A DNA stretch of 64,000 bases from an uncultured Oscillospiraceae bacterium (GTDB lineage Bacteria > Bacillota > Clostridia > Oscillospirales > Oscillospiraceae), in assembly GCA_947627715.1 (NCBI GenBank), contig CANQXK010000002.1, forward strand, positions 62,001 to 126,000, given 5' to 3'. The notes below the pieces were generated by a model. That model had not been told where the DNA came from and did not search any database. It was given only the letters and a program-made list of their open reading frames with translations. A program made the position numbers and the translations under genes. Below, piece by piece: positions 1 through 64,000 of this stretch (positions are counted from its first letter, which is position 1; each line of letters opens with the position of its first letter).

Positions 1-408
1 CTGGACTTGTTGCAAGGCGTTGTCAATCATTCGGATTTTTCGCGCTGTTGGCACGTTCGGAATAAGTGCCGATTTTTTTATACGTTCAAAGGACATGTTG
101 AGATTTTCCTGTTGTTGGGTTGGGGAGCGGAAAAACGTAGAAAAATTTTTTGACGAGACAATTCTGCTTTTGCAAGAGGTGTCCCATAGCGTATTTTTGC
201 GTTTAGCCTATTTTTTATATCATTTCGAGGACTTGTTGAGATTGGCAAGGAAAAACTAATTTAGACCATCTTATACCGCTTTTTCACACAAGCCGCTGTT
301 TTTTACATCGTTGCACAAACTTGTTGTAATGAGACACACATCATTCCATATTGGCTTTTTTCTTAAACCCGCGCAACTTTTACATCATTTCCTTGACTTG
401 TTGATACC
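1..408. repeat. Degenerate ~30-bp repeats in AT-rich DNA
   Basis: This left-edge stretch is AT-rich and holds no convincing gene. It contains about five copies of a motif resembling TTTTTTAYATCRTTTC followed by nnGGACTTGTTGAGAT. The clearest copies lie at 73-104, 211-241, 299-330 and 377-407, with a truncated copy at 1-17. The shared ACTTGTTG cores (ACATGTTG in the second copy) start near 5, 93, 231, 319 and 396, so spacing is 88, 138, 88 and 77 bp. Spacing is too irregular and sequence too degenerate for a CRISPR array. The array may continue to the left of the window. I do not know its function. Confidence 0.6.
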
Positions 409-418
409 CCGCAAAATA

Positions 419-450
419 TAGAGCGCACAGCAACAACGCCGTGCGCTCTA
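419..450. other. Perfect 10-bp stem-loop
   Basis: TAGAGCGCAC and GTGCGCTCTA pair perfectly around a 12-nt loop. Neither side has a strong T tract, so it is a weak terminator candidate at most. It sits at the boundary between the AT-rich repeat region and the first gene. It is followed by an imperfect direct repeat of TTAACTTAAyG...TGGCCC at 459-480 and 512-533, whose role is unknown. Confidence 0.45.
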
Positions 451-539
451 TGCGCGTCTTAACTTAACGCCGCTGGCCCTTTCGGCACAATGCCAATTTG
501 GGGTAGGGATTTTAACTTAATGACATTGGCCCCTCCCCC

Positions 540-567
540 TTGCATTTTTCCGCAAGTGTGGTATACT
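540..567 (+). promoter_or_regulatory. Sigma-A-type promoter of the uracil-DNA glycosylase gene
   Basis: TTGCAT at 540-545 and TATACT at 562-567 are separated by 16 bp. They lie 33 bp upstream of the ATG at 601, which leaves a short 5' leader. Confidence 0.6.
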
Positions 568-600
568 TTGAGCATCGTAATAAGAGCGTGGGGTGACGGT

Positions 601-1176
601 ATGACCTGGGAAGAGCTTGAGCGGTCGTGCAAGCGGTGCGAGAAGTGCGCGCTGTGCGACACGCGCACCAACGTGGTCTTCGGCGTGGGCAACAAAAACG
701 CCCGCGTCCTGTTCGTGGGTGAAGGCCCCGGCGAAAACGAGGACCTTCAGGGGGAACCCTTTGTGGGCCGGGGCGGACAGCTTCTGGACGTGATGCTGGA
801 GATCATCGGCCTTGACCGAAAGAAGAACGTCTACATAGCCAACATCGTCAAATGCCGGCCCCCCAAGAACCGCGACCCGCTGGGGGTGGAGCAGGAGGCC
901 TGCATCGGCTGGCTCCGGGAGCAGATACGCCTTCTCCGCCCTGAGATCGTGGTGTGCCTCGGCCGCATCGCCGCCCAGGTGCTTATCAAGCCCGATTTTA
1001 AGATCACCAGCGAACACGGGAAATTTTTTGACGTGGACGGCGTCACGTATACGGCGCTCTACCACCCGGCGGCGCTTCTGCGCGACCCCCGGAAAAAGCC
1101 CGACACCTTTGTGGACCTGAAGGCCCTTCAGGAAAAGATCCTCCAGCTCGCGCCTGAGGTCTACAGCGCCGGCTGA
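601..1176 (+). CDS. Uracil-DNA glycosylase, iron-sulfur type (family 4-like)
   Basis: The 191-residue product removes uracil from DNA, starting base-excision repair. The N-terminus has paired cysteines (C10, C13, C16, C19). The active-site block GEGPGENED...GEPFVG follows around residue 40. Two later cysteines (in VKCRPPKNRDP and QEACIGWL) fit the four-cysteine cluster of family 4 enzymes, and the C-terminal HPAALLR motif is present. The ATG at 601 is preferred over an upstream in-frame ATG at 490 because homology begins here, the promoter lies between the two, and a GGGGTG sequence precedes 601. The gene is first in a run of plus-strand genes and is followed after 23 bp by a GNAT gene. Confidence 0.93.
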   Translation: MTWEELERSCKRCEKCALCDTRTNVVFGVGNKNARVLFVGEGPGENEDLQGEPFVGRGGQLLDVMLEIIGLDRKKNVYIANIVKCRPPKNRDPLGVEQEACIGWLREQIRLLRPEIVVCLGRIAAQVLIKPDFKITSEHGKFFDVDGVTYTALYHPAALLRDPRKKPDTFVDLKALQEKILQLAPEVYSAG

Positions 1177-1199
1177 AAACTCGCTGAAAAGGAACCTTT

Positions 1200-2069
1200 A
1201 TGAACGACGTACTGCGTTTTTCGCGTCCCGGCGAGGAGCCGGAACTCAAAGCCCTGTGGAGGGAGGTCTTTCAGGACTCCCTGGGCGATGCGGACCTCTT
1301 TTTTGAGACGCTGTATACCCCCGGATCGGCGGCCGTGTACATACACGGCGGGGCCATCGTCTCCGCGGCCTACGGTCTGCGGCTGGGCGAATATGTGTCC
1401 GGCGGACACTGGACCCCCTGCCGGACCGTCTACGCCTGCGGGACGGCCCCCGCCCACCGGGGCCGGGGCTTCGGGGGGCAGGTCCTGGAGCTTGCCGCCC
1501 GGTCCGATGGGCCGGGGGTCTGCGCGGTCCGCCCCCCTGAGCCGGACCTCTTCCCTTTCTGTGAGCGTCTCGGCTTCAAGCCGGTCTTTGGGGCCTCCGT
1601 CCAGAACTGCACCGACGTGGGCCTCCCTCTCAACGGCAGCGCCGCCCTGGTGACCGTGCGGGGCTACGCCGCCCTGCGGGAGGAGCTGCTTCACGGGCAG
1701 AACCACATCGACCTGGACCTGAAGGTGCTGGACTATCAGGAGGCCCTGTGCCGCCGCTCCGGGGGCGGTCTATTCTACCTGGTCTCGGACAAGGTGCGCG
1801 GCTGCGCCGCGGCGGAGATCGTCGATGGCGCCGCCCGTCTTTTGGAGCTGATCGTCCCCACGGGCAGCCAGTATAACGCCGCCGCCCTGACGGCCCGCGC
1901 CCTGGGATGCCAACAGTTCTCCTACCGCGCCCCCCTGCGCGCGGGGGACGCGCCCGCGCCCTTCGCCCTGATGTCCTCCCAGACCCCCCTTGACGCGGGC
2001 GGGACCGCCTGGTTTGGCCCGGCGCTGTGCGGGGACCCCGCTCCCTCCCATTTCATGAATAAAATTTAA
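1200..2069 (+). CDS. GNAT-family N-acetyltransferase
   Basis: The 289-residue protein has an N-terminal GNAT fold. The acetyl-CoA-binding motif A is visible around residue 85 as CGTAPAHRGRGFGGQ, matching the R/Q-x-x-G-x-G/A pattern. The C-terminal third has no family I recognise, but the length suits the two-domain GNAT proteins common in Clostridia. An AAAGGAAC ribosome site precedes the ATG. It lies 23 bp downstream of the glycosylase and is probably cotranscribed with it. A terminator follows at 2184. The substrate cannot be told from the sequence. Confidence 0.8.
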   Translation: MNDVLRFSRPGEEPELKALWREVFQDSLGDADLFFETLYTPGSAAVYIHGGAIVSAAYGLRLGEYVSGGHWTPCRTVYACGTAPAHRGRGFGGQVLELAARSDGPGVCAVRPPEPDLFPFCERLGFKPVFGASVQNCTDVGLPLNGSAALVTVRGYAALREELLHGQNHIDLDLKVLDYQEALCRRSGGGLFYLVSDKVRGCAAAEIVDGAARLLELIVPTGSQYNAAALTARALGCQQFSYRAPLRAGDAPAPFALMSSQTPLDAGGTAWFGPALCGDPAPSHFMNKI

Positions 2070-2183
2070 AGCGTAATTTCATACTTTTGAAATATCTAAC
2101 TGTTTTTCTCTTAATGATTTTCGGGTAATATGGGACTCGTGAACATGAAATTCACCTTTTTCATTTTATCCTCTTTTTCTATC

Positions 2184-2216
2184 GACCGGGACCCGCAAGG
2201 GTCTCGGTCACTTTTT
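2184..2216 (+). terminator. Rho-independent terminator after the GNAT gene
   Basis: An 11-bp stem, GACCGGGACCC with GGGTCTCGGTC, closes a GCAA loop and is followed by ACTTTTTG on the plus strand. It ends the glycosylase-GNAT unit just before the pcrA promoter. Confidence 0.8.
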
Positions 2217-2278
2217 GCTTTTCTTTTCCCCGCGGATGGTGTATAATGGACGCACAACTTGCAAAGACAGGTATTTTT

Positions 2279-4771
2279 ATGGACAGACCCGAATTTGAAA
2301 AACGCTACGCCAAAGCCCGCCGGACGCTGATCGCCCGCGATTTTTCGCATTTGAACGATATGCAGCAAAAGGCCGTCATGGCCACGGAGGGGCCGCTTCT
2401 CCTGCTGGCGGGGGCCGGCAGCGGCAAGACCACCGTGCTCATCGACCGCATCGCCAACCTGATCCGCTACGGCAGGGCCTCCGACTGCCCGGAGGTCCCG
2501 GAGGACGCCGGAGACGGGGAGCTTGCCATCCTTGAAAAGGCCGTTGAGGCAAAAGCGCCCCCGGCCCCGCAGGTGCAGGCGCTCTGCGCCCTGGACCCTG
2601 TGGAACCCTGGCGCATCATCGCCATCACCTTCACCAACAAGGCCGCCGGGGAGCTAAAGACGCGCCTTGCCTCCAAGCTCGGCCCCGGCGCGGAGGAAAT
2701 CTGGGCCATGACCTTCCACTCCGCCTGTGTGCGGATCCTCCGGCGCAGCATCGACGCCATGGGCATCTCCCCCTCCTTCACCATCTACGACGCCGCCGAT
2801 TCCCAGGCGGTGATGAAGAGGGTCCTGCGGGAACTCAACATGGACGAGAAGGCCTTCCCGGTGAAGGACGTGCTGAACGTCATCAGCCGCGCCAAGGACG
2901 CGCTTCTCTCCCCCGCCGATTTCGCCGCGGAGGCCGAGCGCGGGTACGACCCCCGGAAGAAGGCCATCGCCCGCGCCTACGCGGTGTACGCTCAGCGGCT
3001 CCTTGCCTCCGACGCCTTAGATTTCGACGACCTCATCTACTACACCGTGAAGCTCCTGCGGGAGTACCCGGAGGTCCGCGAGCGTTGGCAGAGGCAGTTT
3101 CGATATGTGCTGGTGGACGAGTACCAGGACACCAGCCCGCTCCAGTACCTCCTGGCCTCCTATCTCGCCGGAGGGACCGAGAACATCTGCGTGGTGGGCG
3201 ACGACGACCAGTCCATCTACCGCTTCCGGGGGGCCACCATCGAGAATATCCTGCGCTTTGAGGAGCGTTTCAAGAACACCCGCGTCATCAAGTTGGAGCA
3301 GAATTACCGCTCCACGGGCCACATCCTTGAGGCCGCCAACAGCGTCATCAGGAACAATCACGAACGGCGCGGCAAGAACCTGTGGACACGGGAGGGGGCC
3401 GGGGAGAAGCTGAAGCTCTATGTGGCGGAAAACGACGACGCCGAGGCCGCCTACATAGCCTCCCAGATCATGGAGGCCCGCGCCTCCGGCATGAAGTGGA
3501 GCGACTTCGCCGTTCTCTACCGCATGAACGCCCAATCCAACCGCCTTGAGTACGCCTTTAAGCGCATGAGCATCCCCTACCGCATCGTGGGCGGCACCAG
3601 GTTCTTTGACCGCATGGAGATCAAGGACGTGACGGGCTACCTGTGCGTGGTGCACGACCCGGCGGACGATCTGCGGCTCCTGCGCGTCATCAACACCCCT
3701 CCCCGCGGCATCGGGAGCACCACCATCGAGCGTCTCAGGGACGTGGCCGCCCGGGAGGGCCGGCCCATTCTGGACGTGGCGGCGGACGCCTCGTCCATCC
3801 CGGAGCTTCGCGCCTCCGCCGGGAAGCTGGCGGGCTTCCTTCAGCTTATCATGGAGCTGCGCCGCCTCTCCAACGAGCTGCCGCTGGAGGATTTCTACGA
3901 CGTTCTTCTGGAAAAGACCGGGTATGAGGCGTCCCTGGGCGACTCCGACGAGGCCCTGGCCCGCAAGGACAACATCAAGGAGCTTAAAAGCAACATCGTC
4001 TCCTACGCCTCCCGCGCCGAGACCCCCTCCCTGGCCGGATTTTTGGACGAGATCGCCCTGTACACCGACCTTGACTCCCTGGAGGCCGGGGAGGACAGCG
4101 TGGTGATGATGACCATGCACTCGGCCAAGGGGCTGGAGTTCCCCTGGGTCTTTATCGCGGGGCTGGAGGACGGCATCTTCCCCTCCTCCCGCTCCATCGG
4201 CGACGAGGAGGAGATGGAGGAGGAGCGGCGGCTGTGCTACGTGGCGCTCACCCGCGCCAGACGCCGCCTGACCCTCACCTGCGCCAGGCGGCGTATGCTC
4301 TTCGGGCGCACCACGTCGAATCTGGTCTCCCGCTTCGTGGAGGAGATCCCCGACGAGCACATCGACAAGCCGGAGCTTCCCCTGCGCGACAGCTTCATCC
4401 GCGAGCCGGACCCGGACTTCCTGGACTACGACTACCGGGAGCGGCGCGGCCGCGCGGAGGTGCCCTTCGGGTGGGAGCGCCCCGGCTCCTACGGGGGCGG
4501 GAGCGCCTTCCAGCGCCGCGCCGCCTCCCCCGCCCCGGCGAAGAGAGCGCCCGCCGCCTCTGCCGCCGCCAAAAAGCCCGCCGCCCCCGCCGCCCCGGCG
4601 GCCCTCCCTGAGCTTGCCGCCGGCGACAGGATCCGCCACAAGGCCTTCGGCGAGGGCGTGCTCACCGCCGTGACGAAGATGCCCGGCGACGCGCTTCTCA
4701 CCGTGGACTTCGGCGGCACCCAGCGGCGGCTCATGCTCAAGGCCGCCGCGCCCTTCATCACAAAGCTGTGA
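2279..4771 (+). CDS. pcrA: ATP-dependent DNA helicase PcrA/UvrD
   Basis: This superfamily 1A 3'-5' helicase acts in repair, replication restart and transcription-coupled repair. All SF1 motifs are visible: Walker A GAGSGKTT, AITFTNKAA, DEYQDTS, DDQSIYRFRGA, NYRS, TMHSAKGLEFPWV and YVALTRARRRL. The C-terminal segment AGDRIRHKAFGEGV is the Tudor-like RNA polymerase contact domain of PcrA, after an Ala/Pro-rich linker. About 50 residues are inserted between motifs I and Ia. I use the ATG at 2279 (830 residues). The first in-frame ATG at 2246 overlaps a TATAAT at 2242-2247, so it probably lies in the promoter rather than the message; 2279 also has a GACAGG ribosome site. A HAD gene follows after 9 bp. 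Confidence 0.95.
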   Translation: MDRPEFEKRYAKARRTLIARDFSHLNDMQQKAVMATEGPLLLLAGAGSGKTTVLIDRIANLIRYGRASDCPEVPEDAGDGELAILEKAVEAKAPPAPQVQALCALDPVEPWRIIAITFTNKAAGELKTRLASKLGPGAEEIWAMTFHSACVRILRRSIDAMGISPSFTIYDAADSQAVMKRVLRELNMDEKAFPVKDVLNVISRAKDALLSPADFAAEAERGYDPRKKAIARAYAVYAQRLLASDALDFDDLIYYTVKLLREYPEVRERWQRQFRYVLVDEYQDTSPLQYLLASYLAGGTENICVVGDDDQSIYRFRGATIENILRFEERFKNTRVIKLEQNYRSTGHILEAANSVIRNNHERRGKNLWTREGAGEKLKLYVAENDDAEAAYIASQIMEARASGMKWSDFAVLYRMNAQSNRLEYAFKRMSIPYRIVGGTRFFDRMEIKDVTGYLCVVHDPADDLRLLRVINTPPRGIGSTTIERLRDVAAREGRPILDVAADASSIPELRASAGKLAGFLQLIMELRRLSNELPLEDFYDVLLEKTGYEASLGDSDEALARKDNIKELKSNIVSYASRAETPSLAGFLDEIALYTDLDSLEAGEDSVVMMTMHSAKGLEFPWVFIAGLEDGIFPSSRSIGDEEEMEEERRLCYVALTRARRRLTLTCARRRMLFGRTTSNLVSRFVEEIPDEHIDKPELPLRDSFIREPDPDFLDYDYRERRGRAEVPFGWERPGSYGGGSAFQRRAASPAPAKRAPAASAAAKKPAAPAAPAALPELAAGDRIRHKAFGEGVLTAVTKMPGDALLTVDFGGTQRRLMLKAAAPFITKL

Positions 4772-4780
4772 GGTAGACCC

Positions 4781-5434
4781 ATGTTTGATTTTGACACCAT
4801 CCTGTTTGACCTGGACGGCACCGTCACCGACTCCGCCCCCGGCGTCATGAACTCCTTTCACTACGCCCTCTCCCGCTTCGGCATCGAGCCTGATTCCCAC
4901 GAGGAGCTGAAGAAGGTGGTGGGGCCGCCCCTCAAGACCTCCTTCACCGTCACCTACGGCGTGCCTTTGGAGCGGTTCGGGGAGGTCATGGAGTACTATC
5001 TGAGCTACTATCTCCCCAAGGGCATCTATGAAAACAGCGTCTACCCCGGCGTGGAGGCGCTTCTGCGCCGTCTCCGGGCCGCCGGCAAGCGCCTTGTGGT
5101 GGCCTCCTCCAAGTGGCAGTACGGCGTGGACACCGTGATGCGCCACTTCGGGCTGGACACGTATTTCGACTTTATGGGCGGCTCGGAGGAGAAGGCCGGG
5201 CGGGTGGAAAAGGCGGACGTGATCCGCTATATCCTGGAGCGCCTGTCCATCGCCGACACCTCCCGCGTGCTGATGGTGGGCGACCGCAAATATGACGTGG
5301 AGGGGGCCGCCCAATGCGGCATCCGTACCTGCGGCGTGCTCTGGGGCTACGGCTCCAAAGAGGAGCTGGACGCCGCCGGCGCCCTCTTTACCGTCTCCAC
5401 GCCGGAGGAGCTGGCGGAGAAGCTGGGCGCGTAA
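4781..5434 (+). CDS. HAD-family hydrolase, phosphoglycolate-phosphatase-like
   Basis: The 217-residue protein has the HAD motifs in order: the nucleophile motif DLDGTVTD near residue 10, the Thr/Ser motif VVASSK, a conserved Lys and the acidic motif GDRKYD. The helical cap between motifs I and II is the type seen in Gph and PpaX phosphatases. It likely dephosphorylates a small phosphate ester; the substrate is uncertain. It lies 9 bp after pcrA, in the same transcription unit, and a hairpin terminator follows. Confidence 0.88.
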   Translation: MFDFDTILFDLDGTVTDSAPGVMNSFHYALSRFGIEPDSHEELKKVVGPPLKTSFTVTYGVPLERFGEVMEYYLSYYLPKGIYENSVYPGVEALLRRLRAAGKRLVVASSKWQYGVDTVMRHFGLDTYFDFMGGSEEKAGRVEKADVIRYILERLSIADTSRVLMVGDRKYDVEGAAQCGIRTCGVLWGYGSKEELDAAGALFTVSTPEELAEKLGA

Positions 5435-5455
5435 TCGCCCCCCATATGGACGGCA

Positions 5456-5495
5456 AAGCCGCAGCGCACAGAGAACCTGTGCCTGCGGCTTATTT
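5456..5495 (+). terminator. Terminator hairpin after the HAD gene
   Basis: The stem AAGCCGCA...GCACAG pairs with CTGTGC..TGCGGCTT around a short loop, with a single unpaired base, and TATTTT follows on the plus strand. It lies between the convergent HAD gene and sigF. Confidence 0.7.
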
Positions 5496-5496
5496 T

Positions 5497-5527
5497 AAGG
5501 TGACGGGAGTTGAACCCGCGTCGCCTT
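5497..5527 (-). other. tRNA/tmRNA 3'-end-like T-arm fragment
   Basis: Read on the minus strand, this stretch contains GCGGGTTCAACTCCCGTCA, which has the T-stem and TTCAACT T-loop of a tRNA or tmRNA 3' end. The flanking GGCGACG and CGTCACC can also pair with one mismatch. No D arm, anticodon or CCA end is present, so it is not a complete RNA gene. It starts directly at the sigF stop codon. It may be an attachment-site scar or chance; see findings. Confidence 0.45.
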
Positions 5528-6233
5528 AATTGAGTTCCTCTCTCAGATGCTCCACGGCCCGCTTTTCAAGCCGCGACACCTGCACCTGGGACACCCCCAA
5601 TATCCGGGCGGCGTCCGACTGGGTCATGGCGCGAAAATAGCGCAGGGCGATCACCGAACGCTCCCGTGGGGGCAGCTTCCCGATAGCCTCCCGGAGGGAC
5701 ACCTGCTCCACAAGCTTCTCCTCCTGGGCGTAGTCCCCCAGCACCTGCTCCAGGGTGAAGCCGTCCTCCCCCGTCTCCCGCTGAAGGGACTCGGAGGGCG
5801 CGGTGGCGATCTCGCAGGCGGCGATGTCCTCCGGGGAAAGGCCCGTGCGCTCCGAAAGCTCCGACAGGGCCGGTTCCCGGCCCAGCTTCTGCTCCAGCTC
5901 CGTCCGGGCGGTCTTCACGAGCTGCGACCGCTCCTTGAGGCCCCGGCTGACCTTCACCGGGCCGTCATCCCGGAGGAATCTGCGGATCTCCCCGGAGATC
6001 TTGGGCACGGCGTAGGTGGAAAACTGCGTGCCGAAGGCGTCGTCGAAGCCGCGAACCGCCTTGATGAAGCCCACGCACCCCAGCTGGTAGAGGTCGTCCG
6101 GCTCCGCGCCCCTGCCGAAAAAGCGCCGGGCTACGCTCCATATGAGGCCGGAGTTCTCCCGCACCATGGCCTCCATGGCCTCGGCGTCCCCGTCCCGCGC
6201 GGCCCTGAGCGTGTCGCTCATCGCGGAGGTCAT
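5526..6233 (-). CDS. sigF: RNA polymerase sporulation sigma factor SigF
   Basis: The 235-residue sigma-70 family protein directs early forespore transcription. Region 2 (DDLYQLGCVGFIKAV, FSTYAVPKISGEIRRFLRDD), region 3 (VKVSRGLKER) and region 4 (IALRYF..MTQSDAARILGVSQVQVSRLEK) are all present. The identity rests on these motifs and on its place as the last gene of a spoIIAA-spoIIAB-sigF operon. The ATG overlaps the spoIIAB stop as ATGA, which implies translational coupling. The family is held inactive by SpoIIAB until asymmetric division. Confidence 0.96.
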   Translation of the reverse strand: MTSAMSDTLRAARDGDAEAMEAMVRENSGLIWSVARRFFGRGAEPDDLYQLGCVGFIKAVRGFDDAFGTQFSTYAVPKISGEIRRFLRDDGPVKVSRGLKERSQLVKTARTELEQKLGREPALSELSERTGLSPEDIAACEIATAPSESLQRETGEDGFTLEQVLGDYAQEEKLVEQVSLREAIGKLPPRERSVIALRYFRAMTQSDAARILGVSQVQVSRLEKRAVEHLREELN

Positions 6234-6670
6234 CGCGCCGCTCTCCGCCTCTCCACCCGCTTGCGCATGGTGACCGTGGTGCCCGCGCCCACCTTGGAGC
6301 GCACCTTCACCGTGTCCATGAAGCTCTCCATGATGGTAAAGCCCATCCCTCCCCGGTCCTCTCCCCCGGTGGTGAACAGAGGCTCCCGCGCCTTGTCCAC
6401 GTCCTCGATGCCCCGGCCCCGGTCCTTGACCTGGACCTCAAGCACCCCGTCCTCCAGGATCCGAAGGCGCATATGGACAGGCCCTATGCTGTCGGGATAG
6501 GCGTGGACGATGCAGTTGGTGACCGCCTCCGAGACCGCCGTTTTCACGTCCCCCAGCTCCGTCAGCGTCATGTCCAGCTGGGCGGCAAAGCACGCCACCG
6601 CGCCGCGGGCAAAGCCCTCGTTCGCCGACAGCGACGGGAACTCAAAGCGCACGCTGTTTTGTTCTTTCAT
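6230..6670 (-). CDS. spoIIAB: Anti-sigma F factor and serine kinase SpoIIAB
   Basis: The 146-residue GHKL-fold kinase binds and inhibits SigF and phosphorylates SpoIIAA. The N box (SEAVTNCIVHAYP), the G1 box (VKDRGRGIEDV) and the G2 box (GGMGFTIMES) are visible. The start at 6670 (MKEQNSVRF) has an AAAGGAG ribosome site; longer readings upstream lack one. It is 25 bp from spoIIAA and overlaps sigF by 4 bp. Confidence 0.96.
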   Translation of the reverse strand: MKEQNSVRFEFPSLSANEGFARGAVACFAAQLDMTLTELGDVKTAVSEAVTNCIVHAYPDSIGPVHMRLRILEDGVLEVQVKDRGRGIEDVDKAREPLFTTGGEDRGGMGFTIMESFMDTVKVRSKVGAGTTVTMRKRVERRRAAR

Positions 6671-6695
6671 ATTATGTAAACTCCTTTCCTCCCGG

Positions 6696-7028
6696 TCATT
6701 TCTTCTCCGGCGCGGGCGACGGCTCGATGGCGACCATCCTGTCAATGCCGGAGGCGTCCAGCACCCGCATGGGCTGTGACTGGACGTTCTCCACAAAGAG
6801 GCGGCCGCCGGTGGCGTTCATCCGCTTATACAGTTTTAAAATGAGCGCGATGCCGGAGGAGTCCATAAACCGCAGCCCCTCCAGGTCCAAAACGCAGTCC
6901 CTGGGGGCCGCCGCCTCGATGCGTTCCTCCAGCTCCCCCATCAGGCCGCCCGCCTCGTGGTGGTCCAGCTCCCCGGCCAAGGCAAAAATCAGCTTGCCCC
7001 CCTGCCGGGACGATGTCAGTCTCATCAT
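6696..7028 (-). CDS. spoIIAA: Anti-sigma F factor antagonist SpoIIAA
   Basis: The 110-residue STAS-domain protein releases SigF by binding SpoIIAB when dephosphorylated. The phosphorylation motif FMDSSGI places the key serine at residue 57 or 58, as in Bacillus. Tandem ATG codons at 7028 and 7025 follow a GGGTGAG ribosome site. The gene begins only about 30 bp after the valS terminator, so its promoter must lie in or beside that hairpin, or it depends on read-through. Confidence 0.93.
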   Translation of the reverse strand: MMRLTSSRQGGKLIFALAGELDHHEAGGLMGELEERIEAAAPRDCVLDLEGLRFMDSSGIALILKLYKRMNATGGRLFVENVQSQPMRVLDASGIDRMVAIEPSPAPEKK

Positions 7029-7051
7029 GATCTCACCCGCTTTTTTTGAAT

Positions 7052-7091
7052 ATAAAAAAATACCCGTGTACAAGCCTGTACACGGGTATTT
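7052..7091 (-). terminator. Rho-independent terminator of valS
   Basis: A perfect 15-bp stem (AAATACCCGTGTACA with TGTACACGGGTATTT) closes an AGCC loop. A run of seven T follows on the minus strand. It separates valS from spoIIAA. Confidence 0.9.
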
Positions 7092-7119
7092 TAAACGATA
7101 GCCGATGCGGTTTTTGTCG

Positions 7120-9744
7120 TTATTTGAGGGCCTCAAGGGATTTTTCAAGATTTTCTATGAGGGAGCGGAGTTTTTCGGCCTTCTCCCGCTCCGCGGCGAC
7201 CACGTTCTCCGGCGCGCGGGAGATAAACGCCTCGTTGGCGAGCTTCTTCATCTGTCCCTCTAAGAAGCCCCGGTTCTTTTTAAGCTCCTTCTCCACGCGC
7301 TCCCGCTCGGCCTGAAGGTCCACAAGCTCCCGGAGCGGCAGGAATATGCGGGCCGAGTGGGTCACCACCGTCACCATGCCCTGCGCCTCCATATCGGCGT
7401 CGCTCCCGGCCTCGCTCATGCCTATGACCTCCACCTCGCTGGCGGAAGCCAGGCGCATGATATAGGGCGCGCCGGCCTTGAAGGGGGCGGGGGTGACGGA
7501 GGAGATGATGACCTTGGCCCGGCGGGAGGGCGGCACGTTCATGGCGCTGCGCTTGGAGCGGATGGCGCCCACGGCGTCCAGGACCTTCTCAAAGTCCGCC
7601 TCCTCCTGGGGGAAGCGCAGCTCCTCCCGGACCTCCGGGAAGTCCTCGATGATGAGGGCGGGCTTTTTGTGCGGGAGGGCCTGGTAGATCTCCTCGGTGA
7701 TGAAGGGCATGAAGGGGTGCAGGAGCTTCAAAATGTCCGTGAGGACATAGAGCAGCACCCGCTGGACGTTGGTATCCCCCTCCGCCAGGCGGGGCTTCGT
7801 AAGCTCGATATACCAGTCGCAGAAGGTGTCCCAGATGAAGTCGTAGATCTTCTGGGCGGCGATGCCCAACTCGAACCTGTCAAAGTTGTCGTTGACCTCC
7901 CCGGCGAGGGTATTGAGCCTGGACAGCACCCACTTGTCGGGAAGCTCCAGCGTCACCGGGAGGGCGGCGTCCTCCACGGTGAGGTTCATCATCACAAAGC
8001 GGCTGGCGTTCCAGATCTTGTTGGCAAAGTTGCGCATGGCCTCGCACCGCTCCACATAGAAGCGCATATCGTTTCCGGGGGAGTTGCCGGTGATGATGTT
8101 GAAACGCAGGGCGTCCGCGCCGAAGCGGTCGATCATCTCGATGGGGTCCACGCCGTTGCCGGCGGACTTGGACATCTTCTTGCCCTGGGGGTCCCGGATG
8201 AGGCCGTGGATAAGCACCGTCTTGAAGGGTTCCTTCTTCATATGCTCCATGCCGGAGAAGATCATGCGGGCCACCCAGAAGAAGATGATGTCGTAGCCCG
8301 TCACCAGCACGTCCGTGGGGTAGAAGTAGGCAAGGTCCTCCGTCTTGTCCGGCCAGCCTAAGGTGGAGAAGGGCCACAGCGCGGAGCTAAACCAGGTGTC
8401 CAGCACATCGGGGTCCCGCTCAATGTTGTGGGAATGGCAGTGCTCGCACTCCGTGGGGTCCGTGCGGGAGACGGTCAAATGTCCGCAGTCTCCGCACGTC
8501 CAGGCCGGGATCTGGTGCCCCCACCAAAGCTGCCGGGAGATGCACCAGTCGCGCACGTTGTTCATCCAGTTTAAATACGTCTTGGCAAAGCGGTCGGGGA
8601 CGAATTTGATGGTCCCGTCCTCCACCACCCGGATGGCCTCCTTTGCCAGAGGCTCCATCTTCACAAACCACTGGTCGGAGGCCAGCGGCTCCACGTCGGA
8701 GTGGCAGCGGTAGCAGGTGCCCACGTTGTGGACGTGGTCCTCGATCTTCACAAGATACCCCTGCTCCTCCAAATCGGCCACAATGGCTTTCCGCGCCTCG
8801 TAGCGGTCCATGCCGTTATACTTGCCGCCGTTGATGATCCTCCCGTCGCCGTCAATGACGAGGATCTGCTCCAGGCCGTGCCGCAGTCCCACCTCAAAGT
8901 CGTTGGGGTCGTGGCAGGGGGTCATTTTCACGCAGCCCGTGCCGAAGGAGCGGTCCACGTACTCGTCGGCCACAATGGGGATCTCCCGGCCCACCAGGGG
9001 GAGAATGCAGGTCTTGCCCACAAGGTGGGTGTAGCGGTCATCCTCCGGGTTCACCGCCACGCCGGAGTCGCCCAGCATGGTCTCCGGGCGCGTGGTGGCC
9101 ACGGTGACATACCCTGAGCCGTCGGAGAGGGGGTAGCGGATGTGCCAGAGCTTGCCGGGCTTCTCCTCGTACTCCACCTCCGCGTCGGAGAGGGCAGTGG
9201 TGCAGTGGGGGCACCAGTTGATGATGCGCTTGCCCTTGTAGATAAGCCCCTTCTCGTAGAGGGAGCAGAACACCTCCCGGACGGCCTTGGAGCATCCCTC
9301 GTCCATGGTGAAACGCTGTCTCTCCCAGTCGCAGGAGGACCCCAGGGTCTTGAGCTGCTCCACGATACGGTCGCCGTACTTATTCTTCCACGCCCAGACC
9401 CGCTCCAAGAATTTCTCCCGGCCCAGGTCGAAGCGGGTGAGGCCCTCGCCCCTCAGCTGCTCCTCCACCTTGATCTGGGTGGCGATGCCCGCGTGGTCGT
9501 AGCCGGGGAGCCACAGGGCGCAGTACCCCTTCATGCGCTTGTAGCGGATGAGGATGTCCTGCAACGTCTCGTCAAAGGCGTGGCCCAGATGGAGCTGGCC
9601 CGTGACGTTGGGGGGCGGGATGACGATGGTGAAGGGCTTCTTTTCGGGGTCGCGTTCGGCGTGGAAGTACCCGCCGTCCAGCCACATCTGATAGATGCGC
9701 TTCTCCACCGCCTTGGGGTCGTACACTTTCGGTAACTCTTTCAT
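7120..9744 (-). CDS. valS: Valyl-tRNA synthetase
   Basis: The 874-residue class I enzyme charges tRNA-Val. The HIGH-equivalent HLGH is at residues 52-55 after PPPNVTGQL, and the KMSKS loop is intact in [13 protein letters not shown]. The editing domain, a CxxC...CxxC zinc knuckle (CGDCGH...CEHCHS), the anticodon-binding domain and a C-terminal coiled coil follow in the usual order. The ATG has a GGAAAGGAG ribosome site. It is controlled by a T-box leader (9902-10134) and a consensus promoter at 10141-10169. Two palindromic repeat units lie between the T-box terminator and the start codon, inside the message. Confidence 0.97.
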
Positions 9745-9759
9745 GTGGTTCTCCTTTCC

Positions 9760-9887
9760 TTTTTGGCTCCCTTGCCGCCGTGCGGGAAGGGAGCTGTCAG
9801 CGTAAGCTGACTGAGGTCCAATCCTCTCCTTTTTGGCTCCCTTGCCGCCATGCGGGAAGGGAGCTGTCAGCGCAAGCTGACTGAGGG
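9760..9887. repeat. Two copies of a dispersed palindromic (REP-like) repeat
   Basis: Units at 9760-9816 and 9830-9887 are nearly identical. Each has two hairpins: GCTCCCTTGCCGC pairing imperfectly with GCGGGAAGGGAGC, then GTCAGC-GnAA-GCTGAC. The same family recurs in opposite orientation at 52235-52357. The pair lies in the valS 5' leader downstream of the T-box terminator. Confidence 0.8.
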
Positions 9888-9901
9888 TTCATCATTGGGG
9901 A

Positions 9902-10134
9902 CAAAGAAATTCGCCCCAAGCTGAAGCTCAGGGCGAATGAAATATCCGCGGTACCACCTGAATTTCCCGCTTATCGCGGGACACTCGACGCTCTGTAACG
10001 GGAGTACCCGGCGGGGACTACCTGTCACCCCCGCGGCTCCGGGACGACCTTTCAGCGGTTTTATGTCAAAGCCTCGCACCACCCGGCTTCTCTCTGGGAC
10101 TTTCCCCGCTTACTTCTTCCCTTCAACGCCATTT
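9902..10134 (-). promoter_or_regulatory. T-box leader (tRNA-Val sensing) of valS
   Basis: The conserved T-box sequence AGGTGGTACCGCGG is present on the minus strand (about 9946-9959). It is followed by a terminator stem ATTCGCCC...GGGCGAAT with a T-rich tail (9902-9938). Upstream, AGAGAG and a GGTGCGAGG-type distal loop fit stem I. GTC triplets at 10043-10048, on the 3' side of stem I, fit a valine specifier. Uncharged tRNA-Val is expected to stabilise the antiterminator and raise valS expression. Confidence 0.92.
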
Positions 10135-10140
10135 GGGGGT

Positions 10141-10169
10141 ATTATATGCGGATTTCCCCCGTTTGTCAA
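10141..10169 (-). promoter_or_regulatory. Consensus sigma-A promoter of valS
   Basis: TTGACA (10164-10169) and TATAAT (10141-10146) are separated by exactly 17 bp on the minus strand, a full match to consensus. Transcription should begin near 10134, at the start of the T-box leader. Confidence 0.9.
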
Positions 10170-10178
10170 GGCGTTTTT

Positions 10179-10682
10179 TCACTTTTTGAAGGCCCGCGCC
10201 TCCACATACGCCATCATCCTGTTGCGCATAAAGCCGTACAGACCCACCCCCAGCAGGATAGCCGCCGCTAACACCGCCGGCCCTACCCAAATGAGAGCAG
10301 CCGTGCCGGCGGCCAGATACAAGATAACGGTGAGGCAGATGCCGATTTTATGCTCGGAAAGCCACTTGTGCTTGAAATAGGCGATCCTGTCGGTAAGCCC
10401 GAAGGTGTCCGATTGGGACAGGGCGGAGATCAGATTCTCCTCCGCCTTTTCCGCCGCCCGCTCCGGCGTCTCCAGCCGCTCCCCGGACAAAAGCTCGTTG
10501 ACGCTGACGCCCAAAAGCCCCGCCAGCTCCAGAAGCTTGTCCACGTCCGGCATATATTTGCCCGTCTCCCACCGGGACACGGTCTTGTTGGTGACGCCCA
10601 ACCGCTCCCCCAGCTCCTCCTGGGTCATGCCCCTCTCCCGGCGCAGCGAGCCTATGAATTTCCCCACCTTCTCCTGATCCAT
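10179..10682 (-). CDS. XRE-family regulator with a C-terminal membrane segment
   Basis: The 167-residue protein starts with a Cro/CI-type helix-turn-helix (residues 8-62, MTQEELGERLGVTNKTVSRWE). Near the C-terminus are two hydrophobic segments (about 115-150), so it probably tethers the regulator to the membrane. This layout is common in Firmicutes, but its targets are unknown. It is last in a minus-strand run with the small membrane protein upstream, which overlaps it by about 31 bp, and ends 10 bp before the valS promoter. Confidence 0.85.
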   Translation of the reverse strand: MDQEKVGKFIGSLRRERGMTQEELGERLGVTNKTVSRWETGKYMPDVDKLLELAGLLGVSVNELLSGERLETPERAAEKAEENLISALSQSDTFGLTDRIAYFKHKWLSEHKIGICLTVILYLAAGTAALIWVGPAVLAAAILLGVGLYGFMRNRMMAYVEARAFKK

Positions 10683-10984
10683 ACCGCCGTCTCCTTTCCC
10701 GTTATGACCGTATGATACATCAACACCGCGAAAAAGTCATGGACATAAACAGCGAACCGGCGTTTTCCGAACATATGGAATACCGGCGGCTCAACAGGAA
10801 TCAGAACGAAGGAGATAAGCAGCGTCGTGAGGACCATCGCCCTGATGGTGTTCATATTCTGCTGGATTTCAAGCCGGCATAGCCACACAAGGGCAAATAG
10901 TGAGTTTATGAGGAGAATGCTCCCCTCAAACAGAACCGCCGCCGCGCGCCTCCCCGCCGGCGAGGCGCGCAAAAAGCCCGTCAA
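10652..10984 (-). CDS. Small membrane protein, unknown function
   Basis: The 110-residue reading frame has two or three hydrophobic segments (about 15-35, 48-66 and 78-95) and a basic C-terminus. I do not recognise the family. It overlaps the XRE gene downstream by about 31 bp. With the ATG at 10984 it also overlaps the end of the acyltransferase gene by 59 bp, so the real start may be internal. Its base composition is lower in GC than the neighbours. Confidence 0.5.
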   Translation of the reverse strand: MTGFLRASPAGRRAAAVLFEGSILLINSLFALVWLCRLEIQQNMNTIRAMVLTTLLISFVLIPVEPPVFHMFGKRRFAVYVHDFFAVLMYHTVITGKETAVWIRRRWGNS

Positions 10985-12027
10985 CGGCGGGCGCCAGCCT
11001 CCCGGCCCCCAGCCATTTGAAGAGCCTCTGCCGTATAAGCTCCAGCGCGGTGGAGACGAGGTATACCCCCGCGCCTGTGACCATCACCAGCGCCCCGCAG
11101 GCCGCGCCCCCGTATGCCGGGAAGGTCAGGGTGAGATTGCCGGTGAACGCCCTGTAGAGCCAGGGGTGGATGTGGATGAGGTACACCCCCAGCGACGCCG
11201 GGGCGGCGACGGAGACGGCCCTTCGGACCGGGCGGTTCAGCCGGAGCTTTGAAAAGAGCGTTGTCAGCGCCGCGCCCATCAAAAGGACGGTGGGGGAGGT
11301 GTAGCTCAGGCAGCGCCAGTCCCCCAGCAGGACGCTCCCCCAGGTGACGGCCAGCGCCGAGAGGTACACCAGGGCGGCGGCAGCCACGCTCATCCGCGCC
11401 GTCAGCCGGGAGCGGCGGAGAAATCCGCCCAGAAGGTAGAGCATCGCCAGCCAGATCACATTGTACCCGCCGGAAAGGCCGCTGACCTTCTCCAGACTCA
11501 TGCTGGCATCCGGGGCCAGGAACGTGTTGGACACGCTGAGGGCCAGCGCCCCCAGCGCCAGAAGCCCCAGCGTCTGCCGGGGCAGCCGCCGGACGCCCTC
11601 CTCCAAAAGCGGCATCAGGAGCATCGCGCCGAAATAGGCGGATATGTACCAGTATTGCCCGGAGGTGACCGGGGCGGCGGCCCAGCCCAGCGGGTCGCCG
11701 GACACCGGGGAGCGCAAGGCAAGCCCCAGCAGGGTGAGGCCCAGGGAATAAAACTCCACCTGAAGCCACAGCGTCAGGGCCTTTCCGGGGCTTACACTCC
11801 TCCCCGCGCCCACATAGCCGCTGATGAGGCCAAAGCAGTCCACCGCGCAGTAGCAGGCGCTCTCCAAAAGCCAGGAGACCTCAAAGAAGCCCCTCCCGCC
11901 GGCGCTGTTGAGGATGGGGAGGAGCATATGAGGAGCACCACCATATAGGTGGCCGCGATCCGCAAAAGCTCGATGCCCATATTCCGCTCGGAGGTTCGAC
12001 CTCCCCGGAAATTCTATTTATTTCCAT
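10926..12027 (-). pseudogene. Acyltransferase 3 family membrane protein, frameshifted
   Basis: A multi-pass membrane acyltransferase is split over reading frames. The frame from 11980 gives MGIELLRIAATYMVVLL, the family's N-terminal signature. The frame ending at 10926 continues with HMLLPILNSAGG and the remaining helices, including a C-terminal LGVYLIHIHPW. One missing base near 11928-11931 separates them, and restoring a C gives the conserved His after VVLL. A second missing base in a G run near 12003 would join the ribosome-site-bearing ATG at 12027 to the same frame. These proteins acylate surface sugars. It sits 47 bp after lacZ. It could be a real decayed gene or an assembly error. Confidence 0.75.
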
Positions 12028-12074
12028 GCCGTCTCTCCTTTTTCGGCTTTCCCCCGGCCTGTCCCGCCGGCGGA

Positions 12075-14955
<2,881 letters not shown>

Positions 14956-14974
14956 CCGCTTTGAGAAACATTTT

Positions 14975-15006
14975 CACGAAAAAAGGCCGGGTCCTCCCCG
15001 GCCTTG
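14975..15006 (-). terminator. Terminator after the polysaccharide deacetylase gene
   Basis: AAGGCCGGG and CCCGGCCTT pair around GAGGA, and TTTTTTCG follows on the minus strand, directly after the deacetylase stop codon. Confidence 0.88.
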
Positions 15007-15009
15007 CCC

Positions 15010-15798
15010 TCACTCTCCCGCCGAGGCGAACTGGCGGCCCGTGTGGTCGATGGTGTACTCGCCCCTCAAAATGAGCTTGGAGATGGGCACGATCTCGTAC
15101 CCCTCGGCGATGAGGGTCTTTACGATGTCCTCCAGCGCCTCCGGCGTGTGGAGGGCGGCGTTGTGAAAAAGCACGATGGACCCCGGCTTCACCCGGCTCG
15201 TGACGCGCTTGTAGATCTCCGAGGCGGAGAGGTCCTTCCAGTCCAGGGAGTCCACGTCCCACTGGATGGGTTCGATCCCCATGGCCCGGACGGCGGCGAT
15301 CACATGGTCGTCGTACTCCCCGTAGGGCGGCCTGAACAGCGTGGGCCGCACGCCCGTCACAGCCTCGATCTTGTCCGAGCAGGCGTTTATGTTCTTTGCA
15401 ATCTCGTCGGCGGACAGGGAATTGAAGTGGGCGTGGTCGTTGGAGTGGTTCATCACCTCATGCCCCGCCTCGGATAAAGCCCTGACGGATTCGGGGTATT
15501 TGTCCACCCACGCCCCCACCACGAAAAACGTGACCTTCACGCCGTATTTGCCCAGAATGTCGATGAGCGTCTGGGTGTCCTCGTTGCCCCAGGCGGCGTC
15601 AAAGCTCAGCGCCACCATCTTCTGGTCCCGCTCCACGCTGTAGATCGGCAGGAGCTTAGTGTTTCCCGCCGTCATGACCGCCGGGGAGGCCACAGCCAGA
15701 AGCACGGCGGAGAGCGCCAGCACCGCAGCCGCGGAGACGAGGCCCCTCCTCTCCCGTCCCGATAGTCCTCCATAGAACTTTTTGAGCTTGTCAAGCAT
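15010..15798 (-). CDS. Polysaccharide deacetylase, PdaB/CE4-like
   Basis: The protein (262 residues) is a membrane-anchored carbohydrate esterase 4 enzyme with one N-terminal transmembrane helix (about 22-45). CE4 motifs are SFDAAWGNED, the metal motif HSNDH, RPPYGEYDD and LFHNA. The AAWG form of motif 1 is typical of the PdaB group, which acts in spore peptidoglycan or cortex formation; that role is by analogy. The ATG at 15798 is chosen because GGGGTGAT precedes it at good spacing; GTG 15807 and ATG 15804 overlap that ribosome site. Confidence 0.88.
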   Translation of the reverse strand: MLDKLKKFYGGLSGRERRGLVSAAAVLALSAVLLAVASPAVMTAGNTKLLPIYSVERDQKMVALSFDAAWGNEDTQTLIDILGKYGVKVTFFVVGAWVDKYPESVRALSEAGHEVMNHSNDHAHFNSLSADEIAKNINACSDKIEAVTGVRPTLFRPPYGEYDDHVIAAVRAMGIEPIQWDVDSLDWKDLSASEIYKRVTSRVKPGSIVLFHNAALHTPEALEDIVKTLIAEGYEIVPISKLILRGEYTIDHTGRQFASAGE

Positions 15799-15897
15799 AT
15801 TCATCACCCCGAAAAAGGGTATGAGACAGGCCGCCCCGTTATGCCGGTTATGCCGGTTGTCCCTCCCCTCCCCTCACAGGGCCGGGGTGATGCGCTC

Positions 15898-17115
15898 TCA
15901 GCCCAGCTCCACCGTCCCGTTTTTCGGGAGCAGGACGATGTAGGTGACCCCGGATCCCAGGGTCAGGGGCGTCCCGTCCTCCAGGGTAAAGCTCCAGGGG
16001 CTGGTGTCGCTGGCCCTGGACCAGCGGATGCTCCTGGCCACGCCGTCGCAGATGTGAAGGCCCTCCCCGGAACCGGCGAGCACCGCCTGGAGGCGTCCCT
16101 CGCTGTCGCCGGGGATCCTTGTGATGTCGGTCTTTACGGTAATGACGTTGCGCACCGTCACGGCGCTCCCGGTGAGGGAGTCGGTCATGACCGCGCCGTA
16201 CTGGCTCACGGTGTAGAGCTTCGTCTGGGCATCAAAGGCAAAGCTTGTGAGCTTTGAGCTTCCGCCGCTGAACCTAATCTCCACGCTCTCCGCCGCGTCC
16301 CCGGTCCTCTCCTCCCTGTCGTCAAAGGCGAAGGGGGCCTCGTACCCGTCCTTGTGGGCCGTGCGGAAATTGTACCTCTCCGCGTAGCCGTCGATGAGGG
16401 GCACGTCCAGCATCAGGCTGTGCTCGTAGCCCCTGTTCTTCCGCCTCCAGGCGTCCCGGTGGAACGTATCTCCGGGGCCGTTTACACCGTCGATGCGGTC
16501 GATCCCCGTATTTTTCATCGTCCGATAGGCGTCGTCGCTGCCCCCGGCGTGGATGTACATGGCGTCAAAGCCCACGGCGATGTTCACATAGTAGGGCCTG
16601 GCGCTGCGCACCGGCCCGATCTCGGCAAGATCTCCCATGTCCTGATAGAGCGCCATCAGCCGCGTGATGCCGCCCTCCACGGGAGCCTCTATGATCACGT
16701 CCGCCTTCCCGATCCCCGCCTGGGGCACCGCCTTGGTCAGATTGTTGATCATCACCGCCCAGGGGCGGTTGGCGGATATGTCCTCTTGGGTGGGAAGCCC
16801 CGTCAGCGGATCGACAGGCCCGGTGTACTCCTCCACGGGAGGCTCGGTGGGGGCCGTGGTCTCCTCCGGCTGCGTCGCGGGGGCAGTGGCGGGCGGTGCG
16901 GTCTCTGTCGATGGGGTGGAGGCGCTCTCCCCGGTCTGCGCGCCGTTTGTCTCCCCGGCTGTCTGCGTCCCGGAGCCGGGGAAGCCGGCTTTCCCACGGG
17001 ACAGCAGCGCCCCTGCCGCGATGGCCGCCGCCACGGCGGCGGCGATGACCGCCAAAACGATCAGCGGTCTTGTGGACTCTTTCTTTCTGCGGGCCTGATG
17101 CTTCCCTCTTGCCAT
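15898..17115 (-). CDS. DUF3048 (YerB-like) anchored protein
   Basis: The 405-residue protein has a basic N-terminus, one transmembrane helix (about 17-38), a Thr/Pro/Glu-rich linker (45-95) and a DUF3048 region (about 98-405). Typical segments include RPWAVMINN, GGITRLMALYQD and GPVRSARPYYV. The biochemical role of DUF3048 is not established. The anchor is a transmembrane helix, since no lipobox cysteine is visible. A strong promoter and a GGAGAGGAG ribosome site precede it. Confidence 0.9.
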   Translation of the reverse strand: MARGKHQARRKKESTRPLIVLAVIAAAVAAAIAAGALLSRGKAGFPGSGTQTAGETNGAQTGESASTPSTETAPPATAPATQPEETTAPTEPPVEEYTGPVDPLTGLPTQEDISANRPWAVMINNLTKAVPQAGIGKADVIIEAPVEGGITRLMALYQDMGDLAEIGPVRSARPYYVNIAVGFDAMYIHAGGSDDAYRTMKNTGIDRIDGVNGPGDTFHRDAWRRKNRGYEHSLMLDVPLIDGYAERYNFRTAHKDGYEAPFAFDDREERTGDAAESVEIRFSGGSSKLTSFAFDAQTKLYTVSQYGAVMTDSLTGSAVTVRNVITVKTDITRIPGDSEGRLQAVLAGSGEGLHICDGVARSIRWSRASDTSPWSFTLEDGTPLTLGSGVTYIVLLPKNGTVELG

Positions 17116-17153
17116 TCTATCTCTCCTCTCCGCCCTGGCGGGATTTTACCGAT

Positions 17154-17182
17154 ATTTTACTCCCATTTTGCCGTTATGTCAA
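17154..17182 (-). promoter_or_regulatory. Promoter of the DUF3048 gene
   Basis: TTGACA (17177-17182) and TAAAAT (17154-17159) are 17 bp apart on the minus strand. It is divergent from the DUF4364 promoter 26 bp away. Confidence 0.85.
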
Positions 17183-17207
17183 CTTTCCTGCCGAAAAAAG
17201 AAAACAC

Positions 17208-17236
17208 TTGTCTATGGGCGCGAGTTCGTGTATAAT
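17208..17236 (+). promoter_or_regulatory. Promoter of the DUF4364 gene
   Basis: TTGTCT (17208-17213) and TATAAT (17231-17236) are 17 bp apart, 34 bp upstream of the GTG start. Confidence 0.85.
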
Positions 17237-17270
17237 CATATCATCCTCAGTATCAGAAGGAGGCGCGGAC

Positions 17271-17801
17271 GTGGAGGAACGGCTGGGATTCATACACGGC
17301 GAGATGGAGCTGAAGGTCCTCATCCTCTTCATCCTCCGCCGGCTCCCTGAGCGGGCGGCCTTTGACGAGCTTACGGACATGACCCTTCTCACCGACGGAG
17401 CCATCGACTATTTTGACTTCACGGAAAGTCTCTCGGACCTGGAGCGCACAGGCCATGTGGATAAGGACGGCGACGGGTATCTCATCACCGAGAAGGGAAA
17501 AGTCAACGGGGAGGCCATGGAGACGTGCCTTCCCTATTCCGTCCGCGTCCGGGCGGAGAAGGCGGCGGCGACGCTGGCCAACCTCCAGCGGCGGCGGGGG
17601 ATGATCGAGGCCAGCCACAGGATGAGGAACCGCGGCGGCTTTACGGTGCATCTGGCGATGTCCGACGGCCTGGGTCCCATCTTGTCCCTGGACCTGCTCA
17701 CCGGCGACGACAAGCAGTCGGCGCTCATCGAGGAGAATTTCAAAAAGAACGCCGAAAAGCTCTACGGGAAGATCGTGGAGCTTCTGATGAACGAGCTTTG
17801 A
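17271..17801 (+). CDS. DUF4364 winged-helix regulator-like protein
   Basis: The 176-residue protein matches the clostridial DUF4364 family. It has an N-terminal winged-helix-like region (LKVLILFILRRLP...FDELTDMTL..DYFDF, then LITEKGK) and a helical C-terminus. The family is generally described as transcription-regulator-like; targets are unknown. The start is GTG at 17271 with an AGAAGGAGG ribosome site 7 nt upstream. The gene stands alone between its own promoter and terminator. Confidence 0.85.
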   Translation: MEERLGFIHGEMELKVLILFILRRLPERAAFDELTDMTLLTDGAIDYFDFTESLSDLERTGHVDKDGDGYLITEKGKVNGEAMETCLPYSVRVRAEKAAATLANLQRRRGMIEASHRMRNRGGFTVHLAMSDGLGPILSLDLLTGDDKQSALIEENFKKNAEKLYGKIVELLMNEL

Positions 17802-17840
17802 CCCGCCCCAAAACCGCAAATCGAGCGTTTTGACAATCTG

Positions 17841-17879
17841 AACCGGGGTGTACCGCGAAATCGGTACACCCCGGTTTTT
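17841..17879 (+). terminator. Terminator after the DUF4364 gene
   Basis: A perfect 14-bp stem (AACCGGGGTGTACC with GGTACACCCCGGTT) is followed by TTTTTG on the plus strand. Confidence 0.93.
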
Positions 17880-17892
17880 GCTTCATATGAGC

Positions 17893-18346
17893 TTATTCAA
17901 AATTCTTTATCTCCCTCCCTGAGACAAGGCGGCGGTGGGTGTAGTACGTAAAGATAATGTTCCAATGAGATTTCGACGGGGAGGAGGGGGCGTTTTTGGG
18001 CGGGTACATCATAACGTTATCGCAAGCGAGAAACATCTCCCCAAAAAATTGCCTGAGTTCCCCGCAATAGACCGCCCGCGTCGTCGTAGAAGCAAAGCTC
18101 CACCCGGTCATCGTACCGCTCAATATCCACGTCGAGTTCCATGTCTCCGGCGGCCGCCACGGCCCGGCTAATCAGCTCCTCCGCCCTCTCGATGCGCTCC
18201 GGCACGGGGATATACACGCTGTTCTTTTCAACATCGTCCAGCAGCTTTTCAAATTTGGCGCGCAGCTCCCCCTTGCCGGGGCCTGCCGCCCCGTTCTCCG
18301 GCTCCCGGCTCTCAGGGTGACGAATGGAATACAACGTCTTTTTCAT
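17893..18346 (-). pseudogene. Small protein of unknown family, interrupted by a frameshift
   Basis: The start at 18346 overlaps the upstream gene's stop as ATGA and gives MKKTLYSIRHPESREPEN, acidic and helical. This frame continues to VELCFYDDAGG and then ends at 18017 after an unlikely tail. One frame over, AVYCGELRQFFGEMFLACDNV reads on to a stop at 17893 and looks like the true C-terminus. One extra base in the GCGGGCGG run near 18070-18078 joins the two, giving about 150 residues. I do not recognise the family. It is paired with the SLOG-like gene upstream. It could be decay or a sequencing error. Confidence 0.6.
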
Positions 18347-18780
18347 TGTTCCGCCTCCGATTTGTAATTGATGATCCGCTTTTTCCGCCTTATCGCGTAC
18401 CGGCGCGTGTCCGCCGCGCCGCCGCCGTCCAGAAGGATATATGCCACCAGCACGTCGCTGTTGTCCACCATCCAGTGATTCCTGGCGGTGATGGCAAATC
18501 TCATGGGTACGGACTCGATGGGCGGATACATGGTCCTGTGGTACTTGTCCGCGTTGACCTCCCGGCCCAGATAGGCCAGAACGAGAATGGATTCGATGTG
18601 CGGGTATTTGTCCTTCAGCTTCCAAACCACCGAGGCCGCAATGCGGTCGAAGTCCCCGTATCCGCCGAGGTAGAACGTGTCCGCCCCCTCCGCGATAAGG
18701 GCCTCAACGCAGCTGGCAAGCCACGCTCTGAGTTCCGGGATGTCGAGGCAGTCTCCGTGCCCGCAAAAGGTAGCTGTCAT
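18343..18780 (-). CDS. SLOG/DUF1273-like (YoqJ-type) protein
   Basis: The 145-residue protein begins MTATFCGHGDC and contains FYLGGYGDFDRIAASVVWKLK and a late SDVLVAYILLDGGGAADT. This is the Rossmann-like layout of the DUF1273/SLOG superfamily, which is thought to bind nucleotide-type ligands. The ATG at 18780 with a GGCGGTGG site is preferred to an upstream in-frame start at 18867. It overlaps the frameshifted gene by 4 bp and is divergent from a small XRE gene, with shared promoter DNA. Confidence 0.72.
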   Translation of the reverse strand: MTATFCGHGDCLDIPELRAWLASCVEALIAEGADTFYLGGYGDFDRIAASVVWKLKDKYPHIESILVLAYLGREVNADKYHRTMYPPIESVPMRFAITARNHWMVDNSDVLVAYILLDGGGAADTRRYAIRRKKRIINYKSEAEQ

Positions 18781-18865
18781 TGAACCACCGCCCGAACGCT
18801 GTTGCTTGTATATATACGCGCCTGATACAAGACTTGGCCCTGCTTTCGGCGCGGCTAATGTTCTC

Positions 18866-18904
18866 ATTATAGCTGATTATTGACTTAAAGTAAATAATTA
18901 TTTA
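18866..18904 (-). promoter_or_regulatory. Promoter of the SLOG-like gene with an overlapping palindrome
   Basis: TTTACT (18889-18894) and TATAAT (18866-18871) are 17 bp apart on the minus strand. A perfect 14-bp palindrome, TAAATAATTATTTA (18891-18904), overlaps the -35. On the plus strand TTGACT at 18880-18885 could belong to the divergent XRE gene. The palindrome is a candidate operator for that regulator. Confidence 0.6.
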
Positions 18905-18970
18905 TCTCCTTCAAATTTTCTTTTATTCTGAGAGTTGGTAGCATAATAGCAGAAGCGAGGTGTATGCTTT

Positions 18971-19201
18971 ATGCGAACTGACTACCCGGAGAAATATAAG
19001 GTGATGGGCCTGAAAATCGCGTACTACCGCAAAATGGCAGGTTTCACGCAGGAGGTCTTTGCGGAGAAAATAGGCAGGAGCGTGAATTTTCTCGCTCAGG
19101 TCGAGGGGACCGGCACGACAAGGGGCGTTTCGCTGGAAACGCTTTTCAAAATGGCCGACGTTCTTGGCATTCCCGCCTCGAAGCTGCTGGAGGACGATTG
19201 A
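18971..19201 (+). CDS. Small XRE-family DNA-binding protein
   Basis: The 76-residue protein is almost entirely one helix-turn-helix domain (YRKMAGFTQEVFAEKIGRS, then SLETLFKMADVLGIPASKLL). The ATG has a GAGGTG ribosome site. It is divergent from the SLOG-like gene and probably controls itself and that gene through the palindrome at 18891-18904; this is inference from position. Confidence 0.85.
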   Translation: MRTDYPEKYKVMGLKIAYYRKMAGFTQEVFAEKIGRSVNFLAQVEGTGTTRGVSLETLFKMADVLGIPASKLLEDD

Positions 19202-19266
19202 CAGACCGCGCCCTCTCAAGTGAAAAAACGCTGTCGGATTTCTTGCCCGGTTGAAACCATAATAAA

Positions 19267-19390
19267 CGGCCCCGTACCGCTCAGATGGATGGTACGGGGC
19301 CGCAGATTGTCAAAAAACTTAAATTGTCGGAAAAGCCCGTCAGGGCTTTTCCGACAGGCTATAGCGGACCTCCCGGTCCGCTCTTTTTTT
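19267..19390. terminator. Three hairpins between the XRE and RHH genes
   Basis: Hairpin 1 (19267-19302) pairs CGGCCCCGTACC with GGTACGGGGCCG. Hairpin 2 (19326-19356) pairs TGTCGGAAAAGCCC with GGGCTTTTCCGACA and can act on either strand. Hairpin 3 (19363-19390) pairs AGCGGACC with GGTCCGCT and ends in CTTTTTTT on the plus strand. They separate convergent genes. Confidence 0.8.
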
Positions 19391-19409
19391 CCTCTCCGTG
19401 ACGGTCCAA

Positions 19410-19637
19410 TCACCGGCCCTTTTTCCGCCGGACCGCCTCGGTGAGGATGTATTCGATCTGCCCGTTGATGGAGCGAAAGTCCTCCTCCGCCCAGGCGGCG
19501 ATTTCGCTCCAGAGGGTGGCGGACAGCCGGAGCGGCACCTGCTTTTTGGCCGATTCCTTGGCCCTCAGCTCCCGCTCCAGGGCCTCGATCCGCTCTAATC
19601 GCTCCCGCAGGGCCTGTTCGCGCTCCTCCGGGGTCAT
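19410..19637 (-). CDS. Small Arc/RHH-like protein with coiled coil
   Basis: The 75-residue protein has an acidic, basic-mixed coiled-coil N-terminus (TPEEREQALRERLERIEALE) and a ribbon-helix-helix-like C-terminus (KKQVPLRLSATLWSEIAAWA, then SINGQIEYILTEAVRRK). Such domains usually bind DNA. The ATG overlaps the SPFH stop codon by one base (TGATG), so it is translationally coupled to it. Its function beside an SPFH protein is not known to me. Confidence 0.78.
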   Translation of the reverse strand: MTPEEREQALRERLERIEALERELRAKESAKKQVPLRLSATLWSEIAAWAEEDFRSINGQIEYILTEAVRRKKGR

Positions 19638-20659
19638 CAGTAGATGCTCCCGGAGTTGACGATGGGCTGGGCGTCCTTGTTGCCGCACAGCACCACAAGG
19701 AGGTTGGAGACCATGGCGGCCTTGCGCTCCTCGTCCAGGACCACCACATCGTCCTCATTGAGCTTTTCAATGGCCATCTTCACCATGCCCACGGCCCCGT
19801 CCACGATCTTCTGCCGCGCGGCGATGATGGCCACCGCCTGCTGGCGCTGGAGCATGGCGGCGGCGATCTCCTCGGCGTAGGCAAGGTGGGTGATGCGCAC
19901 CTCCTCGATGGCGAGACCGGCGTCAATGACCCGCTTCTGAAGCTCCTCCCGCATGGAGTCGGCGATCTCGATGGCGGAGCTGCGCAGAGTCTTCTCCTTC
20001 ACGCCGTCGTCGTCATCGTCGTCGTCGAACACGTCATAGGGGTAGAGCCGGGCGATATTGCGGATGGTGGAGTCGGTCTGGATGTTCAGAAACTCCACGT
20101 AGTTCTCCACGGCGAAGGCCGCCAGGGTGGGGTTCTCCACGTGCCAGATGACCACCGCGCCGATGATGATGGGGTTGCCCAACACGTCGTTGACCTTCTG
20201 CCGGTGGTTGTCCAGCGTCTGGGTCTTGAGGCTGATGCCCTTGCCCAGCCCCACGGACACGAACGCGGTCTTGCCCTCCGCCTGCATCTCCTTGGATTTG
20301 GCCTCGGCGGACTTGAGGGCCTCGTTATAGGCGGGGCTGAAGGAGGTGACGAAGGGGTTTACATAATAAAACCCGCTCTTTTTCACCGTGCCGTAGTACT
20401 TGCCGAACAGCGTGAACACCCGCGCCTCGTTGGGCTTCACGATCTTGAGGCCCGCCAGAAGAATGGGGCAGACGACCCAGCCGGCGACGGCCCCGAAGAC
20501 GCCGAGAAGCACCCAGGGCAGCTCCTGCCCGGTGCTCACGCTGGCCGCGATCCCCGCGATGAACGCCCCCGTCCCCGCAAGGATTCCCAAAATGAGGACG
20601 AGCAGCACAAGCCCGCCGGACTTGGGACGCAGTTCTTTTTCCTGAAGATCGGTTTTCAT
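19637..20659 (-). CDS. SPFH/Band 7 domain membrane protein
   Basis: The 340-residue protein has two N-terminal transmembrane helices (about 15-40 and 48-70). The SPFH/Band 7 domain follows ([20 protein letters not shown] onward), then a coiled-coil region. A run of seven Asp interrupts the domain near residue 215 ([13 protein letters not shown]). SPFH proteins form membrane scaffolds linked to microdomains and proteolysis; the exact role here is unknown. The ATG has a GGGAGG site. The promoter is near consensus and overlaps paired TGATATCA palindromes. Confidence 0.9.
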
Positions 20660-20682
20660 GTGGATTCCTCCCTTTGTTTATC

Positions 20683-20721
20683 TGATATCATCATGATATC
20701 ACTTCAATATCTCCTTGTCAA
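20683..20721 (-). promoter_or_regulatory. Promoter and candidate operator of the SPFH gene
   Basis: TTGACA (20716-20721) and TATCAT (20693-20698) are 17 bp apart on the minus strand. Two copies of the palindrome TGATATCA (20683-20690 and 20694-20701) cover the -10 and the start site, which suggests repressor control. Confidence 0.75.
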
Positions 20722-20730
20722 GTAAAATTT

Positions 20731-20762
20731 TAAAAAAAGGGCGGGGCCTTAGCCCCGCCCTT
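20731..20762 (-). terminator. Terminator of the giant surface-protein gene
   Basis: AAGGGCGGGGC pairs with GCCCCGCCCTT around TAAG, and TTTTTTTA follows on the minus strand. Confidence 0.9.
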
Positions 20763-20776
20763 CGTTGAGCGTAGTC

Positions 20777-23700
20777 TTATTTTTCAATTTTCCTGCAAAA
20801 GCGCATGAACATGGCCGCGACCTGGGCGCGGGTGGAGTCGCCGTAGGGGCAGAGGGTGGCGGGGCACGTCCCCTGGATGATGCCCTCGCCGACAGCCCAC
20901 TGCATGGCGGCGGCGGCCCAGCCGCTCACCTTCCCGGCGTCGGTGTAGCCGGTCAAGTTGGCAAGCCTGGTCACGTCATAGCCCTTGAAGCTTACATAGC
21001 GGTAGAGGATGGCGGCCATCTGCTCGCGGGTGACGGTGTCGTCCGGGCCAAACTTGCCGTTGCCGTAGCCCAGCACCACCTCGTTGGCGGCGGCCCAGCT
21101 GATGGCGTCGTAGTACCACTGTCCGGCGAGAACGTCGTCGAACCCGGCTCCCCTGGTCACGGCGGGTTCGCCTTCCAGACGGTAGAGGATGGTCACGACC
21201 TCCGCGCGGGTGGTGATGCCGTCGGGGTCGAAGATATGTTCGGCTCTGCCCAGCATCAGCTTGTTTGCGATGACGTAGTCCACGTACTCGTGATACCATG
21301 TGCTCCGATCCACGTCGGTGTAATCGCGGGACGGGCAGTTCACGCCGCCGTCGCAGACAGTCGCGCCGGAGCCGCCGGAGTCGGACGTTTCTTTGAGGTA
21401 GTCGGGCTTGCCGTCGCGGTCATCGTCGAGCGCCCAAACGACATACGCGTTTATAAACCGCGGATCCTTGATCTCCCTGTGGAAGATCCCGTCCTCATCC
21501 AGATAGCCGTTGTTGTCCTCCATTATGCCCGAATCGAGACTCAGGCCGTACCCGATGACCCAGTTGCGCGCATCCTGCTCGCTCTCCGCCACGTTGTGGG
21601 GGTAACCGCTCCAGCCGATCTGTATATAGTGGTGGAGGACCGTTTTGCCGTCCGCGCTGTAGAGATCGGCCTCCTCGATCACGTTGCTGTCCGCAAACAG
21701 GATATCCGCGCCGGGGAAGGGAACGTACTGTCCCACCAGGACATTCTCAATGTCGGCGGGCAGCTTTGCGCTGTTTGTTATCGTCAGAGTGCTCGCCGAT
21801 GTGGGCTTCCCGCCGTCCATGAAGGGCAGGGTGGGCGTGTCGCCCATGCTGTGGTCGCGGAGACGGTCGTTCAGGTCATACCTGTGGGTGTACCGGCTCT
21901 CATGGTAGTCGCGGATGCCGTTGTTGTTCTCGTCGATTGCCCAGACCGCGTACACCTTGGCGTTTTCGCCCTCGGGGATCGTGACCTTGGTTATGAGTAC
22001 GCTTTCATCGGCTTCTTTTGTGATGAACTCATGATTGGCAGCATTCCACTCCTCCTGATCCGTAAAGCCGATCAGCACCGCGCCTTTCTTATAGACCATC
22101 ACGGAGGCGTCCTTAGTCGTCATGAGTGCGGCTTCCTCGCCGGCCACATGGTGGTCGTTGCAGGTGTAGAACAGGCCGTCGACCGCAACGGTGTAGTCGC
22201 GGTTCCCGGTGGCGCCGGGGGCGTAGTACTCCACGTGGTAGTAATTGTCGTCAAACGCCGGCTTGCCCTCAGCGTCCGCCTCGGCGTACACCGCGTAGAG
22301 CGTTACGGTATTTCCGCTTGTCGGCTTCGGGATCGTATACGGGCTTGTCAACAGCTCGACGGACTTGTCAGCTCCACTCGCGTCCTTCCACGTCACCTTC
22401 GACACGGGATCGCCGGTGGCGTTCTTTGCGGTGCTGTCGATTCCCGTGATGTCTTTCGGAATGACAACATCGGTCTTCGCCGTGCTCCAGCCCGCGAATA
22501 CATTAGTACCACTCTTCAGGTCGCACTCGGTCACCAGCGGGTAGCTGGCGCCCACCAGCAACTCCGTCATATCGGCCGGAGTGTCGCCGCTGCCGCCGTT
22601 CGCGTCATACTCCAGCGTCACCTTGTCCGTTTCGTCGTAGTCGGCGATCTTGTTGCCGTTTCTGTCCAGCGCCCAGACCGCGTACACCGGCACGTCCGCC
22701 GCGCCGATCGTCACCTCCGTAACAAACTGTGCGTCCGTCGGTTCCTCGTGGTACGGCTCTGCGCCGCAGTCCACGGTGCTCCAGCCGACGAACACCGCGC
22801 TGCCCATCGCCGTGGTCTTGATCCAATAATATTTTGAATCTTCGCCCTCCACTATGCCCGCGTTCTTATCTGCGGCCTTCTCGTCGGAGGGCTGCCACAG
22901 CGTCACGGTCGTATCGGGCGCGTACGTCATCTTGGTTTTGGCAATGAAATCCGTCGTAGCGCCGCCGCCGTTCCGATTGTACACGACCTTCTGGCCGTCC
23001 TTGACCATGCCGCATTTCAAGCATATCGTGCCGGTCGGGTCCCACTCATGCTTTATCTCTGACTCAAGGCGCGTCTCGGTGAGGTCGCAAGTTTCGCAGT
23101 GCCTTTCCTGCTCACGCTCCATGGTGCAGGGATAGTCGATTGTGTCATCCACGTCTGCCCAATCGGTCCATTGGTGTTCGAGTTTTTTTAGATTGACCTG
23201 GTACTTGTTCGAGGCGCTTGTATCCCCGCAAACCGTGCATTTTGCCACATACGTAATATGTCCGGCAGTCGTACAGGTCGATGGAGCGTCTTCGAGCACT
23301 TCGCAATCCTCGGAAAAGGCATCGGCTGCAAGTGGGTATTGGTGCCCCGTGGCGGGGATTGTAACCGTTATCTTTGTATGACATTCATCACATTCAAAGG
23401 TCATTTCGCCATCTTCCGTACAGGTTGGGTCTTTTGTGACCTCTCCCTCTTTTTCAATGAGCGCGCCGTCCTCGTCTTGGAAGGAATGCTTTGTATTGCC
23501 ACTATGGACCTCATCGATCTCGAATTCCAACAAATCGCCGCATACCGTGCACTTATAATAGATGTGTCCCGAGCCGTATTCCGTGGGGGGAATGTAAAGC
23601 TGCGTAAGCTCCACATAGTCATGTCCGAGAGGGGCGCTTTTCTGGAGCTTCAGTCCGTTAGTGCTGTTATACGCGGTGCAGTTCTCGCAGCGAACAGTTT

Positions 23701-26700
23701 CTATTTCCCCCGTGGTGCAGGTCGCCTCCGTTGTTTCAGTCACAATGTATTTGCGTCCCGTAGGCTCCGTCTCTTTCGTTTCCACTACCTTTCCGCAGGT
23801 CTTGCAGACATAATTATAGACCCACGGGTCGGTGCATTTGTACTGGTCGTTCGGTTCTATCACCTCTTCGTATTCCTCATGCTTATGCTCTTTCGTGACC
23901 AGCTTATCATACTGTATCTCGCAGTCCTTCAACACCTCCAGCATACGCTCCAGGTCTTCCTCGTCCTCGTACTCAAGGGTAATCGTCCCCTCAATACGGG
24001 TGGGGGTGACACTCGCGTAGAGCAGGCCGTCGGGGTAGACCGTCACGTTCCCGAAGATGGTCCCTGTGTGCTCCATATGGCCGTCGTTGCAGTTCATCTC
24101 CAGGGTGCCGCCTGACTTGACCGTCACGTCGCCCGTTATATCGCCGCTGTTGTACAGGTGCGCGCCTTCGGCCAGTTCCACGTTTCCTTCAATCTTTCCC
24201 TCGTTGTGGAAGCTGCTTACGCCCGCGCTTTCGGTCAGAGCGCCTCTCACCGTGATGTTGCCGCGGATCGTGCCGCTCTCTCCGTTCTTTACCAACGAGC
24301 CGTTTTCAAGCCTGATGTCCCCCTCGATGAGGTTGTTGTTGACGACGGTGGATGTATTCCCCTCGTTGTTGAAATAGGAGTAGACAGAGATGTTCCCGTG
24401 GATCTCGCCGTTGTTGGTGAGGTACTCGTCGCCGCTGGCGTAGCCGCCCAGGATGGCCGCCGCGCCGACCACGTAGTTTTGCTCCACGACCATGTCCTCG
24501 CCGATTGTCCCCTTGTTCATCAGGGCGATGTCCAGCGCCCAATCTGTGCCCTCGTCGGTCAGGCTGCAGGTGTTGTTGTAGATCTTTCCGGCGTTGAGCT
24601 GCAGCGCGTCCGCGGAGGGCTGCTGGTAGATGCTGCTGATGCCGGCGCCCATGTTGTCGTGGATCTCGCCGCCGTTCATCTCAAAGGCGCCGCCGTTGTA
24701 GAGATAGACCGTATTGCCCCAGCCGTACTCGCCGCCCCGGAGGCCGACGTTGTGGCTGATCTCGCCGCCGTTCATGTGGAGCTTGGAGTAGGTCTCACCC
24801 TTATTATCACCGTCTTTAACCCCATCGGTTTTTTTATGCAGCTGGATGAAAGTGCCGTTGGTGTCCGCCGCCACGTTGTTGACGATCTTCGTGCCCTCGC
24901 TCATATAGACCTGGGTGCCCTCCATGGCCACGACCAGGCCGCCGTTGCCGCCATAGCAGTAGTTGCCCTCCATGGTAGTGCAGCCGCTCAGATCTATCAC
25001 ATCGTCGTCCGTGTTGCCGATGCAGACCCCGGACCTTGACGCGTTATGCTGGAAAACAGCGCCTTTCCCCGTCACCTCCAGCTTGCCGTCCTCTTTGCTC
25101 ATGAAGTCGATGAAATGCCTGTCGTCGTCATATCCGTCCCCCGCGAAGAAGTTCTCCAGGGTCACGCCGTCCAGCTTGAGGGTGCCGCCGGCGACCTTGA
25201 TGAGGCTCTCGGTGGAGACGACGTTCCCCTCAAGCTCCTTTATGGGGTGACCGCCCTGCGGGTCGACAAGGACATCTATATCGTAGCTTTGGTTCAGTTC
25301 TTTTTCATATTCGAGCTTCTCCTGGTCGATCTCCCAATTGCCCTCGCCGTCGATGGTGACGTTCTTCAGCGTGACGGTGTCGCCCTCACCGACCCGGAGG
25401 ATCGCGCCGGTGTAGTGCTCTTCTTCCGGCACGTCCGCGACGGTCATCAGACCGTAGTCTTCCAGCGCCGTCAGGACAATCTCGGGGTCTATCCTCGGAT
25501 CAGACAGGATGTCCATGAGGATCGGATCGGTGCTTATGGCAAGCGCCGAACCGGGATCGACATAGGTGTCGCGGAGGATCTTGTGACCCTGCCCGTCGAT
25601 GGTCACGGTCCCCACGCCGTCCGGCAGCATGGCCTCAAAGCCGATCCTGATGTCGTCCTTCAGGTAAATGGTGCTGCCGTCCTGCACGTTGTGGAGGGCG
25701 AGGGAGAGACGGCTGTAGGGTGTGCCGGTATTCACGTCCTCGCCGGGACCAGCGACGATGATATTTTTCTCGGCTCCGGCGTCCTGCTTATCATAATTCG
25801 TAAACCGGGTCATCGCGGGGAGGGTAACGGTAGGAGCACTTGACGAAGTCTGCTGTTTACCATTAAGATCGTTGTATGTCACTTCATATTTGGTGAGCAG
25901 GAAGTCGAAGCCCTCGTAGGGGCCTTTCGTGACCACAAGGTAAACATCGAGTTTCCTCATCATGCCGATCTTACCGCGCAGGAAGAGCGTGTCTCCCAAT
26001 TGGAAAGCGGTGAGGGGATAGCCGATTCCCTGCCAATCAGGGCGATAGAAGGTATAAGTCGGTTTGCCGTCTTTGGTTTCTATTACGATCTTGTGCTCTC
26101 CGTCCGTGGTCTCATAGGTGCCGTCCTCCATAAAGAACCCGTCATATTGATCTCCGCGGGCGTAGTATGTGTTCAGGGCGAAGGTGATCTGGGGGTTCAC
26201 GCCGCCTTTATACCCCTTTGCAGCAGACTTTCCGCTGGTCTTGAATTTGTGTGCGGAATGCACAATATCCTTTTCATCCGTATCGTTCCATGTGAGATTG
26301 GCTCTCTGGGTGCCGTCGGTATAATAGGGTTTGGTGTTGCTTGTGCTGACTTTCGCCGTGGTATACCCGTTTAGCCACACGCTGATCGTCCCGGGAACGG
26401 GTGTCGTCTCGTCCTCGTCCACTTTGTTGTTTCCGTTTTCGTCTTTTATAGCGTCAAAGGCCACGTCTGCGGGCAGGCCAGCCTCGCCGGAAGCATAATC
26501 GCCCCAGTAGATCTCACCCTCGTCGGTGATGGTGATCATATAATCCAGATCCGGGTCATCGATATAATAGGTGCCAGGATATTGTTTGAAATATTCCTTT
26601 GCCGCGTCCTTGTTGTCTTCGGTGTAGGCTCTGTCGTTGTTATAAATCTTGGTGCTTAAGGTCTTGTTGTAATTGAGCTGGCTGCTTTTTGCCACTACCC

Positions 26701-29107
26701 CCCATGGGGTTCCGTTCTCATCGGCGTCGTCATATATGTACGTTTGAGATGGGGTGAAATAGGAAGAACCGCCGGCGACTGGTGTAAGTGTAAACGTTAT
26801 CTCTTCGCATTGCGTGATGTTGGCAAGGGTATCATTCGTCTGCACGGTGCGCCATTCGGGAACGACGACCTTGATGTCGGTCACGCCTGTGATTTTCCCG
26901 AAATCGGGCTCCGCCTTGTTCGTTATTTTCTTGTCGATGGTAATATCCATCGCGACGTTTGTAATCGGATGATCGACATTATTAGCATCGAACGCGTGGA
27001 CCGTGACCGTGCCCTCGGTGGTTATTTCGATGTACCATTTATCCTTCGCCGCGGTGGGGCGATAAATGCCGGCGTAGTTCTCGGCGAGGTATTCCTGGCC
27101 CTTTTCCCTGTCCGTGTCGGAATAAAATGTGCCGGTCAGATACTTGCACTCGGTCCCTCCCTCGATTGGGCGGTATATCGGAGTAGCGACCTGTTTTTTA
27201 TTGCTGCCAGAAATGGTATATGCTGTGAACTGGTGGTCGTCCATGGGATTGGTCACGTTGCCGTTCCAATACAGGGTGACGACAGCCGGCTGCGTGCAGG
27301 ACGGGTCGCTGAACCAGCCCGTTACGGGGACCGTGACGCTGGCGAGGTATTTGCCGCCGATGCCCCATTCGCCTTTATCACTACTTGAACTTTCCGGATC
27401 TATATGTTTCGCGTCCTGCGCGAACACGGGAGAGGGGTTTGCTACCGGCGTAAATTCCCCGGCACCGAAATCGGTGTAAATCTTCCATTTGTTGTCCGTT
27501 TCATCTAACTCCACCTTTATTTTCCAGCCGGAGCCGTCGTTGAGGGTGTACGTGCCCTTGACAAACTGACTGAAATAGGCCGCGCCCTCGTCGAGAGTCT
27601 CCTGCCGGGTGTACTTGATCGACGTGGTGAAATTGCGGATGACTTCTGTGATTCCCTCCTTGTAGCAGGGGACGTCGCTGCTGACAGCAAATTGCAGGTT
27701 CGCCGGGTCCCACGTCATGGTGACCGTTGCCCGAGGTACGCTCGGAGCCTTCTTGTTTGCTTCGCTGAACCAGTCCTTATCGGAAAACACGACAGAGGTC
27801 ACAGCCGACTCTTTGTCGGTTTCCTCGCGCCAGTTTGTATTATCGACAACGTAGTAAAGCGGGGTCAGGACCTTACCCTCTCCCATGTGGAGCTCAACGC
27901 TCCCGTCCGTTGCGATCACGATCTTTTCATCCGTTCCGTCGCTTACAAGATAGTCTCCTGCAAAGGGGGCCAGCTGGGACTTTGCAAAATCGGTAAGATC
28001 TCTGCGCTCAAAACGCAAAGCGGGCAAATAGACCACTGTCTTATTATTCTGCTTGTATATTTTATCTTGCTTCGTCGTTGTAAAGTACAGCGCGCCTTTG
28101 CCGTAGCCGGCTGACTTGCTGTCTTCGTCATAGCCCCACGTCAATTTGACATACACGGGTGTGGTCCAGCTTGTGTTTGTGTACCACCCCGGCACAGCTA
28201 CGTACATTTCCTTGACTCTTGAAATATTGTTTGTGGTGGCACCGGCTGTCATGACGGCTTCGTACTTCTCATCACCTTCATGGAGATAGACATGGCCGTT
28301 TTCATCGATCTCGATATACCACTCGCCGATGCCCTCTATGTCGCCGCCGTAGGTATTCCCGTATTCCGTGGAAAGGGCATAGGTGCCGGCGTATTCTTTG
28401 AAATATTCATAGGAGAATATGCCGTCCTCGGCGATAAAGTAGCTGTTTGCTGTAAAGCCTTTGATCGCTTTCTTAGTGGAATCGTAGAGCGTGGTGGCGG
28501 TACACTTGAAGGACTTGTGGGCATATGTTGAACTTACTGCCGTTGTCCAGGTAAGCGTCAGCGTCTGAGTTTTGCTTTTCGACGAATTCCACCAATCATC
28601 GCTTGCAAATACGACCGTCTTGACGGTCTCGCCGCTTGTTGTTATAGAATCTATCGTTGCGTTTTCGGTGCCGTCGCCGGACAGCTTCAGTCCGTCTTCA
28701 CTTACAGTTATCATCCAGTCTGACCCGTCGGGGAGCTTATACTCACCGGGGTATTGCTGACAGAAATTCTGCAAAACTTCTGCATCTTCGTCACTGAGCG
28801 CGATCGTCGCGATCCCCATATCGGAACCGTCAGGGACGTCTTCCTCCGGCACGGGTTCATCCTCCGGCTCGTCCTCCGGCGCCGGCTCTTCCTCCTGCTC
28901 GTCCTGGCCGTCGGGCAGGCCGGGAGCCTCGGAGGGGCTGTCGGAAGCGGTGTCCCCTTCCTCAATCTGGCCCTCTGGAGGCTGTGTCTCGTCTGACGAG
29001 GGCGAACCGTCCGTGGTGCTTTCATCTGCCACAGGCTCTGTAACGCCGCCGGTCTGGGCGAAGGCCGCAGTCGGCAATAGCGCCGCGACCATGACAAGCG
29101 CCAGCAT
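20777..29107 (-). CDS. Giant SLH-anchored surface protein (2776 residues)
   Basis: The N-terminus has a hydrophobic secretion segment ending AAFAQ. An acidic Ser/Pro/Glu/Asp linker follows to about residue 100. Residues 105-1120 hold about seven diverged ~110-residue repeats with a YxGTY/YPGEY-like opening and a WxIxxxxDGxV strand pattern. Residues about 1120-1720 look like a right-handed beta helix (G-G-T-L-K-L-D-G-V turns). Residues 1755-2020 hold CxxCG pairs, and 2040-2560 hold InlB/Listeria-Bacteroides-type repeats (FVGWSTVDCG, VYAVWALD). Three SLH domains end the protein from about 2590. It probably binds host or substrate at the cell surface. The 5' end is odd: no ribosome site and no basic n-region at the ATG; see findings. 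Confidence 0.88.
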   Translation of the reverse strand: MLALVMVAALLPTAAFAQTGGVTEPVADESTTDGSPSSDETQPPEGQIEEGDTASDSPSEAPGLPDGQDEQEEEPAPEDEPEDEPVPEEDVPDGSDMGIATIALSDEDAEVLQNFCQQYPGEYKLPDGSDWMITVSEDGLKLSGDGTENATIDSITTSGETVKTVVFASDDWWNSSKSKTQTLTLTWTTAVSSTYAHKSFKCTATTLYDSTKKAIKGFTANSYFIAEDGIFSYEYFKEYAGTYALSTEYGNTYGGDIEGIGEWYIEIDENGHVYLHEGDEKYEAVMTAGATTNNISRVKEMYVAVPGWYTNTSWTTPVYVKLTWGYDEDSKSAGYGKGALYFTTTKQDKIYKQNNKTVVYLPALRFERRDLTDFAKSQLAPFAGDYLVSDGTDEKIVIATDGSVELHMGEGKVLTPLYYVVDNTNWREETDKESAVTSVVFSDKDWFSEANKKAPSVPRATVTMTWDPANLQFAVSSDVPCYKEGITEVIRNFTTSIKYTRQETLDEGAAYFSQFVKGTYTLNDGSGWKIKVELDETDNKWKIYTDFGAGEFTPVANPSPVFAQDAKHIDPESSSSDKGEWGIGGKYLASVTVPVTGWFSDPSCTQPAVVTLYWNGNVTNPMDDHQFTAYTISGSNKKQVATPIYRPIEGGTECKYLTGTFYSDTDREKGQEYLAENYAGIYRPTAAKDKWYIEITTEGTVTVHAFDANNVDHPITNVAMDITIDKKITNKAEPDFGKITGVTDIKVVVPEWRTVQTNDTLANITQCEEITFTLTPVAGGSSYFTPSQTYIYDDADENGTPWGVVAKSSQLNYNKTLSTKIYNNDRAYTEDNKDAAKEYFKQYPGTYYIDDPDLDYMITITDEGEIYWGDYASGEAGLPADVAFDAIKDENGNNKVDEDETTPVPGTISVWLNGYTTAKVSTSNTKPYYTDGTQRANLTWNDTDEKDIVHSAHKFKTSGKSAAKGYKGGVNPQITFALNTYYARGDQYDGFFMEDGTYETTDGEHKIVIETKDGKPTYTFYRPDWQGIGYPLTAFQLGDTLFLRGKIGMMRKLDVYLVVTKGPYEGFDFLLTKYEVTYNDLNGKQQTSSSAPTVTLPAMTRFTNYDKQDAGAEKNIIVAGPGEDVNTGTPYSRLSLALHNVQDGSTIYLKDDIRIGFEAMLPDGVGTVTIDGQGHKILRDTYVDPGSALAISTDPILMDILSDPRIDPEIVLTALEDYGLMTVADVPEEEHYTGAILRVGEGDTVTLKNVTIDGEGNWEIDQEKLEYEKELNQSYDIDVLVDPQGGHPIKELEGNVVSTESLIKVAGGTLKLDGVTLENFFAGDGYDDDRHFIDFMSKEDGKLEVTGKGAVFQHNASRSGVCIGNTDDDVIDLSGCTTMEGNYCYGGNGGLVVAMEGTQVYMSEGTKIVNNVAADTNGTFIQLHKKTDGVKDGDNKGETYSKLHMNGGEISHNVGLRGGEYGWGNTVYLYNGGAFEMNGGEIHDNMGAGISSIYQQPSADALQLNAGKIYNNTCSLTDEGTDWALDIALMNKGTIGEDMVVEQNYVVGAAAILGGYASGDEYLTNNGEIHGNISVYSYFNNEGNTSTVVNNNLIEGDIRLENGSLVKNGESGTIRGNITVRGALTESAGVSSFHNEGKIEGNVELAEGAHLYNSGDITGDVTVKSGGTLEMNCNDGHMEHTGTIFGNVTVYPDGLLYASVTPTRIEGTITLEYEDEEDLERMLEVLKDCEIQYDKLVTKEHKHEEYEEVIEPNDQYKCTDPWVYNYVCKTCGKVVETKETEPTGRKYIVTETTEATCTTGEIETVRCENCTAYNSTNGLKLQKSAPLGHDYVELTQLYIPPTEYGSGHIYYKCTVCGDLLEFEIDEVHSGNTKHSFQDEDGALIEKEGEVTKDPTCTEDGEMTFECDECHTKITVTIPATGHQYPLAADAFSEDCEVLEDAPSTCTTAGHITYVAKCTVCGDTSASNKYQVNLKKLEHQWTDWADVDDTIDYPCTMEREQERHCETCDLTETRLESEIKHEWDPTGTICLKCGMVKDGQKVVYNRNGGGATTDFIAKTKMTYAPDTTVTLWQPSDEKAADKNAGIVEGEDSKYYWIKTTAMGSAVFVGWSTVDCGAEPYHEEPTDAQFVTEVTIGAADVPVYAVWALDRNGNKIADYDETDKVTLEYDANGGSGDTPADMTELLVGASYPLVTECDLKSGTNVFAGWSTAKTDVVIPKDITGIDSTAKNATGDPVSKVTWKDASGADKSVELLTSPYTIPKPTSGNTVTLYAVYAEADAEGKPAFDDNYYHVEYYAPGATGNRDYTVAVDGLFYTCNDHHVAGEEAALMTTKDASVMVYKKGAVLIGFTDQEEWNAANHEFITKEADESVLITKVTIPEGENAKVYAVWAIDENNNGIRDYHESRYTHRYDLNDRLRDHSMGDTPTLPFMDGGKPTSASTLTITNSAKLPADIENVLVGQYVPFPGADILFADSNVIEEADLYSADGKTVLHHYIQIGWSGYPHNVAESEQDARNWVIGYGLSLDSGIMEDNNGYLDEDGIFHREIKDPRFINAYVVWALDDDRDGKPDYLKETSDSGGSGATVCDGGVNCPSRDYTDVDRSTWYHEYVDYVIANKLMLGRAEHIFDPDGITTRAEVVTILYRLEGEPAVTRGAGFDDVLAGQWYYDAISWAAANEVVLGYGNGKFGPDDTVTREQMAAILYRYVSFKGYDVTRLANLTGYTDAGKVSGWAAAAMQWAVGEGIIQGTCPATLCPYGDSTRAQVAAMFMRFCRKIEK

Positions 29108-29110
29108 CAG

Positions 29111-29128
29111 GGCTGGGCCGGCCCAGCC
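29111..29128. repeat. Perfect 18-bp palindrome at the 5' end of the giant gene
   Basis: GGCTGGGCCGGCCCAGCC is fully self-complementary and lies just upstream of the ATG at 29107. It could fold into a 7-bp GC hairpin in the translation-initiation region. Confidence 0.7.
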
Positions 29129-29152
29129 TTGATAAATCTTTCATTTTTATGC

Positions 29153-29181
29153 TTGACAAATCACATTTTTTCATTTATCAT
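29153..29181 (+). promoter_or_regulatory. Promoter of the merR-type gene
   Basis: TTGACA (29153-29158) and TATCAT (29176-29181) are 17 bp apart. The expected start near 29188 falls at the edge of the dyad at 29189-29204. Its -10 overlaps the -10 of the opposing surface-protein promoter. Confidence 0.8.
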
Positions 29182-29210
29182 TATATCATGTTCACCCATG
29201 AACAAGTCAA
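29180..29210 (-). promoter_or_regulatory. MerR-type promoter of the giant surface-protein gene
   Basis: On the minus strand TTGACT (29205-29210) and TATAAT (29180-29185) are 19 bp apart, the abnormal spacing typical of MerR-activated promoters. The spacer contains the dyad TGTTCA-TGGG-TGAACA (29189-29204), the expected operator. The divergent MerR gene is the obvious regulator. Confidence 0.8.
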
Positions 29211-29228
29211 GAGAGAAGGCGAAAAAAG

Positions 29229-30026
29229 TTGAATAATTTTTTCTCAATCAATCAGGTGGGCCAGAGCTGCGGAGTGTCCCGGTCTACGCTCCTGCGGCTG
29301 GAGGACCGCGGGCTGCTCACCCCGGCCAGGGTGGATCAGGAGACGGGCTACCGCTGGTATGACAACCACAACGTCAGCCAGGTCATGCAGGTCCTGTCCT
29401 TTTTGCAAATGGGCCTGACCTATGACGACGCCGTCCTCTACTACCGCGCCAACGGGACGTCCCAGGAGCTTCTGGAGCGGATAGAGGAGCGTTTCCTGCT
29501 GCTCAAACGGGCCTATGAGGAGATAAAGCTCCGGGTGGAAAAAAAGGACCATTTGAGCTTTTCGTTCGTGGACCTGCCGGAGTACGTCTGCTTCTGCCGG
29601 GAATACCAGGGGACGACGGTGGAGGACCGCTATTGGGCCATGTACAACCTCTACCACGAGGCGGTGGAAAAGGGCTACCGGCTTCTTAAATCCGAGCCGC
29701 TGTTTATCATCAACAAGCGCACCGATTACCTGGACAGCGCCTTTGAGGACAAGGAGATGGACTTTATCTGCTGCGTCCCGCTGGAGCCGGACGAGCCGCC
29801 GGAGGAGGCGGTGACCATCCCCGCCTGCCGGGGCTTCTCCTGTCTGGGCTACGGCGGCTACTCCCACAGAGCCTACGCCTTCAACGAGTTCGGCCGGGAG
29901 ATTCGGGAGCGTGGATTGAAGCCCACGGGCTACGTCCGCGTCCTGGGCCTGGTCGCCTCCTACACCGGGAGGGACATCGACTCGGAGAACTACGTCTCCC
30001 GGCTGGTGGTGCCGGTGGAGGGGTAA
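29229..30026 (+). CDS. MerR-family regulator with GyrI-like effector domain
   Basis: The 265-residue protein has a MerR winged helix-turn-helix (residues 5-75: FSINQVGQSCGVSRSTLLRL, then TGYRWYDNHNVSQ). A coiled-coil dimer helix follows (80-110), then a GyrI-like small-molecule-binding domain (115-265), as in BmrR. The start is TTG at 29229 after GAGAAGG. Such proteins bend 19-bp-spacer promoters when bound to an effector, and exactly such a promoter drives the divergent surface-protein gene. The gene ends 36 bp before the inverted repeat at 30062. Confidence 0.9.
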   Translation: MNNFFSINQVGQSCGVSRSTLLRLEDRGLLTPARVDQETGYRWYDNHNVSQVMQVLSFLQMGLTYDDAVLYYRANGTSQELLERIEERFLLLKRAYEEIKLRVEKKDHLSFSFVDLPEYVCFCREYQGTTVEDRYWAMYNLYHEAVEKGYRLLKSEPLFIINKRTDYLDSAFEDKEMDFICCVPLEPDEPPEEAVTIPACRGFSCLGYGGYSHRAYAFNEFGREIRERGLKPTGYVRVLGLVASYTGRDIDSENYVSRLVVPVEG

Positions 30027-30061
30027 AGAAGCGCGCGAGCGTTCGCGTCCCGCCGTTATCA

Positions 30062-30080
30062 ACAAAACAACAATTTTGTC
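30062..30080 (+). repeat. Left 19-bp inverted repeat
   Basis: The sequence ACAAAACAACAATTTTGTC is an exact reverse complement of 30303-30321. Identity stops at both ends, so the repeat is exactly 19 bp. Confidence 0.9.
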
Positions 30081-30302
30081 AGCGCCGCTCCCGCCCTCGG
30101 CCGCATGAAAGGCCGGGAAATACCGATTTTTGACGCGGCGGAGGTATAAATGGGCGCAGAAAACCTAAGCCGCAAAAAATAATCGTTTTGCGGCTTAAGT
30201 TTTCATGCCATTTTCAAACAAACATCTTGTATTTTCGACGCGCTTGTGGTAACATTTCTATGTATAGGTTGCGTCCCAACCTGCGGCGGGCCATCCAATC
30301 AG

Positions 30303-30321
30303 GACAAAATTGTTGTTTTGT
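30303..30321 (-). repeat. Right 19-bp inverted repeat
   Basis: This is the exact reverse complement of 30062-30080. It lies 9 bp from the end of the recombinase gene. Confidence 0.9.
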
Positions 30322-30330
30322 GATGAACCG

Positions 30331-31167
30331 CTACGAGACAAGCCCCAGCCGGTCCAAGGCGCGGGCGTGTTCCGCGCCGGTGGAGATGAGGTAGATGCGG
30401 GTCGTCTCAATGGACGAGTGCCCCAGCACGTCGGACAGCTTCACGATGTCGCGGGTGACCCGGTAGAACATCCGGGCGAACAGATGCCGCAGGTTGTGGG
30501 GGAACACCTTGGAGCGTTCCACCCCCGCCTCTTCGCACAGGGCCTTCATCTCCGCCCAGATTTGCCGCCGTGTCAGCCCCTTTCCGCTTCTGGTGAGAAA
30601 AATCTCGCCGGAGGCGATTTTTTGCTGTCTGGCGTACTTTATAAGCTTCCGGCACAGCTTGCCGGGGAGCATGATGACGCGAATTTTCCCCTTGAGGGAG
30701 ATCTGCGCCTGCCCGTCCCGCGCCGCCTCCACGGTGATATATTGTACTTCGCTGACACGGATGCCGGTGGAGCAGATGGTCTCCATTAAGAGCGCCAGCC
30801 GGGGCTTTCCGCCGGCGGCGGCCAGGAGGCGGTCGTATTCCTCCCGCGTCAGCTCCCGGCTCTGATCCCGGAACACACGCCGCTGGAGCCGCAGGGCACG
30901 GACCCGGCAATCCTCCCAGCCCAGAAACCGCAGAAGGGCGTTCACCGACGCCACCATGGAATTGACCGTGGCGGGGGCGTAGCCCTGGGCCGCCAGCCCG
31001 TCCCGCCACGCGGCCACGGCGTCCTTTGTGACGGGCTGGAGGCCCATGTGCGCGGCAAAGCAGGCCGCGTCCCGGAGATACTTCTCCACGGTCCCCGCGC
31101 TCTTTTCCTCCTGCCGCAGATACGCGGCGAAGCTTTGCAAATTCGGGTCCAACGTTCTCATTTCCAT
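30331..31167 (-). CDS. Tyrosine recombinase/integrase
   Basis: The 278-residue protein has an N-terminal SAM-like core-binding domain (residues 8-90) and a catalytic domain. Catalytic residues are visible: Arg in CSTGIRVSEV, the HxxR box HNLRHLFAR, LGHSSIETTRIY with the second His and the Tyr nucleophile, and a Lys in SLKGKIR. It is of the length of stand-alone XerC/D-like invertases, with no Arm-type domain. The ATG at 31167 has a GGAGG site. With no phage or transfer genes nearby and matching inverted repeats at its 3' end, I infer a DNA invertase role. Confidence 0.9.
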   Translation of the reverse strand: MEMRTLDPNLQSFAAYLRQEEKSAGTVEKYLRDAACFAAHMGLQPVTKDAVAAWRDGLAAQGYAPATVNSMVASVNALLRFLGWEDCRVRALRLQRRVFRDQSRELTREEYDRLLAAAGGKPRLALLMETICSTGIRVSEVQYITVEAARDGQAQISLKGKIRVIMLPGKLCRKLIKYARQQKIASGEIFLTRSGKGLTRRQIWAEMKALCEEAGVERSKVFPHNLRHLFARMFYRVTRDIVKLSDVLGHSSIETTRIYLISTGAEHARALDRLGLVS

Positions 31168-31247
31168 AACTGCCTCCGTATAAAATAAGGGATTCCTCTA
31201 TTTTACCCGATAAGGCAGGAGATCATTTCAGCGCCGTATTTCTTTTG

Positions 31248-31311
31248 CCGGAAAAGGCCAGCGGCCTTTTCCGACAGACTGAAATCTGCCGCCTTTTCAA
31301 GGCGGCAGATT
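31248..31311 (-). terminator. Tandem terminator hairpins after the DHHW gene
   Basis: On the minus strand AATCTGCCGCC pairs with GGCGGCAGATT (31283-31311). Then CGGAAAAGGCC pairs with GGCCTTTTCCG (31248-31272). The second has the same TGTCGGAAAAG form as hairpins at 19326 and 55186. Confidence 0.75.
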
Positions 31312-31318
31312 CTTTTCT

Positions 31319-32710
31319 TTATTCCTCCTCCAAGAGGCGGAGCATCAGGGTGGTGGCCCTGTCGCTGCTGATGTTCTCGATGTTCAGGCAGAAGAGAACG
31401 TCGTCCACGCCCTTGTCCCTCACGAGGGCCGGGAGGGTGCCGCCATAGTAGCGGAAGTCGATCCAGTAGACGTACTCATAGTGGTCGATGAGGAAGGGGA
31501 TGAAGGCGTTGCCGAAGGAGTCCTTGACCACGCAGCAGGCGCTCCCGTCGGTGATCTGCGGGTTGTGGGCGTAGGAATAGGGCTGGTCCGAGCCGGAGAA
31601 GCAGTAGTATTTCCCGCCGCTGAAGGCGCCGGACACGTCGCTGATGATGAACCAGGCGGTCTCCTTCCCGGTCTTGTCGGCGTACACCATGCTGTTGGTG
31701 CCCATGGGCACGTAGGCGTCCACGGTGTCGGGGTTGTTCTCCAGGGCCTTCGCCATGGTGCTGGAGTAAAAGGACCCCAAAAAGCCAGGATATTCCCGCT
31801 TTTCAAAGTCCTCCAGCGCATGGGGGGCCGCGCCCTTCGCGCCGCAGAAGTCCGTGTAGGCGTAATACGCCCCCAGGGCCGTCCAGTGGTGGTCCGTGCG
31901 GAAGTAGATGTACTCGCCATCGTGAGCGTTCAGCGTCCCAAAGACGTTCAGGGCGCGCACAGACGGGTCCATGAGGCTGTTGGCGTACTCTATGGCGCTG
32001 TCCTGGTCGTTGACGCCGATGCTCTCCTGGGTGGCCTTGTTGAGGATCACCCCGGAGCTGGTGGGGACGATCAGGGAGTACACCTGCGCCTCGTCCCGCA
32101 GAAGCTCGCAGGCCCTGTTGACCACCTGCGTGGCGTACCGCTCCGCCGCGTCCCTGTTGAAGTAGTACATACCGTAGGCCGTGTCCCCGGCCAGGAAGAT
32201 GGGGCCGTTGATCTCGCCCTCCTGGGCGGGACCCTCGTCCCTTCCGCCGCTCTCCGTGGGCGCGTCGGGCGGTTCCGTCTCCACAGGCCCGGTTTTGACA
32301 GGCGGTTCGCTCTCCTGGGGGAGCGAGCTGCCCGCGCTCTCGCCGCCTGACTCCCCGCCCGGCCCGTCAGTCTCGCCGCCCGGCCCGGTGGAAACGGTGG
32401 GGATCTCGTCCCCGCGGTTGGCCCCGCCGTTGACGATCTGCACGGAGCGGTCGCCGTAAAGCGCCTTCAGCCGGTTCGCCCCGGTGATGAAGGCCTCCCG
32501 CAGGGGGTAGGTGTCCGCGTACCACTTGTCCACGCCCCCGGCGAAGCTTCCGTCTAAAAGCCCCGCCGCGGTGAACTGGGGGAATGTGGTGAGGCGGCGC
32601 TTCTCGATCTCCGAGGCCTCCGGCCGCGCGAACCACAGTAGCCCCACTGCGGCCAGGACCCCCAGGACCGTGAAAAAGACCGCGTTTTTTATCCTGTTGA
32701 CATTTTTCAT
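31319..32710 (-). CDS. DHHW-family protein (AlgX/AlgJ-like, SGNH-type)
   Basis: The 463-residue protein has an N-terminal membrane anchor (about 8-28), a Pro/Glu/Gly-rich linker (about 105-165) and an extracytoplasmic domain. The signature DHHW is present in YFRTDHHWTALGAYYAY, with a later KDSFGNAF block. Such proteins work with MBOAT acyltransferases to O-acetylate exopolysaccharide or wall polymers. The gene is 14 bp downstream of the MBOAT gene. I use the ATG at 32710 (MKNVNRIKN) after AAAGGG. Confidence 0.9.
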   Translation of the reverse strand: MKNVNRIKNAVFFTVLGVLAAVGLLWFARPEASEIEKRRLTTFPQFTAAGLLDGSFAGGVDKWYADTYPLREAFITGANRLKALYGDRSVQIVNGGANRGDEIPTVSTGPGGETDGPGGESGGESAGSSLPQESEPPVKTGPVETEPPDAPTESGGRDEGPAQEGEINGPIFLAGDTAYGMYYFNRDAAERYATQVVNRACELLRDEAQVYSLIVPTSSGVILNKATQESIGVNDQDSAIEYANSLMDPSVRALNVFGTLNAHDGEYIYFRTDHHWTALGAYYAYTDFCGAKGAAPHALEDFEKREYPGFLGSFYSSTMAKALENNPDTVDAYVPMGTNSMVYADKTGKETAWFIISDVSGAFSGGKYYCFSGSDQPYSYAHNPQITDGSACCVVKDSFGNAFIPFLIDHYEYVYWIDFRYYGGTLPALVRDKGVDDVLFCLNIENISSDRATTLMLRLLEEE

Positions 32711-32724
32711 CGGTAATTTACCCT

Positions 32725-34155
32725 TTAGAACGTCCAGTAGATGAACGGATTGTAGCTGTTTCCCGCCAGCGCCATGGCGGAGATCACCAGGAGAAGCGCC
32801 GGGTGGGCCACGTCGAACACGGCGTAGGCCGTTCTTGCCAGGGCGCTTCCCCGCGCCTTGTCCCGGAGCGCCTGCCGGAGGTTCGTCCACACCGGCGTGC
32901 AGGCCGCGGCGGACACCAGCAGCAGCGCCCAGTTGCCTCTGAGAGCCAGGTCCGCCGTCAGTCCGGCGAAGGCGTTGCCGTTCTGGCAGAACATCCCCTT
33001 CAAGACCGTCCACAGCGCCCCCAGGTCCTCAAAGCGGAAGATGACCCAGCAGATCAGGATGGCAAACGCCACGAACACGTACCGCACAAGGCCGGGGATC
33101 TTCTCAAGGAACCGCCCCAGAACCATCTTCTCCACCACCAGCAGGACGAAGAAGTAGAGGCCCCAGAGGATGTAATTCCAGGACGCCCCGTGCCACAGGC
33201 CCGTCAGGAGCCACACCGCCAGCAGGTTCAGGATCTGCCGCCCCTTGCCCCGGCGGTTGCCGCCCAGGGGGATGTAGACATAGTCCCGGAAGAAACGGCT
33301 CAGGGAGATGTGCCAGTAGCGCCAGAACTCCGTCACCGACGTGGAGACGTAGGGGTAGTTGAAATTCTCCGTCAGGTGGAAGCCGCACATCAGGCCCATG
33401 CCGATGGCCATGTCGGAATAGGCGGAGAAATCCAGGTAGATCTGGAGCGCGTAGGCGAAGGCCGACAGCCACAGCCCCATCGCCGGCTGGGCGGCCAGCG
33501 CCGCCGCGTCCCCGGCGAAGAAAGCGTCCGCCACCGCCGCGCAGGAGTTGGCCAGGATGGCCTTTTTGGCAAGCCCCACGGCAAACCGGCTGACGCCGCG
33601 GGAGGTCTGCGCCGGGGTGACCGTGCGCTCCCGCAGCTCCGCCGCCACGTCCCCGTAGCGGACGATGGGTCCCGCCACGCACTGGAAAAAGAGGCTGGTG
33701 TACAAAAGGAGCATCCAGAACCGCCTCTCCGCCCGCACCTTGCCCCGGTACACGTCCGCCGCGTAGGAGATCAGCTGGAAGGTGTAGAAGGAGATGCCCA
33801 GGGGCAGGACGATGTCCGGGACCGCCTTGGGGAAGCCCGTGAGCCTCTGGAGGTTGTCCAGGAGGAACCCGGTGTACTTGAAGGCGCACAGCGCCGCCAG
33901 CAGGACGGCCACGCACAGCGCCAGGACCGCTTTGCGGGAGCGCCCCTGGTAAAACTCCATCATCCGGGTCAGGAACCAGCAGACCGCCACGTCAAAGAGC
34001 AGGATGGCGGTGAAGCGCAGGGAGGCCCAGCTGTAAAAGAGCAGGGAGGCGGTCAAGAGGCAGATATTTTTCGCCTTCACGCTTCTGCAAAGACTGTAGA
34101 TAAGCATCACAGCCGGCAAAAACAGAAGGACAAACAGCAAGCTTGAAAAAACCAT
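32725..34155 (-). CDS. MBOAT-family O-acyltransferase (AlgI/DltB-like)
   Basis: The 476-residue multi-pass membrane protein has the MBOAT core, including TEFWRYWHISLSRFFRDYVYIPLGG and the catalytic histidine in TGLWHGASWNYILWG. It moves acyl groups across or at the membrane for O-acetylation of surface glycans. It pairs with the DHHW gene. The ATG at 34155 (MVFSSLLF) is chosen from homology; the ribosome site is weak. The 262-bp gap upstream (34156-34417) shows only the ilvE terminator. Confidence 0.92.
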   Translation of the reverse strand: MVFSSLLFVLLFLPAVMLIYSLCRSVKAKNICLLTASLLFYSWASLRFTAILLFDVAVCWFLTRMMEFYQGRSRKAVLALCVAVLLAALCAFKYTGFLLDNLQRLTGFPKAVPDIVLPLGISFYTFQLISYAADVYRGKVRAERRFWMLLLYTSLFFQCVAGPIVRYGDVAAELRERTVTPAQTSRGVSRFAVGLAKKAILANSCAAVADAFFAGDAAALAAQPAMGLWLSAFAYALQIYLDFSAYSDMAIGMGLMCGFHLTENFNYPYVSTSVTEFWRYWHISLSRFFRDYVYIPLGGNRRGKGRQILNLLAVWLLTGLWHGASWNYILWGLYFFVLLVVEKMVLGRFLEKIPGLVRYVFVAFAILICWVIFRFEDLGALWTVLKGMFCQNGNAFAGLTADLALRGNWALLLVSAAACTPVWTNLRQALRDKARGSALARTAYAVFDVAHPALLLVISAMALAGNSYNPFIYWTF

Positions 34156-34361
34156 AGAGTTCCGCTTTCCGTCCGGCGCGGCGCATCCGCGTTCCGGCAC
34201 GATCCGACATTTTTTGCCCCCTCAGTTTAGCGCATCGGCGGGCCGGTGTCAACAGCGCAAATCGACGGATTCTCTCCCCCGCCGCCGGACCCCCGCCGGA
34301 GAAAAGGTCCCCGTTTTCCCGTCATTTTGCCGGTTTTTGACGTTTTTAAAAACAATCGGGC

Positions 34362-34397
34362 GAAAAAAACGGGAAAGGGCCTCGGCCCTTTCCCAAA
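34362..34397 (-). terminator. Terminator of ilvE
   Basis: GGGAAAGGGCC and GGCCCTTTCCC pair around GA, and GTTTTTTTCG follows on the minus strand. Confidence 0.93.
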
Positions 34398-34417
34398 AAA
34401 GACTTTTCTTTCGCCCG

Positions 34418-35491
34418 TCAGTCGCAGACCTTCTGCGTCCAACCCCTGGCGTCGGGCCGGGTGCCCCACTGGATGCCCGTAAGCTCGTCGTAGAACCGCT
34501 GGGTCAGCTCCCCGATGCCGCCGTCGCCGATGGGCAGGTCCCGGCCCTCGTAGTAGATGTGTCCCACAGGCGACACCACCGCCGCCGTGCCGGTGCCCCA
34601 CATCTCCTCCATATGGCCGTTTGCGGCCGTCTCCAGGACCTCGTCCACGCTGATGAGCCGCTCCTCCACGGGGTAGCCCCAGTCGCGGGCCACCTCCAAG
34701 ATGGACTTCCGGGTGATGCCGGGGAGGACGGACCCCTGGAGCATGGGGGTGACGATCTTGCCGTCGATCTTGAACATGATGTTCATGGAACCCACTTCCT
34801 CGATGTACTTGCGGTGGACGCCGTCCAGCCACAGCACCTGGGAGTAGCCTAACTTCTCGGCCCGCTCGCTGGCCCGGATGGAGCCGGCGTAGTTGCCGCC
34901 GCACTTGGTAAAGCCCGTGCCGCCCCGCACCGCGCGCACGTCCTCGTCCTCGATGGCGATATGCACCGGGTCAAGCCCCTCGGGGTAGTAGTTGCCGGAG
35001 GGGGAGAGAATGATGCAGAAGATGTAGGTCTTGCTGGCGTGGACGCCCACGGTGCAGTCCGTGGCGATGATGAAGGGCCGGATGTAGAGGCTTGCGCCCT
35101 TCTGGTCGGGCACCCAGTCTTTTTCCAGCGCCACCAGCTGCCGCACCGCGTCCACGCAGAAATCCACGTCGATCTCCGGGATGCTCATGCGGACGGCGGA
35201 GTTGTTCATGCGTTTGAAGTTCTCCTCCGGCCGGAAGAGCCAGATGGAGCCGTCGGCGCGGCGGTAGGCTTTAAGCCCCTCAAAAATTTCCTGGGCGTAG
35301 TGGAACACCATGCAGGAGGGGTCCAGGGTGAAGGGGCCGTAGGGGACGATGCGCGCATCGTGCCAGCCCTGCCCGGCGGTGTAGTTCATCAGGAACATAT
35401 GGTCGGAGAAGAATTTGCCGAAGGGCAGCGGGTCCAGATGGGGCTTCTCCTTGGGATTTTTCGTAAGCTCAACGCGGATCTTTTCCATCAT
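34418..35491 (-). CDS. ilvE: Branched-chain amino acid aminotransferase
   Basis: The 357-residue PLP enzyme exchanges amino groups between glutamate and the keto acids of Val, Leu and Ile. It is the large class IV (BCAT type II) form. Visible features are HYAQEIFEGLKAYRR, the PLP lysine region FTKCGGNYAGS, SMNIMFKIDGKIVTP and the GTGTAAVVSPVG phosphate loop. Tandem ATG codons follow AAGGAGA; the first is used. It has its own promoter and terminator, between the MBOAT pair and sigG. Confidence 0.95.
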   Translation of the reverse strand: MMEKIRVELTKNPKEKPHLDPLPFGKFFSDHMFLMNYTAGQGWHDARIVPYGPFTLDPSCMVFHYAQEIFEGLKAYRRADGSIWLFRPEENFKRMNNSAVRMSIPEIDVDFCVDAVRQLVALEKDWVPDQKGASLYIRPFIIATDCTVGVHASKTYIFCIILSPSGNYYPEGLDPVHIAIEDEDVRAVRGGTGFTKCGGNYAGSIRASERAEKLGYSQVLWLDGVHRKYIEEVGSMNIMFKIDGKIVTPMLQGSVLPGITRKSILEVARDWGYPVEERLISVDEVLETAANGHMEEMWGTGTAAVVSPVGHIYYEGRDLPIGDGGIGELTQRFYDELTGIQWGTRPDARGWTQKVCD

Positions 35492-35597
35492 TTCAGGCTC
35501 TCCTTGTATGTAGAATGGATGAAATCAGAGGGAGGGGGGCCGGCCGCCGGGCCGGTCCGTTCCGGCTGTTTATCACGTTAAAGAACTGCTATCCTTT

Positions 35598-35626
35598 ATT
35601 TTATCACCGCTTTCACGAAAACACAA
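35598..35626 (-). promoter_or_regulatory. Promoter of ilvE
   Basis: TTGTGT (35621-35626) and TAAAAT (35598-35603) are 17 bp apart on the minus strand, about 107 bp upstream of the start. The 305-bp gap 35492-35796 holds this promoter and the inverted repeat at 35732. Confidence 0.65.
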
Positions 35627-35731
35627 GACTAATATCGTATATTTCCGCGCACTTTTTAAACCCGGTTTCCGGCAGTTCCACAAATCTCCCCCGCTTCCTC
35701 CGTCCCGCCCCCGCTCCATGAGGCGCAGCCT

Positions 35732-35777
35732 CCGCGGGGAGGCCCCCTTTTCGCGGGCTTCCGGGACCTCCCCGCGG
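35732..35777. other. Long GC-rich inverted repeat downstream of sigG
   Basis: CCGCGGGGAGG (35732-35742) and CCTCCCCGCGG (35767-35777) are exact inverted repeats around a 24-nt loop. There is no T tract, so it may only stabilise or attenuate the sigG message end. Confidence 0.45.
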
Positions 35778-35796
35778 TCGTCCTTCAAGCGCCTGT

Positions 35797-36567
35797 TTAC
35801 AGGCTCTTTTTGATCTGATTGATGGCGTTTTTCTCCAGCCTTGACACCTGTGCCTGGCTGATGCCCACCTCGGCGGCCACCTGCATCTGGGTCTTCCCCT
35901 CGTAAAAGCGGAGATTCAGGATGCGCTTCTCCCGGTCCGAGAGGGCGTTGATGGCGTCGGAGAGGGCGATCTCGTCCAGCCACGCCTCATCGGTGTTTTT
36001 CGTGTCCCCGATCTGATCCATGCCGCAGGTGGCGTCCCCGGACTCGGAGTAGATCGGCTCGTAGAGGCTCACCGGCTCCGCCACCGCGTCCATAGCCACC
36101 ACCACGTCCTCCCTGGGGATGTCCAGGGCGCGGGCGATCTCCTCCACCGTGGGTTCCCGCTGGGATTCCAGCATCAGCTTCTCCTTCATCTGCAAGATCC
36201 TGTAGGCCGTGTCCCGGATACTGCGGCTCACCCGCAGAGGGGAGTTGTCCCGCAAAAACCGCCGGATCTCCCCCACGATCATGGGAACCCCGTAGGTGGA
36301 GAACATCACCCCCAGGTCCGTGTTGAAGTTCTCCACGGCCTTGATAAGCCCGATGCACCCCACCTGAAAAAGGTCGTCGGCGTTCTCTCCCCGGCCCATG
36401 AATTTCTGGATCACCGACAGCACAAGCCGGAGATTCCCCTGAATGAGCCGCTCCCTGGCCTCCATGTCCCCGGCGCGGGCTTTTTTCAGAAGCTCCATGG
36501 TCTCCTCGTTCTTCAGGACCGGCAGCTTCGACGTGTTGATCCCGCAGATCTCCACCTTACCCTGCAA
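35797..36567 (-). CDS. sigG: RNA polymerase sporulation sigma factor SigG
   Basis: The 256-residue sigma-70 family protein drives late forespore genes. It matches SigG from its start: KVEICGINTSKLPVLKNEE is diagnostic. Region 2 (DDLFQVGCIGLIKAVENF), region 3 (LRVSRSIRDTAY) and region 4 (EGKTQMQVAAEVGISQAQV) follow. The start is TTG at 36567, with GAGGGGG 8 nt upstream and homology beginning here. It is not next to sigE, as it is in many Firmicutes. A SigF-type promoter lies upstream. Confidence 0.95.
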   Translation of the reverse strand: MQGKVEICGINTSKLPVLKNEETMELLKKARAGDMEARERLIQGNLRLVLSVIQKFMGRGENADDLFQVGCIGLIKAVENFNTDLGVMFSTYGVPMIVGEIRRFLRDNSPLRVSRSIRDTAYRILQMKEKLMLESQREPTVEEIARALDIPREDVVVAMDAVAEPVSLYEPIYSESGDATCGMDQIGDTKNTDEAWLDEIALSDAINALSDREKRILNLRFYEGKTQMQVAAEVGISQAQVSRLEKNAINQIKKSL

Positions 36568-36598
36568 GATAACGCCCCCTCGTCTTTGTGTACGAGGG

Positions 36599-36628
36599 TA
36601 GTATTTCCGGGAAAGGTTTTTTTCATAC
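36599..36628 (-). promoter_or_regulatory. SigF-type promoter of sigG
   Basis: GTATG (36624-36628) resembles the SigF -35 GYWTA. GGAAATACTA (36599-36608) matches the SigF -10 GGNNANANTN at every fixed base. The spacer is 15 bp, one short of the usual 16. It is about 31 bp upstream of the TTG start. Confidence 0.7.
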
Positions 36629-36629
36629 C

Positions 36630-36660
36630 GCAACAAAAGGGCGGCCAAATGCGTTATAAT
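36630..36660 (+). promoter_or_regulatory. Candidate promoter of the ECF sigma gene
   Basis: GCAAC (36630-36634) and CGTT (36652-36655) are 17 bp apart, an ECF-type pattern that would allow autoregulation. TATAAT (36655-36660) is also present but has no good sigma-A -35. Confidence 0.45.
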
Positions 36661-36679
36661 GGCAGAAGGAGGTGATACG

Positions 36680-37153
36680 ATGCCTCATTCCGACCGGTTG
36701 GAAGAGTTGGTTTCATCCCACAGCACGGCGCTTTTCCGGGCCGCGCTCTCCGTCACGGGCAGCCGTGATGACGCGGAGGACGCGGTCCAGGAGGCGTACC
36801 TGAAATTTTTGGAAAAGCGTCCGAAGCTTGACGGCCAGGGGCGGGAAAAGGCGTGGCTCATGCGGGTCTGCGTCAACGCGGCGTTGGACAGGCTTCGGGA
36901 GAAAAAGCGCCACCCTACGGGGGAACTGCTGGACATCTACCCCGCCCCGGACGGCGAAACGCGGGAGCTTCTTGAGTCCATAGGCCGCCTGCCCGCGCCT
37001 GAGCGGGCGGCCATCCACCTCTTTTACTACGAAGGGTATTCCACCGATGAAATCGCGAAGATCCTGCGATGCCGCCCCGGAACGGCCCGCTCCACCCTGA
37101 GCCGGGCGCGGGAGCGGCTTCGGCGGGAGCTGAAAGGAGAGCTTGCGCTGTGA
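36680..37153 (+). CDS. ECF-subfamily RNA polymerase sigma factor
   Basis: The 157-residue protein has sigma region 2 (residues 18-70, GSRDDAEDAVQEAYLKFLEK) and region 4 (105-155, RLPAPERAAIHLFYYEGYST, then DEIAKILRCRPGTARSTLSR). It should control an envelope- or signal-responsive regulon. The ATG at 36680 follows a GAAGGAGGTGAT site; an upstream ATG at 36659 overlaps the TATAAT. The stop overlaps the downstream gene's GTG by 4 bp, the usual layout for a sigma/anti-sigma pair. Confidence 0.92.
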   Translation: MPHSDRLEELVSSHSTALFRAALSVTGSRDDAEDAVQEAYLKFLEKRPKLDGQGREKAWLMRVCVNAALDRLREKKRHPTGELLDIYPAPDGETRELLESIGRLPAPERAAIHLFYYEGYSTDEIAKILRCRPGTARSTLSRARERLRRELKGELAL

Positions 37154-38055
37154 AACATTATGTAAACTATATGGATACGATTGCCGTCCCGGAGGCGCTT
37201 ACGGAAACGCTTTTAGAGCTGGAGGCGCGGAAAAAGCCCGTTCAGGTCTACCGCTGGGCCGCCGCCGCGGCGGCCGTGGCGCTGATCATGGGCGCGGGCA
37301 CCCTCCTGCGCCGGGCGCAGTCCGGGGCGGAGGATCCCGGCCCCTCCGTGCGGGGGGAGGAGACCGGCAGGCAGGAGCTGGTCTATGAAAATCTCCCCGG
37401 CAGCGTGGAGCCGAACATCGAACCCGCGACCCTGCCAGAGGCAGACGATCCGGGGAACACCCTGACCGGCGGCGGCTACGAGATCGCGGAGGGGCCGATC
37501 ATCACCCACTACATCCTGCCGTGGCTGAACTTCGGCCACGCTGAGACGATGTCCTCCCCGGACTACGCCCTGGGCGACGCCTGGAGGGACGCCGGGCAGG
37601 AGGAGGTGGAGGCCATCCTGACGCCCCTCTGGCGGGAGCATCTGGGCATCCCGGAGGAGACGGAGGCGGAGACGTTCACGATTTATGAGAAGGAGGGCCG
37701 CGTCAACGGCTTCCAGTTGACCGTCTCCTGGGAGGGCAATTCCCTGGACGTGGAACAGCAGATCGGGTATAACGTCCCCACCTGCTGCGTCGAACCCGAC
37801 GACGCCTACGGCCACACGGACGTGAACGGCGTGGACGTGGTCACCCTGACCTGGGCCGGCGGCGGCCCCGGCGGCGCGGACGACCGCTGCGAGGTCAAAT
37901 TCTTTGTCCGCGGCACCGGCTGGAAGGCCACCATCGCGGGGGATAATTGCCGGGAGCTGGCCGCCCGCTTCGTCCGCCTGGGGATCAACGAGTCCTCCAC
38001 CGGCCTTGCCGCCTTCTCCGAAGCGGCAAACGCCCCGGCAGAGCCTGTCCATTAA
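37150..38055 (+). CDS. Putative membrane anti-sigma factor
   Basis: The 301-residue protein has a short cytoplasmic N-terminus (about 33 residues), one transmembrane helix (about 36-54) and a long outer region with several acidic stretches and a Cys pair (TCCVEPDD). I recognise no named family. Its GTG start overlaps the ECF stop (GTGA) and has an AAAGGAG site. Position and topology suggest an anti-sigma or sensor partner of the ECF factor. No HxxxCxxC zinc anti-sigma motif is visible. Confidence 0.7.
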   Translation: MKHYVNYMDTIAVPEALTETLLELEARKKPVQVYRWAAAAAAVALIMGAGTLLRRAQSGAEDPGPSVRGEETGRQELVYENLPGSVEPNIEPATLPEADDPGNTLTGGGYEIAEGPIITHYILPWLNFGHAETMSSPDYALGDAWRDAGQEEVEAILTPLWREHLGIPEETEAETFTIYEKEGRVNGFQLTVSWEGNSLDVEQQIGYNVPTCCVEPDDAYGHTDVNGVDVVTLTWAGGGPGGADDRCEVKFFVRGTGWKATIAGDNCRELAARFVRLGINESSTGLAAFSEAANAPAEPVH

Positions 38056-38070
38056 TTTTTATTTGCGCCC

Positions 38071-38099
38071 TTTACCTTTCTTCCTCCCTATGGTATAAT
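38071..38099 (+). promoter_or_regulatory. Promoter upstream of the rodA/ftsW gene
   Basis: TTTACC (38071-38076) and TATAAT (38094-38099) are 17 bp apart. A second GGTATAAT at 38204-38211 has no good -35. The leader from the first would contain the hairpins at 38094-38206. Confidence 0.6.
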
Positions 38100-38212
38100 A
38101 TCCGCATAGCGGATATTATATTTGATTCACCGCCGTTTTTCTCCCCGGCTTACGCCGGGAACCGAAAAACATGGCTAATATACCATCCCCGCTTCGCGGG
38201 TATGGTATAATA
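38089..38212. repeat. Hairpin-rich element bounded by 12-bp direct repeats
   Basis: TATGGTATAATA occurs at 38089-38100 and 38201-38212. Between and across them lie three hairpins: TATAATATCCGC-ATA-GCGGATATTATA, CCCGGC-TTAC-GCCGGG and ATACCATcCCCGC-TTC-GCGGGtATGGTAT. The direct repeats could be a target-site duplication of a small insertion, or two promoter copies. Confidence 0.55.
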
Positions 38213-38253
38213 GTTTCATATTATATAAATTATTTTATCCTGTGGTGAAGGCT

Positions 38254-39390
38254 GTGAAAAGATTTTTTGAGGCGCTGGGCCGGTATTTAAAGCGTTCCGA
38301 CACGTTCCTTCTGGTTCTGTGTCTGATCTCCACGCTCTACGGGCTGGTGTTGATCTCCAGCGCGGTGCGTTACTCCGGCTCCATGCGCTCGGTATACGTC
38401 CAGCTGGGCGCGCTGGTGATCGGGCTTTTTATGTATTTCCTCTTCTCGGTGGTGGACATCGACATCATCGCCTCCCGCTGGCGGCCTCTCACGGTCTTCG
38501 GCCTGCTCCTCATCCTGTCTCTGCGCTGGCTGGGCACCAACGTGGGCGGCAACCGGGCGTGGATACGCTTCGCCGGCATCGGCATCCAGCCGGCGGAGTT
38601 TGTCAAGATCGTCTTTATCATCACCCTGGCCTACCTTATGACAAAGTATAAGGACGCGGGCAAGCTGGACTCCCCCATGACCGTGGCGGGGCTTCTTCTC
38701 CTGCTGGCGGCCCACTTCGGGGTCATCGTGGCGGCCTCCTCGGACACAGGCTCGGCCCTTGTGTACCTCTTCATCTTCCTTGTGATGATCTTCTCCGCCG
38801 GCATCAAGCTCTACTGGCTGGCCGCCGGCGGGGCGGGCCTTGTGCTTCTGGCCCCGTACATATGGTACTACTTCCTCAACGACAACTACCGCAACCGCAT
38901 CCTGGCCATCTTCATCCCCACCCAGATCGACCCCACCGGGCAGGGCGTCACCTGGCAGACCAACCACTCCAAGGCCGCCATTGCCGGGGGCGGCCTCTTC
39001 GGACAGGGCCTCTATAAGGGGACCCTCACCCAAACCAACAAGATCCCCTTCCAAAGCTCCGACTTCATTTTCTCCGTCGCCGGGGAGGAATTCGGCCTTC
39101 TGGGCTGCGCCCTGGCGCTGATCCTCCTCACCCTCATCATTATCCGCTGCGTCCACGTGGGCCTGCGCTCCCAGAGCCGCCTTGGGGCGCTGGTGTGCAT
39201 CGGCGTCGCCGCCATGGTGGCCTTCCAGACCCTTGAGAACGTGGGTATGTGCATCGGCATCGCCCCCGTCATCGGCCTGACCCTCCCCTTTTTCAGCTAC
39301 GGCGGCTCCTCCCTGGTCACCTTCTACGCCGCCATGGGCATCGTCTCCGGCATCAAAATGAAGCCCCGGCCCATGATGTTCCTCCAGTAG
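38254..39390 (+). CDS. SEDS-family glycosyltransferase RodA/FtsW
   Basis: The 378-residue membrane protein has about ten transmembrane helices and polymerises peptidoglycan from lipid II. SEDS features are GGNRAWIRFAGIGIQPAEFVK, the large extracytoplasmic loop with QTNHSKAAIAGGGLFGQG, DFIFSVAGEEFG and the C-terminal GLTLPFFSYGGSSL. These are shared by RodA and FtsW, and I do not separate them; RodA is slightly favoured by the lack of division genes nearby. GTG codons at 38242, 38245 and 38254 are all possible starts; 38254 has GGTG 6 nt upstream. Confidence 0.9.
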   Translation: MKRFFEALGRYLKRSDTFLLVLCLISTLYGLVLISSAVRYSGSMRSVYVQLGALVIGLFMYFLFSVVDIDIIASRWRPLTVFGLLLILSLRWLGTNVGGNRAWIRFAGIGIQPAEFVKIVFIITLAYLMTKYKDAGKLDSPMTVAGLLLLLAAHFGVIVAASSDTGSALVYLFIFLVMIFSAGIKLYWLAAGGAGLVLLAPYIWYYFLNDNYRNRILAIFIPTQIDPTGQGVTWQTNHSKAAIAGGGLFGQGLYKGTLTQTNKIPFQSSDFIFSVAGEEFGLLGCALALILLTLIIIRCVHVGLRSQSRLGALVCIGVAAMVAFQTLENVGMCIGIAPVIGLTLPFFSYGGSSLVTFYAAMGIVSGIKMKPRPMMFLQ

Positions 39391-39415
39391 CCCCCACGAA
39401 AAAAGCCAAAAAAGC

Positions 39416-39452
39416 ACGGCCTCCGGCAGAAAACCGGGGGCCGTTCTCTTTT
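39416..39452 (+). terminator. Terminator after the rodA/ftsW gene
   Basis: ACGGCC-CCGG pairs with CCGG-GGCCGT with one internal mismatch, and TCTCTTTT follows on the plus strand. Confidence 0.75.
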
Positions 39453-39533
39453 CGTGTTCCGTTCCCGCAGGGGCATTCAAAGCCGTCCCGTGGGACGATT
39501 CAAAAATTTTTTCAAAATAATTTATTTTGCCTC

Positions 39534-39562
39534 TTGACAGATGCTCAAATTTATGCTATATT
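39534..39562 (+). promoter_or_regulatory. Strong orphan promoter pointing into the M16C gene's 3' end
   Basis: TTGACA (39534-39539) and TATATT (39557-39562) are 17 bp apart. No plus-strand gene follows; transcription would run antisense into the protease gene, whose stop is at 39584-39586. Confidence 0.6.
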
Positions 39563-39583
39563 AGCTTCGTAATTGAAAAAGCG

Positions 39584-42478
39584 TCACTGTACCGGCTGAA
39601 CGGAGGCCAATCTGTCTCCGCAGGCGTCCAGGACCGGCGCGCCGCCCACCACGCACACGCGGGAGGCGGGAATAAGTCTGTCCAGCACATCGGCGAAAGC
39701 CAGAAGCTTTTCCGATGTGGCGTGGAGGACCTGCCGCCGGAGCTTCTGGGTGTCCTCCGGGGTGACGCCGGTGAAGTGCATCCTGGCGGCCCGCGCCTGT
39801 TCGATGCGCGGGGTGGTCACCGGTTCAAGGCTTCCCACGGTGGAGATGATGAAGCGGTCCAGGGGTTCGCCGGTGGCGGCGAAGTCCCGGAGCGCCTGTC
39901 CGCACCGGGCGAACACGTCCAGGGTGCCGGCGCAGTGGGGGTCCCGGTAGGAGGTCAGGGACACAGTCCCGTCCGAACCCACCCCCATGTTGACGCCGTA
40001 AGCGCCGCCCTTGACGCGGACGTTGTTCCAGAGGTAGTCCAGGGACAGGAGCTTGTCGGCCACCGCCATGGAGCCGTCGAACTCCGCCCCCGCCTCATCG
40101 AGCCGCGCCGCGCAGGCGGCAAAGCCGATCCCGGCGGGGATGACGAAGCCCTCCGCCGGGTGCGGGCAGGGCGTATAGACCGCGTCCGGCCCCCGGCTCC
40201 CCTCCGGCAGGATGGAGAGCACGTCCTGAAGCCATGCCTCGTCCAACTCCCCCGCCACGGAGAAGGTGACCCTTCCCCGCGTCAGGAGCTTTTTGAGAAG
40301 CGCCCCGGCACGGGCGATAAACGCGCCCCCGGCGGAGTCGAATTCCCGCTCCGCCCTTTGCAGGAAGCGCAGCTGTTCCACACCCCGCAGGACGTCCCCC
40401 ACCGCTCCGGCGGCGGAGATCCCGGCGGAGGCGCGGCACAGGGCGAAGGCGTTTCCGGCGGTCTGGGCCGCCTGCTCCAGGCCGATGCGCTCCTGGCGCA
40501 GGAGGTTACGGACGGCCGCGCCGTCCTCCAGGGAGGTCTCCAGCAGGATCTCCCGGAGAAGCGAGACCGCCTCGGCCTTGCGCTCCGGCAGGAGGGCCGC
40601 GGAGACCTGGAGCACCGGGACGGGCCGCCGGTCGGACCGGCGCTCAAAGCACTGCGCGCCGGCGGCGAAGCGCCCCAGCTTCTCCCGGATGAGGGCGGAA
40701 AGCTCCAGGGCCGGGCGGCGTTGGGTGGCCAGCTTTCCCAGAAGCTGCGCCGCCATGGGGAGGGCCGCAAGCTCCTCCCCGCTCAGGTCCCCGGCGTCAA
40801 AAAACATATCGAGATACACGATGCCGCCTGTCTCCAGCTCCTGGTGGAGCAGACAGACGCCCTGGAAGGCGCGCTCCTCGTAGGGCAGCTCCGCGCCCCG
40901 CTCCGGGATGTCCGAGAGGGACAGCACCGGGAGGGTCTTCACGGCTTCCGGGGGGTCCCCGGCGTTCTGGAAGCGGCGCAGGGCGGCAAAATCCTCCATG
41001 ACGGCCCTGGTCTGCGCCTCGTCCCAGCCCGCCCTGACGGCGGCAAGCTCCTGCCTGTCGCGGGCCAGCCTCTCCTCCCCCAGGGTCCTTGAGGGGAGCA
41101 GGAGGACACGGGCGGTGTGGGGATTTTCCAGGAACACCTCCGTCAGCAGCTTTTCAAACCAGCCCTCGTCCACCTTTTTTCTGAGCGCGGCGAAAAGCCC
41201 GTCGGAGCAGAGGTTCTGGGCCGGGTCGCCGCCGTAGAGCCAGCTTTCCAGGGCGGACATGGCGAAGATAAGCCCACGGGGCATACGCCCGAAGTCCTTC
41301 TCCCGGTTGGCAAATTCCACCTGATTGAGGATGGCGTGCAGCTGCCGGCGGTCAAGGCCGCGGGCCTGCTCCCGCAAAACATCGTACACCGTCCTCACAA
41401 GCTCGTCCATCTTCTCCGGGGCGGTGTTCCGGCACACCAGGAAGAGGAAGTTCTGCTGGATGCCGTCGTAGGAGTGCAGCTCCACGTCCTGGGCAAGGCC
41501 CCTGTCCAGGACCACCTTTTTAAGGGGGGACTCGTTCGTCCCGCACAGGAGCCTGGACAGCACCGCGCACCCGGACACGCGCTCCGGGTCGTCGAAGGTG
41601 GAACAGACCCACCCCTCGCCGAGGAGCGCCCTGTCCCCCTGGTCCTCCGGGCCTATCTCGTAATACGCCGTGACCGGCTCCGGGTGCACGGGCTTTTGCA
41701 TGGGGATGTCCGCGTCCACGGGAGTCCTGTCGAAGGCGCGCAGGAAGGAGTCCAGCTTCGCGAGGACCGCGCCGATGTCCATATCGCCGTCCAGGAAGAT
41801 ATAGGAATTGGACGGGCTGTAGAACCGGCGGTGGCTCTCCACGTACTGCTCAAAGGTCAGCTCCGGGATATGCTCCGGGTGTCCGCCGGACTCATAGCCG
41901 TAGCAGGTGTCCGGGAAGAGCGCCCGGCCCAGCTCGAAGGCCATGACCTCGTCGGGGTCGGCGAAGGCCCCCTTCATCTCGTTGAGCACCACGCCGTTGC
42001 GGGTAAGCTCCCCCTGGGGGGACTCCAGCTCATAGTGCCAGCCCTCCTGCCAAAAGCCCAGGGGCCGCTCCACGGACAGGGGGTGGAACACCGCGTCCAT
42101 ATAGACGTCGATGAGGTTTAAAAAGTCCTGACTGTTCCGGGAGGACAGGGGGTACATGGTCTTGTCCGGGAAGGTCATGGCGTTGAGGAAGGTCTGGAGC
42201 GAGCTTTTGATCAGCTCCACAAACGGCTCCCGCACCGGGTATTTGCGGCTCCCGCACAGCACCGAGTGTTCAAGGATGTGAAAGACGCCGGTGTGGTCGG
42301 AGGGGATGGTCTTGAAGGCGATGGAGAAGGTCTTGTTGTCGTCGGGCCTGTCCAGCCACACAAGATCCGCCCCGTTTTTGGCGTATTCCATCCGATAGAG
42401 GGTGGCCTTCAGCTCCGGGAGGGGCTGAACGGCGCGCACGGTGAAGCCGTGAACGGTCATGTCCATTTTGATTTCCAT
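39584..42478 (-). CDS. M16C zinc metalloprotease (insulinase/presequence-protease-like)
   Basis: The 964-residue protein has the inverted zinc motif HILEH near residue 68 with the downstream Glu region (GVVLNEMKGAF), then the M16C-associated domain and an inactive second half (NNVRVKGGAYG). Such peptidases degrade peptides in a closed chamber and here should be cytosolic, as no signal peptide is seen. The ATG at 42478 follows a duplicated GGAAAGGAACAGA sequence that gives two ribosome sites. It lies 65 bp after the GT4-CsaB fusion and may be the last gene of that operon. Confidence 0.92.
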   Translation of the reverse strand: MEIKMDMTVHGFTVRAVQPLPELKATLYRMEYAKNGADLVWLDRPDDNKTFSIAFKTIPSDHTGVFHILEHSVLCGSRKYPVREPFVELIKSSLQTFLNAMTFPDKTMYPLSSRNSQDFLNLIDVYMDAVFHPLSVERPLGFWQEGWHYELESPQGELTRNGVVLNEMKGAFADPDEVMAFELGRALFPDTCYGYESGGHPEHIPELTFEQYVESHRRFYSPSNSYIFLDGDMDIGAVLAKLDSFLRAFDRTPVDADIPMQKPVHPEPVTAYYEIGPEDQGDRALLGEGWVCSTFDDPERVSGCAVLSRLLCGTNESPLKKVVLDRGLAQDVELHSYDGIQQNFLFLVCRNTAPEKMDELVRTVYDVLREQARGLDRRQLHAILNQVEFANREKDFGRMPRGLIFAMSALESWLYGGDPAQNLCSDGLFAALRKKVDEGWFEKLLTEVFLENPHTARVLLLPSRTLGEERLARDRQELAAVRAGWDEAQTRAVMEDFAALRRFQNAGDPPEAVKTLPVLSLSDIPERGAELPYEERAFQGVCLLHQELETGGIVYLDMFFDAGDLSGEELAALPMAAQLLGKLATQRRPALELSALIREKLGRFAAGAQCFERRSDRRPVPVLQVSAALLPERKAEAVSLLREILLETSLEDGAAVRNLLRQERIGLEQAAQTAGNAFALCRASAGISAAGAVGDVLRGVEQLRFLQRAEREFDSAGGAFIARAGALLKKLLTRGRVTFSVAGELDEAWLQDVLSILPEGSRGPDAVYTPCPHPAEGFVIPAGIGFAACAARLDEAGAEFDGSMAVADKLLSLDYLWNNVRVKGGAYGVNMGVGSDGTVSLTSYRDPHCAGTLDVFARCGQALRDFAATGEPLDRFIISTVGSLEPVTTPRIEQARAARMHFTGVTPEDTQKLRRQVLHATSEKLLAFADVLDRLIPASRVCVVGGAPVLDACGDRLASVQPVQ

Positions 42479-42543
42479 GTATCTGTTCCTTTCCTCTGTT
42501 CCTTTCCGATGTGGTCCTCCCCCGCTCTCAGGGGCGCGGGAGG

Positions 42544-44757
42544 TCAATTCGCCCGCTCTTCGCCCACGGCCAGGAGCTTTTCCAGCTCCCGGTTGGTGAG
42601 CAGGGCGCGCTCCCTGATCTCCTCCCGGCGCTGGCGGAGCGTCCGGGACATCTCGTCCCGGCGGCGGAGGAGCATATCCACCTTGTCCAGAGCCTCGGCC
42701 ACGTCCATCTCCGCCACGGAGCGGATCTCCGGCATATCCAGCATGGCAAGGTAGCTTGCCACCTTGGGGTCGTAATCGAAGCCCAGGGTGGGCGTGGCGG
42801 TGCAGGCCGCGAAGATCAGCGAGTGCAGGCGCATACTCAGGGCGATGCGCCCCTCCCCGATCACGGCCATGATGTCCGTGGGGGTGTAGTCTCCCCGCAG
42901 AATGACGGCGTCGCTGTGCATCAGCTCCCGGATGTCCCAGCTCACAGGCTCGTCCACCCGCGGCTGCATGGCGATGAACAGCACCTGAAGGCCGTAGCGG
43001 TCGTGGACCCCGTCGCACAGGGCGGCGATCCGCTCAAGATACCCAGGCGCGTTTTTGATGGGCCGGACCGCCACGGTGACGAAGGGACCCTCCACGCCGT
43101 TTTCGTCCAAAATCTCCTGTGCCCGCCTGTGGCTTGGGGCGGGCAGGGTAAAGACGGCGTCGCCGGACTCCACAAGGTCCGGCCTTGTGACGCCCATGGC
43201 GCGAAGCTCCCCCAGAGAGTCGGGGTCCCGGAGGGTGACGCAGTCCACAAGCTCCACGGTGTCCCGCACCCGCCGCCTGTTGGCGGGCCTTGTCACGGGG
43301 CCGATGCCGTTGGCGAAGAGCATGGTCTTTTTCCCCAGCCTGTGGGCCAGGCGGATCACCGAGAGGTAGTAGATCAGCGAACGGGTGGAGGTGTTGTCCT
43401 GGAGAAGGCTCCCGCCGCCGGAGATCAGAAGCTCGCACTTTTTCACCGCCCTGTAGACGCTCACCGGGGAGAAGCGGCGCACGGCCTGGCAGGGGTGAGC
43501 GGCCTCGGTGAACGCCGGGTCCCTGGACAGAACCGTCACCTCGATGGCGCTGTCGATGGCGTGGATGGCGCCGCAAAGCGCCTCCAAAATGGCCTCGTCG
43601 CCCATGTTGCCAAAGCCGTAATAGCCGCTGAGGACCACGCTTCTGGGGGGCTGGGCCTTCTCATAGACCGCCAGGGCGTCCCGCGCCATGCGCTCCAGGC
43701 TGTAGCGTTCCGCCACCACCTGCCGCCCGTAGGCGGAAAGGCGCCGGTGCTCGTCCGGCTCCAGGGTCAGGGCGGTGGTCACGTCGTCCAGGAGGACGCG
43801 GCGGTCGATAGCGGGGAGGCCCCGGCAGCAGAAGTTGGTGTCGATCCCGGCCTGGAGCCTGTCCTCGTCGAAAAGGCCCATGTACCCCTCGTTCCCGGCC
43901 ACCACCACGGGCTTGGCCGTGGCCATGGCCTCCAGGGCGGCGCGGGAGACGCCCACAAACACGTCCCCCGCCGCGCAAAAGGTGTTGACGTCCGTGCGCG
44001 GCCCGGCCAGAATGACGCAGCGGTAGCCGATCCGCAGATTGGCCTCCTCGGCGCGGCGGGTCAGCTCCGTAAAGCTGTCGCCCCCTCCGGCGATGAGCAG
44101 GCGCACCCTGGGCACGCGCTTTGCCAGCGCGGGGGCGATCTCGATGAGGGTCGCCGCCGCCAGGGCGCGGTCCTCGTCCAGGCGGCTCACGTGGGCCACC
44201 ACCGGGTCCCCGGCGGGGATGCCGAACTCCTCCCGGACCGCCTCCCCGGAGACCTCCGGCGAGAATTTCCCGGTGTCGATGCCGTTGATGGTCACGGTGA
44301 TATTGTTTCGGTCCACGCCGTAATTATCCGTAAGATACTCCCGGATGTCGTCGGACACGGCGATGGTGTAGTCGCCCCAGTCGGTGAGGCGGCGCAGCAG
44401 AAAGCCGCTCTTAAAGACCCAGTGGGCCGTGGTGACGAAGGGGAAATCCAGCCTTTTTTTCAAAAGTCCGCACACGAAGGCGGGGATGCGGGCGTGGGCG
44501 TGCACCACGTCGGGGCGCTCCTGGCGGATGATCTTCCTGAGAGAGGCATAGCTTTTCGCCATCAGGAGGGGGTTCCTCCTGTGAAGGGGTGCCTCCAGGT
44601 GGCGCACGCCGGCCGCCTCCAAGGCGGGGACGTACACGCCGCCGTTGGAGACCACCGTGACCTGGTGGCCCATACGGACAAGCTCCCCCGCCAGCTCCAC
44701 GATATGCGTCTCCGCCCCTCCGATGTCAAGGGCCATGGTGACCATCAGTATCTTCAT
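42544..44757 (-). CDS. csaB: Glycosyltransferase family 4 fused to CsaB-type pyruvyl transferase
   Basis: The 737-residue protein has two enzymes. Residues 1-370 form a GT4 glycosyltransferase (ALDIGGAETHIVELAGEL, then ISRLDEDRAL-like and SRAALEAMATAKPVV segments). Residues 375-735 form a polysaccharide pyruvyl transferase (SGYYGFGNMGDEAILEAL, ISGGGSLLQDNTSTRSL, FANGIGPV). CsaB adds ketal-pyruvate to secondary cell wall polymer, the ligand of SLH domains; that fits the SLH protein at 20.8 kb. The ATG at 44757 follows GGAGG at 6 nt; an ATG at 44763 abuts the site. It ends the tight murJ operon. Confidence 0.92.
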   Translation of the reverse strand: MKILMVTMALDIGGAETHIVELAGELVRMGHQVTVVSNGGVYVPALEAAGVRHLEAPLHRRNPLLMAKSYASLRKIIRQERPDVVHAHARIPAFVCGLLKKRLDFPFVTTAHWVFKSGFLLRRLTDWGDYTIAVSDDIREYLTDNYGVDRNNITVTINGIDTGKFSPEVSGEAVREEFGIPAGDPVVAHVSRLDEDRALAAATLIEIAPALAKRVPRVRLLIAGGGDSFTELTRRAEEANLRIGYRCVILAGPRTDVNTFCAAGDVFVGVSRAALEAMATAKPVVVAGNEGYMGLFDEDRLQAGIDTNFCCRGLPAIDRRVLLDDVTTALTLEPDEHRRLSAYGRQVVAERYSLERMARDALAVYEKAQPPRSVVLSGYYGFGNMGDEAILEALCGAIHAIDSAIEVTVLSRDPAFTEAAHPCQAVRRFSPVSVYRAVKKCELLISGGGSLLQDNTSTRSLIYYLSVIRLAHRLGKKTMLFANGIGPVTRPANRRRVRDTVELVDCVTLRDPDSLGELRAMGVTRPDLVESGDAVFTLPAPSHRRAQEILDENGVEGPFVTVAVRPIKNAPGYLERIAALCDGVHDRYGLQVLFIAMQPRVDEPVSWDIRELMHSDAVILRGDYTPTDIMAVIGEGRIALSMRLHSLIFAACTATPTLGFDYDPKVASYLAMLDMPEIRSVAEMDVAEALDKVDMLLRRRDEMSRTLRQRREEIRERALLTNRELEKLLAVGEERAN

Positions 44758-44814
44758 TTGCATCCTCCGTCCGTAGCTTCATCCGGCGCGCCGCCGGCGT
44801 CCTCCAGGGCGCTT

Positions 44815-45336
44815 TCAGTCTGCGGCCTGTTCAATGGTCATAAAGAGGCCCGCGAACACGTTGTAAGGGGTCCCGAAGTAGATCTTCTGGCTGAGATAGA
44901 TTTGGTGGTTGGAGCTGAGATAGAAGCGCCCGTCGATCTCGCTTCCGTCCATGCGGCCTGTGAGGATAAGCCCGGTGTAGCCCTCCACCTCCAGATTCAC
45001 GGCGGTCCCGTCAGGCCCCACCTCCGTCTGCACGCAGGGGACGCGCTGAACGTCGGTAATGACGCCGAAGGCGGTGTCCGATTCGTTGTTGCGCAGGGGG
45101 TCGCCCACCCGGACGGTCTGGCTCAGGTCCTCCCTGAGCTTGGGGACGTAGACGGTGTAGACAAGCTCCCCCGTCTTTGGAGCAAAGACGTTCTGATTGC
45201 CCAGGGAGGGGTCGTCGTCCCGGCCGAACCGGCCGTAGGCCATCAGCGCCACGGCGGCCACCGCCAGGAGCACCACCAGGTCCAGGGGGCTTATCACGCC
45301 GAAGAGGCGGCCCTTTTCATCTATGATCTTCTTCAT
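44815..45336 (-). CDS. DUF4330 membrane protein (second copy)
   Basis: The 173-residue protein begins KKIIDEKGRLFGVISPLDL and has one transmembrane helix (about 18-37) and an extracytoplasmic beta-rich domain of the DUF4330 type. Function is unestablished. Its ATG shares one base with the upstream DUF4330 stop. It lies between the two glycosyltransferase genes. Confidence 0.85.
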   Translation of the reverse strand: MKKIIDEKGRLFGVISPLDLVVLLAVAAVALMAYGRFGRDDDPSLGNQNVFAPKTGELVYTVYVPKLREDLSQTVRVGDPLRNNESDTAFGVITDVQRVPCVQTEVGPDGTAVNLEVEGYTGLILTGRMDGSEIDGRFYLSSNHQIYLSQKIYFGTPYNVFAGLFMTIEQAAD

Positions 45337-45857
45337 CAGTCCTCGCTCCTCTCTATACCGATCACGCGCCCGTCGAAGAAGGCGTTGGAGAACACCACGG
45401 CCATGGCCTCGCCCTCATAGAGCAGCGTGTCCCCGTCGAGGTATATTTTATCCCCGGTCCTTATGCAGTCGGCCTTCACCGTGACGCGCAGGGTGTAGGT
45501 GTCCGGCGCGGGGACGGTTCGGAGGACGCCGGACGCTAAGTCCTTATACTCCACCGTGGCCGGGCCGGACTCCACCGCCTCCACCACACCGAAGTCGTAC
45601 CGCTCCTTATAGTCGATGACCTCCTGGCCGGGCTTTACCTGGTCAAGCTGGAACTCGTAAAGCGGGGTCAGCTCGATCACATATCGCACGGTGTCCTCGC
45701 TGCTCTCCGAGACGATGGGCGCCACGGTCTCCGCCTTCTTCTCGGCCCTGGCCCGGACGTACAAAAACGCCAGCACGGCGGCGGCCAGAAGGATAACGGC
45801 GATGTCAAAGATGTTGAGGATCTTTCTGACGCCGCGCTTTTTATTTTTCTCTTCCAT
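45336..45857 (-). CDS. DUF4330-like membrane protein (first copy)
   Basis: The 173-residue protein has a basic N-terminus, one transmembrane helix (about 15-35, NIFDIAVILLAAAVLAFLY) and a DUF4330-type outer domain (KAETVAPIVS onward). It is the same length as the next gene and similar in layout, so the two look like a tandem duplication. It overlaps the end of the GT4 gene by 17 bp. Confidence 0.82.
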   Translation of the reverse strand: MEEKNKKRGVRKILNIFDIAVILLAAAVLAFLYVRARAEKKAETVAPIVSESSEDTVRYVIELTPLYEFQLDQVKPGQEVIDYKERYDFGVVEAVESGPATVEYKDLASGVLRTVPAPDTYTLRVTVKADCIRTGDKIYLDGDTLLYEGEAMAVVFSNAFFDGRVIGIERSED

Positions 45858-46971
45858 GTCTGTCCTCCCATACGGTGGTATAGATCCGTTCGATGTTTTC
45901 CGCCATCACCTGGGCGGTGAAGCGCCGGGACCAGGCAAGCTCCGCCCCCCGGCTCAGGCGCTGAAGCTCCGCCCTGTCGTCCATAAGGCGCAGGATCTTT
46001 CCGGCCAGGTCCCGCGTGTCCCGCGTCCTGAAGAGGAGGCCGTCCGTGCCGTCCTCCACCGTCCAGGGGTTGCCCCCGTAGTCGGAGGCCACGGCGGGAA
46101 CGCCCATACTGAAGCCCTCCAAAAGGGCCATACTGGTGGCCTCGGTGCCCCAGGAGGCGTTGAGCTGGACGTCCAGAAGGCCCAGCACCCCGGACACATC
46201 GGGGACGAAGCCCAGCATCAGGGCGTTTTTCTCCAGTCCAAGCTCCCCGATCCTCCGGCGGACGGCCCCCTCCCAGGGGCCTGTCCCGGCGATAAGGAGC
46301 TTCGCCTCCGGGCGCTTTTCCGTCACCAGCCGCAGCGCCTCCAAAATATCCTCGTGGCCCTTGTATTCCTCAAGCCGCGCCAGGATGCCCAGGACGAAAT
46401 CCCCCTGGGAAAGCCCAAGGCTCCGGCGAAGCGCCTCCAAAATGTCCGGGGCGGGCCTTTCCACCTTCTCCACCCCGTTCATCACGATCTCAATAAGGTC
46501 CTCCGGCACGCCGCTGTCGGTGAGATTCTCCGCGGCGGCGGGGGAGACGGCGATGATCCTGTCGGCGTAGCGGACGTTGATGAGGCGGTTGGCCCACCTC
46601 CCCGGCCCCTTCTTCATCCAGGGCTTCACGGGGAAGGCGGAGTGGCGGGTGAAGATCACCCCGCAGCCGCACCGGCGCGCCGCCATGCGGGCGGCGAGAA
46701 AGCCGTGGGTGTGGACGATGTCGGGACCGATCTCATGTATGACGGCCCGCAGTTGGGAGAGGGAGCGCAGGGACATGGACTTGTCAGGCTCCACGTCCAT
46801 CTCCCGGACCTCCACCCCCAGCTCCCGCACCGCCGGGGCCAGGGCGCTCCCCCGCGGCAGGGCCACGGACACGTCGAAGCGGTCCGGGTCCCGGCACCGC
46901 AGATAGTTGAGCAGGACCCGGCCCGCCCCGCCGATGTTGGTATCGCTGATGATGTTCAGTACCTTGATCAC
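45841..46971 (-). CDS. Glycosyltransferase family 4
   Basis: The 376-residue GT-B enzyme begins VIKVLNIISDTNIGGAGRVL. The nucleotide-sugar site is visible as EATSMALLEGFSMGVPAVAS. It should add a sugar to a lipid-linked envelope glycan; donor and acceptor are unknown. The start is GTG at 46971, overlapping the upstream stop (GTGA), after GGGGAGA. It belongs to the murJ-to-csaB operon. Confidence 0.9.
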   Translation of the reverse strand: MIKVLNIISDTNIGGAGRVLLNYLRCRDPDRFDVSVALPRGSALAPAVRELGVEVREMDVEPDKSMSLRSLSQLRAVIHEIGPDIVHTHGFLAARMAARRCGCGVIFTRHSAFPVKPWMKKGPGRWANRLINVRYADRIIAVSPAAAENLTDSGVPEDLIEIVMNGVEKVERPAPDILEALRRSLGLSQGDFVLGILARLEEYKGHEDILEALRLVTEKRPEAKLLIAGTGPWEGAVRRRIGELGLEKNALMLGFVPDVSGVLGLLDVQLNASWGTEATSMALLEGFSMGVPAVASDYGGNPWTVEDGTDGLLFRTRDTRDLAGKILRLMDDRAELQRLSRGAELAWSRRFTAQVMAENIERIYTTVWEDRHGREK

Positions 46972-48395
46972 AGCGCCGGTCTCTCCCCTTCCTCCACAAG
47001 TCTCAGGCATACGGCGATGCCCACGATCACCCAGAACACCAGGGTCACCCGGTAGTTATAGAAAGAATACTCGGTCATGCTCTGGAGCATATACCCCGTC
47101 CCGCCGGCCATCAGCGCCGCGCCCCAGACCTTCAGCTCCCGGTCCCTCGTCCTGGCCGCCACGCTGGCGGCGCTTCGGAACGCGGTGAAGAGCGAGGCCA
47201 GGAGCGCGAAGAAGGTGACGAAGCCACTCTCACAGAGGATCTGGAGGAACAGGTTGTGGGCGTGGGGGGCGATCACGGCGGCGTACTCGTAGCGCGCGTA
47301 GGCGGCCTTGTAGGCGGAAACGCCGGTGCCCACGCCGGACATCCAGTAGTTTTTGATCATGTCAAAGGCGGAGAGGTAGATGTAGTAGCGGTAGTTGGTG
47401 GAGGCGTCGGCCCGGTCGCCCAGGTTGGACAGGCGATTGAGCATGGCGCCGGGCATCACCACCACAAAAGCGGCGATCCCCAGGACCCCCAGCACCACGA
47501 AGCGGGTGTCCAGCGCCGCCAGGAACACCACCGCTCCCAGCGCAAGGCCCAGCCAGCCGCCCCGCGACCAGGTGAACACAAGGCAGGCGCACATCACCGC
47601 CGCCGCCAGGCCCGCCCACAGCCGCCCGTTGAAGCTTTTGGCGTTTATCACCGAGGCCACGGCCAGGGGCGTCGCCAGAAGGAGAAATTCGCTGAGGACG
47701 TTGGGGTTTTCCAGGGTGCTGACAACCCGGAGGCTGATGTCGGTGTAGATCTCGCTGTCCAGCCAGCTCTCCCGGCTGGTGCCGCCCAGGGCGTACTGCA
47801 TAACACCGACGGCGGCCACCGCAAAGCCCGAGATCACCACGGCGCGGATGAGCAGCTCCAGCTTTGCCCGGTCCTTCCCGCAGACGGTGACCACGGCCAC
47901 GGAGAAGAGGGCGAAGAAGGAGGTCAGCACGCCGCCGGCAAGGCTCTCCCGGAGCGTCAGGGACATGGCGGTGGAGGCCAGCGTCAGGGCCACGAACAGG
48001 TATATCCACTTATTGAGCGGCGAGGGCCGCACCCTCATCTCCCCCCGGCCGATGCGCAAAAAGAGCGAAAAGACCGTGGCCAGCGCCAGGGCCAGGACGG
48101 CCATGGTGGGCAGGAGGGGGGCGAAGAACACCGTGAGGAGCAAAAAGAGGTCCGTGCGCAGAAAGACGGAGTCCTCCGTCAGCCTGTCCAGGCGGAGCTT
48201 TTTAAAAAGGCGCACATACAGCTCCCGGAGCTTCCCGGCGGCAGTCTCCGTCACGCCGGGGCCGCGCTGGGGAAGCCTCTCCGGGCCGATCACGGCGCGG
48301 CGGAGGAGGCTCCTTTCCCACTGCCTGTCCACCCAGGCGGAGACGGCGGACAGCGCCCGCCAGAGGATGCTGGAGCTTAACATCTTTTTGATCAA
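46968..48395 (-). CDS. O-antigen ligase/polymerase-like membrane protein
   Basis: The 475-residue protein has about ten to twelve transmembrane helices and the Wzy_C signature around FTWSRGGWLGLALG and the later VIAPHAHNLFLQILCESG. Such proteins polymerise or ligate lipid-linked glycans outside the membrane. The start is TTG at 48395, overlapping the murJ stop (TTGA), with GGAGGTGA 6 nt upstream. It lies between murJ and a GT4 gene. Confidence 0.9.
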   Translation of the reverse strand: MIKKMLSSSILWRALSAVSAWVDRQWERSLLRRAVIGPERLPQRGPGVTETAAGKLRELYVRLFKKLRLDRLTEDSVFLRTDLFLLLTVFFAPLLPTMAVLALALATVFSLFLRIGRGEMRVRPSPLNKWIYLFVALTLASTAMSLTLRESLAGGVLTSFFALFSVAVVTVCGKDRAKLELLIRAVVISGFAVAAVGVMQYALGGTSRESWLDSEIYTDISLRVVSTLENPNVLSEFLLLATPLAVASVINAKSFNGRLWAGLAAAVMCACLVFTWSRGGWLGLALGAVVFLAALDTRFVVLGVLGIAAFVVVMPGAMLNRLSNLGDRADASTNYRYYIYLSAFDMIKNYWMSGVGTGVSAYKAAYARYEYAAVIAPHAHNLFLQILCESGFVTFFALLASLFTAFRSAASVAARTRDRELKVWGAALMAGGTGYMLQSMTEYSFYNYRVTLVFWVIVGIAVCLRLVEEGERPAL

Positions 48396-49945
48396 CGCCG
48401 CTCACCTCCCGGAGATTTCCGAAGCTTTTTCAAAAGATACACCGTCTCGTCCGTCTTGAACGCCGCCGCCAGGAGGGCGTAGAGGACGATCCCCGCCGCC
48501 GTGGGGAGCAGGAGAGTCAGAAGCTTGCCGGCGCGCCCCTCCAGCGCCTTCAGCACCCCCCACGTACCCAGGGCCATCACCGCCGCCGCCAGCGTGAGCT
48601 TCGCCATATCCGTCAGGAAGGCGCGGTCAAGAAAGCCGGCGCCGCGTTTTTTGAGGGGAGCGGCCATCACGGCGGCGTTTACGGTGAAGGAGACGGCGGA
48701 GGCCACGGCGATCCCGGCCACGTCGAACCGGGGCGTCAACAGGGAGCAAAGCCCCACGTTGGCGGCGATGGAGAGGACCCCCGCCGCCAGAGGCACCGCC
48801 CCGGCCTGCCCGGCAAACCAGGCCCTGGCCACCACGTACTGGACGGTGTAGCCCACCATGCCCAGGCTCATCCAGCGCAGAGCGCGGGAGGTGATCTCGA
48901 TGGAGAAGTCGTCGAACTTCCCTCCCCCGTAGATGAAGGCCACCAGGGGCCTTGCCATGACGAAGAGGCCGGCGGTCAGGGGGATCACCACGAAGAGGGT
49001 GGTGTGCATGGCGCTTCTCAGCGTGACGCGCAGGGCGCTTTGGTCGCCGGAGGCGCTTTCGCGGGACAGGCGCGGGAAGATGTAATTCGTGACCTGAAAG
49101 ACGAAGAGGCCCACCACGATGGTGTAGAGATTGAAGGCGTACTCCACGGCGGAGACCCCCGCCCCGTCAAAGAGGCGCGAGCCGAATTTGGAGTTGACGG
49201 TCTGGATGAGGGGGAGGACCCAGGTGCTCACCATCACTGGCAGCAGGAGCTTCCAGACCTTTTTCATGTCCGGGTTTACAAGGGAGAGGGACGGGTAATA
49301 GCGAAAACCCTTTTTGAGAAGGGCGGGGATCTGCACCAGCGCCTGAAGGGCCCAGGCGGCCAGATACGCCACAGCCAGGCCGAAAATGCCGAAGGTGCGG
49401 TTGAAAAGGACATAATAGAGGATGACGGCGGCGTTGGACACAAGGCTGATGGCGGCGGGGACGTTGAACTCGTCGAAGGACTGGAGCACCCCCACGAAGG
49501 AGAAGGCGACCCCTGTAAAGAGCACCGTGGGCATCATGATCCGGGTGAGGCGGGCGCACAAAAGGGCGGTCTCGCTGTCAAAGCCGTCGGCGAAGAAGCG
49601 GGTCAGGGGGCCGGCGAACACGGTCCCCAGGACGGTGACCACGGCGCAGATGAGGGCCATCACCGTCATGAAATTGCCGGCGAAGCGCAGCGCCTCCTTC
49701 TTGCCGCGCTTCTCCATGACCTCCCCCATCACGGGGATGAGGCAGGCGGCTATGGCGGAGGAGAAAACGGTGTCGAAAAAGACGCGGGGGATGCGGGAGG
49801 CGGTGAGGAAGGCGTTGGCCTCCATGCCGCTGCCGTAATTGACGGTGAGCAGGCGGTCCCGCACAAGCCCCAAAAGCTTGCCCCCTAAGGTTATGAGCGT
49901 CATCACGGCCACGGTGACCGCCGCCGAACGCTTTTTCTTCTCCAT
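48392..49945 (-). CDS. murJ: Lipid flippase of the MurJ/MviN family
   Basis: The 517-residue membrane protein has about 14 helices and the MOP-superfamily signature ITLGGKLLGLVRDRLLTVNY with FFDTVFSSAIAACLIPV. MurJ flips lipid II; a paralogue in a glycan operon may instead flip another undecaprenyl-linked glycan. The ATG at 49945 has a GGGGAGGTGA site, and longer upstream readings are not supported. It is the first gene of the operon and has its own promoter. Confidence 0.93.
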   Translation of the reverse strand: MEKKKRSAAVTVAVMTLITLGGKLLGLVRDRLLTVNYGSGMEANAFLTASRIPRVFFDTVFSSAIAACLIPVMGEVMEKRGKKEALRFAGNFMTVMALICAVVTVLGTVFAGPLTRFFADGFDSETALLCARLTRIMMPTVLFTGVAFSFVGVLQSFDEFNVPAAISLVSNAAVILYYVLFNRTFGIFGLAVAYLAAWALQALVQIPALLKKGFRYYPSLSLVNPDMKKVWKLLLPVMVSTWVLPLIQTVNSKFGSRLFDGAGVSAVEYAFNLYTIVVGLFVFQVTNYIFPRLSRESASGDQSALRVTLRSAMHTTLFVVIPLTAGLFVMARPLVAFIYGGGKFDDFSIEITSRALRWMSLGMVGYTVQYVVARAWFAGQAGAVPLAAGVLSIAANVGLCSLLTPRFDVAGIAVASAVSFTVNAAVMAAPLKKRGAGFLDRAFLTDMAKLTLAAAVMALGTWGVLKALEGRAGKLLTLLLPTAAGIVLYALLAAAFKTDETVYLLKKLRKSPGGERR

Positions 49946-50009
49946 CCGCTCACCTCCCCGGTCAGGTCCTCCGCCGCCCTCCCGGCTCCCCGGAAGGACG
50001 CGGCCTCCC

Positions 50010-50065
50010 TGCGCCAAAATTGGCGCAGATAGAGTTATTTTAGCATATGTACCGCTGATTTGCAA
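50010..50065 (-). promoter_or_regulatory. Promoter of the murJ operon with a leader palindrome
   Basis: TTGCAA (50060-50065) and TAAAAT (50037-50042) are 17 bp apart on the minus strand. The perfect palindrome TGCGCCAAAATTGGCGCA (50010-50027) begins right after the expected start near 50030. A further TTGGCGC half-site lies at 50069-50075. These could be an operator pair. Confidence 0.7.
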
Positions 50066-50151
50066 CCTTTGGCGCGTTTTTAATATTTGCGGACGGCGCG
50101 TTTTTCTTTTTGACGCGGAAAAATGAAGGGGGCGCTTTTTCAGGGTATCCC

Positions 50152-51487
<1,336 letters not shown>

Positions 51488-51518
51488 TGGGTAAAATGCC
51501 GAAAAGCAATCGGCGCTA

Positions 51519-51547
51519 TTGACATTTCCTGTTTAAAATACTAAAAT
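51519..51547 (+). promoter_or_regulatory. Promoter of the XpaC-like gene
   Basis: TTGACA (51519-51524) and TAAAAT (51542-51547) are 17 bp apart. The expected start is near 51554. Confidence 0.8.
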
Positions 51548-51554
51548 AAACAAA

Positions 51555-52217
51555 TTGGAAAGGGGGGTATCCGTCACGAAAAAAACTGTGTGGCGCCGCT
51601 CTGCCCTCCCCTTTTACGGGACGGCGGCGGTCTATATCCTGTGGTGCCTCTTCCTGCCGCTTTACAAGCTGTGGCATTTCGCCCTGCTGGCGGCGCTCTC
51701 CGTGGGGACGTATTTCCTTCTGAGGCGGCTTTTCCCCGGTACGCGGGAGGAGGTGGACGTGCCGGAGCCGGAGCCGGAACGCACCGGCGACGCCCAGGTG
51801 GACGCGCTGACGGCCGAGGGCCAGCAGGCCCTGAAGGAGCTTCGGCGGCTGCGCGCCTCCATACATGAACCCACCGTCAGGACGCGCATCGACGAGATCG
51901 CGGTGCTGACGGAAAAGATCTTCGAGGACATACGCTCCGACCCCAAGGACGTGCCCCAGGTCAAGCGGTTTGCCGGGTACTACCTGCCCACCACCATGAA
52001 GCTCTTGAACGCCTATGACCGCATGAGCGGCGAGGGCACGGGGGAGAACGTCTCCGGCACGCTCCGGCGCATCGAGGACATTCTGGACACCACCGTGGCG
52101 GCGTACCAAAAGCAGTACGACGCGCTCTTCGCCAACGAGGCCCTGGACATCGAGACGGACATCACCGTTTTAGAGTCCATGCTCAAGCGCGAGGGCCTTG
52201 GCGGGAAGGATTTTTGA
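51555..52217 (+). CDS. XpaC-like membrane protein (5-bromo-4-chloroindolyl phosphate hydrolysis family)
   Basis: The protein (about 214-220 residues) has two hydrophobic segments (about 15-35 and 40-57) and a helical cytoplasmic domain resembling XpaC. XpaC genes often lie beside telA, as here. The start is unclear. AGGGGGG at 51561-51567 is a strong ribosome site, but the codons after it are GTC and ACG. The nearest allowed start is TTG at 51555, upstream of the site and at the expected transcription start. I list that start for completeness. Confidence 0.75.
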   Translation: MERGVSVTKKTVWRRSALPFYGTAAVYILWCLFLPLYKLWHFALLAALSVGTYFLLRRLFPGTREEVDVPEPEPERTGDAQVDALTAEGQQALKELRRLRASIHEPTVRTRIDEIAVLTEKIFEDIRSDPKDVPQVKRFAGYYLPTTMKLLNAYDRMSGEGTGENVSGTLRRIEDILDTTVAAYQKQYDALFANEALDIETDITVLESMLKREGLGGKDF

Positions 52218-52234
52218 CCCCGTGCCTCTGCGCG

Positions 52235-52357
52235 AAACGAATGAAACCCTCAGCCGCTGCGCGGCAGCTCCCTTCCCGCTTCGCGGCAGGAAAACGAATG
52301 GAACCCTCAGCCGCTGCGCGGCAGCTCCCTTCCCGCTTCGCGGCAAGGGAGCCAAAG
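52235..52357. repeat. Two copies of the dispersed palindromic repeat (opposite orientation)
   Basis: Units at 52235-52290 and 52291-52357 share CCCTCAGCCGCTGCGCGGCA and GCTCCCTTCCCGCTTCGCGG, 57 bp apart. They are reverse-complement relatives of the units at 9760-9887. The second stem has changed to GCCGC-TGC-GCGGC. They lie upstream of telA. Confidence 0.8.
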
Positions 52358-52391
52358 AGGTAAAGTTATTAAAAAAGAAAGGACGACCAAC

Positions 52392-53558
52392 ATGACTGAA
52401 CCTGAATATGTCCCCACGCTCACCTTCAATTCCACCCCTGTGACGCCCGCCGATGAGCAGGCGGCCGCGGCTGCGGCGGCTGCCGCCGCCCAGCCCGAAG
52501 CTCCCACCGTCACCGCCACCGAGCACGAGGAGGCGCAGCTCTCCCCTGAGGAGCTGAAGGCGGTGGAGGAATTCTCCAAGAAGATCGACATCACCGACTC
52601 CAACGCCGTTTTGCAGTACGGCGCGGCCAGCCAGAAGAACATCGCCGACTTCTCCGGCTCCACCCTCCAGAGCGTCCGCACCAAGGACATGGGGCAGGTG
52701 GGCGATATGCTCTCCGATCTCGTGGTGGAGCTGAAGGGCTTCAACTACGGCGAGGAGGAGAAGCGGGGGCTTTTCGGCTTCAAGCGCAAGGTGGAGAAGC
52801 AGATCGCCTCCCTCAAGGCCCAGTACGACAAGGCCGAGGTCAACGTGGACAAGATCGCCGGGATGCTGGAGCAGCATCAGGTGACGCTGTTGAAGGACGT
52901 GGCCATGCTGGACAAGATGTACGGGCTGAACCTGGCCTACTATAAGGAGCTGACCATGTACATCCTGGCCGGAAAGAAGAAGCTGAAGGAGTGCCAGGAG
53001 GTGGAGCTGCCCAAGCTCCAGGAGAAGGCCCAGAAGTCCGGGCTTCCTGAGAACGCCCAGGCGGTCAACGACTATCAGAACATGATCACCCGTTTTGACA
53101 AGAAGCTCCACGATCTGGAGCTGACCCGGATGATCTCCGTCCAGATGTCCCCCCAGATCCGCCTCATCCAGAACAACGACACCCTGATGGTGGAGAAGAT
53201 CCAGACCTCGCTGGTGAACACCATCCCCCTGTGGAAGAGCCAGATGGTGCTGGCTCTGGGGCAGGCCCACTCCCAGCAGGCCATGGAGGCCCAGCGGGAG
53301 GTCACCAATATGACCAACGAGCTTTTGAAGAAGAACGCCGAGAGGCTCAAGATGAGTTCCGTGGAGATCGCCAGGGAGTCTGAGCGGGGCATCGTGGACA
53401 TCGAGACGCTGAAGGCCACCAACCAGTCCCTCATCGAGACGCTGGAGGAGGTCCGCACCATCCAGGTGGAGGGCGCGGCCAAGAGGCGTCAGGCCGAGGC
53501 GGAGCTGGGCAAGATCGAGTCCGATCTGAAGGCGAAGCTTCTGGAGATGAATAAATGA
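52392..53558 (+). CDS. TelA-family protein (toxic anion resistance)
   Basis: The 388-residue protein has an Ala-rich N-terminus and a long helical, coiled-coil TelA domain (about 45-388; HQVTLLKDVAMLDKMYGLNL, MSPQIRLIQNNDTLMVEKIQ). The family is linked to tellurite and envelope-stress resistance by genetics, with no known catalytic activity. It follows the XpaC-like gene and overlaps the next gene by 4 bp. Confidence 0.93.
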   Translation: MTEPEYVPTLTFNSTPVTPADEQAAAAAAAAAAQPEAPTVTATEHEEAQLSPEELKAVEEFSKKIDITDSNAVLQYGAASQKNIADFSGSTLQSVRTKDMGQVGDMLSDLVVELKGFNYGEEEKRGLFGFKRKVEKQIASLKAQYDKAEVNVDKIAGMLEQHQVTLLKDVAMLDKMYGLNLAYYKELTMYILAGKKKLKECQEVELPKLQEKAQKSGLPENAQAVNDYQNMITRFDKKLHDLELTRMISVQMSPQIRLIQNNDTLMVEKIQTSLVNTIPLWKSQMVLALGQAHSQQAMEAQREVTNMTNELLKKNAERLKMSSVEIARESERGIVDIETLKATNQSLIETLEEVRTIQVEGAAKRRQAEAELGKIESDLKAKLLEMNK

Positions 53559-54148
53559 GCGCCGCAGCGGCGGAAGACAGGGCCGCGAAGGCGGGGGGCT
53601 TTTTGCGTGACCGCCGTGTGGCGGCGGGGTTCCTCGCCGCCGTGGTGGTGGTCATGACCCCCCTGGGGGCCAAGCTGAGCCTCCAGAGGGCCGTGGACGA
53701 CATGGAGAAGCTGGTCTATACCGGCGTGGCCCCCTCCGGGGCCATCGCGGACTATTTGGAGGACGCCAGCGCCGCCGCCCTGGGGCTTTTGACGGTGGGG
53801 GCAAAATACGACTCCGCTCAGGCCGAGGCTGGGGAGCTTCGGGCGGGCCGGGAGCAGCTTTTGAACGCCATGGAGGAGCGGGACATCACGGGGATGGCCA
53901 ACGCCAACGCCCTGATGGTCCGGGCCTTCACCGCCCTGAAGGATAAGCTGTGGCAGCTGGAGCTTTCAGAGCCTGACGTCTCCGACGCGGAGTACTACGC
54001 CGGCCAGTTCGAGGGGGCGGAGGGCGCTGTGGGCCACGCCAACTACAACGAGACGGTGGAGGACTTCATACGCACCACCTATACCCGGTTCCCCGCCAAG
54101 CTCATCGGCGCGGTCTTCGGCGTGGAAGCGCCGGAGGTCTTTCAGTGA
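53555..54148 (+). CDS. LemA-like membrane protein, tentative
   Basis: The 197-residue protein has one N-terminal transmembrane segment (about 22-42) and a helical outer domain (LQRAVDDMEKLVYTGVAPSG onward). The layout resembles LemA, which often sits next to TPM-domain genes, but motif support is weak. The ATG overlaps the telA stop (ATGA), so the two are coupled. Confidence 0.6.
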   Translation: MSAAAAEDRAAKAGGFLRDRRVAAGFLAAVVVVMTPLGAKLSLQRAVDDMEKLVYTGVAPSGAIADYLEDASAAALGLLTVGAKYDSAQAEAGELRAGREQLLNAMEERDITGMANANALMVRAFTALKDKLWQLELSEPDVSDAEYYAGQFEGAEGAVGHANYNETVEDFIRTTYTRFPAKLIGAVFGVEAPEVFQ

Positions 54149-54177
54149 TCTTCAATGATTTCAACGAGGTGCGAAGC

Positions 54178-55143
54178 TTGAAAAAAGTTCTATGCCTTGC
54201 GCTCAGCCTTCTTCTCCTGGCGGCCTTCGCCGTCCCCGCCCTGGCGCTGGAGCAGGACCCGTGCTTCTATGTGACGGATGAGACGGGTTCCCTCAGCCAG
54301 AGCACCGTGGACCAGGTGGTGGCCATCAACGAGACGCTGGAGGCGGCGTATGAGGCCCATATCGTGGTGGTGTTCATCGACTACTTCGGGGACGCTTATG
54401 CCGACGAGTACGCGGTGAGCCTCTATAACGAGTGGTCGCTCTCCCCCCGTGGGATGCTCCTGTGCGTCTCCCCCAAGGAGGGGCGGGGCGGCATGACCGT
54501 GGGGTCGGAGATCGACGGCGCCTTTACCACGGACGACATGAACAACTACCTTGACAGGTACTTTTGGGACGACTTCGACGATGGGAAATACGACAAGGCC
54601 GTCCTGAAGCTGGTGGAGAAGCTGGCCGGGTGGTATGAGGACGAGTTCGGCCCCGCCCCCTCCGGCGCGGCCCCCTCCGGGTCCTCCCTCAGCGGCGGCC
54701 TCCTGGCGGGAGCCGGGATCATCGGGACGGTGCTGGGGTTCCTCTTCAGGAATCTCTTCCTCATCCTGATCGCGGTGCTGCTGATCGTCCTGGTCATCGC
54801 CTCCGACAGGCGCAGATACCGGGGGTATTACACCTCCCTGGGGATGCCCATTCCCCGCTACAGGCCGTGGTATGTCTTTTCAAGCAGGCCCTATAAGAAA
54901 TACCGCGCGCCCAGGCCGCCGAGGGACCCGCCTCCCCCGGGACACGGGGGTTCGGGCGGCTACCGCTTCACGCCTCCGGCCTCGCGGCCATCGCCACGCT
55001 CCCCGTCCCGGCCGCCCCGTTCCGGCGGCAGCTTCGGCGGGCGCTCCGGCGGCGGACACTCCGGGGGGAGCTTCGGCGGACGCTCCGGCGGAGGTCACTC
55101 CGGCGGCGGACGTTCCGGCGGCAGCTTCGGAGGCAGACGGTAA
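54178..55143 (+). CDS. TPM-domain membrane protein
   Basis: The 321-residue protein has a signal peptide (KKVLCLALSLLLLAAFAVPA), a TPM domain (about 22-165, VTDETGSLSQSTVDQVVAIN), a transmembrane helix (about 190-215) and a cytoplasmic tail ending in tandem GGSFGGRSGGGHSGG repeats. TPM proteins are tied to photosystem repair in plants and to envelope functions in bacteria. The start is TTG at 54178 with GAGGTG at 6 nt; an upstream GTG would put extra residues before the signal peptide. Confidence 0.85.
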   Translation: MKKVLCLALSLLLLAAFAVPALALEQDPCFYVTDETGSLSQSTVDQVVAINETLEAAYEAHIVVVFIDYFGDAYADEYAVSLYNEWSLSPRGMLLCVSPKEGRGGMTVGSEIDGAFTTDDMNNYLDRYFWDDFDDGKYDKAVLKLVEKLAGWYEDEFGPAPSGAAPSGSSLSGGLLAGAGIIGTVLGFLFRNLFLILIAVLLIVLVIASDRRRYRGYYTSLGMPIPRYRPWYVFSSRPYKKYRAPRPPRDPPPPGHGGSGGYRFTPPASRPSPRSPSRPPRSGGSFGGRSGGGHSGGSFGGRSGGGHSGGGRSGGSFGGRR

Positions 55144-55154
55144 CAGAACAAATC

Positions 55155-55218
55155 GAGCCGGGCGCGAACGCGCCCGGCTCAAAAATTGTGGGAAAAGGGA
55201 TGATCCCTTTTCCCACAA
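55155..55218. terminator. Two hairpins between convergent genes
   Basis: GAGCCGGGCGCG pairs with CGCGCCCGGCTC (55155-55180), then AAAAATT on the plus strand. TTGTGGGAAAAGGGA pairs with TCCCTTTTCCCACAA (55186-55218) and can work in either direction. Confidence 0.85.
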
Positions 55219-55224
55219 ACTGTT

Positions 55225-55827
55225 TTATTCTTCATCCGTGTCGATGATGTAGTGGTCGTAGGCGTTGATCACCGCGGTGGAACCCAGCACGGTCTTTCGT
55301 GGGATGTTCACGCCGTAGGTCTTATGGATATGGCCGTGGACGAAATAGCGGGGGGCATACTTCTCTATGAGGGGGCGGAAGCACTCGAACCCCCGGTGGG
55401 AGATGGAGTCGAAGTCGTTGACGCCCCGGATGGGGGCGTGGGTCACCACCATGTCCACCCCTCCGGCGCGGCGGAGCTTCCAGCGCAGCTTGCGGATGCG
55501 CCGCTCCATCTGCCGCTCCGTGTACATATTGACCCCGGACTTCTTGTAGCGGTACGAGCCGCCCAGCCCCAGGATGCGAAGGCCGTTTACGGTGACGATC
55601 CTGTCCTCGATGCACTCGCAGCCCTCCGGGGGCGTGTCGTTGAATTTGTCGTCGTGGTTGCCCCGGATATAGAGCAGGGGGCAGCGCGCCATGGTCACGA
55701 GAAATTCCAGGTAGTTCCGGCTCAGGTCGCCGCAGGAGATGATAAGGTCGATGCCCTCCAGCCGCCCCGGCCTATAGAAGTCATAATATAATTGCGACTC
55801 GTCGTCCGCTATCGTAAGGATCTTCAT
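55225..55827 (-). CDS. Calcineurin-like metallophosphoesterase
   Basis: The 200-residue enzyme has the metallophosphoesterase motifs MKILTIADDE, SCGDLSRNYLE, RGNHDDKF, VVTHAPIRG and HGHIHK. The usual first-motif DxH reads ADDES, lacking the His, so metal binding may be unusual. The start at 55827 matches the family start; an in-frame ATG at 55839 is possible. It overlaps the BMP-fusion stop region and is probably cotranscribed with it. Confidence 0.88.
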   Translation of the reverse strand: MKILTIADDESQLYYDFYRPGRLEGIDLIISCGDLSRNYLEFLVTMARCPLLYIRGNHDDKFNDTPPEGCECIEDRIVTVNGLRILGLGGSYRYKKSGVNMYTERQMERRIRKLRWKLRRAGGVDMVVTHAPIRGVNDFDSISHRGFECFRPLIEKYAPRYFVHGHIHKTYGVNIPRKTVLGSTAVINAYDHYIIDTDEE

Positions 55828-55828
55828 A

Positions 55829-57778
55829 TCACCGGCCATCCTCGGATCTCGTCTCGCCGGGCTTGCGGGAGGACTCCACGCCCACGCTCTCCACCGTGGC
55901 CTTGCCGGTCTCCGACAGCTCATCGTAGGCGGGGATACGGCCCTCCACGTTCTCCACAAGGTAGTCCATGGAGGCGATGTCCTCCATGTCGAAGGGCTTG
56001 CCCGCCTCCCCCACGGTCCCGCCGCCCTGGATATGGATCGGGCCGATAAACGGGTCCACGATCCACCGGGAGATGCCGGCTCTGAGGTATGAGACAAGGC
56101 GCTTGACGCTCTCCGGCACCTCGTCGGTGAGCATCACGTCCACAACGCCCGCAGACATCCCCCAATAGTAGTTGATGGCCTTGCCGGAGCTTTCGTACTC
56201 GGCCTGGAGGGTGCCGTTGAACACCTGGCGCAGCAGACCCTCGTAGTAGACGCCCCAGTTCCAGATGGGGGCCGCGATCAGCTTCTGGCTGTCGCCGTCC
56301 ACATAGGAGAGGCCCAGGGTCTGGCCCGGCTCATAGAGGCGGGCGTTGTCCATGGAGCTGATGAGCTTGACGCCGTCCTTCTTCAACCGCTCCATGGCCG
56401 CGTGGCGTCCGCCCACGCTGGACCACTCAAGGCTCACGCGGGCGCGGGGATTGACCATCCTCGCCCCCAGGGCGAAGGCGTTGATCCCGGCGATCTGGCC
56501 GTAGATGGGGTAGTCGCACATATACCCGATCCGCCCGGAGGCGGAGAGCGCCCCGGCCACCGCGCCGATGAGGAATTTGGCCTCGTACATCCGGGCGTAA
56601 TACGTGCGCACGTACCGATGGGGCTTGTTGATGGAGCAGTTCATGATGAGGGTGTCCGGGTTGTCCACGGCGGCCCGCAGAGAGGCGGGGAGCAGCACGG
56701 GGGAGGTGGTGAAGATCACGTCGCACAGCTCCTTCACCGCCTGATTCACCGTCTCCAGGGGGTCGGCGCTCATGGCGTTGAAGTAGGAGACCGTCTCGAT
56801 CCTGTCCCCGAAGGCCCTGTCCACATACTGGCGGCCCAGCTCGTGCCCGTGGGTCCAGCCGGAGGTCTCCGGGTCCTTGTCGTGGACGAAGCCCACCTTC
56901 AGGCCCTTGGCGGCGTTGGTGGTGATGATGACCTTGGACAAAATACCGCCCTTGGGTTCCATGGGGGCGGGCTTCAGCTCGATGGGTTCCTTCTCCTGCT
57001 GAAGGATAAGCTCCTCCCAGAGCCTGGAGACGGTTTTTTTAAGCTCGGCGCGCCCCTGCTCGCAAAGGTCGGCGTAGGGGTAGACCTTCATATACGCCAG
57101 CAGCGCGTCGCCCACGGCGGAGGGGGCCATCTTTTTGCCGGCGCGGTCCTCGAACGCCTCCCGGAAGTAGTGGTAGACGGTGGTGAATTTGCGCCGCTCG
57201 TCCCCGCTCCAGATATGCTCCGGCTCAAGCCCCATGAGCTTTATGAGCTGCTTGTAGCTCCCCTTTTTGGAGAACTCCAGGAAGTTGATCTTCGTGGCCC
57301 GGTAGAAGTCCACGAACTCGTAGTATAAGTCGCTCTCCGCGCCTGTGCCCCGCTCCGGCAGCACCCGGATGACGTCGGCCTGGATGCTTACGGCTCCGAA
57401 AAACTTGAGGACGCTGACGCGCTTGTTGCCCTCCTGGACGTAGTAGCGGTTCATGTACTCGTAGACCTTCACCGGGTCCCGGATGCCGTCCCTCAGATGG
57501 CTTTCGCACAGGGCGATCCACTTGCTCCCGAACTCGGTGTTCTCCGGGAGGATGGGCATGAAGTTGCGGGCGAAGCTGTTGGTGCGGCCGCGGGTCTTGG
57601 TTCCCACAATAAATTCCACGGGGATGTCCACCACGCCCAGCTTGACGCCCAGGTTGACCCGCTCGTCCGTCACGAAATCGTCCAGCACAGGCAGCACGGG
57701 GCTGACGCCCCTGGCGATGCACGCCCTGTACTCCTTCTGCCCCAGCCGCAGGGCCTCCCGGTAATACTGATCTGACAT
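55829..57778 (-). CDS. ParB-like domain fused to a BMP-family binding fold
   Basis: The 649-residue protein has two halves. Residues about 60-150 look like a ParB/sulfiredoxin-type fold (DPVKVYEYMNRYYVQEGNKR then SVLKFFG). Residues about 290-600 match the BMP (nucleoside-binding, TmpC/Med-like) fold (KVGFVHDKDPETSGWTHGHE, GYMCDYPIYGQIAGINAFAL). There is no signal peptide or lipobox, so it should stay in the cytosol and cannot serve an ABC importer in the usual way. The ATG has AAAGGAG. It lies 82 bp after icd and is next to the phosphoesterase gene. Confidence 0.82.
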   Translation of the reverse strand: MSDQYYREALRLGQKEYRACIARGVSPVLPVLDDFVTDERVNLGVKLGVVDIPVEFIVGTKTRGRTNSFARNFMPILPENTEFGSKWIALCESHLRDGIRDPVKVYEYMNRYYVQEGNKRVSVLKFFGAVSIQADVIRVLPERGTGAESDLYYEFVDFYRATKINFLEFSKKGSYKQLIKLMGLEPEHIWSGDERRKFTTVYHYFREAFEDRAGKKMAPSAVGDALLAYMKVYPYADLCEQGRAELKKTVSRLWEELILQQEKEPIELKPAPMEPKGGILSKVIITTNAAKGLKVGFVHDKDPETSGWTHGHELGRQYVDRAFGDRIETVSYFNAMSADPLETVNQAVKELCDVIFTTSPVLLPASLRAAVDNPDTLIMNCSINKPHRYVRTYYARMYEAKFLIGAVAGALSASGRIGYMCDYPIYGQIAGINAFALGARMVNPRARVSLEWSSVGGRHAAMERLKKDGVKLISSMDNARLYEPGQTLGLSYVDGDSQKLIAAPIWNWGVYYEGLLRQVFNGTLQAEYESSGKAINYYWGMSAGVVDVMLTDEVPESVKRLVSYLRAGISRWIVDPFIGPIHIQGGGTVGEAGKPFDMEDIASMDYLVENVEGRIPAYDELSETGKATVESVGVESSRKPGETRSEDGR

Positions 57779-57860
57779 GGAAACTCTCCTTTATCCTCGT
57801 TTTCCCCCGGCGGCGCAACGCGCCGTTTTTTCGTTTCGCTCAAAGGGGGGGGCGCTGTCC

Positions 57861-59060
57861 TTACCGCTCCAGCCGCGCCCTGACCGCCGCGATAAACGCG
57901 GAGGTGGTGACCTTTTTCACGTCGGGGTCCTGGCACAAAAGGGCCAAATCTCCCGTCATGGTCCCGGCGTTGATGGCGTCGAGAACGGCCTTTTCAAGGC
58001 GGCCGGCGAAGTCCGCAAGCTCGGCGTTCCCGTCCAGCTCCCCGCGCTTGCGAAGAGCGCCGGACCAGGCGAAGATGGTGGCCACGGGGTTGGTGGAGGT
58101 CTGCTCGCCCTTCAGGTAGCGGTAGTAGTGGCGGGTGACGGTGCCGTGGGCGGCCTCGTACTCGAAGTTCCCGTCGGGACTCACCAGCACGGAGGTCATC
58201 ATAGCCAGAGACCCGAAGGCGGTGGAGACCATGTCGCTCATCACGTCGCCGTCGTAGTTCTTGCAGGCCCAGATGAAGCCGCCCTTTGAGCGGATAACGC
58301 GGGCCACGGCGTCGTCGATGAGGGTGTAGAAATACTCGATGCCCGCCTCCCTGAACCTCTCCGCGTACTCCGCGTCGAAGATGCGCTGGAAGAGGAGCTT
58401 GAAGGTCTGATCGTACTGCTTGGAGATGGTGTCCTTGGTGGAGAACCACAGGTCCTGCCTCTCCGACAGGGCGTACTCAAAGCAGCTGCGGGCGAAAGCC
58501 TCGATGGAGCTGTCCTTGTTGAACATGGACTGCAAAACGCCGGGGCACTCGTAGTCGTAGACAGTCTCACGGAAGGTCCCGCCGTCCGCGCCGGTGAAGA
58601 GAAGCTCCGCCCTGCCGGGGCCGGGGACGCGGTACTCCGTGGCCTTGTAGACGTCGCCGTAGGCGTGGCGGGCGATGGTGATGGGCTTTTCCCAGGTGGA
58701 GACCACGGGCTTGATGCGCCCGGTCATGATAGGGGCGCGAAAGACGGTGCCGTCCAGGGCGGCGCGGATGGTGGCGTTGGGACTTTTCCACATCTGGTGG
58801 AGCTTATATTCCTCCATCCGCTGGGCGTTGGGGGTGATGGTGGCGCATTTCACCGCCACGTGGAGGCGCTTGGCCGCCTCGGCGGCCTCCTCCGTCACCC
58901 GGTCGCCGGTGGCGTCCCGGTTGGGGAGGCCCAGGTCGTAGTACTCGGTGTTCAGCTCCACAAAGGGGGAGAGAAGCTCGTCCTTGATCTCCTGCCAGAT
59001 GATCCGGGTCATCTCGTCCCCGTCCATCTCCACAATGGGGTTCATTTTGATTTTTGACAT
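57861..59060 (-). CDS. icd: NADP-dependent isocitrate dehydrogenase
   Basis: The 399-residue enzyme turns isocitrate into 2-oxoglutarate. It is the homodimeric type common in eukaryotes and some bacteria (MDGDEMTRIIWQEIKDEL, KSPNATIRAALDGTVFR, YDGDVMSDMVSTAFGSL, EAAHGTVTRHYYRY, TNPVATIFAW). The ATG at 59060 (MSKIKMNP) follows GAGGGCTG; a start five codons upstream is possible. It is 108 bp downstream of aconitase in the same direction. Confidence 0.96.
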   Translation of the reverse strand: MSKIKMNPIVEMDGDEMTRIIWQEIKDELLSPFVELNTEYYDLGLPNRDATGDRVTEEAAEAAKRLHVAVKCATITPNAQRMEEYKLHQMWKSPNATIRAALDGTVFRAPIMTGRIKPVVSTWEKPITIARHAYGDVYKATEYRVPGPGRAELLFTGADGGTFRETVYDYECPGVLQSMFNKDSSIEAFARSCFEYALSERQDLWFSTKDTISKQYDQTFKLLFQRIFDAEYAERFREAGIEYFYTLIDDAVARVIRSKGGFIWACKNYDGDVMSDMVSTAFGSLAMMTSVLVSPDGNFEYEAAHGTVTRHYYRYLKGEQTSTNPVATIFAWSGALRKRGELDGNAELADFAGRLEKAVLDAINAGTMTGDLALLCQDPDVKKVTTSAFIAAVRARLER

Positions 59061-59168
59061 ATGTTCAGCCCTCACTTTTTCATATTGGGGTCCCCGCGCG
59101 GCTGTCGCCGCGTGGGGAGAGGAGGAGCGAAGCCGGCAAGTGAGCCGCGCCGCTTGCGGGGCGGGGAA

Positions 59169-61403
59169 CTATTGCGGCTTCCGCGACGACGAATACCAAT
59201 TCATAAGGCATCCTTCAAGAATAATTTCTCTCTCCTTCTGCGTAAGCTCCGGCAGCTTCAGAGCGATCTCCGTGACGGCCCCCTTGGACAGGACCTTCGC
59301 CTTGACCTCCCGCGCGCCGGACTCGACAGCGCGGCGGATACCGGGGACGTAGACATAGTCGCCCACCTCGTAGGGGAAGTCCGTCCCCTCGTCGATGGTA
59401 AAGGGCAGGATGCCCCAGTTGACGCAGTTGGAGCGGTAACGCTTGGTGGCGTACTCGCGGCAGATGTTGGCCCCGCCCCCCAGGACCCGCTGGCAGGAGG
59501 CCGCCTGCTCCCTGGCAGAGCCGTCGCCGGGGCGGTTGGCGTAGATGGCGGAGGCCAGGGCGGTGTTGGCCGCGTCCGTGACGCCCAGCTTCTCATAGGC
59601 CGCCCTCAGCTCCGCGTCCGGCTCTCCCCCGCCCCGCCGGGCGATGTCGTTGGCCCTGCCCACATAGCCGGGGTCCCGGCGGGAGAGGGCGAAGGTGGCC
59701 AGCTTCAGGGGGTTGGAGCGGTAGCTGGAGGTGTCCCCGGAGGGGATCAGCTCGTCGGTGGTGGTCACGGCGTCCCGGAGGACGCTTGCCAGCTCCAAGA
59801 CGATGTTCTCCCGGAGCGCCGGGATCGGGGGCCAATCGGTGATGTTGGGACCCAGCTTCAGCTCCTCCTCCGGGTGGGGGCGGCCGAAGCCGTTGTAGAC
59901 GCGCTTTTCATAGGGGGTGCGGTCATATTTTCGCTCCACGCTCTCGGGGGGCGCGTAGTCTATCTCGTCGGCCCCCGTCAGCACGCCGCCGTTCCGGGCG
60001 GTGGCGGCGATGGACCGGGCGTCCATCAGGGCCACGCAGGCAAGCTGCCCGTCCGCGGGCTTGCTGCCCTCCCGGTTGGGGAAGTTGCGGGTGCAGTGGC
60101 GGATGGACAGCGCCCCGTTGGCGGGAACGTCCCCCGCCCCGAAGCAGGGGCCGCAGAAGCAGGGCTTAAAGACCGCCCCCTGGGCGGTGAGCCTCTGGGT
60201 CACCCCGCTCGCCATAAGCTCCATAGCCACGGGGAGGCTTGGCGGGTAGACCGTCAGGCCAAAGCTCCCCGCGCCGATCCCGCCGGACTCCAAAATGGCG
60301 GCGGCCTCGGCGATGTTGTCGTACATACCGCCGGAGCAGCCGGCGATAACGCCCTGATCCACCCGGAGCTTTCCGTCCCGGACCTTGCTGAGCAGGTCCA
60401 GCTTCACCCGGCCCTTGAAGGTCTCCTCCGCCGACTTCTCCGTCTGACGGAGGATGTCGGAGAGGTTCTCCTTCAGCTCCCGGATGGTGTACGCCTCGCT
60501 GGGGTGGAACGGGAGGGCGATCATGGGTTCCACCTTGGACAGGTCGATCTCCACGCAGGCGTCGTAGTACGCGCCCTCCCCCGGCTCCAGCTTTTTATAG
60601 TCCTCCGGGCGGCCGTGGATCCTGTAATACTCCTCCACCAGCCCGTCCGTCTGCCAGACGGAGCTGAGGCACGCCGTCTCCGTGGTCATCACGTCGATGC
60701 CGATGCGAAAATCCATGGGCAGGGACGCGACGCCCGGCCCCGCAAATTCCAGGACGGAGTTCAAAGCAAAGTGATTTTTATAGACCGCGCCGCACAGGGC
60801 GATAGCCACGTCCTGGGGGCCGACTCCCCTTCCGGGCGCCCCGGTGAGGTATACCAGCACCGTCCGGGGATAGGCGATGTCATAGGTGGCCTCCAAAAGC
60901 TGCTTGACGATCTCCGGGCCGCCCTCGCCCACGCCCATGGTCCCCAAGGCCCCGTAGCGGGTGTGGCTGTCGGAACCCAGGATCATCTTCCCGCACCCGC
61001 TGAGTTCCTCACGGGCATACTGGTGGATGACGGCGAAGGAGGGGGGCACGAAAATGCCGCCGTATTTCCTGGCGGCGCTGAGGCCGAAGGCGTGGTCGTC
61101 GGCGTTGATGGTGCCGCCCACGGCGCACAGGCTGTTGTGGCAGTTGGTCATGACATAGGGCACGGGGAAGCGCTGAAGGCCGCTTCCCCTGGCCGTCTGG
61201 AGGATGCCCACATAGGTGATGTCGTGGGAGATGAGGCTGTCAAACCGTATCCGAAGGACGTCCCCCTCCGCGCCCCTGTTGTGGGCGCTGAGGATGCCGT
61301 AGGCGATGGTCTTTTTCCGGCCACCCGCGGCGTCAAGTCCGGCGGCGTCAAATACCGGCGCGCCGTTTTTATAAAATGTCCCCCCGTGGTGCAAAGTGAG
61401 CAT
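59169..61403 (-). CDS. Aconitate hydratase family protein
   Basis: The 744-residue enzyme is a monomeric iron-sulfur hydratase. Cluster cysteines appear in TETACLSSVW and FCGPCFGAGD. SDSHTRYGALGTMGVGEGGP and the C-terminal swivel domain (YRSNCVNWGILPF) are present. It is of the shorter clostridial aconitase type. Its setting with icd and citrate synthase supports citrate-to-isocitrate isomerisation. The ATG at 61403 follows AGGTGAT. Confidence 0.9.
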   Translation of the reverse strand: MLTLHHGGTFYKNGAPVFDAAGLDAAGGRKKTIAYGILSAHNRGAEGDVLRIRFDSLISHDITYVGILQTARGSGLQRFPVPYVMTNCHNSLCAVGGTINADDHAFGLSAARKYGGIFVPPSFAVIHQYAREELSGCGKMILGSDSHTRYGALGTMGVGEGGPEIVKQLLEATYDIAYPRTVLVYLTGAPGRGVGPQDVAIALCGAVYKNHFALNSVLEFAGPGVASLPMDFRIGIDVMTTETACLSSVWQTDGLVEEYYRIHGRPEDYKKLEPGEGAYYDACVEIDLSKVEPMIALPFHPSEAYTIRELKENLSDILRQTEKSAEETFKGRVKLDLLSKVRDGKLRVDQGVIAGCSGGMYDNIAEAAAILESGGIGAGSFGLTVYPPSLPVAMELMASGVTQRLTAQGAVFKPCFCGPCFGAGDVPANGALSIRHCTRNFPNREGSKPADGQLACVALMDARSIAATARNGGVLTGADEIDYAPPESVERKYDRTPYEKRVYNGFGRPHPEEELKLGPNITDWPPIPALRENIVLELASVLRDAVTTTDELIPSGDTSSYRSNPLKLATFALSRRDPGYVGRANDIARRGGGEPDAELRAAYEKLGVTDAANTALASAIYANRPGDGSAREQAASCQRVLGGGANICREYATKRYRSNCVNWGILPFTIDEGTDFPYEVGDYVYVPGIRRAVESGAREVKAKVLSKGAVTEIALKLPELTQKEREIILEGCLMNWYSSSRKPQ

Positions 61404-61489
61404 CGTATCACCTCTCGTACTGATCTCCATGGCGGGCGGCAGCCGGGCCTTTTTCCGCCGTCCCCCGCCGTTTCATGGCGTCTTTTCCA

Positions 61490-61518
61490 AGTATAACAGT
61501 TTTTCCGCCCCGTTGCAA
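61490..61518 (-). promoter_or_regulatory. Promoter of the aconitase-icd unit
   Basis: TTGCAA (61513-61518) and TATACT (61490-61495) are 17 bp apart on the minus strand, about 87 bp upstream of the ATG. Confidence 0.8.
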
Positions 61519-61602
61519 GCATCCGCCTTTGTTTGTTTGCATAAAAGTACAATGGGTTTCCCTCTCCCCTTTTGGTCAAAGATGAATTTTTCTTCGTAAA
61601 AC

Positions 61603-61631
61603 TTGCATTTTTGCCTGTGGAGGGCTATAAT
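61603..61631 (+). promoter_or_regulatory. Promoter of citrate synthase
   Basis: TTGCAT (61603-61608) and TATAAT (61626-61631) are 17 bp apart. A CGGGC-AAG-GCCCG hairpin follows in the leader (about 61657-61669). It is divergent from the aconitase promoter. Confidence 0.85.
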
Positions 61632-61694
61632 AAACACCGTATCTAAAGGGTAAGAGCCGGGCAAGGCCCGTGAAAAATGAAAGAAGGAGTCGCC

Positions 61695-63053
61695 TTGTAT
61701 TCAAATTCCACGTCCTCCCGCGAATACGCGGGAATGATAACCGATAATCTGACGAGTCTCTACCGCATTCCGGGTTCGGCCTATGACGACAGCGTCAAGC
61801 GCGGTCTTCGCAACGCCGACGGCTCCGGCGTGGTGGCGGGCGTGTCCAAGATCGGCTCCGTCCTGGGCTACTACATCGAGGACGGCCAGCGCGTGCCCCA
61901 CGAGGGCAAGCTTTTCTACCGCGGGTACGACGTGGAGGAGATCGTGGCGGCGCACCGAAAGGCGGACACCTTCGGCTACGAGGAGGTGGCGTATCTGCTG
62001 CTGTGCGGCGCTCTGCCCACCAGGGAGCAGGAGGCGCGGTTCGTGGAGATCCTCTCCGCCGCCAAGACGCTCCCGGAGGGCTTCTTTGAGAACGAGCTGA
62101 TGAAGCGCCCCAGCCGCAACATCATGAACGCCATCTCGCGGGCGGTGCTCTCCATGTACGCCTACGACGACAACCCCGACGACACCTCGGTGGTCAACGT
62201 CCTGCGCCAGTCCATCGAACTCATCGCCCGGATGCCCACCATCGTGGCCCAGACCTACGCCATGAAGCGGCACTACTACGACAACGCCTCCCTCTACATC
62301 CACAACCCCAAGACGGAGCTGACCCTGGCGGAGAACTTCCTGCGGCTGGCCCGTCGGGACAAGAGCTACACCGACAAGGAGGCAAAGCTCTTGGACGCGC
62401 TGATGATGCTCCACGCCGAGCACTCCGGCGGCAACAACTCCACCTTCGTCTGCCGGGCCGTGACCTCCACGGGCGCGGATACCTACGGGGCCATCGCCGC
62501 CGCCATCAACTCCCTGAAGGGGCCTCTCCACGGCGGCGCCAACGAGGCGGTGATGCACATGGTGAGCGACATCCTTGAGCACGTCCGCGACCCGAAGGAC
62601 GACGACGAGGTGGGCGCGTATCTGGACAAGCTCCTGGACGGTGAGGCGGGCGACCGCTCCGGGAAGCTCTACGGCCTGGGCCACGCGGTCTACACCGTCT
62701 CCGACCCCCGCGCCGTCACCATCCGGGAGCTCATCGGCGAGATGGCCGAAGTGAAGGGCTACAGCGACGAATTTCTCATCGCCGAGCGGGTGGAGCGCCT
62801 TGGGATCCCCAAGCTCATGGCGCGCAAGGGGAAGAGCGTGCCCATCCCCGCCAACGTGGACCTCTACTCCGGCATCGTCTACAAGATGCTGGGGATCCCG
62901 GAGGACCTGTACACGCCCCTCTTCGCGGTCTCCCGCGTGTCCGGCTGGTGCGCCCACCGCCTGGAGGAACTCATCACCTCCGGCCGCATCATGCGCCCGG
63001 CCTACCGCTCGGCGGCCACCAGGAGATCCTACGTCCCCATGGAGGAGCGGTAA
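61695..63053 (+). CDS. gltA: Citrate synthase
   Basis: The 452-residue enzyme condenses acetyl-CoA and oxaloacetate. Active-site segments are LHAEHSGGNNSTF, GPLHGGANEAVM and GLGHAVYTVSDPR, with the catalytic Asp in PANVDLYSG. The start is taken as TTG at 61695 because GAAGGAG lies 6 nt before it. An ATG at 61677 is in frame but lacks a ribosome site. The gene is divergent from aconitase-icd. Confidence 0.95.
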   Translation: MYSNSTSSREYAGMITDNLTSLYRIPGSAYDDSVKRGLRNADGSGVVAGVSKIGSVLGYYIEDGQRVPHEGKLFYRGYDVEEIVAAHRKADTFGYEEVAYLLLCGALPTREQEARFVEILSAAKTLPEGFFENELMKRPSRNIMNAISRAVLSMYAYDDNPDDTSVVNVLRQSIELIARMPTIVAQTYAMKRHYYDNASLYIHNPKTELTLAENFLRLARRDKSYTDKEAKLLDALMMLHAEHSGGNNSTFVCRAVTSTGADTYGAIAAAINSLKGPLHGGANEAVMHMVSDILEHVRDPKDDDEVGAYLDKLLDGEAGDRSGKLYGLGHAVYTVSDPRAVTIRELIGEMAEVKGYSDEFLIAERVERLGIPKLMARKGKSVPIPANVDLYSGIVYKMLGIPEDLYTPLFAVSRVSGWCAHRLEELITSGRIMRPAYRSAATRRSYVPMEER

Positions 63054-63080
63054 CGCCCGCCCCATAGAAAGGCATAAAAT

Positions 63081-63114
63081 ATCCCTGAATTTCGTAAAAT
63101 TCAGGGATTTTTTT
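63081..63114 (+). terminator. Terminator of citrate synthase
   Basis: ATCCCTGAATTT pairs with AAATTCAGGGAT, and TTTTTTT follows on the plus strand. Confidence 0.93.
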
Positions 63115-63164
63115 CGTCTTTCGCGCCGGGGGAGGCTCTCACCCGTTTCCGGCAAGTCCCGCGC

Positions 63165-64000
63165 TCACTTCTCCCACTCCTCCACGGGGAGGTCCGTGAG
63201 GAAGCGGCGGACCATGTCCAGCGCGTGGTTGGCGGCGGCGACGCGGACGCGCTCCCGGTCGTGGCCCAGGTGGAGCTTCCGGGTGTAGACGGCCCGGTGG
63301 GTGGCCAGGGAGACAAAGACCGTCCCCACGGGGGTGCCGGCCTCGTCGGAGGCAGGCCCCGCGATGCCGGTGACGCCGATACCCAGGTCCGAGCCGAATT
63401 TCGCCCGGACGCCCTGGGCCATCGCCTGGGAGACCGAGGGGCTGACCACGCCGTCATGCTCAAGAAGATCGGCGCTGACGCCCAAAATGGCCGTCTTGGA
63501 GGCCGGGGCATAGGTCACCGCACCGCCCAAAAAGACTTCGGACGCGCCGGGCAGGTCCGTCAGGCGCTTGGAGATCAGGCCGCCGGTGCAGCTCTCGGCG
63601 GCGGCCAGGGTGACGCGCTTCTCCCGGAGGAGCAGAAAGACGGTGTTCTCCAGCGTGTCCGTGTCCACGCCGTAGATGCAGCTGCCGATCTTCTCCCGGA
63701 TCTCGGCGATGACCGGGGCCATCAGCGCCTCGGCCTCCGCGTCGGTTTTGGCCCGCGCCGTGACGCGAAGGCGGACCTCCCCGGCCTTGGCGTAAGGCGC
63801 GAGGGTGGGGTTCTCAAGCCGCAGCATGGCGTCCCGCAAGCGGTCCTCCACTAGGGATTCCCCCAGGCCGAAGATGTGGATGTTGTGGCTCACAAGCTCC
63901 AGGTCCGAAAGCCGTCTCAGGTACGGCATGGCGCACTGCCTGAACATGGGCACGCACTCCCTGGGCGGGCCGGGGAGCATGAGGACGTGGACGCCCTCCG
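63165..64000 (-). CDS. cinA: CinA-like protein (competence/damage-inducible), 5' end outside the window
   Basis: At least 278 residues of the C-terminal part are present. The reading frame stays open past 63980 to the window edge (EGVHVLMLPGPPRE), so the N-terminal part lies beyond the window. The MoeA/MogA-type half (LPGPPREC) and the C-terminal nicotinamide-nucleotide amidase half (LAAAESCTGGLISKRLTDLP, TGIAGPASDEAGTPVGTVF) are both represented. The amidase recycles NMN. It ends convergent to citrate synthase. Confidence 0.92.
   Translation of the reverse strand, partial: EGVHVLMLPGPPRECVPMFRQCAMPYLRRLSDLELVSHNIHIFGLGESLVEDRLRDAMLRLENPTLAPYAKAGEVRLRVTARAKTDAEAEALMAPVIAEIREKIGSCIYGVDTDTLENTVFLLLREKRVTLAAAESCTGGLISKRLTDLPGASEVFLGGAVTYAPASKTAILGVSADLLEHDGVVSPSVSQAMAQGVRAKFGSDLGIGVTGIAGPASDEAGTPVGTVFVSLATHRAVYTRKLHLGHDRERVRVAAANHALDMVRRFLTDLPVEEWEK

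What the first reader, a model, noticed from the sequence alone, without database searches (positions are those of the whole stretch)
30062..30321. Candidate invertible DNA switch beside a tyrosine recombinase
Seen: exact 19-bp inverted repeats at 30062-30080 and 30303-30321 flank 222 bp, and each repeat has the form ACAAAA-6 bp-TTTTGT. Known: tyrosine invertases recombine at inverted core sites made of two arms around a 6-8 bp crossover. The recombinase gene ends 9 bp from the right repeat and no phage or conjugation genes are near. Inference: the segment flips.
Basis: partly seen in the sequence, partly recalled or inferred. Interest (0 to 1): 0.82.

Follow-up and report, generated by a model that had tools for sequence, protein, structure and literature searches.

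The report
Flipping promoter switch beside its recombinase
A short stretch of DNA in a gut bacterium very probably flips back and forth, using an enzyme encoded right next to it, to turn a surface-protein gene on or off; it belongs to a widespread and mostly known kind of switch.

Summary
Two identical 19-bp repeats (ACAAAA-CAACAA-TTTTGT-C) face each other 222 bp apart, 9 bp from the end of a tyrosine recombinase gene; in 100 shuffles the longest was 16 bp. The inversion reading is well supported: a relative (L047) carries the same segment inverted between like-oriented flanks, as does one of two sister loci in G005. The pairing is a conserved module: 62 of 67 testable loci of a further scan have such repeats near the recombinase stop, against 3 of 61 control stretches. 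The 6-bp core does not differ between the two sites (0 of 576 positions; arms 49 of 1152; 96 loci), although 60 different cores occur. Across the family the segment looks like an insulated promoter. In the window it points, weakly supported, at the recombinase: OFF for the gene on the far side. In many relatives that gene is a large secreted surface protein or a prepilin. In the window it would be a giant SLH protein, but a MerR gene lies between and the SLH start region lacks 226 bp. This is a promoter inverton; a Clostridia inverton-recombinase link is in print, so it is a new member of a known kind. Antisense feedback on the recombinase is possible and untested.

The parts
30062..30080 (.). 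left recombination site: arm ACAAAA, core CAACAA, arm TTTTGT, plus C
   Evidence: register from the palindromic arms of 96 of 106 loci
30303..30321 (.). right recombination site, inverted copy of the left site
30081..30302 (.). invertible segment (222 bp)
   Evidence: same segment inverted in L047 relative to window and L041
30159..30204 (.). hairpin upstream of the promoter, perhaps a terminator acting in both directions (inference)
   Evidence: terminator-like on + strand only; folding z about -6.9 on both strands; I9; in 45 of 102 distinct segments a stem of 9 or more pairs against 50 of 510 shuffles
30227..30232 (+). -35 element TTGTAT of the promoter in the segment, pointing right in this orientation
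   Evidence: same place in L041, L042, L046, L050 (52-53 bp from the faced arm). The strict consensus scan found no promoter here
30250..30255 (+). -10 element TAACAT of the same promoter, 17-bp spacer
   Evidence: geometry conserved in 88 of 101 segments against 76 of 505 shuffles
30331..31167 (-). tyrosine recombinase, 278 aa, convergent with the switch; the presumed invertase
   Evidence: PF00589 E 1.9e-22 and PF02899; XerA/XerD-like; R137, H224, R227, H250, Y259 invariant in the 16 aligned sequences
29229..30026 (+). MerR-type regulator lying between switch and surface-protein gene; among the relatives compared found at this place only in L041
   Evidence: PF13411 E 1.5e-8
20777..29107 (-). 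giant S-layer-homology surface protein (2776 aa), the likely target gene; its leader, ribosome-binding site and first eight codons are missing relative to L041
   Evidence: SLH E 3.4e-24; 226-column gap at 29107/29108 against L041

Best explanation
30062-30321 is a promoter inverton: a self-contained ON/OFF switch. The neighbouring tyrosine recombinase binds the ACAAAA/TTTTGT arms of the two sites and exchanges strands at the 6-bp core, so the 222 bp between them inverts. The segment carries one outward promoter with a hairpin behind it. In the orientation seen here the promoter points right, into the 3' end of the recombinase gene (antisense), and the hairpin stops transcripts that enter the segment, so the leftward gene gets nothing: OFF. 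After inversion the promoter points left and drives the gene beyond the left repeat: ON. In relatives that gene is often a secreted surface protein or a prepilin. In the window it would be the SLH protein, reached through the antisense strand of an intervening merR gene. SHOWN: the repeats, the conserved pairing, identical cores, inverted orientations between and within genomes, the promoter geometry at family level, leftward genes in most relatives. INFERRED: that this recombinase is the catalyst, that flipping still happens in this strain, the promoter of the window itself, that the SLH gene is the target, and terminator function.
For: Inverted orientations in L047 and L067. Pairing in 62 of 67 testable loci against 3 of 61 controls. 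Core mismatches between left and right site 0 of 576, arms 49 of 1152, with 60 distinct cores among 96 loci. Recombinase divergence tracks arm divergence (Mantel r 0.42, 0 of 2000 permutations as high) but hardly core divergence (r 0.05, 210 of 2000). Promoter score 13 or more in 48 of 101 segments against 14 of 505 shuffles; -10 box 35-65 bp from the faced arm in 88 of 101 against 76 of 505. Hairpins enriched: 45 of 102 against 50 of 510. Nearest ORF of 150 aa or more left of the switch reads away from it in 82 of 100 loci (81 once the window's antisense ORF is put right), 72 of them starting outside the segment and 45 with a hydrophobic N-terminus by a crude rule; further left the balance is 45 away, 35 towards. 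SLH, Ig-like, beta-helix, cadherin-like, SpaA or prepilin domains among 20 left-hand proteins scanned. Presumed catalytic residues intact. In print: group-139 invertons, 32 of 33 from Clostridia, are tied to one tyrosine-recombinase group, and orientation shifts of two of them in culture are shown (PMC11892184).
Against: No reads, so no flip was seen in this organism. The window's promoter is weak: the strict scan finds none, and the score difference between directions is below my 2-bit rule (9.7 against 8.0); it is called rightward only with a positional prior. Here the gene next to the switch is merR, reading towards it, so the ON promoter would first run antisense to merR. The SLH gene lacks its usual start region. 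In one search, 15 of 100 loci have the nearest ORF reading towards the switch and 3 have none; the five near-identical G024 switches (L087, L090-L093) show no leftward neighbour. Five of 67 loci miss the pair at the threshold (L106, L117, L143, L149, L164); L142 passes but looks unlike the family; L053 misses it. Ten of 106 loci gave no palindromic-arm register and are outside the core count. A hairpin of 9 pairs is absent in 57 of 102 segments. That the adjacent enzyme is the catalyst rests on association only.
Confidence: 0.86

Rival explanations
1. The switch exists but is locked or decaying in this strain: the recombinase is silent or the target is dead, so the repeats are a relic.
For: The SLH gene has lost its leader and start region relative to L041; merR separates switch and target; the promoter is weak.
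Against: Both 19-bp sites are perfect and the recombinase is a full-length ORF with its conserved residues. Several relatives have less perfect arms, e.g. L041.
Confidence: 0.09
2. The segment works at RNA level like the C. difficile cwpV switch: transcription starts outside and one orientation forms a terminator.
For: A strong hairpin lies in the segment. The cwpV segment holds no promoter (PMC2784873 abstract). The strict promoter scan of the window finds none.
Against: The hairpin folds about equally well on both strands, so it would discriminate poorly between orientations. A promoter-like site at fixed distance from one arm is found in 88 of 101 segments against 76 of 505 shuffles.
Confidence: 0.04
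3. The repeats are terminal repeats of a small mobile element and the recombinase is its transposase.
For: Up to 16 recombinase copies per genome; near-identical copies in G024.
Against: The site occurs as one pair in the own genome. Paralogous loci in G019 share the surface gene, switch and recombinase together. The segment is found inverted in place, and the core is invariant between sites, as site-specific inversion requires. Empty sites were not searched for.
Confidence: 0.01

Closest known systems
Clostridia inverton group 139 with tyrosine-recombinase 'invertase group 35' (PMC11892184; sections 6 and 8 and passages read)
   Same: Short inverted repeats, segments near 205 and 227 bp in the two examples whose coordinates I saw (Clostridium sp. 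D5; Intestinimonas butyriciproducens), a tyrosine recombinase nearby in nearly all cases, orientation shifts seen in reads.
   Different: I could not compare repeats or recombinases directly: the IR motif is in a supplement not readable here. The main text has no hit for 'antisense' or 'convergent'.
C. difficile RecV switches (cwpV, flg; PMC2784873 abstract, PMC5386303 and PMC5903667 passages)
   Same: Tyrosine recombinase, about 20-bp inverted repeats, 154-195 bp segment, phase-variable surface structures.
   Different: RecV acts on several switches with dissimilar repeats, and the cwpV segment has no promoter. Here a recombinase lies beside each switch examined (the loci were found through the recombinase), and the segment appears to carry the promoter. 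RecV was not compared by sequence.
E. coli fimS with FimE/FimB (recalled, plus one sentence in PMC5386303)
   Same: Promoter inverted by a neighbouring tyrosine recombinase; precedent for orientation feeding back on the recombinase transcript.
   Different: FimB/FimE are about 200-aa proteins without an N-terminal SAM-like domain (recalled). fimE reads into fimS, with RNA-level feedback.
Bacteroides invertible promoters with local tyrosine recombinases (recalled; PMC11892184 passages)
   Same: Invertible promoters for surface structures with a nearby recombinase.
   Different: Bacteroides promoter type and other repeat motifs (recalled; not compared here).

Membership tests
promoter inverton (invertible promoter) | segment bounded by inverted repeats | tested here: met
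promoter inverton (invertible promoter) | both orientations exist | tested here: met
   between relatives and between sister loci of one genome; not within the window's own species
promoter inverton (invertible promoter) | promoter inside, pointing out of one end | tested here: inconclusive
   met at family level; in the window alone the call is weak (none; ambiguous)
promoter inverton (invertible promoter) | orientation controls transcription of a neighbouring gene | not testable with these tools
   leftward neighbour in 82 of 100 loci, but no expression data
tyrosine recombinase / Xer-type invertase | catalytic R-H-R-H-Y and SAM-like N-domain | tested here: met
   profile match to 4a8e and 1a0p; the role of these residues is recalled
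tyrosine recombinase / Xer-type invertase | site of two inverted arms about a 6-8 bp crossover that must be identical in both partners | tested here: met
   0 of 576 core mismatches against 49 of 1152 arm mismatches, 96 of 106 loci
housekeeping XerC/XerD | above the NCBIfam equivalog cut-off | tested here: not met
   XerD 108.5 bits, cut-off 329.6; XerC 98.2, cut-off 335.15
inverton group 139 / invertase group 35 of PMC11892184 | repeat motif and recombinase in the same cluster | not testable with these tools
   motif only in supplements; class, spacing and enzyme type agree
mobile element with terminal repeats | dispersed copies of the repeat-bounded unit | tested here: not met
   one pair of sites in the own genome; not tested for relatives such as G024

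The most novel reading that the evidence does not exclude
The module regulates its own flipping. In the OFF orientation the promoter fires antisense into the convergent recombinase gene and damps it, so OFF is long-lived; in ON the damping is gone and the switch returns to OFF. This would account for the OFF excess in assemblies (68 OFF, 20 ON, 8 unclear of 96 loci; 32 OFF-only, 13 ON-only, 2 mixed, 4 unclear of 51 recombinase clusters) and for the convergent placement. Many loci carry a private 6-bp core (60 cores among 96 loci), so that several such modules could work side by side in one cell with little crosstalk.
Probability: 0.25. Interest if true: 0.65.

Novelty: new member of a known kind. 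Interest (0 to 1): 0.42.

Why it matters
It turns a lone repeat pair into a recognisable module (surface gene, switch, convergent recombinase) that can be found by sequence alone across gut Clostridia and some relatives. It predicts which surface proteins, pilins and glycan genes in uncultured gut bacteria are phase-variable. The arm/core split found here suggests a rule for which enzyme acts on which switch and why paralogous switches need not cross. The antisense arrangement gives a directly testable idea about why more copies sit OFF than ON.

Tried and rejected
Rejected: a second site in the own genome on contig C72 (2 mismatches), which lies inside a methyltransferase ORF. The three-mismatch hits (L004-L006) were not followed. 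A phage origin of the recombinase: in all 150 phage records with a match the best place is under 60% identical, the best 49% in an unannotated faecal fragment (8 rows seen). Exact cassette exchange between switches of one genome: in G024 the stretch identical to L087 runs 141-165 bp past the left arm and 30-118 bp past the right arm, so it does not stop at the cores and I do not claim it. Terminal repeats of a mobile element: see rivals.

Limits of counts. One search looked at 61 loci: L082 has no recombinase; of the 60 others 49 gave a pair at 14 of 18 or better (no control in that call). I judge the L100 pair spurious (438 bp from the stop) and dropped it. L053 has none despite 4 kb, and 10 have none with 265 bp or less of contig left. 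In one search, 13 of 80 loci were too short. L101, L102 and L114 are the same contigs as L043, L049 and L067: they are inside the 62 of 67 but were dropped and later; L060 was also dropped from then on; exact duplicates were dropped. Pairs were chosen by identity and the register partly so, which could favour identity in the middle of the site. One search stopped with a printing error after the results quoted. (89 of 100 leftward) cut the sequence at the switch and over-counted; one search replaces it. The loci are related and the counts are not independent.

Full report
OBSERVATION. Each is ACAAAA-CAACAA-TTTTGT followed by C. The recombinase stop codon lies 9 bp past the right one. In 100 shuffles that keep local dinucleotides, the longest exact inverted repeat with a 100-400 bp spacer was 16 bp.

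THE ENZYME. 30331-31167 (minus) encodes 278 aa with a Phage_integrase domain (E 1.9e-22) and a SAM-like N-domain. It lies far below the XerC/XerD equivalog cut-offs, and its family profile matches solved XerC-like, XerD and XerA structures. R137, H224, R227, H250 and Y259 are invariant in 16 aligned sequences, 15 relatives of 46-90% identity and the window; that these are the catalytic positions is recalled. The own genome has one further homologue at 47% (C12) and three remote ones. Of 60 genomes (the own one included) 29 have a match at E 1e-20, with 16 matches in one.

THE PAIRING. Of the 80 loci, 67 have at least 350 bp past the recombinase stop. 62 of 67 show an inverted pair of 15 or more of 18, mostly within tens of bp of the stop and with a spacer of 150-350 bp. 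The neighbouring control stretch shows one in 3 of 61. The switch DNA itself is found in only 6 of 34 genomes of the genus, own included, and over 250 bp or more only in G022 and G018 besides the own: the architecture is conserved, the sequence changes fast.

SITE ANATOMY. For 96 of 106 loci a register with palindromic 6-bp arms exists. Between left and right site of one locus the six core positions differ in 0 of 576 cases and the arms in 49 of 1152. Across loci the core varies (60 distinct cores among 96) while the arms follow the recombinase (Mantel r 0.42, no permutation of 2000 as high; core r 0.05, 210 of 2000). This is what a tyrosine recombinase with a 6-bp crossover region predicts: arms are read by protein, cores must match each other. 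Core ends are not free: position 7 is T in 86 and position 12 is A in 80 of 96.

INVERSION. The interior of L047 (genome G018) is homologous to that of the window (202 nt, 81%) and of L041 (220 nt, 84%) in inverted orientation, while the recombinase and a piece of the outer left flank run the same way. In genome G005, the loci L064 and L067 carry the same 150-bp interior at 97% in opposite orientations, with matching flanks on both sides. These are fixed assemblies, so they show past inversion, not present flipping.

WHAT FLIPS. The segment has a hairpin (30159-30204; folding z about -6.9 on either strand) and downstream of it a sigma70-like promoter TTGTAT-17-TAACAT (30227-30255). Taken alone this promoter is weak: a strict scan finds none, and the two directions differ by less than my 2-bit rule. 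Across the family it is solid. The best promoter scores 13 or more in 48 of 101 distinct segments against 14 of 505 shuffles, and its -10 box ends 35-65 bp from the arm it faces in 88 of 101 against 76 of 505. In L042, L046 and L050 the same position holds TTGAAT-17-TATAAT. Hairpins of 9 or more pairs occur in 45 of 102 segments against 50 of 510 shuffles, so they are enriched but not universal.

TARGET. The nearest ORF of 150 aa or more left of the switch reads away from it in 82 of 100 loci, towards it in 15, and is absent in 3 (6 of 106 loci had too little sequence). The window is among the 82 only through an antisense ORF, so 81 is the better figure. 72 of the 82 start outside the segment, 44 within 110 bp of the left arm, and 45 have a hydrophobic N-terminus by a crude rule. 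Further left the balance is 45 away and 35 towards, so the excess is local. Of 20 left-hand proteins scanned (several cut by the end of the fetched stretch), L051, L057, L064 and L067 have SLH domains; L083, L094, L098 and L099 prepilin motifs; L078 is a sugar aminotransferase in what looks like a glycan locus; L042, L043, L045, L046, L052, L054, L055 and L061 have surface-type repeats or domains (Ig-like, beta-helix, cadherin-like, adhesive, SpaA, GLUG and others); L047 only a match below its cut-off; L049 and L080 none. In several close relatives I see a ribosome-binding site and start codon within about 100 bp of the left repeat. The five near-identical G024 switches have no leftward neighbour by this test.

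THE WINDOW IS UNUSUAL. Between switch and SLH gene lies a merR gene reading towards the switch; L041 shares it, and L047 keeps only an 84-bp stretch homologous to the merR start region of the window. An ON promoter would here run antisense to merR before reaching the SLH gene. Relative to L041 the window lacks 226 bp right at the SLH start, with CAGGGC at both ends of the gap in L041, so that the leader, ribosome-binding site and first eight codons are gone; the remaining 2776 codons are open. The SLH gene may be weakly translated or not at all in this strain, or this may be an assembly error.

ORIENTATION. With a weak positional prior 68 loci point at the recombinase, 20 away, 8 unclear (of 96); by clusters at 70% recombinase identity 32 OFF-only, 13 ON-only, 2 mixed, 4 unclear of 51. 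Without the prior it is 66, 18 and 23 of 107. The OFF excess and the convergent placement suggest antisense feedback on the recombinase. I mark this as speculation; selection in the animal would give the same bias. fimE/fimS is a precedent for orientation acting on recombinase mRNA (one sentence in PMC5386303).

LITERATURE. PMC11892184 (sections 6 and 8 and passages) reports 33 invertons of group 139, 32 from Clostridia, with nearly always a group-35 tyrosine recombinase nearby, including an Intestinimonas inverton with about 227 bp between repeats whose orientation shifts in culture. This probably covers the present family, though I could not compare motifs. PMC10939037 (passages) speaks of Bacteroidales in the passages seen and has no hit for Firmicutes, Clostridi or recombinase. 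The listings of searches (titles and starts of abstracts, 8-20 rows each) showed no paper on the convergent module, the arm/core rule or antisense feedback for it. They do not prove absence: the library lacks most subscription journals and holds no bioRxiv preprints.

VERDICT.

Noticed in passing
window 29107/29108: 226-bp gap at the start of the SLH gene relative to L041, with CAGGGC at both ends in L041; leader, ribosome-binding site and first eight codons missing.
   Followed up: partly
L087, L090, L091, L092, L093 (genome G024): Five paralogous switches are identical over 284 bp plus 141-165 bp on the left (compared with L087), while pieces of the adjacent recombinase genes are about 86-97% identical: sequence homogenisation between switches, or an assembly effect. 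L051, L057 and L059 in G019 look similar. None of the five has a leftward neighbour.
   Followed up: partly
L058, L060 (and L081): Loci with three copies of the site instead of two, which could give more than two states.
   Followed up: no
L066, L068, L069, L072, L077, L086, L088, L089, L095, L096: Contigs end within 265 bp of the recombinase stop in these 10 of 60 loci, and within 350 bp in 13 of 80: assemblies seem to break at the switch, as mixed orientations or repeats would cause.
   Followed up: no
L083, L084, L085, L094, L098, L099: The ACATTA-type switches of one subfamily stand before large prepilin-like genes (N-methylation motif in L083, L094, L098, L099; in L084 and L085 by the sequence): possible phase-variable pili.
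   Followed up: partly
L082 (G000 contig C72) 128-3473: A reverse transcriptase and a DNA methyltransferase on a short contig of the own genome, perhaps a defence islet.
   Followed up: no
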